Shown in pieces: positions 1 to 22,073 of a DNA stretch of 22,073 nucleotides; the first letter of the stretch is position 1, and every line of letters starts with the position of its first letter. The DNA comes from a virus. The stretch lies in the IMG/VR virus record IMGVR_UViG_3300042459_000265, positions 1 to 22,073 of that record. One strand, 5' to 3'. Made by a program: the position numbers and the translations under genes. The notes beneath the pieces were generated by a model that saw nothing but the letters and a program-made list of their open reading frames with translations, had not been told where the DNA came from and did no database searches.

Positions 1-396
1 CAAGAAATTTTCAAACTTGCATTCAAAGAATTCTTTGATGCAAATCCTGAGGTAAAGGTTGTCGGCTGGCGTCAATACACTCCATACTTCAATGATGGAG
101 ATGCATGTACATTCAATTGCTATGCATCATACGCATTTGTTTCCAATGCAGTGGACTATGATAGTGTCCGGTATGGTGAATATGAAGGTGATGATGAAAC
201 TGTTTGGATCAATGATCCCGACTATGGTGATCACAATGAAGAATTGATTCCTGATTCCGTTTCTGCGAATAGTGAAGCATTGCGCAAATTGCTTTCTAAG
301 ATTTCGGATGATGTGTTCCTTGACATGTTCGGCGATCACTGCAAGGTGTTTGCGACCCGTGAAGGTTTTGATGTTCAAGAATATGACCACGACTAA
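1..396 (+). CDS. Conserved phage protein of unknown function, 5' end outside the window
   Basis: Frame 1 is open from the first base to a TAA at 394-396, giving 131 C-terminal residues; the true start lies upstream. The visible part begins QEIFKLAFKEFFDANPEV and contains GWRQYTPYFNDGDAC, a motif I remember from many uncharacterised phage proteins, then an acidic stretch. No catalytic motif or membrane segment is visible. It is the first gene of a dense co-directional operon and overlaps the next gene by 14 nt, so the two are probably translationally coupled. Function unknown. Confidence 0.85.
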   Translation, partial: QEIFKLAFKEFFDANPEVKVVGWRQYTPYFNDGDACTFNCYASYAFVSNAVDYDSVRYGEYEGDDETVWINDPDYGDHNEELIPDSVSANSEALRKLLSKISDDVFLDMFGDHCKVFATREGFDVQEYDHD

Positions 397-625
397 TACG
401 CGAATCCAAGAATTTATTCTGGAAGCAACAGTGACGACTGATGTGTATAATCCTGATACAGGTATTACACATTACCGTGAATTCTTTGACCATGAAAAGT
501 TTGCTGAGTTGATTGTGAAGGAATGTGCCGAAGTTGCTCAGATGAACACTCCCGATACCGAGGAGTGTGAATATACACATCTTATCAGTGAAAAGATAAA
601 AGAACATTTCGGAATTGAAGAATGA
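383..625 (+). CDS. ERIKEL/FGVEE-family small protein, member 1
   Basis: 80 residues from ATG 383, inside the end of the previous gene. The N-terminus (TNTRIQEFILEA) is diverged, but the family core HEKFAELIVKECAEVAQ (about residues 37-53) and the ending IKEHFGIEE are clear. Related genes lie at 1064, 6279, 7599 and 8074, and more distantly at 16912 on the minus strand. The fold looks helical and no catalytic residues stand out. Its last codons, GGAATTGAAGAATGA, contain a Shine-Dalgarno-like GGA and the ATG of the next gene (622). Such proteins recur in environmental phages; function unknown. Confidence 0.85.
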   Translation: MTTTNTRIQEFILEATVTTDVYNPDTGITHYREFFDHEKFAELIVKECAEVAQMNTPDTEECEYTHLISEKIKEHFGIEE

Positions 626-1080
626 ACGCAACTAACCCTATTGAAACCCTAGCTGGCTGTATGGCTCATGCCGCATATGTGGCGTTTCCTGAATACAAGT
701 ATCAAGACCGCGACTGGGCCAAACATGATAAGTGGCGAGCTACGCTGACGCGAGAAGAAATGAAAACAGCGGTAGCACCAGCCGATTGTTTTGTTGAGAA
801 GTCTCGCAAGCATTCATTATATGACTTGACTGTGTACAATATGTTTCCACAGACCTGGAGTAGCACAGCACTAGGCTTCGGTGGGATTGGTGGTCAAGCT
901 ATTACCAGTGCATATGTTTGTATCATTGAAAGCGACTTGGTTGGTGGCTTTGCAGTGTACTTTGGTGGTAGACCGGCTTATGTTATCAACCGACCTAATG
1001 AAAAGTTTATAGAAGACATTGAGCGACACCGTATGGTAGATGCCAAGTTAGGAAAGGCTACGTATGAACGAACGAATTAA
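622..1080 (+). CDS. Conserved phage hypothetical protein (MFPQTW...GFGGIGGQA)
   Basis: 152 residues; the start overlaps the previous stop as ATGA. The central part VYNMFPQTWSSTALGFGG, followed by IGGQAITSAYVCIIE and later VYFGGRPAYVINRPNEKF, is a pattern I associate with a widespread uncharacterised phage family. The alternation of hydrophobic residues suggests a compact beta-rich domain. There is no signal peptide or membrane helix. Its last 17 nt overlap the start of the next gene. Function unknown. Confidence 0.85.
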   Translation: MNATNPIETLAGCMAHAAYVAFPEYKYQDRDWAKHDKWRATLTREEMKTAVAPADCFVEKSRKHSLYDLTVYNMFPQTWSSTALGFGGIGGQAITSAYVCIIESDLVGGFAVYFGGRPAYVINRPNEKFIEDIERHRMVDAKLGKATYERTN

Positions 1081-1342
1081 AGACCTTGCAAGAGAAGCCG
1101 GCTATTACCTTTATGATCTAACTGAAACACATGAAATCAAAACTGTTGAAACTGACAGTACAGACGAGTGGATCACATTAGAAAAGTTTGCCGAGCTAAT
1201 TGTTCAGGAATGTGCTAGAATTGCCAGAGCAACACCTTTTCCAGATACTGATGTTGAAGTTAGAAAAACGTTCGGACATACATGGGATATGGCTGCTAGT
1301 GAAGCTGGTCGTGAAATTGTAAATCATTTTGGAGTTAAGTAA
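1064..1342 (+). CDS. ERIKEL/FGVEE-family small protein, member 2
   Basis: 92 residues. It has the full family pattern: MNERIKDLAREAGYY at the start, EKFAELIVQECARIA near residues 41-55, and the end EIVNHFGVK. The start overlaps the previous gene by 17 nt. The 3' end carries GGAG 7 nt before the ATG of the next gene (1342), and the TAA stop shares its last A with that ATG. The insert between core and tail is longer than in the sister copies. Function unknown; the helical core suggests a small binding or regulatory protein, but this is a guess. Confidence 0.9.
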   Translation: MNERIKDLAREAGYYLYDLTETHEIKTVETDSTDEWITLEKFAELIVQECARIARATPFPDTDVEVRKTFGHTWDMAASEAGREIVNHFGVK

Positions 1343-1506
1343 TGTGGAATAAATTTAAATCATTGCCGTTGTCTGTGCAGTTATCAATCGGATTCCTAAT
1401 CGGACTTTTGACTGTTGCCATTATAGTATTTCCGCCAGCGGGTATTGTACTTGGAACAATTGTAGCCGGTTTCAGGGTGTTCATCTATTTGACTGATGGT
1501 GTGTAA
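1342..1506 (+). CDS. Small membrane protein, 54 aa
   Basis: The ATG shares a base with the previous stop (TAATG), and GGAG 7 nt upstream is supplied by the end of that gene. The product starts MWNKFKSLPLSVQLSIGFL and is almost wholly hydrophobic, with one long or two short transmembrane segments around residues 12-48 broken by FPPAG. The charged N-terminus would favour inner-membrane insertion. It is too short for most gene-length filters but is fixed by overlaps on both sides. Function unknown. Confidence 0.75.
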   Translation: MWNKFKSLPLSVQLSIGFLIGLLTVAIIVFPPAGIVLGTIVAGFRVFIYLTDGV

Positions 1507-1507
1507 T

Positions 1508-1660
1508 ATGAGCAACCTTTGGTTCAATATTAGATTTGGTACCAGACACTGGCAGTGGGGTCCTGATGGTATGTCATGGAGAGTGAATCCCTATTTTATA
1601 GAGAATGCACCCACAAAGTGGTTTGAAATATACTGTTTGTTTGGAAGAGTGCCGGAATGA
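1508..1660 (+). CDS. Small hypothetical protein, 50 aa, Trp-rich
   Basis: Starts at ATG 1508, one base after the previous stop, and ends with a TGA overlapping the next gene's ATG (ATGA at 1657). The product (MSNLWFNIRFGTRHWQWG at the start, WFEIYCLFGRVPE at the end) is rich in Trp, Phe and Tyr and has no recognisable domain. The arrangement stop-ATG-ORF-ATGA is the main evidence that it is real. Function unknown. Confidence 0.65.
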   Translation: MSNLWFNIRFGTRHWQWGPDGMSWRVNPYFIENAPTKWFEIYCLFGRVPE

Positions 1661-1878
1661 CTAAAAAGAAAGAAGCAAAGAAGTTTATGTATGGCGTAGG
1701 CTTCTATTGGGAAGGCGATAGCGGTCACGTAGGTCTGTATGCATCTGGTAGCGAAGTCTTTTATGGCACAATGGAAGAAGCCAAGAACTTCCAAGCATAC
1801 TGTCAGTCACGCCCAGATAACAGAGGTAAGGAAAAGCGCGAGTATAAGATATTCCAACTTATCGAGGTACCAGAGTGA
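1657..1878 (+). CDS. Small hypothetical protein, 73 aa
   Basis: Begins MTKKKEAKKFMYGVGFYW with a basic N-terminus, then contains GLYASGSEVFYGTMEEAK and a basic region (NRGKEKREYKIFQL). It may be a small alpha/beta domain; no family is recognised. The start overlaps the previous stop (ATGA) and the end overlaps the next gene's GTG start (GTGA at 1875). Confidence 0.75.
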   Translation: MTKKKEAKKFMYGVGFYWEGDSGHVGLYASGSEVFYGTMEEAKNFQAYCQSRPDNRGKEKREYKIFQLIEVPE

Positions 1879-2093
1879 ATCAACCCATAACATTTTATAA
1901 CACCAGTTTCACAGGTGTATTACCCACCTCAGCCGTGGGTAAAGGCGTTATAAACAAAACAGTCTGGGAACAAACCACGTATCCCAATGGCTCAGTAGTC
2001 ACCAGAAGCTATCATGATACCATTGAAGTGTATGATAAAAATGCAGTCGTGACCAAACACAATCAACAAAACATTATAGACATGATGGTATGA
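1875..2093 (+). CDS. Small hypothetical protein, 72 aa, GTG start
   Basis: The GTG at 1875 overlaps the preceding TGA, a coupling pattern common in this operon. The product is polar and rich in Thr, Val and Asn (NTSFTGVLPTSAVG; VWEQTTYPNGSVVTRSYHDT), suggesting beta structure. No domain recognised. Its stop overlaps the next ATG (2090). Confidence 0.7.
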   Translation: MNQPITFYNTSFTGVLPTSAVGKGVINKTVWEQTTYPNGSVVTRSYHDTIEVYDKNAVVTKHNQQNIIDMMV

Positions 2094-2284
2094 ACGATAA
2101 AGACAATATCAAAGCTGGCGCAGATATGAACGCAGGTGATGGTGGTTATAGAATAGGCACTCAGGAAGCATATGAGGAGTTTGTAAAGCTCCGAAACGAA
2201 GCCATAGCACTAGCCAAAAAAGAAGGTATCAAAGAACGCCACTATACCAACTCAGGTAAACCGATTGACTTTCCTGATAGATGA
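2090..2284 (+). CDS. Small hypothetical protein, 64 aa
   Basis: Start ATG 2090 overlaps the previous stop. The N-terminal 20 residues are polar and Gly/Asp-rich; residues 24-47 (QEAYEEFVKLRNEAIALAKK) look like one amphipathic helix. No family recognised. It overlaps the next gene by 20 nt. Confidence 0.7.
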   Translation: MNDKDNIKAGADMNAGDGGYRIGTQEAYEEFVKLRNEAIALAKKEGIKERHYTNSGKPIDFPDR

Positions 2285-2870
2285 CAAAGATGTTTGGCAT
2301 ACATTAGATGCTGACGATCTTTGGATTTATGATAAGCTAATCCTAGCCAAGAAACTTGGATATAAAGCCGCGCCCGCAGGTGTTCCAGTTGATAGCCCTA
2401 ATTGGTACATTGTTCGCCCTATAACCAATCTCCGCATGATGAGTCGTGGTGCAGCAAAGCAATGGCTAACGCCCAATGATGTTAACGCAATTCCAGATGG
2501 TTATTTTTGGTGTGAGTTTTTCACTGGTGACCATATCTCAGTAGACTATCATTATGGTCAACAACACATTTGTGTACAAGGGTTTAGAAACAGTGATAGG
2601 CTTGATAGATTTTGCAGATGGACTAAAATAGATAAGCACATTCCAATACCACTTCCGCTAAAGCACTTATCAGAAAAATACGAATGGATCAATGTAGAGT
2701 ATGTTGGTGGTAATCCGATTGAAGTCCATGCAAGGTACAATGACGACTTCACCAACCATTCATGCAACACTATAATACCCGTTTGGAAAAACGAATCCAT
2801 TGAGCAACCACCAGGTTCTTCATGGTACGAATCGCCCTCAGCAGAACGATTAGGATTTTGGATATACTAA
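2265..2870 (+). CDS. Conserved phage hypothetical protein (DADDLWIYDKL family), 201 aa
   Basis: The longest gene of the left arm. Motifs WHTLDADDLWIYDKLILAKK, YIVRPITNLRMMSRGAA, GYFWCEFFTGDHISVDY and GGNPIEVHARYNDDF belong, from memory, to a widespread uncharacterised phage family; the order of conserved Arg, Glu and Asn residues is loosely reminiscent of ATP-grasp proteins, which I cannot confirm. The only in-frame start before the conserved region is TTG 2265, preceded at about 8 nt by AGG; no ATG is available. It is the last gene of the first operon; promoter cassette 1 follows. Confidence 0.8.
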   Translation: MTFLIDDKDVWHTLDADDLWIYDKLILAKKLGYKAAPAGVPVDSPNWYIVRPITNLRMMSRGAAKQWLTPNDVNAIPDGYFWCEFFTGDHISVDYHYGQQHICVQGFRNSDRLDRFCRWTKIDKHIPIPLPLKHLSEKYEWINVEYVGGNPIEVHARYNDDFTNHSCNTIIPVWKNESIEQPPGSSWYESPSAERLGFWIY

Positions 2871-2912
2871 AAGTAATACTTTAGTCTTACACCAAGTTTA
2901 GTCAGGTATTGG

Positions 2913-2940
2913 TTGACACTTACCGGAAACCTGGTATAAT
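2913..2940 (+). promoter_or_regulatory. Early promoter cassette 1
   Basis: TTGACA (2913-2918), 16-nt spacer, TATAAT (2935-2940), with TGG before the -10 (extended -10). The spacer has ACCGG-aaac-CTGGT, an imperfect palindrome ending on the first base of the -10. The upstream part is less conserved than in the other cassettes, but the downstream AGAGCCATAGACAG is shared with cassette 3. It drives 2970 onward. Confidence 0.9.
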
Positions 2941-2969
2941 AGAGCCATAGACAGTAAGAAAGACAAATC

Positions 2970-3158
2970 ATGGCCTTCGAATCAAAAATCCTCTCCCTTG
3001 TTGCTAAAGTCACCACCGATGCTGAATTCACCAGCGGTACTCTTTTCGTGACATGCACTCCACGTGAGGCCGCTAAAATCCAAACGATTTTGGAAAATCC
3101 CGCTTACGGCGTGATTGTCTCTCCTGTTGGTGATCAATTTGCTTTTGACTTTGTTTGA
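2970..3158 (+). CDS. Small hypothetical protein, 62 aa
   Basis: First gene after promoter cassette 1, with a leader of about 23 nt containing AAGAAAGA. The product MAFESKILSLVAKVTTDAEF, then TLFVTCTPREAAKIQTILEN and a VIVSPVGDQFAFDFV end, looks like a compact alpha/beta domain. No family recognised. Confidence 0.75.
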   Translation: MAFESKILSLVAKVTTDAEFTSGTLFVTCTPREAAKIQTILENPAYGVIVSPVGDQFAFDFV

Positions 3159-3169
3159 TTGGAGTTTTT

Positions 3170-3253
3170 ATGTTTGAATTTTTAGTCGTTGTTTGTGTTG
3201 TGTTGGTCTTGGTTGGTGGCACTGTTAGTGGCTCCGTTGAGACCTTAGGTTAA
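3170..3253 (+). CDS. Single-span membrane peptide, 27 aa
   Basis: GGAG lies 5 nt before ATG 3170. The peptide is MFEFLVVVCVVLVLVGG followed by a short Ser/Thr tail: one transmembrane helix over residues 3-17. It sits between two supported genes with no overlap. Very short peptides like this are easy to over-call; the good ribosome-binding site is the main support. Confidence 0.5.
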   Translation: MFEFLVVVCVVLVLVGGTVSGSVETLG

Positions 3254-3272
3254 TCCTTTCATTGGAGTTATC

Positions 3273-3569
3273 ATGAAAATCGCTCGGACTATTCTTGATC
3301 AAATTGGATATCTAGACCCATGGGCTATGTATGCTTGGGGTGCAGTAGACCTCACTGATATGGGTGATGGCTTACAATTTAAAACAACTGGTATGACACC
3401 ATTCAAAGGTTTGGTGTATATCCAATACAAGCCTTGCCCTGACCTGTATAACATCACATTTATGCAAGTCCGTAAGGTCAAAGGCGTTCCTACAGTGAAA
3501 GTCCGCAAGATAGTGGTGGACGTATATGCTGAGGACTTGATTCGTACCATTGACGAATTCGTAGGATGA
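3273..3569 (+). CDS. Conserved phage hypothetical protein (TILDQIG...MYAWGA), 98 aa
   Basis: GGAG precedes ATG 3273 by 7 nt. The N-terminus [11 protein letters not shown] and the following aromatic segment match the layout of a common phage protein that usually reads TILxQLGG...MTGA; the middle is beta-rich and the end is [14 protein letters not shown]. Function unknown. The last 36 bases plus one overlap the next gene and are duplicated almost exactly at 4232-4268 (see repeat). Confidence 0.8.
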
Positions 3570-3772
3570 TCCAAATGAAATTCAAACTAGGTGACACCGT
3601 TAGAAAAGTGTCTGGCTCACAGTGGCATGGCACCATTGTGGGAACTTATAGCACCAAACTTACACCAGAAGGCTATGCTGTGGAAAGTTTCACAGAGGTG
3701 GGTTCAGTCCAGATTTATCCAGCTAAGGCGTTGGAACTATTCACACCCAATAAAAAGAGTACTTCCGACTGA
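3566..3772 (+). CDS. dfrB-like: Type II dihydrofolate reductase homologue (DfrB/R67-like)
   Basis: 68 residues. [20 protein letters not shown], then [12 protein letters not shown] and [13 protein letters not shown] align residue by residue with plasmid R67 DHFR ([36 protein letters not shown]). R67 is an SH3-like barrel that forms a homotetramer with one central active pore. The R67 catalytic residues Lys32, Ser65, Val66, Gln67, Ile68 and Tyr69 correspond to Lys14, Ser47, Val48, Gln49, Ile50 and Tyr51, all kept. R67 Trp45 is Thr and His62 is Glu. The disordered R67 N-terminus is absent. Expected reaction: NADPH-dependent reduction of dihydrofolate. The start overlaps the previous stop (ATGA); ATG 3575 is an alternative. 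The stop lies within promoter cassette 2. Confidence 0.85.
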
Positions 3773-3773
3773 C

Positions 3774-3801
3774 TTGACAATTACCTATAACCTGGTATAA
3801 T
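3774..3801 (+). promoter_or_regulatory. Early promoter cassette 2
   Basis: TTGACA (3774-3779), 16 nt, TATAAT (3796-3801), extended -10 TGG. The spacer reads ATTACCTATAACCTGG, where the palindrome is reduced to ACC...GGT. It is preceded by GAGTACTTCCGACTGAC, which encodes the last residues and stop of the DfrB-like gene. It drives 3835. Confidence 0.92.
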
Positions 3802-3834
3802 AGAGACTTAGATAGAAAGAAACAGGAGTTGGAA

Positions 3835-4212
3835 ATGGCACGTGAAACAGTAGCACAACGTAATGCACGATACGCCCAAGAGCGTGAAACATACCTCGCA
3901 AAGCAAGTGGATGAATATCCACAGCGCCTCATGCTTGCTCTGGCACGTGCTACAAAAGCATACTTTGAACTCACTGTAAGTAACAACAACAAGTTCCAAC
4001 TTACTAACCGTAACGACCGTTATGATTATTTCTCTTTGGCTTACGCACATTCTCCCGATAGCCAAGAACAATTAGAATCGTTGGAATATGATCTGGATCG
4101 CCATGAAGCGGAACTTGCTGAACGTAAGCGCCTGGCCGAAGTAAAGGCAGAGGCATTGCGTAAGGTCAATGAATTGTTGACTGCGGAAGAGCGTGAATTG
4201 TTGAACTTGTAA
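3835..4212 (+). CDS. Charged, probably coiled-coil protein, 125 aa
   Basis: AGGAG (3824-3828) is 6 nt before ATG 3835, so the TTG six bases earlier is not needed. The N-terminal half is rich in Arg and Ala (ARETVAQRNARYAQERETYL); residues 82-125 form a heptad-like helix (SLEYDLDRHEAELAERKR; AEALRKVNELLTAEE), suggesting a coiled coil and self-association. No family recognised. It is the first gene behind cassette 2. Confidence 0.8.
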   Translation: MARETVAQRNARYAQERETYLAKQVDEYPQRLMLALARATKAYFELTVSNNNKFQLTNRNDRYDYFSLAYAHSPDSQEQLESLEYDLDRHEAELAERKRLAEVKAEALRKVNELLTAEERELLNL

Positions 4213-4216
4213 ATAC

Positions 4217-4268
4217 TGAGTACTTTCCACTGACTTGATCCGTACCATTGACGAATTCGTAGGATGAT
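4217..4268 (+). other. Chimeric junction: half promoter cassette fused to a duplicated gene end
   Basis: Bases 4217-4238 (TGAGTACTTTCCACTGACTTGA) match the upstream half of the promoter cassettes up to TTGA of the -35. At that point the sequence switches to the 3534-3570 repeat instead of continuing with CAATTACC and the -10. The shared heptamer GACTTGA is the likely crossover point. No TATAAT follows, so the gene at 4272 probably depends on readthrough from cassette 2. Confidence 0.8.
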
Positions 4269-4271
4269 ATT

Positions 4272-4475
4272 ATGAAACTGAATAAATTTATTGAACAATT
4301 GCAAAAACTCCAAACCGAGGGTCATGGCGATAAGGAAGTTTTCTATCGGCACGGCGCCTCAGGTGATTGTGGTCCATTGTCCTCAGCATTCATTACCGAT
4401 GAAGTAGATGGTGATTGTGGTCCATTTGACCTAGACGAAGGTGAAGAGTATGTTTCCATCTATGCAGGAAATTGA
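4272..4475 (+). CDS. Small conserved phage protein (MKLNKFIEQLQKL), 67 aa
   Basis: The start KLNKFIEQLQKLQTEGHGDK followed by EVFYRH and an acidic end is the pattern of a common phage family (usually ELIxxLQxL...GDxEV). A shorter relative may be the gene at 8508, and 16410-16643 shares the MKLIDLIHQLEDL start. It contains a 17-bp in-frame internal repeat (GGTGATTGTGGTCCATT at 4362 and 4410), giving GDCGP twice. AGGA about 8 nt upstream comes from the duplicated segment. Its TGA stop is part of promoter cassette 3. Function unknown. Confidence 0.8.
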   Translation: MKLNKFIEQLQKLQTEGHGDKEVFYRHGASGDCGPLSSAFITDEVDGDCGPFDLDEGEEYVSIYAGN

Positions 4476-4490
4476 GTACTTTTCACTGAC

Positions 4491-4518
4491 TTGACAATTA
4501 CCTATAACCTGGTATAAT
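4491..4518 (+). promoter_or_regulatory. Early promoter cassette 3
   Basis: TTGACA (4491-4496), 16 nt, TATAAT (4513-4518), extended -10. Upstream TGAGTACTTTTCACTGAC supplies the stop codon of the previous gene. The spacer is identical to cassette 2, and the downstream AGAGCCATAGACAG matches cassette 1. It drives 4544-4971. Confidence 0.93.
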
Positions 4519-4543
4519 AGAGCCATAGACAGAAAGATTCCAA

Positions 4544-4768
4544 ATGACCAAACAATTCGTCCAAGTCAGTGCCCACAAAGATAGCAATAACTTTGCTCAC
4601 TGGAGCAATCTGAGTATCATGGCAAGCATGGGTCTGACTGCTGAACAGGCCCTGCGCCGCTTGCAAGCCATGGCTGATAACTACGCACTGAACGGATATA
4701 CCATTGAGTGGATCCGTGAGGATTTTGATGCCGCTTACGAAGAAATGTACGGAGACCTGTTTGTATGA
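4544..4768 (+). CDS. Small hypothetical protein, 74 aa
   Basis: First gene behind cassette 3, with GAAAGA about 7 nt upstream of the ATG, as in the other cassette leaders. The product (MTKQFVQVSAHKDSNNFAHW; SMGLTAEQALRRLQAMADNY; EDFDAAYEEMYGDLFV) looks mainly helical and acidic at the end. No family recognised. Overlaps the next gene as ATGA. Confidence 0.78.
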   Translation: MTKQFVQVSAHKDSNNFAHWSNLSIMASMGLTAEQALRRLQAMADNYALNGYTIEWIREDFDAAYEEMYGDLFV

Positions 4769-4971
4769 CAAAAGTATACACTGTAGAGTTCCATGACAAG
4801 ACTATGGACTTCCGTCTGGTGCGATGGACAACCATTAGCCCAGGTATTCGCTCAGGTGAAGACCTGAAACGGTTTGATTCCGAGGACGAAGCTATGAAAG
4901 TGGCGGACTGGATGAACGTGGGCGAAGAGTGGGACCTGTACCACCACCAATTGTGTGAATTTGATAATTGA
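4765..4971 (+). CDS. Small hypothetical protein, 68 aa
   Basis: Begins MTKVYTVEFHDKTMDFRLV, a beta-hairpin-like start, followed by a helix around FDSEDEAMKVADWMNVGEEW. The start overlaps the previous stop (ATGA); the TGA stop is the first three bases of the TGAGTACTTTT of cassette 4. No family recognised. Confidence 0.75.
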   Translation: MTKVYTVEFHDKTMDFRLVRWTTISPGIRSGEDLKRFDSEDEAMKVADWMNVGEEWDLYHHQLCEFDN

Positions 4972-4986
4972 GTACTTTTACTGTAC

Positions 4987-5014
4987 TTGACAATTACCAG
5001 AAACCTGGTATAAT
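4987..5014 (+). promoter_or_regulatory. Early promoter cassette 4
   Basis: TTGACA (4987-4992), 16 nt, TATAAT (5009-5014). The spacer contains a perfect palindrome ACCAG-aaac-CTGGT (4996-5009), whose last T is the first base of the -10. Predicted leader about 21 nt ending GAAAGACACCAATG. It drives 5042 onward. Confidence 0.93.
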
Positions 5015-5041
5015 AGAACCATACCAGATAGAAAGACACCA

Positions 5042-5197
5042 ATGAGAACTTACCAAGCATTCTACAAAAACCGCGTTATCACCGTAACTGCATCCACCTC
5101 ATATGAGGCGCAGTTGAAAGCCGCAGCCGTGTTCAAGGCACGTAAGTCCTATGATGTGGCTATCGTGTTGGCTGATACACCCGTTTTTATTGATTGA
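5042..5197 (+). CDS. Small conserved phage protein (YQAFYKNRVITV), 51 aa
   Basis: Starts at the ATG ending the cassette 4 leader. MRTYQAFYKNRVITVTAS, then SYEAQLKAAAVFKARKSYDV and AIVLAD follow the layout of a small phage family (short beta hairpin, helix, beta strand) that I have seen without an assigned function. No catalytic residues. GGAAAC follows the stop and leads to the next start. Confidence 0.75.
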   Translation: MRTYQAFYKNRVITVTASTSYEAQLKAAAVFKARKSYDVAIVLADTPVFID

Positions 5198-5209
5198 AGG
5201 AAACCTACC

Positions 5210-5590
5210 ATGAATGACAAAGAAGCATTGAAGCTGGCGCTGGAGGCGTTGGAGTGGAACATGGACTATCTACCATCGCAAGGTCACGGCACATCAATGG
5301 CGAGTAAAGCCATCACCGCCATCAAGCAAGCCCTTGAAGCACCTGTGCAGAAACGCCCACCCAACTGTGGAACGGGCTATTGTTCGTGCGTTGAATGCGT
5401 GATGGAACCCGCAGCACAGCCAGCACAGCAAGAGCCGATTAACGTAGCGCAAGCCTATGCGATGGCTCAGGTCTGCTTAGATTTGCATGATGCCCTCGGC
5501 TGCAAGTGGGGTGACAACCCGTATCTTGCAATAGACCGACTCAAAACCGCAGCACCTGTGCAGGAGCCTGTGGCGTGGCGTGGCGTGTGA
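5210..5590 (+). CDS. Ala/Gln-rich phage protein (MNDKEALKLALEALE), frameshifted near its end
   Basis: 126 residues as read: helical start NDKEALKLALEALEWNMDY, AITAIKQALEAPVQKRP, a Cys-rich motif CGTGYCSCVECVMEP (possible metal site), then QAYAMAQVCLDLHDALG and EPVAWRGV. Related phage proteins normally continue after EPVAWR and end near LYTTPPQ. Exactly that continuation is present in another frame at 5590-5721 (RFHYGTDGMAKRIGDWKLYG ... EPLYTTPPQNHV). Three TGGCG units at 5571-5585 cause the shift; two would restore one 168-residue reading frame. It is therefore a recent mutant, a phase-variable gene or a sequencing error. Confidence 0.8.
   Translation: MNDKEALKLALEALEWNMDYLPSQGHGTSMASKAITAIKQALEAPVQKRPPNCGTGYCSCVECVMEPAAQPAQQEPINVAQAYAMAQVCLDLHDALGCKWGDNPYLAIDRLKTAAPVQEPVAWRGV
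5571..5585 (+). repeat. TGGCG pentanucleotide repeat, three units, at the frameshift
   Basis: TGGCGTGGCGTGGCG is followed by TGTGA, whose TGA stops the gene at 5210. Removing one unit gives GAG CCT GTG GCG TGG CGT GTG AGA TTC, joining EPVAWR to VRFHYGTDG without a stop. Short tandem repeats of this kind change length by slipped-strand mispairing. Confidence 0.8.
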
Positions 5591-5721
5591 GATTCCACTA
5601 CGGCACGGATGGTATGGCTAAACGAATTGGTGATTGGAAACTTTATGGATATTCACCGACTCCCGAGGAAGACAAAGAAATCGAACCCCTCTACACCACC
5701 CCACCCCAGAACCATGTTTGA
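5590..5721 (+). pseudogene. Displaced C-terminal part of the gene at 5210
   Basis: Open in frame 1 for 43 residues to TGA 5719-5721: RFHYGTDGMAKRIGDWKLYG, YSPTPEEDKEIEPLYTTPPQ, NHV. It has no start codon or ribosome-binding site of its own and reads as the natural end of the upstream gene. Its last bases overlap the ATG of the membrane peptide at 5714. Confidence 0.7.
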
Positions 5722-5830
5722 CTTTATACTAGCCTTGATACAGGCCATTTTGATTTTCCTGATCCTATCTTTATGGGTGATGTTAGCCGTCATACCTGGA
5801 ATCTACCACCTAGTGAAATTAGTACTTTAG
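5714..5830 (+). CDS. Single-span membrane peptide, 38 aa
   Basis: MFDFILALIQAILIFLILSL, then WVMLAVIPGIYHLVKLVL: a long hydrophobic segment over residues 4-29 with a short basic tail. The ATG overlaps the end of the intact form of the upstream gene, suggesting coupling. The TAG stop lies inside the TAGTACTTTAG start of promoter cassette 5, so the cassette again ends the gene. A longer reading from 5609 is open but would run through the displaced end of the previous gene. Confidence 0.6.
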   Translation: MFDFILALIQAILIFLILSLWVMLAVIPGIYHLVKLVL

Positions 5831-5836
5831 TCTGAC

Positions 5837-5864
5837 TTGACAATTACCAGAAACCTGGTATAAT
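5837..5864 (+). promoter_or_regulatory. Early promoter cassette 5
   Basis: TTGACA (5837-5842), 16 nt, TATAAT (5859-5864); the spacer is identical to cassette 4 with the perfect palindrome ACCAG-aaac-CTGGT. Followed by AGAGCCATACACCAG. It drives 5893-6820. Confidence 0.93.
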
Positions 5865-5892
5865 AGAGCCATACACCAGAGAAGGAAAGAAC

Positions 5893-6129
5893 ATGTACAC
5901 AACAATTTGGTCAGGCCGCAATGTCCGTGCTGCACTGACAGTAAAGGTGCTCCAAGAGTCACCAGCAGCTATCAAATTTGTAGTAGCAGATAATGAAAAA
6001 GCTACCTTTTGGTTGCCAAAGAAAGCATTGAAAATGGTGGATGAATGCTATGACTTAGCATTTTGGTTCACAAAAGGTGAGTACCTGGCCAGTCTGTTCA
6101 ACCGCTATGCTAACCACTATAAGACTTAA
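5893..6129 (+). CDS. Small hypothetical protein, 78 aa
   Basis: AAGGA lies 6 nt before the ATG. The product (MYTTIWSGRNVRAALTVKVL; AIKFVVADNEKATFWLPKKA; FNRYANHYKT) alternates beta strands and a C-terminal helix. KATFWLPKKAL is the pattern of a small phage family (residues stating that a compound prevents or permits an enzyme cannot be seen); no function assigned. Confidence 0.75.
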   Translation: MYTTIWSGRNVRAALTVKVLQESPAAIKFVVADNEKATFWLPKKALKMVDECYDLAFWFTKGEYLASLFNRYANHYKT

Positions 6130-6141
6130 TAGGAGAAAATG

Positions 6142-6282
6142 ATGTTAATGATTAGTTTGATTTTGTATGCCGTCCTTGGCCTAGTGCTGGGTCTTTTGGG
6201 TATCAATGTGATTGAAAAGCCCATTGAATTCATAGCGATTATGGCTCTAGTCGCAATGATTGATTTGAAGGGAAGTATGTGA
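6142..6282 (+). CDS. Small membrane protein, 46 aa
   Basis: AGGAG (6131-6135) is 6 nt before ATG 6142 (another ATG at 6139 is closer). MLMISLILYAVLGLVLGLLG and EFIAIMALVAMIDLKGSM give two hydrophobic segments (about 3-22 and 29-41) around a short charged loop. The TGA stop overlaps the GTG start of the next gene. Function unknown. Confidence 0.65.
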   Translation: MLMISLILYAVLGLVLGLLGINVIEKPIEFIAIMALVAMIDLKGSM

Positions 6283-6491
6283 GTGAACGAATAAAAGAAC
6301 TTGCTGAACAGGCTACTAGAAGCAAATACTGGAATGCCACAACTCAGGTAATGATTGAAGATTTTGATAAAGAAAAGTTCGCCCAGTTGATTGTGGCAGA
6401 ATGTGCCGAGATTGCACTTACTGATGGACAAGCAACTGGTAACTTTGAGGTCTTCAATAAGATTACAAAACATTTCGGAGTTGAAGAATGA
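6279..6491 (+). CDS. ERIKEL/FGVEE-family small protein, member 3
   Basis: 70 residues from GTG 6279, with AAGGGA upstream. SERIKELAEQATRSKYWN at the start, KEKFAQLIVAECAEIAL at about 32-48, and ITKHFGVEE at the end give the full family pattern with the shortest linker. The 3' end CATTTCGGAGTTGAAGAATG is almost base-identical to that of the gene at 8074 and provides GGAG plus the ATG of the next gene. Confidence 0.9.
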   Translation: MSERIKELAEQATRSKYWNATTQVMIEDFDKEKFAQLIVAECAEIALTDGQATGNFEVFNKITKHFGVEE

Positions 6492-6820
6492 ACGTTAAAG
6501 CATTGTACCGCTGCACCGATTGCGGCCATGAACAAACCGTAACAGAAATCCATACCGAAGACGGTAGTGTCTATGTGGGTAGTGGCGCCAACTGGTGTGA
6601 CGAATGCATGGATGGTCTTCCGGAACGAGTAGAGCCCAGGGAAAAAACCCTACTAGGTAAAGTCCTCACACAAGAGCACCACGACTACCTAATCCAACTG
6701 AGGGATTCTGGTGCCACCAACATGTGGGGAGCTACACCCTATATTGAACGGGAGTTTGGTGTACCGTACGTGGATGCAAAGGCCATTCTATTGGAGTGGA
6801 TTGAGTATATGTCCAAGTGA
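6488..6820 (+). CDS. Zinc-ribbon protein with a phage DYL-GATNMWGA domain, 110 aa
   Basis: Two parts are visible. Residues 1-42 have Cys9, Cys12, Cys37 and Cys40 (CTDC, CDEC), a four-cysteine zinc ribbon. Residues 60-110 (TQEHHDYLIQLRDSGATNMW; GATPYIEREFGVPYVDAKAI) match a small phage domain that I usually see as a stand-alone protein (DYLDALRESGVTNMFGA). This looks like a fusion of two small modules. The ATG overlaps the previous stop and uses its GGAG. The TGA stop is part of the TGAGTACTTTT of cassette 6. Function unknown; nucleic-acid binding is plausible. Confidence 0.82.
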   Translation: MNVKALYRCTDCGHEQTVTEIHTEDGSVYVGSGANWCDECMDGLPERVEPREKTLLGKVLTQEHHDYLIQLRDSGATNMWGATPYIEREFGVPYVDAKAILLEWIEYMSK

Positions 6821-6835
6821 GTACTTTTGATGTAC

Positions 6836-6863
6836 TTGACAATTACCAGAATCCTGGTATAAT
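6836..6863 (+). promoter_or_regulatory. Early promoter cassette 6
   Basis: TTGACA (6836-6841), 16 nt, TATAAT (6858-6863). The palindrome ACCAG-aatc-CTGGT keeps both arms while the loop differs from cassettes 4 and 5. The leader AAGACGAAAGATACCAATG is nearly identical to that of cassette 7. It drives 6891-8438. Confidence 0.93.
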
Positions 6864-6890
6864 AGAACCATACCAAGACGAAAGATACCA

Positions 6891-7070
6891 ATGAAATATA
6901 CTGTCCAAGAACTCGCCCTCCAATACGCCGAAAAGCTGGTGGCATTTCACGAAGCAAAAAACAGCGACCAAGAAGATCGGAGTCATGTTCTCCGCGCCTA
7001 TGAAGAATGGTGCCATGCTCAGGCTGCATTGGACACTGCCTGCGAACGCGCCGCTAAACTTCTGGCTTGA
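6891..7070 (+). CDS. Small helical protein, 59 aa
   Basis: ATG 6891 ends the conserved cassette leader. The product MKYTVQELALQYAEKLVAFH, then EAKNSDQEDRSHVLRAYEEW and AALDTACERAAKLLA, is almost wholly helical with Ala and charged residues, probably a helical hairpin. No family recognised. Confidence 0.7.
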   Translation: MKYTVQELALQYAEKLVAFHEAKNSDQEDRSHVLRAYEEWCHAQAALDTACERAAKLLA

Positions 7071-7083
7071 ATAAGGAAATACC

Positions 7084-7290
7084 ATGTCGTGGATATTAGA
7101 TGGACAAAAAATCTCGGCTTGCTACCTTGGCACAGCCGTCACTGGTCGAGTTGTCTCCAGTCGCGTGAAGTATGGTGGCAGTGTCCAATACTCAGTAGAG
7201 CTGGACGAACCTGTCCAGTTGCCTTGGCGCTCAGAGCCTACCAGTTTTCTTCTGGTGGATAAGAACGAAGTAATTGATGTAATCGGATGA
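7084..7290 (+). CDS. Small SH3-like beta-barrel phage protein (VTGRVVSSRVKYGG), 68 aa
   Basis: AAGGA is 6 nt before the ATG. MSWILDGQKISACYLGTAVT, then GRVVSSRVKYGGSVQYSVEL and FLLVDKNEVIDVI match a common phage family with the pattern VTG-V--SRVKYGG-VQ and a closing LVD strand. The alternation of beta strands suggests an SH3-like barrel; it is not the same family as the DfrB-like gene. Function unknown. The stop overlaps the next start (ATGA). Confidence 0.75.
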   Translation: MSWILDGQKISACYLGTAVTGRVVSSRVKYGGSVQYSVELDEPVQLPWRSEPTSFLLVDKNEVIDVIG

Positions 7291-7451
7291 AAACCCTAGC
7301 CCAACAATACATGGATATGGTGGACCAGTATGATATGGTCCCTGAGGATGCTCTGGTGGATATCCTAAAGCTATTGGAGAAGGTTGCTCCAGATGCACTC
7401 CGTACGGAGATTGAAAACATTGAGGAGTATATCTCCAGCTGGTCGGAGTGA
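7287..7451 (+). CDS. Small acidic helical protein, 54 aa
   Basis: Starts in ATGA overlap with the previous gene. MKTLAQQYMDMVDQYDMVPE, DALVDILKLLEKVAPDALRT and IENIEEYISSWSE form two or three acidic helices. No family recognised. One base separates its stop from the next ATG. Confidence 0.7.
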   Translation: MKTLAQQYMDMVDQYDMVPEDALVDILKLLEKVAPDALRTEIENIEEYISSWSE

Positions 7452-7452
7452 C

Positions 7453-7602
7453 ATGACCAAGCATTACTTTGTGGTCTATAAGTCCTACCAAAGACCTGGG
7501 CTAGAACACTTTGAGGTTGATGCTGCTAATAAAGCAGAAGCACGGAGAATGTTTCTGGAAGCCAACATCAAGCACGATTACATTATCAAGATTATATTAT
7601 GA
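7453..7602 (+). CDS. Small hypothetical protein, 49 aa
   Basis: ATG 7453 directly follows the previous TGA, with GGAG just before that stop. MTKHYFVVYKSYQRPGLEHF, EVDAANKAEARRMFLEANIK and HDYIIKIIL suggest a beta-alpha-beta unit; the pattern F-V-A-NKAEAR-MF resembles small phage proteins with a repeat-like strand-helix fold. An open frame reaches back to 7384 but would overlap the previous gene. The stop overlaps the next ATG. Confidence 0.7.
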   Translation: MTKHYFVVYKSYQRPGLEHFEVDAANKAEARRMFLEANIKHDYIIKIIL

Positions 7603-7832
7603 ACGAACGAATTAAAGAACTTATGATTGAGGCTTTTCAGAGTCACTACGGTGATCCAGTTACGCCAGTGTCTAGAGAAAAAGCTGTTGAATTAGTCAGT
7701 GGCTGGGGAGAAAAGTTCGCCCAATTGATCGCCGAAGATTGTGCTAAGATGTTGGACGAAGATTCATACATCATGCCCGAACTCGGTGGTTACGCTCACG
7801 ACATTCGTACACGCTATGGAGTCCAAGAATGA
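7599..7832 (+). CDS. ERIKEL/FGVEE-family small protein, member 4
   Basis: 77 residues: NERIKELMIEAFQSHYGD, then GEKFAQLIAEDCAKMLDE (about 37-54) and RTRYGVQE. The opening ATGAACGAACGAATTAAAGA is base-identical to that of the gene at 1064. It is the most diverged at its end (YGVQE), yet still keeps GGAG 7 nt before the ATG of the next gene. Confidence 0.9.
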   Translation: MNERIKELMIEAFQSHYGDPVTPVSREKAVELVSGWGEKFAQLIAEDCAKMLDEDSYIMPELGGYAHDIRTRYGVQE

Positions 7833-8077
7833 AAACAATTTACAAATACACAGTAACCGGTCGCTCCGACACAGAAATGCCGGTTGGTGCCCGTATACTC
7901 CATTGCAATATGCAGGGAAAAGATTTCTGTATGTGGGCACTGGTAGACACTGATGCTCAAATAGAACCTCGAACCTTTGAGGTTGTAGGGACTGGATGGG
8001 AACTGGACGAGAATATGTTCTACATTGGGACCTGTCTCGAGGGGTCATTTGTTTGGCATATTATGGAGATTGTATGA
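7829..8077 (+). CDS. DUF7352-like phage protein, 82 aa
   Basis: MKTIYKYTVTGRSDTEMPVG, ARILHCNMQGKDFCMWALVD, EPRTFEVVGTGWELDE, YIGTCLEGSFVWHIMEIV. The order IYKY - MP-GA-IL - WALVD - R-F-V-GTG - YIGT - FVWH-ME is the pattern of the small phage/bacterial family I know as DUF7352; the match is from memory. Probably an all-beta domain; function unknown. The ATG overlaps member 4 of the ERIKEL family, and the stop overlaps member 5. Confidence 0.8.
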   Translation: MKTIYKYTVTGRSDTEMPVGARILHCNMQGKDFCMWALVDTDAQIEPRTFEVVGTGWELDENMFYIGTCLEGSFVWHIMEIV

Positions 8078-8301
8078 ACGAACGAATTGAAGAACTAATG
8101 TTTGAGGCTGGTAGGTATGCTGATAAAAATACCGGAAGTTCAGACCGAAGTGGGATGTGGGTGTATCAATATAGTGAAAAGTTCGCCGAGTTGATTGTGA
8201 AAAAATGTATGGAACTTACCAAACGGTGTTCCACTGGTAAAGGCATACACGATTTATTTGCCGATGAAATCATTAAAGAACATTTCGGAGTTGAAGAATG
8301 A
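8074..8301 (+). CDS. ERIKEL/FGVEE-family small protein, member 5
   Basis: 75 residues from ATG 8074 (overlapping the previous stop): NERIEELMFEAGRYADKN, SEKFAELIVKKCMELTKR (about 37-54), IIKEHFGVEE. The 3' end CATTTCGGAGTTGAAGAATG matches member 3 and carries the next gene's ATG. Members 4 and 5 are separated only by the DUF7352-like gene, suggesting duplication of a pair or insertion of that gene. Confidence 0.9.
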   Translation: MNERIEELMFEAGRYADKNTGSSDRSGMWVYQYSEKFAELIVKKCMELTKRCSTGKGIHDLFADEIIKEHFGVEE

Positions 8302-8438
8302 TTTATATTAACCTACTATTTGTTGTGACCAGTGCATACTTTTTGTCCGTATCTGAGAACAAACCCTCCATTATACTCCATGCCGTGGCTTTGGCACTGA
8401 ATACATTGGCGGTGATTCTCCACCTAGCCATTATGTAA
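8298..8438 (+). CDS. Small membrane protein, 46 aa
   Basis: ATG 8298 overlaps the stop of member 5 and uses its GGAG. MIYINLLFVVTSAYFLSVSE and SIILHAVALALNTLAVILHL give two transmembrane segments (about 3-17 and 24-45). The TAA stop is within the TAATACTTTC that opens cassette 7. Function unknown. Confidence 0.7.
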   Translation: MIYINLLFVVTSAYFLSVSENKPSIILHAVALALNTLAVILHLAIM

Positions 8439-8452
8439 TACTTTCTTCTGAC

Positions 8453-8480
8453 TTGACAATTACTGGAATCCTGTTATAAT
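8453..8480 (+). promoter_or_regulatory. Early promoter cassette 7
   Basis: TTGACA (8453-8458), 16 nt, TATAAT (8475-8480). The spacer ATTACTGGAATCCTGT has drifted, and the extended -10 reads TGT rather than TGG. The leader is nearly identical to cassette 6. It drives 8508-9054. Confidence 0.9.
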
Positions 8481-8507
8481 AGAACCATACTAAGACGAAA
8501 GATGACC

Positions 8508-8666
8508 ATGCAAACCCAATTGACTGTAGCAGAATTGATCCGTATTTTGCAAGCATTGCCAGACCAGGATGCCAGCGTTGAGATGGCCATGAACCAAGAG
8601 TATCAAAGCCCAGTTTTCGCCTCGGACATCCATGTTTGGGGTGATACCATTGTAATCGGAGAGTAA
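8508..8666 (+). CDS. Small conserved phage protein (ELIRILQALP), 52 aa
   Basis: MQTQLTVAELIRILQALPDQ, DASVEMAMNQEYQSPVFASD, IHVWGDTIVIGE. The pattern ELI-IL-ALP-D--V is that of a common small phage family and resembles the start of the gene at 4272. ATG 8508 is chosen over the in-frame ATG 8502 because it aligns with the start in the nearly identical cassette 6 leader. One base separates its TAA from the next ATG. Confidence 0.75.
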   Translation: MQTQLTVAELIRILQALPDQDASVEMAMNQEYQSPVFASDIHVWGDTIVIGE

Positions 8667-8667
8667 T

Positions 8668-9054
8668 ATGGCCATTGGACATGTATACTTAATTGGACCC
8701 ATCAAACCCCACAAAGGTTGGACTAGTGGAACTGGAACATGGCCATTCAAAATTGGTGTTTCCAAAAGCAATAAAGGTGTAGCCAAACGCCTGTCAACTT
8801 TGAATACCGGAAACTGGTTGCAGTTGGGCATAGAATATATCTCACCTCAAATTCCAGAACCATATGACGTTGAATTGTATTTACATAAGAATTACTCCAA
8901 GAGACTAATCAGAGGCGAATGGTTCAAATTATCCTATGCTGAATTCAAATATATTGTAGACCGTCTGGATAAGGAACCGGCTGAAACCTTCGATTCAATG
9001 AGGGACCGCGGTGCTCACATACGGGAATGGCGCGATAACCACGCCTTGTGGTAA
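8668..9054 (+). CDS. GIY-YIG superfamily protein (MUG113/T5orf172 type)
   Basis: 128 residues. GHVYLIGPIKPHKG (residues 4-17), then FKIGVSKSNKGVAKRLSTLN, TGNWLQLGIEYI, VELYLHKNYSKRLIRGEWF. The order HVYLIG - KIGVS - RL--LNTGN - E--LH - RGEWF is the signature of the MUG113/T5orf172 branch of GIY-YIG nucleases; the Arg in KRLSTLN and the Glu in RGEWF occupy the usual catalytic positions. Such phage proteins are candidate endonucleases, either homing or aimed at other DNA; the actual target is unknown. It is second in the cassette 7 operon and is followed by cassette 8. Confidence 0.8.
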   Translation: MAIGHVYLIGPIKPHKGWTSGTGTWPFKIGVSKSNKGVAKRLSTLNTGNWLQLGIEYISPQIPEPYDVELYLHKNYSKRLIRGEWFKLSYAEFKYIVDRLDKEPAETFDSMRDRGAHIREWRDNHALW

Positions 9055-9073
9055 AAGAGAACTTTCCACTGAC

Positions 9074-9101
9074 TTGACAATTACCGGAATCCTGGTATAA
9101 T
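9074..9101 (+). promoter_or_regulatory. Early promoter cassette 8
   Basis: TTGACA (9074-9079), 16 nt, TATAAT (9096-9101), extended -10 TGG. Spacer palindrome ACCGG-aatc-CTGGT with one wobble. Upstream ACTTTCCACTGACTTGAC is shared with cassette 9 and with the broken copy at 4217. It is followed by TTGTAT instead of AGAGCCAT, as in cassette 9. It drives 9128. Confidence 0.92.
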
Positions 9102-9127
9102 TGTATGGAAGAAAGCGAGAATTGATT

Positions 9128-9343
9128 ATGAAAAAGACCTACGCCATGTTTACTCCAGCCGGAGATGCTGCTGTCCGTAACATCACCTTAGCGGCTAAAG
9201 CTGCTAAATTGTCCTGGACTACAGTTGATGCTATGTTGACTGCATTGTCCTATGACTCACGTTATGCTGAGGCGCTGGATACGGAAGTCCGTGAATGTGT
9301 TTATGCCGAGTTGAGCAAATCAGCCAAAACCTATATTCTGTAA
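9128..9343 (+). CDS. Small hypothetical protein, 71 aa
   Basis: ATG 9128 is used; the open frame extends into the promoter itself, which cannot be transcribed. MKKTYAMFTPAGDAAVRNIT, LAAKAAKLSWTTVDAMLTAL and YAEALDTEVRECVYAEL are mainly helical and Ala-rich. No family recognised. It is followed after 2 nt by the next ATG. Confidence 0.75.
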   Translation: MKKTYAMFTPAGDAAVRNITLAAKAAKLSWTTVDAMLTALSYDSRYAEALDTEVRECVYAELSKSAKTYIL

Positions 9344-9345
9344 TT

Positions 9346-9783
9346 ATGAAAATCAAATACGCTGTTGTATACACCGGAGATAGCATTGATACCGTGATGT
9401 GTGGAAATCGGATATCCCGAGCCGCGCACTGCGCCCAACAACATTATGGTATTGATCACACATTCATTTTACATAGAAACGCAGAAAAGGCTCTCGATAA
9501 CCTTTTGCGAATGTATGCTCTAACTTTAGATTATGATATTGATTTTACAGATAGACAAATTGAATATAACACTCATAGATTGGCGTGGTATAAAAATGAG
9601 CTCCTAACTGCTATCATGCATGATCAAAGAGGTCGAGCCGGTGCCATGAAAAGGCAGGTTAATCGTGTAACGAATTGTATTGCTAAGAATCGCGAGGAAC
9701 TGAGTAAACTTCTGGATGAGTTAGCCCTGGTTCATGTGAAGCCTGTTCCTTTCGTTATCGTTGAGGTTCAAGTGGCCTCATAA
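9346..9783 (+). CDS. Hypothetical protein, 145 aa, last gene of the left arm
   Basis: ATG 9346 lies just after the previous stop, with no clear ribosome-binding site, so coupling is likely. The N-terminus KIKYAVVYTGDSIDTVMCGN is alpha/beta-like; residues 60-128 (DIDFTDRQIEYNTHRLAWYK; NRVTNCIAKNREELSKLLDE) form long, probably coiled-coil helices; the end is PVPFVIVEVQVAS. No family recognised. No T-rich terminator is visible after the TAA. Confidence 0.75.
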   Translation: MKIKYAVVYTGDSIDTVMCGNRISRAAHCAQQHYGIDHTFILHRNAEKALDNLLRMYALTLDYDIDFTDRQIEYNTHRLAWYKNELLTAIMHDQRGRAGAMKRQVNRVTNCIAKNREELSKLLDELALVHVKPVPFVIVEVQVAS

Positions 9784-9812
9784 TCATTGATTTTAAAACG
9801 GTCTTCTCCAAG

Positions 9813-9866
9813 TCAATAGGCATGCGGGTTCCAAGAGCCCGGATTTCGGATATCCGATTCTATTGA
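9813..9866. ncRNA. Possible three-way-junction RNA in the convergent intergenic region
   Basis: The outer stem TCAATAG (9813-9819) pairs with CTATTGA (9860-9866). Inside are hairpin CGGGTTC-caa-GAGCCCG (9825-9841, with one G-U) and hairpin TCGG-atat-CCGA (9846-9857). The three helices close a compact three-way junction of 54 nt. No coding frame uses it. Which strand is transcribed is unknown; it matches no riboswitch or ribozyme that I can recall. Confidence 0.4.
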
Positions 9867-9928
9867 TGGTTATTGCGTGGATAGTATGGTAGTACCAATC
9901 CAGGCATTTATGCATACTTTCCACTGAC

Positions 9929-9956
9929 TTGACACCAGATCCACCTGTGGTATAAT
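9929..9956 (+). promoter_or_regulatory. Early promoter cassette 9, without a downstream gene
   Basis: TTGACA (9929-9934), 16 nt, TATAAT (9951-9956), preceded by ATACTTTCCACTGAC as in cassette 8. The spacer has changed to CCAGATCCACCTGTGG, giving a different palindrome (CCAC-ct-GTGG). Downstream there is only an 18-codon GTG frame (9983) before the antisense of the SegE-like gene, so its transcript would run into the opposing gene. Confidence 0.8.
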
Positions 9957-10000
9957 TGTATCAGATCGAAGCAAAAGGCAGGGTGGACGGTGGGAGTGGG

Positions 10001-10408
10001 CTACCGTTGGATCAAGTTCCGCTTCATCACTTTACATGAACACCACTCATTGTACCATCTGTCGCTTAGTAGTGCCTCATACTGAAATATAAAGTGGGTT
10101 TCATAATAGGTACACTCGGAGCGGGTCTTACACAGGCGGATGATGTACCGCTCAAAGTTATCTACCCCAAGTGTAGCCACATCCTCTAGCAAAGTCTTAT
10201 TGGATCCATAGTAATCTTGCCAATCACTAGCAAGGCGGATCTTCTTCCTCTTACCCTTTACTGTTCTATAGCCAGCTTTGGTGAAGAACTTCTTACCAAC
10301 ATAGCGGCGACCGGTCACCTTGTTCATTATAACATAGATGAAACCCCAGTGCCCATCAAGCATTTCATCCGTAACTGGCTTACCGTTATCAATCGTCCAT
10401 GCTGTCAT
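10001..10408 (-). CDS. segE-like: SegE-type GIY-YIG endonuclease
   Basis: 135 residues from ATG 10408, with GAGGAG 4 nt upstream; the TTG start further up (10432) is not needed. GHWGFIYVIMNKVTGRRYVG, then KKFFTKAGYRTVKGKRKKI, SDWQDYYGSNKTLLEDVATL, NFERYIIRLCKTRSECTYYE and LLSDRWYNEW match the phage SegE-like GIY-YIG family. The GIY and YIG elements are IYVI and YVG (about residues 24-38), and the family Glu is in CTYYETHF. T4 SegE is a homing endonuclease; this copy is free-standing, with no intron seen. It is the last gene of the right arm and overlaps the small zinc-ribbon gene. Confidence 0.85.
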   Translation of the reverse strand: MTAWTIDNGKPVTDEMLDGHWGFIYVIMNKVTGRRYVGKKFFTKAGYRTVKGKRKKIRLASDWQDYYGSNKTLLEDVATLGVDNFERYIIRLCKTRSECTYYETHFIFQYEALLSDRWYNEWCSCKVMKRNLIQR

Positions 10409-10547
10409 CGGACTCCTCGGACGGCGTATCAATTAGATATTCTGCACAGAAAGGACAATGAATTGGATCGGCGTTGCACTCGTCTCCATCATATACTATC
10501 TTGAAGGCGTTGTCACAATTTTCGCATTCGTGCTTTATTGTATTCAT
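10389..10547 (-). CDS. Small zinc-ribbon protein, 52 aa
   Basis: MNTIKHECENCDNAFKIVYD, GDECNADPIHCPFCAEYLID, then an acidic tail. Cys8-x2-Cys11 and Cys31-x2-Cys34 form a typical zinc ribbon (CENC, CPFC) of a kind common in T4-like phages. AAAGGA lies 6 nt before the ATG at 10547. The stop lies 20 nt inside the SegE-like gene, so the two are coupled. The function of such stand-alone ribbons is unknown. Confidence 0.75.
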   Translation of the reverse strand: MNTIKHECENCDNAFKIVYDGDECNADPIHCPFCAEYLIDTPSEESDDSMDD

Positions 10548-10562
10548 GCATTTCCTTTATTC

Positions 10563-10880
10563 TTATAACCATGAGGTATCGTCCTCATCGTGATATGTAT
10601 GCATGTTATCTGTGGTCAGCGGAATGTCCAGCATCCAATCCGGATCCTCAAGGACGTATTCACCGGACCGCTCAAGGGCTCTATTCTTATTCAGGCGATT
10701 GGCAAAATCCGATGCGATGGACCTGGTGGCGGCTCCTTCAGGACTCGCGTGATAGGCCAATAGTTTCGCGGACTTCTGCGCCTTCAATTCATCGGACTGT
10801 GGGCGACTATTGCCGCATGATTGACCACAAAAACGCCCTCTCTTTTTATGTTGGGCGCCACATACCGGGCATGTTTTCAT
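10563..10880 (-). CDS. Zinc-finger protein with a NUMOD3-like segment, 105 aa
   Basis: MKTCPVCGAQHKKRGRFCGQ followed by SCGNSRPQSDELKAQKSAKL. Cys4, Cys7, Cys18 and Cys22 form a short zinc-binding knuckle, and SRPQSDELKAQKSAKLL resembles the NUMOD3 DNA-binding motif (S-E-K-KIS) found in homing endonucleases. No nuclease domain follows; the remaining residues end in an acidic tail. It may be a DNA-binding accessory, or a remnant of such an enzyme. It sits two genes upstream of the SegE-like gene. Confidence 0.7.
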   Translation of the reverse strand: MKTCPVCGAQHKKRGRFCGQSCGNSRPQSDELKAQKSAKLLAYHASPEGAATRSIASDFANRLNKNRALERSGEYVLEDPDWMLDIPLTTDNMHTYHDEDDTSWL

Positions 10881-10887
10881 AATGCAA

Positions 10888-10895
10888 TATTTATA
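10888..10895 (-). promoter_or_regulatory. Late-promoter-like TATAAATA close to the start of the gene at 10880
   Basis: The minus strand reads CTATAAATATTGCATTATG: an exact T4 late -10 element whose last base is 8 nt upstream of the ATG. Transcription about 6-7 nt downstream would give a leaderless or nearly leaderless message, so this is uncertain. A second variant, TATAAAAG, lies at 10925-10932 in the loop of hairpin CACTGT/ACAGTG (10918-10937). Confidence 0.45.
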
Positions 10896-10945
10896 GGAAA
10901 CGTCAGTAGTGGAGTAGCACTGTGCTTTTATACAGTGGTTTCAGC

Positions 10946-10989
10946 AAGGATATTGCTAGGATTACACCATTATTGAAAGGATATTGCTA
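10946..10989. repeat. 13-bp direct repeat
   Basis: AAGGATATTGCTA occurs at 10946-10958 and 10977-10989, 31 bp apart, in the 109-base gap between the genes at 10990 and 10880. The second copy ends at the stop codon of the gene at 10990. Purpose unknown. Confidence 0.7.
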
Positions 10990-11178
10990 TTATTTCAATG
11001 ATTGAGCTATCTTTTGAGCCATTTCCATTAGTTCTTTATACTCATTGACCATCTCTTGGTACTTGTTTGTCTTGAATGTGATACTGCTATAGGTGGATGC
11101 TTCAAACTCTGCTTGTTTACCATTGATATAGTATTGAATTAGCTCTTGGATCTTTTGATTGATTTCTTGATTTGTCAT
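10990..11178 (-). CDS. Small coiled-coil protein, 62 aa
   Basis: MTNQEINQKIQELIQYYING, KQAEFEASTYSSITFKTNKY, QEMVNEYKELMEMAQKIAQS. Both ends are heptad-like helices rich in Glu, Lys and Gln, joined by a Ser/Thr-rich linker, so a helical hairpin or dimer is likely. AAAGGA lies 6 nt upstream of the ATG. No family recognised. Confidence 0.75.
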   Translation of the reverse strand: MTNQEINQKIQELIQYYINGKQAEFEASTYSSITFKTNKYQEMVNEYKELMEMAQKIAQSLK

Positions 11179-11193
11179 TGGTTTTCCTTTTGT

Positions 11194-11394
11194 TTACCAG
11201 TCGGATTCGTCTGTGATTGATACTGTTACTGTCGTGTCATAGTTGCTTATTGGTACGTCTACGCTTGCTGTGAGGATTGTTCCTATACCGGATGAATCAT
11301 CACATTCTATTGTTACTCTTGGTGCATTCGGAAATGTATCTATAAACTTCTGAATGTCTATTAGTTCTTGTCTGCTGAGGATAATTTTATTCAT
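11194..11394 (-). CDS. Small conserved phage protein (SSGIG...ITDESDW), 66 aa
   Basis: MNKIILSRQELIDIQKFIDT, FPNAPRVTIECDDSSGIGTI, TTVTVSITDESDW. The pattern of an N-terminal helix, a D-SSGIG turn and an ITDES-W end recurs in phage genomes without assigned function. It starts in ATGA overlap with the gene at 11391. Confidence 0.78.
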   Translation of the reverse strand: MNKIILSRQELIDIQKFIDTFPNAPRVTIECDDSSGIGTILTASVDVPISNYDTTVTVSITDESDW

Positions 11395-11702
11395 TTGTTG
11401 TGGTGCTCCAGAATAATTTGCTTTACTTTGTTCATTGAAAAGACTGTTGCATTAGATTCAAATGAATAACTGGATCGGATGATTCTATAGATTTCGGATG
11501 CGTCTTCTCTATTATACCAGGTGCCGATGAATGAGCCATGGATTTCTTTTAGGCCATGGAGCATACATGGATCAGTTACGTACCGATATTGATATTGCTC
11601 CCATTTTTCCGGATGATTTTTTGCGATATCACGGACATAATCTCCATATTGCCGCCAACACCCGGCTATGATCCAATATTGTGTTTTATTAATTCTAGGC
11701 AC
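11391..11702 (-). CDS. FIGTWYNRED paralogue B, 103 aa
   Basis: GTG start at 11702 overlaps the stop of its upstream paralogue and has AGGAG 6 nt before it. The core QYWIIAGCWRQYGDYVRDIA, HPEKWEQYQYRYV, IHGSFIGTWYNREDA and IYRIIRSS aligns along its length with the protein at 11695-12075. It lacks the paralogue's N-terminal 25 residues and has a different C-terminus. It looks like one alpha/beta domain of unknown function. An extended -10-like TGGTATAAT is embedded in the codons for GTWYN. Confidence 0.8.
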   Translation of the reverse strand: MPRINKTQYWIIAGCWRQYGDYVRDIAKNHPEKWEQYQYRYVTDPCMLHGLKEIHGSFIGTWYNREDASEIYRIIRSSYSFESNATVFSMNKVKQIILEHHNK

Positions 11703-11862
11703 CTACTGCTCCTACTGGTTTACCATATCGGTCTAGGACCTTTCTTGCGGTGAATAGTCCTGGATTGTATGTGTTTTCGGCGTACCCGATGTGGCTTGCA
11801 CTTATGATTCCATAGATTATTCTTGCGTCTTCTCTATTATACCAGGTGCCGATGAATGAGCC
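11500..11862. repeat. 38-bp identical segment in tandem paralogues (11500-11537, 11825-11862)
   Basis: Both paralogues share an unbroken 38-bp identity over GSFIGTWYNREDA, while the flanks have diverged clearly, including at silent sites. On the minus strand it contains CCTGGTATAATAGAG, 15 bases identical to the core of the early promoter cassettes. Either gene conversion or constraint on the DNA itself could explain it. Confidence 0.85.
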
Positions 11863-12075
11863 TCGCATGTTTCTTTGACCTCTGATTATATCAACATGCC
11901 GGACATACCGATAATCATATTGCTCCAACCTTTCTGGATGAATGTCTGTAATATGGCGGATGTATTCCACATATTCTTGGTGATTTCCTGTTATCACCCA
12001 ATAGATTGGCTTACGCTTCTCATTCCAAACCAACGCCTGTAATACCCATGCTGCTACTACATCATCGTCTAACAT
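11695..12075 (-). CDS. FIGTWYNRED paralogue A, 126 aa
   Basis: Start ATG 12075, with AGGTGAAG just upstream; a GTG at 12084 is also in frame. It has a helical N-terminus (LDDDVVAAWVLQALVWNEKR), then IYWVITGNHQEYVEYIRHIT, HPERLEQYDYRYV, MRGSFIGTWYNREDA and a Gly/Ala end. It is the tandem duplicate of the gene at 11391-11702. It overlaps the end of the DexA-like gene. No known family recognised. Confidence 0.8.
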   Translation of the reverse strand: MLDDDVVAAWVLQALVWNEKRKPIYWVITGNHQEYVEYIRHITDIHPERLEQYDYRYVRHVDIIRGQRNMRGSFIGTWYNREDARIIYGIISASHIGYAENTYNPGLFTARKVLDRYGKPVGAVGA

Positions 12076-12652
12076 CTTCTTCACCTGTTACGCCATATAA
12101 GATTTGCATCACATCCAGGATACAATCGTCCACTGGGTTGTGCTTTGTAATTTCAAGAAAGGAGTCCCACTTTGGATAGTCCACTTTCACATAGCCATTC
12201 TTGGTACCATACAGAAAATCTACCGCTGTACGGACATCTCGCCACCTGTAGTGTGGAAAGATATGCTCCAACTCGCATTGCTCTACGATATCATCCAGGA
12301 CTAATTGATCCAGATTACCACGGGCCCATACCCAACTGTCCGGTTCATCAAAGGACCGGGCCCACTTGCACATCCTTTCATAGCCCTGTTCAAATGGTAC
12401 ATCAGCGGTGGATGGCTTGAAGGACTTGATCCGTACATTGTCACATTGTTTAGACCACCATTCAATGGTGCTTTTGTCGCTCTCACGTTTCAGGCGTTGG
12501 ATTTGATCCGATACACTGAATTTGGCAAAGAACGTATTTGCTCGGAGTGTCTCGGGCCTTGGCTTGGACTCAGGATCAAACCAGGTACAAGCCATTGATA
12601 GAATAACAGAATTGGATCGCTTACCTAGCGTCTCCACATCAAACATAAACAT
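12062..12652 (-). CDS. dexA: DexA-type 3'-5' exonuclease (DEDDh)
   Basis: 196 residues. MFMFDVETLGKRSNSVILSM gives Asp5 and Glu7 of motif I; RGNLDQLVLDDI gives Asp115 of motif II; KHNPVDDCILDV gives His171 and Asp176 of motif III (H-x4-D). TIEWWSKQ and WRDVRTAVDFL match T4 DexA (TIEWWKNQ, QRDIRTRIEAL), and the length is close to T4's 227. In T4 this is a 3'-5' DNA exonuclease with an accessory role in DNA metabolism. The ATG shares a base with the preceding TAA. Two divalent metal ions are expected at the acidic cluster. Confidence 0.88.
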   Translation of the reverse strand: MFMFDVETLGKRSNSVILSMACTWFDPESKPRPETLRANTFFAKFSVSDQIQRLKRESDKSTIEWWSKQCDNVRIKSFKPSTADVPFEQGYERMCKWARSFDEPDSWVWARGNLDQLVLDDIVEQCELEHIFPHYRWRDVRTAVDFLYGTKNGYVKVDYPKWDSFLEITKHNPVDDCILDVMQILYGVTGEEDVRR

Positions 12653-12951
12653 TATTTACGTGCCCTTCCGCAGACAAATGCTGCTTTCAAATAATCAATA
12701 ACAATCTGCTTGGTGCGTGGGTCATCACTGAAATGGCTCAGGAGCCACTCTGACCTCATGCTGAATCCTTGCAGTTCATTGAACCAATCGTCAAACTCTG
12801 GATACTCATACCGTGTTAGGATATTGCACTGTGATAATGTAAGGTCACTATAATCTGAGTGGCATGTATCACACTCATAATAAAATAGGTTGTCGGTCAG
12901 TTTTATCTCAGCCTGACCATCGCCGCAAACGTCACACGTTACTGTTTTCAT
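12652..12951 (-). CDS. Zinc-ribbon protein, 99 aa
   Basis: MKTVTCDVCGDGQAEIKLTD, then YYECDTCHSDYSDLTLSQCN. Cys6-Cys9 and Cys27-Cys30 form a four-cysteine ribbon similar to those at the front of some antitoxin-like (MqsA-type) and transcription proteins; the helical rest (DDWFNELQGFSMRSEWLLSH; IVIDYLKAAFVCGRARK) is not recognised. It overlaps the end of the SLOG-family gene by 20 nt. Confidence 0.75.
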   Translation of the reverse strand: MKTVTCDVCGDGQAEIKLTDNLFYYECDTCHSDYSDLTLSQCNILTRYEYPEFDDWFNELQGFSMRSEWLLSHFSDDPRTKQIVIDYLKAAFVCGRARK

Positions 12952-13384
12952 TGTATATTTCCACGTTGTTCAAAATTGGTTCTTTTATTGTCTTACTTAG
13001 ATGCACGATTGTTTTGAATTCTTTGCACCATGGTATATCAGTCCGAATCACGTATGTCCACAATCCGGCTTTGATTGATGTATCTATCATATGTTTCGTG
13101 CCGGTTGATGTGCCATTCCAAAATGCTATGCACTGTTCGGCATACTTAGACATTTCCACATTCCTCATGGGTCCTGCTTTGCGCCCATGTGTGTCCCAAT
13201 CAGCCGGAAATAATTTCAGTTGCTTGCCATGCATTGTGGCCCAACGCTCACCAAGTGTATCAGCACCGGCTGCATGACCGGATACTACCTCAGTGATTTC
13301 AACCCATGGTGGTATTGTACTCATGTATCCACTGAAATACTTCCAGTCTTCAAAACCACGCCCACCACATATGATTGTCTTCAT
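12932..13384 (-). CDS. SLOG-superfamily protein (DUF2493/YspA-related)
   Basis: 150 residues. MKTIICGGRGFEDWKYF opens a Rossmann-like fold with a Gly-rich loop; VVSGHAAGADTLGERWA gives the second SLOG nucleotide-binding loop; LFPADWDTHGRKAGPMRNVE and QCIAFWNGTSTGTKHMID complete the DUF2493 pattern. SLOG domains bind nucleotides or nucleotide-derived ligands; some act in signalling or immunity. In phages the role is not established. The start overlaps the previous gene's stop. The last 25 residues extend beyond the usual core. Confidence 0.85.
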   Translation of the reverse strand: MKTIICGGRGFEDWKYFSGYMSTIPPWVEITEVVSGHAAGADTLGERWATMHGKQLKLFPADWDTHGRKAGPMRNVEMSKYAEQCIAFWNGTSTGTKHMIDTSIKAGLWTYVIRTDIPWCKEFKTIVHLSKTIKEPILNNVEIYNENSNV

Positions 13385-13575
13385 GAATAATCACCACTGT
13401 ATTGTTTCCGTATATAATCAAAGACTCTCTTTTGGTCATACTCCCACACATCCGCAGGTGTCTTCATGTCCAATGCATAATTTGGTGTGTCCCACCACAG
13501 GTTGACCATCCGCTGGTTGCCAAGCAGAGGCAACAACAATGCATTGATCCTATCGACCTCATCATCAATTCTCAT
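13381..13575 (-). CDS. Small protein with MbcA/ParS/Xre-antitoxin-like (DUF2384) segment, 64 aa
   Basis: MRIDDEVDRINALLLPLLGN, QRMVNLWWDTPNYALDMKTP, ADVWEYDQKRVFDYIRKQYS. WW-TPN-ALD-KTP-DVW resembles the C-terminal DUF2384 toxin-binding segment of MbcA/ParS antitoxins (NPALDGKTP), a piece also found alone in phages. No toxin (RES or DUF2384 partner) is visible nearby, so an antitoxin role is speculative. It overlaps genes at both ends (ATGA). Confidence 0.7.
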   Translation of the reverse strand: MRIDDEVDRINALLLPLLGNQRMVNLWWDTPNYALDMKTPADVWEYDQKRVFDYIRKQYSGDYS

Positions 13576-13832
13576 AATATTCTTTCATCTTGATATGAAT
13601 AGCCCTTACCGAATACAATACCTAGGATGGTAATAGTTGTCTGTTGGTAGTAATCATATTCAAATTCTTCATAGTCAAACAACCTATCACCTATCCCAAT
13701 CAGGATGTACCAGTTTTCTTCATGTTCCCAGTACTTATCATTGTCGTGTGGATTGGGCGCGGCATACCACTTGATACGATAGTTCCAGTGCAATTCTTTT
13801 TCATGTAATTCAAATTGTTGTGTGTATTTCAT
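13572..13832 (-). CDS. Hypothetical aromatic-rich protein, 86 aa
   Basis: ATG 13832 is used; the open frame extends to a TTG inside the promoter. MKYTQQFELHEKELHWNYRI, then KWYAAPNPHDNDKYWEHEEN and FDYEEFEYDYYQQTTITILG: acidic and rich in Tyr and Trp, probably beta. No family recognised. The ATG lies exactly where transcription from the TATAAT at 13839-13844 should begin, so the message may be leaderless. First gene of the 13832-10990 operon. Confidence 0.75.
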   Translation of the reverse strand: MKYTQQFELHEKELHWNYRIKWYAAPNPHDNDKYWEHEENWYILIGIGDRLFDYEEFEYDYYQQTTITILGIVFGKGYSYQDERIL

Positions 13833-13838
13833 GAGTCT

Positions 13839-13877
13839 ATTATACTCCAAAGAAAATCCCGAGTCAAGCTCGGGATT
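13839..13877 (-). promoter_or_regulatory. Composite terminator-promoter (PeSL-like) A
   Basis: Minus strand: a 9-bp perfect stem AATCCCGAG / CTCGGGATT (13877-13869 with 13863-13855) with a 5-nt loop, followed by TTTTCTTT, is a terminator for the tail genes. TTGACT (13867-13862) sits across loop and stem as a -35, then 17 nt, then TATAAT (13844-13839). It combines end and start signals as in PeSL elements of T4-like phages. Confidence 0.85.
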
Positions 13878-13902
13878 GATTGTTTACCTGGTGGTTAGGT
13901 TG

Positions 13903-14052
13903 TTATGGTTGTGCCGTGAGAATATTCGGAACCTCAGGAGGTTCCGGCAACTCATTGTAATTACCATCTGGATAGTTAGACAACATAAATTCAATGTCGG
14001 CTGCGATCCTGTTGGTGACTTCACCATCTTCGTTTAGTATTTCATATATCAT
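13903..14052 (-). CDS. Small tail-fibre-associated protein, 49 aa
   Basis: MIYEILNEDGEVTNRIAADI, EFMLSNYPDGNYNELPEPPE, VPNILTAQP. The opening I-NEDG-V-NRI-AD--F resembles short proteins found next to phage fibre genes, but this is memory only. GGAG is 7 nt upstream of the ATG. It follows the glycine-rich adhesin after 12 nt and is the last gene before terminator A, so it belongs to the late tail module. Confidence 0.75.
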   Translation of the reverse strand: MIYEILNEDGEVTNRIAADIEFMLSNYPDGNYNELPEPPEVPNILTAQP

Positions 14053-14064
14053 ATGTTTGCTCCG

Positions 14065-14853
14065 TTATGCAAGAAAATATTCAATGATTACACCACCAAC
14101 ACCACCAGCAACGGCGTAGCCTTGGTAGTTGGTGAAGCCTCCTCCACCAAATTTTCCTGCTGCGCCGCTATAACCGCCACCCGCAAATAGTCCAGCCTGC
14201 GCCGCAAAGCCATTGCCCGAGCCGCTCATGCCTCCCTGTCCAGGATGTGGAGTAATTTGACGGCCATAATCTCCCCACCAGTAGTAATAAATTCCACCGA
14301 GAGGTTGCAGTAGTCTTCCACCAAGAAAGCCATCGGAAGTATGTTCTACACCCACAAGAGCACCAGTCACTGATGCTCCTGCATATTGGACGGACGATGC
14401 TGCGGGTGTCGTTCCATATACTCCAACAGCGCCTCCTCCAAAATAATCTCCATTTCCTGCGCTTCCACCTGTCACATTCATAATATTTCCGCCAGAGGCA
14501 GTGCCTCCAGCACCACCAGTGCCTGTGGAAATTGCACCACCGTTTGCTGTCAATGTTGTGATGCCTGAGCCTGATACCGTTGTAGTGCCACCAGCTGTGC
14601 CTGGATATCCGCCTGCGCCGCCTGCACCAACAGTCAGTGTCAGCACGACACCGGAAGAAAGGGATACAAGCGACTGTGCCAGTCCTCCACCACCACCTCC
14701 ACGGTACGCACCGCCGCCGCCACCGCCACCGCCACCTCCGATTGCAGTGATCAAATACTTACCTGAGACTGGTGTAGTAAAGCTGCCGGAGGTATTTGTG
14801 CTGTATTGAATTGGCACTCCGCCAGCAGCAAAAAATTGACTCATCGTACTCAT
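14065..14853 (-). CDS. Glycine-rich tail-fibre adhesin
   Basis: 262 residues. A short N-terminal segment (MSTMSQFFAAGGVPIQYSTN; FTTPVSGKYLITAIG) leads into a long Gly/Ala-rich body with poly-Gly runs near residues 39-57 and the end GGVGGVIIEYFLA. This composition and the closing V-IIEY are typical of phage adhesins with polyglycine-helix bundles, such as the gp38 tip proteins of some T-even relatives. Expected role: receptor binding at the fibre tip. The non-Gly loops (about 155-205, with HTSDGFLGGRLLQPLGG and YYYWWGDYGRQITPHPGQ) would be the specificity region. AAGGA is 7 nt upstream of the ATG. Under the late promoter at 15220. Confidence 0.8.
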   Translation of the reverse strand: MSTMSQFFAAGGVPIQYSTNTSGSFTTPVSGKYLITAIGGGGGGGGGGAYRGGGGGGLAQSLVSLSSGVVLTLTVGAGGAGGYPGTAGGTTTVSGSGITTLTANGGAISTGTGGAGGTASGGNIMNVTGGSAGNGDYFGGGAVGVYGTTPAASSVQYAGASVTGALVGVEHTSDGFLGGRLLQPLGGIYYYWWGDYGRQITPHPGQGGMSGSGNGFAAQAGLFAGGGYSGAAGKFGGGGFTNYQGYAVAGGVGGVIIEYFLA

Positions 14854-14863
14854 GTGTTATTCC

Positions 14864-15196
14864 TTAATTAAAAACCCAGCCGCGTGTTGCATCGGCGTAA
14901 ACAAGCTGTAACGGTACAAAGTTTGCGTCAAGTGTCATGTTCTCAGCCAATGACATAATGTTGCTACCGTTTCTTGCGATAACGGCTGTGGTTGTACCGC
15001 TACTGTTTTGTATTTTCACCCAATCTCCTGCGGTGGGAGATGAGGGCAGAGTTAGTGTCAATGATGCGGTCAACACATACGTGCGGAAAGCCACGGCTGT
15101 AGTGTTTGTACCGATTACCTGTATAATTTCTCTAGCTGAAGTTCGTATTGTGTCATCAGGAAATTTAACGCCTGTTGCTACCAAATAAGTTGCCAT
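14864..15196 (-). CDS. Tail-fibre or fibre-anchor structural protein, 110 aa
   Basis: MATYLVATGVKFPDDTIRTS contains the G-KFPD-TI-T motif seen in many phage fibre proteins; SSGTTTAVIARNGSNIMSLA and LQLVYADATRGWVFN match a beta-rich segment common near fibre C-termini. GAGG lies 8 nt before the ATG, and a TATAAATA late promoter lies 24 nt upstream. With the glycine-rich adhesin it probably forms the host-recognition device; which part attaches to the fibre is not visible. Confidence 0.8.
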   Translation of the reverse strand: MATYLVATGVKFPDDTIRTSAREIIQVIGTNTTAVAFRTYVLTASLTLTLPSSPTAGDWVKIQNSSGTTTAVIARNGSNIMSLAENMTLDANFVPLQLVYADATRGWVFN

Positions 15197-15219
15197 CTGT
15201 ATATCCTCAATTGATCTTA

Positions 15220-15227
15220 TATTTATA
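15220..15227 (-). promoter_or_regulatory. T4-type late promoter
   Basis: The minus strand reads TATAAATATAAG, an exact T4 late consensus TATAAATA, with no -35 needed. The expected start is near 15214, giving an 18-nt leader with GAGG before ATG 15196. It overlaps the 3' end of the upstream gene. In T4 this element is read by RNA polymerase with gp55, gp33 and the gp45 clamp. Confidence 0.85.
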
Positions 15228-15474
15228 CAGACAAAACAGTGGGATCCAGCATTGTTATCATGTTGATGAATTTAACGGCATCGTCCTCATCAATGAAATA
15301 CCTCAAGAATGTCTGTCCTGTGTACTTGGACACAATGATTAATAAAACATCTGAATTTTTATGAACGGAGAATTTTATAATCCATCCGTTCTTTAGCGCA
15401 GGCTGGAAGTATGAGGTGTTACTTCTTATTTCCTGCAAAAGCAAGTTCCGTGCTCTCGATGATTTTTCTTGCAT
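15223..15474 (-). CDS. Conserved phage hypothetical protein (LQEIRSNTSYF), 83 aa or shorter
   Basis: LLLQEIRSNTSYFQPALKNG, WIIKFSVHKNSDVLLIIVSK, YTGQTFLRYFIDEDDAVKFI. The core from LLLQEIRS onward matches a small alpha/beta phage family with TGQT---R-F-DED-AV-FI. The ATG at 15474 lies 56 nt inside the preceding gene, an unusually long overlap; a TTG near 15444 would give about 73 residues and fit the family core better. Function unknown. Confidence 0.75.
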   Translation of the reverse strand: MQEKSSRARNLLLQEIRSNTSYFQPALKNGWIIKFSVHKNSDVLLIIVSKYTGQTFLRYFIDEDDAVKFINMITMLDPTVLSV

Positions 15475-15631
15475 TCTTGGTAATTTCGTCCGCTACATTG
15501 GTTAGTCCATGTAAGTATGTAGCATATTCAGTACCTGCAAATTTCTTCAATGCATCGATGCCTGAGTGTGTAGCAGTTGAATTGATTTGAATAGCAGTCA
15601 GTGCTAGTTCTTTGAATTTAGTATTGTCCAT
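15419..15631 (-). CDS. Small helical protein, 70 aa
   Basis: MDNTKFKELALTAIQINSTA, THSGIDALKKFAGTEYATYL, HGLTNVADEITKNARKIIES. All-helical and amphipathic, with a layout somewhat like phasin or apolipoprotein-type helices; the family is not identified. AAGGA is 6 nt upstream. It follows the 24-residue ORF at 15715. Confidence 0.75.
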   Translation of the reverse strand: MDNTKFKELALTAIQINSTATHSGIDALKKFAGTEYATYLHGLTNVADEITKNARKIIESTELAFAGNKK

Positions 15632-15640
15632 TTTGTATCC

Positions 15641-15715
15641 TTATTGTAAAGCGATTGGTGCTTTGCTGAATAGATGTTTTATCTCAGCGATTGTTGATAG
15701 AATTGTTTTTAGCAT
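15641..15715 (-). CDS. Possible 24-residue peptide
   Basis: MLKTILSTIAEIKHLFSKAP, IALQ, one amphipathic helix. It is first behind promoter B and 9 nt ahead of the next gene. An 8-bp inverted repeat TATGGTGT / ACACCATA (15750-15743 with 15727-15720) ends 4 nt before the ATG, with GAGG in its loop next to the 3' arm. It may be a leader peptide rather than a functional protein. Confidence 0.4.
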   Translation of the reverse strand: MLKTILSTIAEIKHLFSKAPIALQ

Positions 15716-15752
15716 GTTATATGGTGTCCTCGTTAGTGAGCAACACCATACA

Positions 15753-15784
15753 ATTATATATCAGAAAATGTTGTATTGCAACAT
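15753..15784 (-). promoter_or_regulatory. Composite terminator-promoter (PeSL-like) B
   Basis: Minus strand: 6-bp hairpin ATGTTG-caata-CAACAT (15784-15768) followed by TTTTC, a short terminator for the gene ending at 15806. TTGCAA (15781-15776) within the hairpin serves as a weak -35, then 17 nt, then TATAAT (15758-15753). Same geometry as A and C, with a poorer -35. Confidence 0.7.
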
Positions 15785-15805
15785 GATTTTACTAGAGTAC
15801 CGAGT

Positions 15806-16102
15806 CTAATCAATCTTATAGGCAGTACGTAGAATTTTCACTTGATCATTTGGTGCTAGATATGCACGAACACGGAAGGTGCGAGTAGCACGGGCATGAT
15901 CCTCAACCATAGTAAACTCTACCAGTTTGTTTTCTAACATGTATTCCAGCATTTCCATTAGTAAACGCTTTTTTATCTCTTCTTTGCCGCCAACAACATT
16001 GTTCATCATATCAATTGCATCCAACTCAGACACCATATATGAACCAACAACCATTTTGCCACCGATAGGATAGTCATGTGAAGTGAACGTTACATCATTC
16101 AT
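15806..16102 (-). CDS. Hypothetical protein, 98 aa
   Basis: MNDVTFTSHDYPIGGKMVVG, SYMVSELDAIDMMNNVVGGK, EEIKKRLLMEMLEYMLENKL, RTFRVRAYLAPNDQVKILRT. A central helix (KRLLMEMLEYMLENKLVEF) lies between beta segments. The ending FRVRAYL-P recalls small phage proteins of unknown role. It overlaps the preceding membrane-protein gene by 8 nt. Confidence 0.75.
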   Translation of the reverse strand: MNDVTFTSHDYPIGGKMVVGSYMVSELDAIDMMNNVVGGKEEIKKRLLMEMLEYMLENKLVEFTMVEDHARATRTFRVRAYLAPNDQVKILRTAYKID

Positions 16103-16247
16103 CTTTGTTCTTTATGTTCATCATAATTGCAAGCGATAACATGAACCACCAGCCAGACCAGTCATGCACCGCAACAAGCCATGCTGTGCCTGCAACAATT
16201 GCAAAATTGTATATCAGTACGGCAACGCCGAGCATGGTCTTACTCAT
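16095..16247 (-). CDS. Small conserved phage membrane protein, 50 aa
   Basis: MSKTMLGVAVLIYNFAIVAG, TAWLVAVHDWSGWWFMLSLA, IMMNIKNKDE. Two transmembrane helices (about 6-26 and 32-43) around VHDWSGWW. I recall this pattern (KT-GVAVL-Y-FAIVAGTA, then WSGWWF) from many phage genomes; function unknown. The ATG overlaps the previous stop. Confidence 0.78.
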   Translation of the reverse strand: MSKTMLGVAVLIYNFAIVAGTAWLVAVHDWSGWWFMLSLAIMMNIKNKDE

Positions 16248-16420
16248 AGTTTTTTGACTTGTGCCCAACCAATATCAGTTGTTGGTCGTATCATGTGAAT
16301 TGTGCCATCATCACACAATGCAAACAGCATTATCTGTCCTGTGCCGGTGGTTGATGTTGCGATTTGGATAGCTTTGCGATCCAACTCTTTTACTTTCTCT
16401 TGTTTAGCTTCAGTTGCCAT
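16244..16420 (-). CDS. Small hypothetical protein, 58 aa
   Basis: ATG 16420 is chosen because AGGAAG lies just upstream; a GTG at 16447 would overlap the previous gene by 38 nt. MATEAKQEKVKELDRKAIQI, ATSTTGTGQIMLFALCDDGT, IHMIRPTTDIGWAQVKKL: a helix, then a beta hairpin with LFALCDDGTIH. No family recognised. Confidence 0.72.
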   Translation of the reverse strand: MATEAKQEKVKELDRKAIQIATSTTGTGQIMLFALCDDGTIHMIRPTTDIGWAQVKKL

Positions 16421-16643
16421 TTTCTTCTTCCTTTGTTTTGAATGCACGAATTATATCATACACGCCATCGGCGCTTTTGTCAATGTAAATTTCTGGTCCA
16501 AAGCCAGCATACTCAAACTTATGATCACCAACCAAATCAAAGGCATCAATCATAATTTCTGGTTCACCCATTACGGAGTGGTATTCAGCATCGTAAGAGT
16601 AATACAGGTCTTCAAGTTGGTGAATTAAATCAATCAACTTCAT
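16410..16643 (-). CDS. Small conserved phage protein (MKLIDLIHQLEDL), 77 aa
   Basis: MKLIDLIHQLEDLYYSYDAE, then GEPEIMIDAFDLVGDHKF and GPEIYIDKSADGVYDIIRAF. The MKL--LI-QLE-L start with a following E--I strand resembles the small family also seen at 4272. Function unknown. It overlaps the upstream ERIKEL-like gene as ATGA. Confidence 0.78.
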   Translation of the reverse strand: MKLIDLIHQLEDLYYSYDAEYHSVMGEPEIMIDAFDLVGDHKFEYAGFGPEIYIDKSADGVYDIIRAFKTKEEENGN

Positions 16644-16912
16644 TTACCAAACTCTTTCAGTAAGTCCTCAACAATTTGCTTCTTGATGCCACCAATCATG
16701 CCATGATCATATGTGGTAAACGTTTTCTTTTTGCAAGACTCTTCAACCGATTGGATAACTTCCTCAAGCATCCTATCATATAGGCCTTGAAGTTGTTCAT
16801 CATACAGTGAGGACCAATCGATGTTATCTGGACCAGGACCATATGGTTCATTGTCCCAGAATGCAAAGCCTGCATCTCTAGCTAGTTCTTGAAGTTTTTT
16901 GTTTAATGTCAT
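16640..16912 (-). CDS. Distant ERIKEL/FGVEE-family protein, member 6
   Basis: ATG 16912, with GGAG 5 nt upstream; the open frame to 16933 lies in the promoter. LNKKLQELARDAGFAFWDNE, then DRMLEEVIQSVEESCKKK and IVEDLLKEFGK. The order of the N-terminal KLQELARDAGF, central helix with E-C, and end KEFGK matches the family on the other strand, though the core is diverged. Its stop also overlaps the next ATG (ATGA). Promoter C would start transcription only about 3 nt before the ATG. Confidence 0.75.
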   Translation of the reverse strand: MTLNKKLQELARDAGFAFWDNEPYGPGPDNIDWSSLYDEQLQGLYDRMLEEVIQSVEESCKKKTFTTYDHGMIGGIKKQIVEDLLKEFGK

Positions 16913-16921
16913 AGTGACTCC

Positions 16922-16960
16922 ATTATAATACAAAACAGAGCAGTTGTAAAGCTGCCCTGT
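16922..16960 (-). promoter_or_regulatory. Composite terminator-promoter (PeSL-like) C
   Basis: Minus strand: stem ACAGGGCAG / CTGCTCTGT (16960-16952 with 16943-16935, one G-U) with an 8-nt loop, followed by TTTT, terminates the nrd operon. TTTACA (16950-16945) in the loop is a -35, then 17 nt, then TATAAT (16927-16922), feeding the gene at 16912. Confidence 0.85.
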
Positions 16961-16971
16961 TCATTTTTACC

Positions 16972-17958
16972 TTATGCCCAAACGTCATCCCATGTGCCAG
17001 ACAAGGCACCTTTGGCATAGTCTGTGCTCCGATTCTCAAAGAAGTTGGTATGTGTAGGAGCATTGATCATTTCTTCCACCCATGGTAATGGATTCCTCTT
17101 GACCTTAAAGATACCTTTCATACCCAAACCAATCAGTCTACGGTCAGCAATGTAACGGATGTATTTCTTCAATTCATCCTTGGTCAGACCTTCTCCCTCT
17201 GCGATACCGAAAGCCAAATCAATGAATCTATCTTCCAATTCTACCATTTTCTCAGCGATGGTGTAGATGGAGCCTTTGAGTTCATCGTTCCAGATTTCTG
17301 GATTCTCACCGATGTATGTCTTGAACAATTTCATCATGTTCTCGGCATGCATCGTTTCATCAACGATAGACCAGGTAACGATTTGACCCATGCCTTTCAT
17401 CTTACCATGGCGTGGGAAGTTCAACAACATAATGAATGAGCTAAACAATTGCATACCTTCAGTGAATGCACTGAACACCGCAATGTGCCTTGCTGTGTTT
17501 TCTTTAGTGCCATTCTTGTTTGAGATATCTAGCACATAGTCATGCTTGTCCTTCATCTCCTGATACGATAGAAATTCATTGTAGGTTGTTTCAGGCAGAC
17601 CAAGAGTTTCAATCAAGTGACTATATGCAGCCACATGCAATGCTTCCCGTGCTGCGAAGCCCAACAACATCATACGAACTTCTGGCTGTGGGAAGTATGG
17701 AAGATAGTTCTTCACATAACCACCAGCAACGTCAATGTCACCTTGTGTGAAGAATCTAAAGATGTTTGTCAGAAACTTCTTTTCATCATCAGTAAGTCTT
17801 TTCTTCCAGTCCTTGACGTCCTCCATCATCGGACATTCTGTATGCAACCAGTGACTCTGTTCGTGTTTCAACCATGCATCGTAGGCCCAAGGATAAGAAA
17901 ATGGTTTGAACGAACTACGTTCATCAGTCAGTTTTGATTCTACATTTTTCTTTGTCAT
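16972..17958 (-). CDS. nrdB: Ribonucleotide reductase class I small subunit (NrdB)
   Basis: 328 residues from ATG 17958, which overlaps the thioredoxin stop as ATGA; the in-frame TTG at 17970 is less likely. The iron ligands match E. coli R2: Asp74 (TQGDID), Glu105 and His108 (AREALHVAAY), Glu167 (FTEGMQ), Glu201 and His204 (DETMHAEN). The radical tyrosine is Tyr112. It holds the di-iron tyrosyl-radical cofactor and works with NrdA to make deoxynucleotides. The length is a little below E. coli's 376. A C-terminal Trp/aromatic tail (STDYAKGALSGTWDDVWA) is present for docking. Last gene of the metabolic operon, ended by terminator C. Confidence 0.95.
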   Translation of the reverse strand: MTKKNVESKLTDERSSFKPFSYPWAYDAWLKHEQSHWLHTECPMMEDVKDWKKRLTDDEKKFLTNIFRFFTQGDIDVAGGYVKNYLPYFPQPEVRMMLLGFAAREALHVAAYSHLIETLGLPETTYNEFLSYQEMKDKHDYVLDISNKNGTKENTARHIAVFSAFTEGMQLFSSFIMLLNFPRHGKMKGMGQIVTWSIVDETMHAENMMKLFKTYIGENPEIWNDELKGSIYTIAEKMVELEDRFIDLAFGIAEGEGLTKDELKKYIRYIADRRLIGLGMKGIFKVKRNPLPWVEEMINAPTHTNFFENRSTDYAKGALSGTWDDVWA

Positions 17959-18200
17959 TCTTTTATCCAATTTTCTAATTTATCTTTTGTCACCAGGCCG
18001 ACCATTCTACGAACTTCGATGTTTTCATCAAGCATGACCAGTGTAGGAACCGATCTGATTCCATAATCAACAGCCAATTCAGACTGTTCATCAATATCAA
18101 TGACTTCAATCGGTAGGTTGGTGTCAACACCATCTATCAATTTAGCCATAGCTTTGCATGGTTGGCACCATGATGCGGTGAATCTCAATACTTTTCTCAT
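17955..18200 (-). CDS. Thioredoxin/glutaredoxin-like protein
   Basis: 81 residues from ATG 18200, one base after the nuclease stop; the longer open frame from 18251 would lie inside that gene. RKVLRFTASWCQPCKAM has the redox motif Trp11-Cys12-Gln-Pro-Cys15, SVPTLVM holds the cis-proline Pro52, and the end is KDKLENWIKE. It is shorter than E. coli thioredoxin (108), with the first strand and helix missing. Placed just before nrdB, it is probably the electron donor for the reductase. Confidence 0.88.
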   Translation of the reverse strand: MRKVLRFTASWCQPCKAMAKLIDGVDTNLPIEVIDIDEQSELAVDYGIRSVPTLVMLDENIEVRRMVGLVTKDKLENWIKE

Positions 18201-18201
18201 A

Positions 18202-18639
18202 TCAGCACCATGATGTTTTAGCTTCGCCGTAGTACTCACGGGCAAAACCATTTGTTATCAACATTTGACGCAGGCTCTTGCCGTCAAGCAAAATATCACC
18301 CAATACACGCCCACCATATTTGTCCCAACCCATCAATACAACTTGGCGTTTCTGTGCCCCATTGATTTGTGCCTTAGTGAATGCAGTTGCAGCTTGACCA
18401 CGTGCATCTTCACTTGGGCACATTGCGCGATGACCCTTCTCAGGTGTATCAACACCAAATACACGGACACTCAATTCCTTTTTCAGAGGCTCAGGCAACC
18501 AGTTAGCTTGAAACGCCACTGTGTCACCATCAATTACTCTGGTCAATACTGCATCATATGCAACACCAGCTTTTTCTTTTTGTGCAAAACTTGCGATTGC
18601 GGTTAGTGCTATCATAGCACCGATTATTATTTTTTTCAT
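18202..18639 (-). CDS. Secreted thermonuclease-like protein (SNase family)
   Basis: 145 residues from ATG 18639, with AAGGA 6 nt upstream. MKKIIIGAMIALTAIASFAQ is a classical Sec signal peptide (cleavage probably after SFA). The mature part has RVIDGDTVAFQANW, SVRVFGVDTPEKGHR, MCPSEDARGQAATAF, YGGRVLGDILLDG and LITNGFAREYY: the SNase OB-fold with catalytic Arg59, Glu67, Arg111 and calcium-binding Asp39/Asp64. It would cut DNA or RNA in the periplasm or outside the cell. It has a free Cys near each half, ending TSWC, perhaps a disulfide. It lies between nrdA and thioredoxin, an unusual place. Confidence 0.88.
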   Translation of the reverse strand: MKKIIIGAMIALTAIASFAQKEKAGVAYDAVLTRVIDGDTVAFQANWLPEPLKKELSVRVFGVDTPEKGHRAMCPSEDARGQAATAFTKAQINGAQKRQVVLMGWDKYGGRVLGDILLDGKSLRQMLITNGFAREYYGEAKTSWC

Positions 18640-18653
18640 TTTTATTCCTTTTG

Positions 18654-20447
18654 TTATTGGCAAGCTAGGCATTCATCACCACCAATGATTGCACTCAAGT
18701 CCAATTCTTTGATGATTTCACGCTCAATGCGCTTTGATACCTTATCCGCTTTAGCCAACTTCTCACTGCGGCAATAGTACAAAGTCTTCAACCCACGTTT
18801 CCATGCTAGGAAATGGCAAGCATGGATATACTTGATGTGTGCATCTGGACGGAAGAATAGATTCAAACTCTGTGCTTGATCAATGTATGGCTGTCTATCT
18901 GCGGCGTGTTCAATGACCCAACGCTGATCAATCTCCATAGAAGTCTTGAACACTTCACGATCATTTTCATTCATCCATGTTAGGTGTTGCACCGAGCCAT
19001 CGTTGGCAATGATTGACGACCAAACTTCATCAGCCCAGCCATCTGTATGAGTCTCAGCTTCTTTCTGAATGATCTTGTCCAACCAACGATTCTTGTTCAG
19101 TGAAGAACCACTCAGTGTGTCTTGGCGATAAGCATTTGCGCGGTATGGTTCAATGGATGGTGATGTATTGCCCATGATGATGGACGATGATGCATTTGGT
19201 GCAATAGCCCACATGTGGCTGAATCTGCGGCCTGTGCCGACAGCATCAGGTGCCTCACCTCGCTCTTTACCCAACTCAAGATTAGCAACAGCGCCCTTTG
19301 TATGGATGTTCTTGAACATCTGGATGTTGTATGACTTAGCCATCACACCTTCAAATGCAATTCCCTTTTTCTGCAAGAATGCATGGAAGCCCAGTGCACC
19401 GATACCAATGCTTCGCTCACGCATAGCAGAGAATTTAGCCCTTGCGATGGTGTCTGGTGCATTGTCGATGAAGTATTGCAAAACGTTGTCTAACATCTCT
19501 GCGATATCACGAATGAATAGTGGATCATCTTTCCATTCATCATAGTACTCCAGATTCACGGAAGACAGGCAACACACCGCGGTGCGGTCTTTGTTTGTTG
19601 GAAGAATGATTTCAGAACACAGATTGGATTGTGCAATCTTCAAGCCCAAGTCTTTCTGAAACTGTGGCATTGCACGATTGCTTGTGTCAATGAAGTGGAT
19701 GTATGGCTCACCTGTCAACATACGCATTTCAAGGACTTGTTGCCACAACTCTTTAGCTGATACTGTATCACGAATGGTGTTATCATGTGGATCACGGAAG
19801 TGCCAACTATCATCAGCATTTGGATCCAACATAGCCTGCTCAACCAATTGCATGAAGTCATCGGTGATATTGATACCGTGATGCAAGTTCAAGGCCCGCA
19901 TATTTGGATCACCAGTTGGCTTCCTCATATCCAAAAATAGAGGAATATCTGGATGGCTAATATCAAGATAAGCGGCATAAGAACCGCGGCGAGTACGGCC
20001 CTGCCTATAGGCGAGGCTTGATGCATCATAAGTCCTAAGATGAGGCATGATGCCAGTAGACTTGTCATCAGCAGAACGAATAGCGAATCCAATTCCAATA
20101 CCTCCGCCGAGCATACTCAGCCAGTTTACCTCCGAGAGACAATCCACCAAACCTTCTGCACTATCGTGGAGATATGGTAGAAAGCAAGAAATAGGTAGGC
20201 CCCGGCTGCTACGACCAAAAGAAAGGATAGGTGTAGAATAGCTGAGCCAATGCTTAGAAGAATATTCATACAACCTCTGAGCATGTGCTTGATTAGATCC
20301 AAAAGTTTTGCTGACAAACGCGAATCTCTCCTGTGGTGATTGTTCCTCATCTTTCATGTAGCTTTCTTTAAGGCGCTTCCTACCTAAATCATCGAATAGA
20401 TTATCCCGAGAATAATCCACTCTAATATCGTGAACGATACTTTCCAT
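18654..20447 (-). CDS. nrdA: Ribonucleotide reductase class I large subunit (NrdA), short form
   Basis: 597 residues from ATG 20447, with AGGAG 6 nt upstream. Redox and catalytic residues match E. coli NrdA: Cys88 (ISCFLPYL) for Cys225, Asn275/Cys277/Glu279 (SNLCSEI) for 437/439/441, Cys292 for Cys462, and Tyr557-Tyr558 (LKTLYYC) for 730-731. The C-terminus is GGDECLACQ, with a CxxC pair in place of the usual CESGAC. It lacks the N-terminal ATP-cone and adjoining region (E. coli protein is about 761 long), so dATP feedback by that domain should be absent. It reduces ribonucleotides together with NrdB. Confidence 0.95.
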   Translation of the reverse strand: MESIVHDIRVDYSRDNLFDDLGRKRLKESYMKDEEQSPQERFAFVSKTFGSNQAHAQRLYEYSSKHWLSYSTPILSFGRSSRGLPISCFLPYLHDSAEGLVDCLSEVNWLSMLGGGIGIGFAIRSADDKSTGIMPHLRTYDASSLAYRQGRTRRGSYAAYLDISHPDIPLFLDMRKPTGDPNMRALNLHHGINITDDFMQLVEQAMLDPNADDSWHFRDPHDNTIRDTVSAKELWQQVLEMRMLTGEPYIHFIDTSNRAMPQFQKDLGLKIAQSNLCSEIILPTNKDRTAVCCLSSVNLEYYDEWKDDPLFIRDIAEMLDNVLQYFIDNAPDTIARAKFSAMRERSIGIGALGFHAFLQKKGIAFEGVMAKSYNIQMFKNIHTKGAVANLELGKERGEAPDAVGTGRRFSHMWAIAPNASSSIIMGNTSPSIEPYRANAYRQDTLSGSSLNKNRWLDKIIQKEAETHTDGWADEVWSSIIANDGSVQHLTWMNENDREVFKTSMEIDQRWVIEHAADRQPYIDQAQSLNLFFRPDAHIKYIHACHFLAWKRGLKTLYYCRSEKLAKADKVSKRIEREIIKELDLSAIIGGDECLACQ

Positions 20448-20461
20448 CTTGTCTCCTGTTA

Positions 20462-21145
20462 TTATTTTGATACGAACTCTTGCGCCAAAGGAAATACCTC
20501 AGCGATCACTTTGGCAATTTCAATTGCCATTTCCCTGTGTTCTTTTTGCGTTGCTTTTTCAGAGCGGACTTCTATGTAGTGAATGAAGGAACGCAGTGTA
20601 CCATTGATGTACATGCGTGACACGGTATTTCCTTCGGGTAGAATGGCTCTGGCTTGCTCTTTTGCAATACCCTTTTCCATTGCCCAAGCATAGACTTCCT
20701 TTGATTTTTGAATTAAATCTCGCTGTAAATTTTGCCACTGATATGCAATCTGACGATGACTATCATTATTCATATCAAGTTCAATTGAATTTTGACGATT
20801 CTTGGTGTCTTGCAGCCTCGCTTCACGAAACACAAAATCTAGGTCCTTAGTTGGATCAGCATATCGTTGGCTAAACTCCTGAAAAGAGAATGACCTGTGG
20901 CGTAGAATCTGTCGGGCGATATCGCGGGTAGTTTCAACTTCAACACATGCAGACACCATCTCCAGAGGACTCCAGTGCTTATTCTTGACCAAGTAATTGA
21001 TCAGTTTTGTGGATGTTTCTGTGTTTAGTTGGTTTGCAGGATTTGATACTCTTGCACAAAATGCAATTAGTTCTTGCATATCATATAAGCCTTCATTGGC
21101 AATCTCACGGGAGGGTTTACTATAGCTAATCAGTCGCGCTTTCAT
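20462..21145 (-). CDS. thyX: Flavin-dependent thymidylate synthase (ThyX)
   Basis: 227 residues. RHRSFSFQEFSQRY at residues 82-95 is the exact ThyX motif RHR-x2-S-x4-S-x-RY. The N-terminus (SREIANEGLYDMQELIAFCA) and the C-terminal HYIEVRSEKATQKEHREMA region (substrate and FAD contacts) are present. It makes dTMP from dUMP using methylene-tetrahydrofolate, FAD and NADPH and releases tetrahydrofolate, so it does not itself need dihydrofolate reductase. One base separates its ATG from the primase stop, and nrdA follows after 14 nt. Confidence 0.96.
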   Translation of the reverse strand: MKARLISYSKPSREIANEGLYDMQELIAFCARVSNPANQLNTETSTKLINYLVKNKHWSPLEMVSACVEVETTRDIARQILRHRSFSFQEFSQRYADPTKDLDFVFREARLQDTKNRQNSIELDMNNDSHRQIAYQWQNLQRDLIQKSKEVYAWAMEKGIAKEQARAILPEGNTVSRMYINGTLRSFIHYIEVRSEKATQKEHREMAIEIAKVIAEVFPLAQEFVSK

Positions 21146-21146
21146 G

Positions 21147-22073
21147 TTATACTTTCTTCCAATAATTAAAATTAATTTGTGCTTCGATACCTTTGAAGGT
21201 GTTATTACTTATGATATCTTCTATTTCATCAGGTGATATCCCACTCATAACCATTTCATTGATATCTTTGCCGTCTACGGTGTCGGGCCATACAACGATG
21301 TTATGGCCATGTTTGATTGCATCGCCCATGAGATTGACGATTTCTCTATTTCTAGGTTCATTGTCATATATCAGGACTGTCTTTTCAGCATTCAATTGCT
21401 TTGCTGTGATGGTCAAGCTGGAATCTCCAGAGCCAACACAATTGTCCAAGAACAACGAGTCAATCGGTCCTTCGACAATCTTTATGGGTTGAGATATATC
21501 TATGCGGTCTAGGCCATAGATTAACTTGTTCTCACTGGTATTTGTCTTGATAGTGACATAGCGCAACTTATAGTCAGCAGTCACCAACGCACGACCGGAT
21601 ACACCAATCAGTGCGTTATATGAATCATAGAACGGTATGACCAGTCTTGCATCAGCGGTGATCTTATCTTTGCCATGGTCAGGATATACCTCATCACAGA
21701 ACTTTTTGTAGTTTGCAGTGAAGTATAGATTCTTGTAATGCTCTAGTGGAATCTTACGATTCTTCAAATAAGAAACACAGAAGTGTTGGTCAGGTAGCTT
21801 ATCGCATCGTTCGGCATTATCGAAAATCTTTTTCTCTACCTTACCAAATCTGGTCACAGGAACATCAAACAATGTTCGGCGAGTTGATACACCATTGTAT
21901 TCACCAGACTTGTATTTCTCTAGGACATATTCTTTGTGGATGGTACCATCAAGTCGCTTGATAAAATTACCAAGAGACATACTCTCACCACAGTTGTGGC
22001 AAAGGTAAAAAAGACCATTTCCGCGCCGGTAGATATACCCACGCATCTTGGTCTTGTTTTTGTGTGAGTCCCC
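21147..22073 (-). CDS. 61: DNA primase, T4 gp61 type, 5' end outside the window
   Basis: The frame is open to 22073; about 40 N-terminal residues are missing, since GDSHKNKTKMRGYIY aligns with T4 gp61 CGDSKTDQNKARGWYY. LCHNCGESMSLGNF is the second half of the zinc ribbon (first Cys pair outside). The Toprim core has KIVEGPIDSLFL (Glu192 counted from the internal ATG at 22046) and VLIYDNEPRNRE (Asp228), matching T4 LEGPIDSLFI and VLDNEPRH; WPDTVDGKDINEM follows. It makes RNA primers for lagging-strand synthesis with the gp41 helicase. The upstream gene order in T4-like phages suggests that the helicase lies just outside. Confidence 0.92.
   Translation of the reverse strand, partial: GDSHKNKTKMRGYIYRRGNGLFYLCHNCGESMSLGNFIKRLDGTIHKEYVLEKYKSGEYNGVSTRRTLFDVPVTRFGKVEKKIFDNAERCDKLPDQHFCVSYLKNRKIPLEHYKNLYFTANYKKFCDEVYPDHGKDKITADARLVIPFYDSYNALIGVSGRALVTADYKLRYVTIKTNTSENKLIYGLDRIDISQPIKIVEGPIDSLFLDNCVGSGDSSLTITAKQLNAEKTVLIYDNEPRNREIVNLMGDAIKHGHNIVVWPDTVDGKDINEMVMSGISPDEIEDIISNNTFKGIEAQINFNYWKKV

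Follow-up and report, generated by a model that had tools for sequence, protein, structure and literature searches.

Positions 4217 to 4268 of the window, by which we mean the whole 22,073-base stretch analyzed here and the whole of one virus record from an uncultured phage, probably represent the right-hand joint of a gene module that was inserted by a short-homology crossover. At this joint, the upstream half of a promoter cassette lacking a -10 box (positions 4217 to 4238, + strand; 22 nt, TGAGTACTTTCCACTGACTTGA), as delimited by a repeat search and a promoter scan, switches at position 4239 to the 3' end of gene 3273. The gene-end sequence, GACTTGATCCGTACCATTGACGAATTCGTAGGATGAT (positions 4232 to 4268, + strand), is the second of two copies in the window. 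The first copy lies in place at the end of gene 3273 (positions 3534 to 3570, + strand), and the two agree at 36 of 37 bases; the chance expectation of such a 37-bp pair in the window is approximately 1e-12. The cassette half and the gene end share the heptamer GACTTGA (positions 4232 to 4238, + strand), the 7-nt homology that would have held the crossover.

The join is ordinary phage gene shuffling in a form that can be read cleanly. A filled site, an empty site, and an alternative occupant allow a base-level reading of how an accessory module entered, and the homology is still visible; for most mosaic boundaries, no such boundary sequence is identifiable (PMC3029335). The same comparison also shows a limit, in that it offers no indication that joints favor promoter cassettes over other gene ends.

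The joint and the probable inserted module

The half cassette at positions 4217 to 4238 aligns with intact cassettes (families D2 and D5) in the repeat search, and the same 22-mer opens the intact cassette located 3' of gene 4272 in L016 and L017. The initial annotation had described a half cassette that runs into the end of gene 3273 at GACTTGA and has lost its -10 box. We confirmed the coordinates of this transition, and a promoter scan of positions 4217 to 4268 found nothing promoter-like and no -10 match. Judged from its sequence, the half-promoter is a dead remnant. The gene-end half (positions 4232 to 4268) contains the AGGA ribosome-binding site of gene 4272, which would explain why it survives.

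An assembly chimera is unlikely, as the same joint occurs in two further contigs of the same phage: L108, which is 100% identical to the window over 16.0 kb, and L107, which is 99.985% identical over 13.5 kb. In a DNA scan of IMG/VR, the gene-end motif was found twice in the window phage only and once in each of three other contigs; no contig beyond these five of the lineage was retrieved.

The inserted module (positions 3571 to 4231, + strand), defined by gap-free flanking blocks relative to L109, comprises 661 bp and holds a DfrB-like gene, a cassette, gene 3835, and the half cassette. The first of these genes (positions 3575 to 3772, + strand), whose stop codon falls inside the next cassette, resembles DfrB/R67-type dihydrofolate reductases: it matches Pfam DHFR_2 (3.6e-22), PDB entries 1vie and 6ny0, and NCBIfam trim_DfrB (1.9e-25, yet under that model's cut-off), and it contains the VQIY motif, with its function being putative. 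Relatives of this gene were found at 58 IMG/VR loci with varied neighbors, and freshwater phage contigs have been reported to carry DfrB-like genes (PMC7265639). The intact cassette of the insert follows (positions 3757 to 3820, core 3774 to 3801, + strand), and then gene 3835 (positions 3835 to 4212, + strand), whose function is unassigned. Its relatives, 77 to 86% identical, lie behind unrelated promoters in other phage contigs; a search of GenBank phages for gene 3835 gave none.

On the left, the insert is flanked by gene 3273 (positions 3273 to 3569, + strand; 98 amino acids), which has no assigned function beyond a weak match to PHROG 9437. On the right lies gene 4272 (positions 4272 to 4475, + strand), likewise of unassigned function. 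Immediately 3' of gene 4272 is an intact cassette (positions 4473 to 4537, core 4491 to 4518, + strand), the first TGA of which is the stop codon of that gene.

Empty site in close relatives and origin of the joint

Scanning IMG/VR for the proteins of genes 3273 and 4272 returned the five contigs of the lineage, three of which are relatives distinct from the window phage. In two of these, L109 (a 75-kb contig) and L110 (a 59-kb contig), which are mutually identical here, gene 3273 is followed directly by gene 4272, and the interval lacks the module. The junction bases GGATGATATTATG join the two genes in both relatives and constitute an exact empty site; the same ATT spacer (GGATGAT-ATT-ATG) is seen at the 3273-4272 empty site of L011 and L012. 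Two gap-free blocks align the window with L109: positions 2869 to 3570 with L109 positions 4370 to 5071 (90.9% identity) and positions 4232 to 5181 with L109 positions 5035 to 5984 (93.3%). These blocks overlap in exactly the 37 bp, and the window form is longer than the L109 form by 698 bp, 37 of which are the repeat. In the third relative, L111, the TGA of gene 3273 is fused to an intact cassette, which is followed by another gene and then by gene 4544; gene 4272 was not found in this contig. The three relatives with gene 3273 form one close group, and the whole window had no DNA-level match among GenBank phages.

L109 itself is mosaic. It is L107-like up to base ~1236 to 1268, just past a cassette, and is then identical to L110 for 12.9 kb, which suggests either a natural recombinant or an assembly chimera. 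Given its L107-like left side and L110-identical right side, these lineages probably exchange DNA. A crossover inside the L109 cassette was considered and rejected, as the switch falls some tens of bases past the -10 box, near the start of the next gene.

The base at position 4240 is C in the second copy and in all relatives and T in the first copy, and GTAGGATGATATTATG is common to L109, L110, and the second copy. Together with the empty site, this base indicates that positions 4232 to 4268 are probably the old 3273-4272 junction. The initial annotation had read this segment as a 30-nt copied gene end, a reading that the original junction replaces as the more likely one. Its proposal that the -35 region recombined through GACTTGA fares better: an overlap of 7 nt occurs in only 0.04 to 0.06% of random joints between a cassette and the 3273-4272 region (0.04% with shuffled donors), GACTTGA has a single occurrence in the recipient 3273-4272 region, and the relatives in which gene 3273 directly precedes gene 4272, suggested at that stage as a check, exist and carry the empty site.

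We propose that two parental phages of one lineage took part. The recipient would have carried gene 3273 directly before gene 4272, as in the relatives, and the donor would have carried gene 3273, the DfrB-like gene, a cassette, gene 3835, and a further intact cassette. A single crossover between GACTTGA of the donor's last cassette and GACTTGA at the end of the recipient's gene 3273 would join the left side of the donor to the right side of the recipient. Its product would be the module, a cassette cut at the -35 region, and two 37-bp gene-end copies, one of which came with the donor while the other stayed with gene 4272; transcription of gene 4272 would then come from the cassette at 3774 by read-through. 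The order predicted for the donor, with an intact cassette after gene 3835, was not present in any of the seven contigs that carry relatives of gene 3835 (the window phage accounts for two of these). A profile search with gene 3273 for an outgroup returned the same five contigs only, so that we infer the direction of insertion, as we do the donor and the read-through of gene 4272.

The direction could in principle be reversed, with the window form being older and L109 and L110 having lost the module by recombination between the 37-bp repeats. Collapse of the repeats would reproduce the empty site base for base, and a 37-bp repeat offers a better substrate for recombination than a 7-bp match. 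Nevertheless, a loss still needs a prior event that placed the end of gene 3273 before gene 4272 behind a cut cassette, an arrangement that presupposes an earlier 3273-4272 junction. Only one of the 37 bases separates the two copies, and at three further bases both depart from L109 in the same way, which suggests, on few bases, that the duplication postdates the split. Neither gene 3835 nor the DfrB-like gene was present in any of the contigs searched of L109, L110, and L111. Loss retains a small but real chance of being correct. The wording of the initial annotation points to template switching within one genome, in which replication of the cassette strayed into the gene 3273 end for 37 nt and then returned before gene 4272. 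Such switching would leave an identical product at the joint through the same GACTTGA homology. It is nonetheless very improbable, since a second switch would have to land by chance at the GGATGAT-ATT-ATG join seen in L011 and L012 and the relatives' base in the second copy would go unexplained.

An insert between 37-bp direct repeats that carries a DfrB-like gene also brings to mind an integron-type dfrB gene cassette (the dfrB family is known from integrons), or else an element that transposed or integrated site-specifically and duplicated 37 bp of its target. The ends of the insert have neither terminal inverted repeats nor a GTTRRRY integron core site, no transposase or integrase is present among its genes, and the repeat begins inside the cut promoter cassette, all of which renders such an origin scarcely credible. 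Finally, the half cassette and gene end could be a selected leader, regulatory or translational, given that the remnant carries the ribosome-binding site of gene 4272 and that unrelated phage contigs have the upstream-half motif ahead of other -10 boxes. However, the combination is found in one phage genotype only, where no -10 match follows, and elsewhere nearly all upstream halves precede a promoter-like -10 box; we assign this reading almost no probability.

Promoter cassettes and their possible part in recombination

The first 10 kb of the window contain many small + strand genes, with the cassette at nine places in the form (T)GAGTACTTT-N-ACTGACTTGACA-N16-TATAAT. Each of these nine intact cassettes agrees with the sigma-70 consensus at 12 of 12 positions, with 16-nt spacing and a TG before the -10 box, and presumably act early. 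No terminator-like site was found on the + strand at the cassettes, leaders downstream of them fold no better than shuffled sequences, and a scan of bacterial and archaeal genomes for the cassette core gave none. At positions 2869 to 2940 and at L109:8762-8861, the cassette is of a longer type in which additional sequence separates TACTTTAGTC from the -35 box; this additional sequence is itself found at two sites in L109 and L110.

Two or three reading frames are often closed by stop codons within the upstream half of the cassette, and genes 3575, 4272, 4765, 5717, 6488, and 8298 all have their stop codons inside cassette sequence. This half, AGTACTTTNNNCTGACTTGAC, is also found in unrelated phage contigs (L112 to L123, e.g., L113:2684 and L117:4185) with different spacers and -10 boxes. 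Its recurrence suggests a conserved element upstream of the -35 box, and both the recurrence and the stop codons fit a functional upstream element. As a long shot, the AGTACTTTNNNCTGACTTGAC half could be an evolved joining adapter: it supplies stop codons, ends at the -35 box where cassettes diverge, and recurs before unrelated spacers, features from which a link to recombination might be read. If so, joins within the upstream half would rarely harm neighboring genes, and the shuffling of promoter-borne genes could be made safe.

Several breakpoints do coincide with cassette edges. In L111, these are the fusion of gene 3273 to a cassette and a cassette directly after the gene 7287 homologue; others are a gene gained before the 2913 cassette and gene loss or gain between cassettes matching 6836. 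We compared broken adjacencies among 34 gene pairs, 8 with a cassette and 26 without. No excess breakage was detected at cassettes, with conserved adjacencies numbering 3 of 8 versus 3 of 26 for L109 (P = 0.13) and 2 of 8 versus 4 of 26 for L111 (P = 0.61). The initial annotation's general claim that these cassettes take part in recombination is thus not supported, as gene pairs with no cassette between them were separated just as often; the data show the involvement of a cassette in the present joint but not that cassettes attract joints.

No other gene-end duplication of the same type was found in the window. The repeats outside cassettes amount to one repeated gene family and one tandem pair. 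The family encodes small proteins of the form MNERIKEL...EKFAELIV...HFGVEE (positions 1064 to 1342, 6279 to 6491, 7599 to 7832, and 8074 to 8301), in diverged copies that are also present in relatives. The pair (positions 11479 to 11537 and 11804 to 11862) consists of 59 bp at 90% identity in two neighboring minus-strand genes and is a probable tandem duplicate.

Comparison with known systems

The promoter early stem-loops (PeSL) of T4-type phages (Arbiol et al. 2010 and Comeau et al. 2014, as cited in PMC4503421 and PMC3950731) are, in those accounts, similarly repeated early-promoter cassettes between small variable genes, with a content that differs among close relatives. Unlike PeSL as portrayed there, the window cassettes have no stem-loop or terminator. 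As for a concentration of joints at the cassettes, several breakpoints fall at their edges, with no excess over other gene boundaries. Lacking the stem-loop, they are not classed as PeSL, although the shuffling works like that proposed for PeSL. With regard to a T4-type affiliation, the best matches of the primase are to large cyanophages at 38 to 41%.

By anatomy, the insert is a moron-like insertion. As in phage morons (PMC1524935, PMC3029335), extra DNA with its own promoter (positions 3774 to 3801) lies between genes that are adjacent in a relative; unlike morons, the insert has no terminator of its own on the + strand within positions 3571 to 4231, and its G+C content (0.437) is like that of its flanks (0.430 and 0.450). 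Recombination at conserved intergenic signals, termed semilegitimate, is already described (PMC3029335, PMC4177764), and the joint resembles it in falling at a short conserved regulatory signal with genes left intact. It differs in that the 7-nt homology pairs a promoter with the inside of a gene 3' end rather than two boundary signals. Short repeated signals before many small genes are also a feature of the start-associated sequences of cluster K mycobacteriophages (PMC3203893); unlike the window cassettes, which are sigma-70 promoters, these consist of 13-bp motifs located at gene starts.
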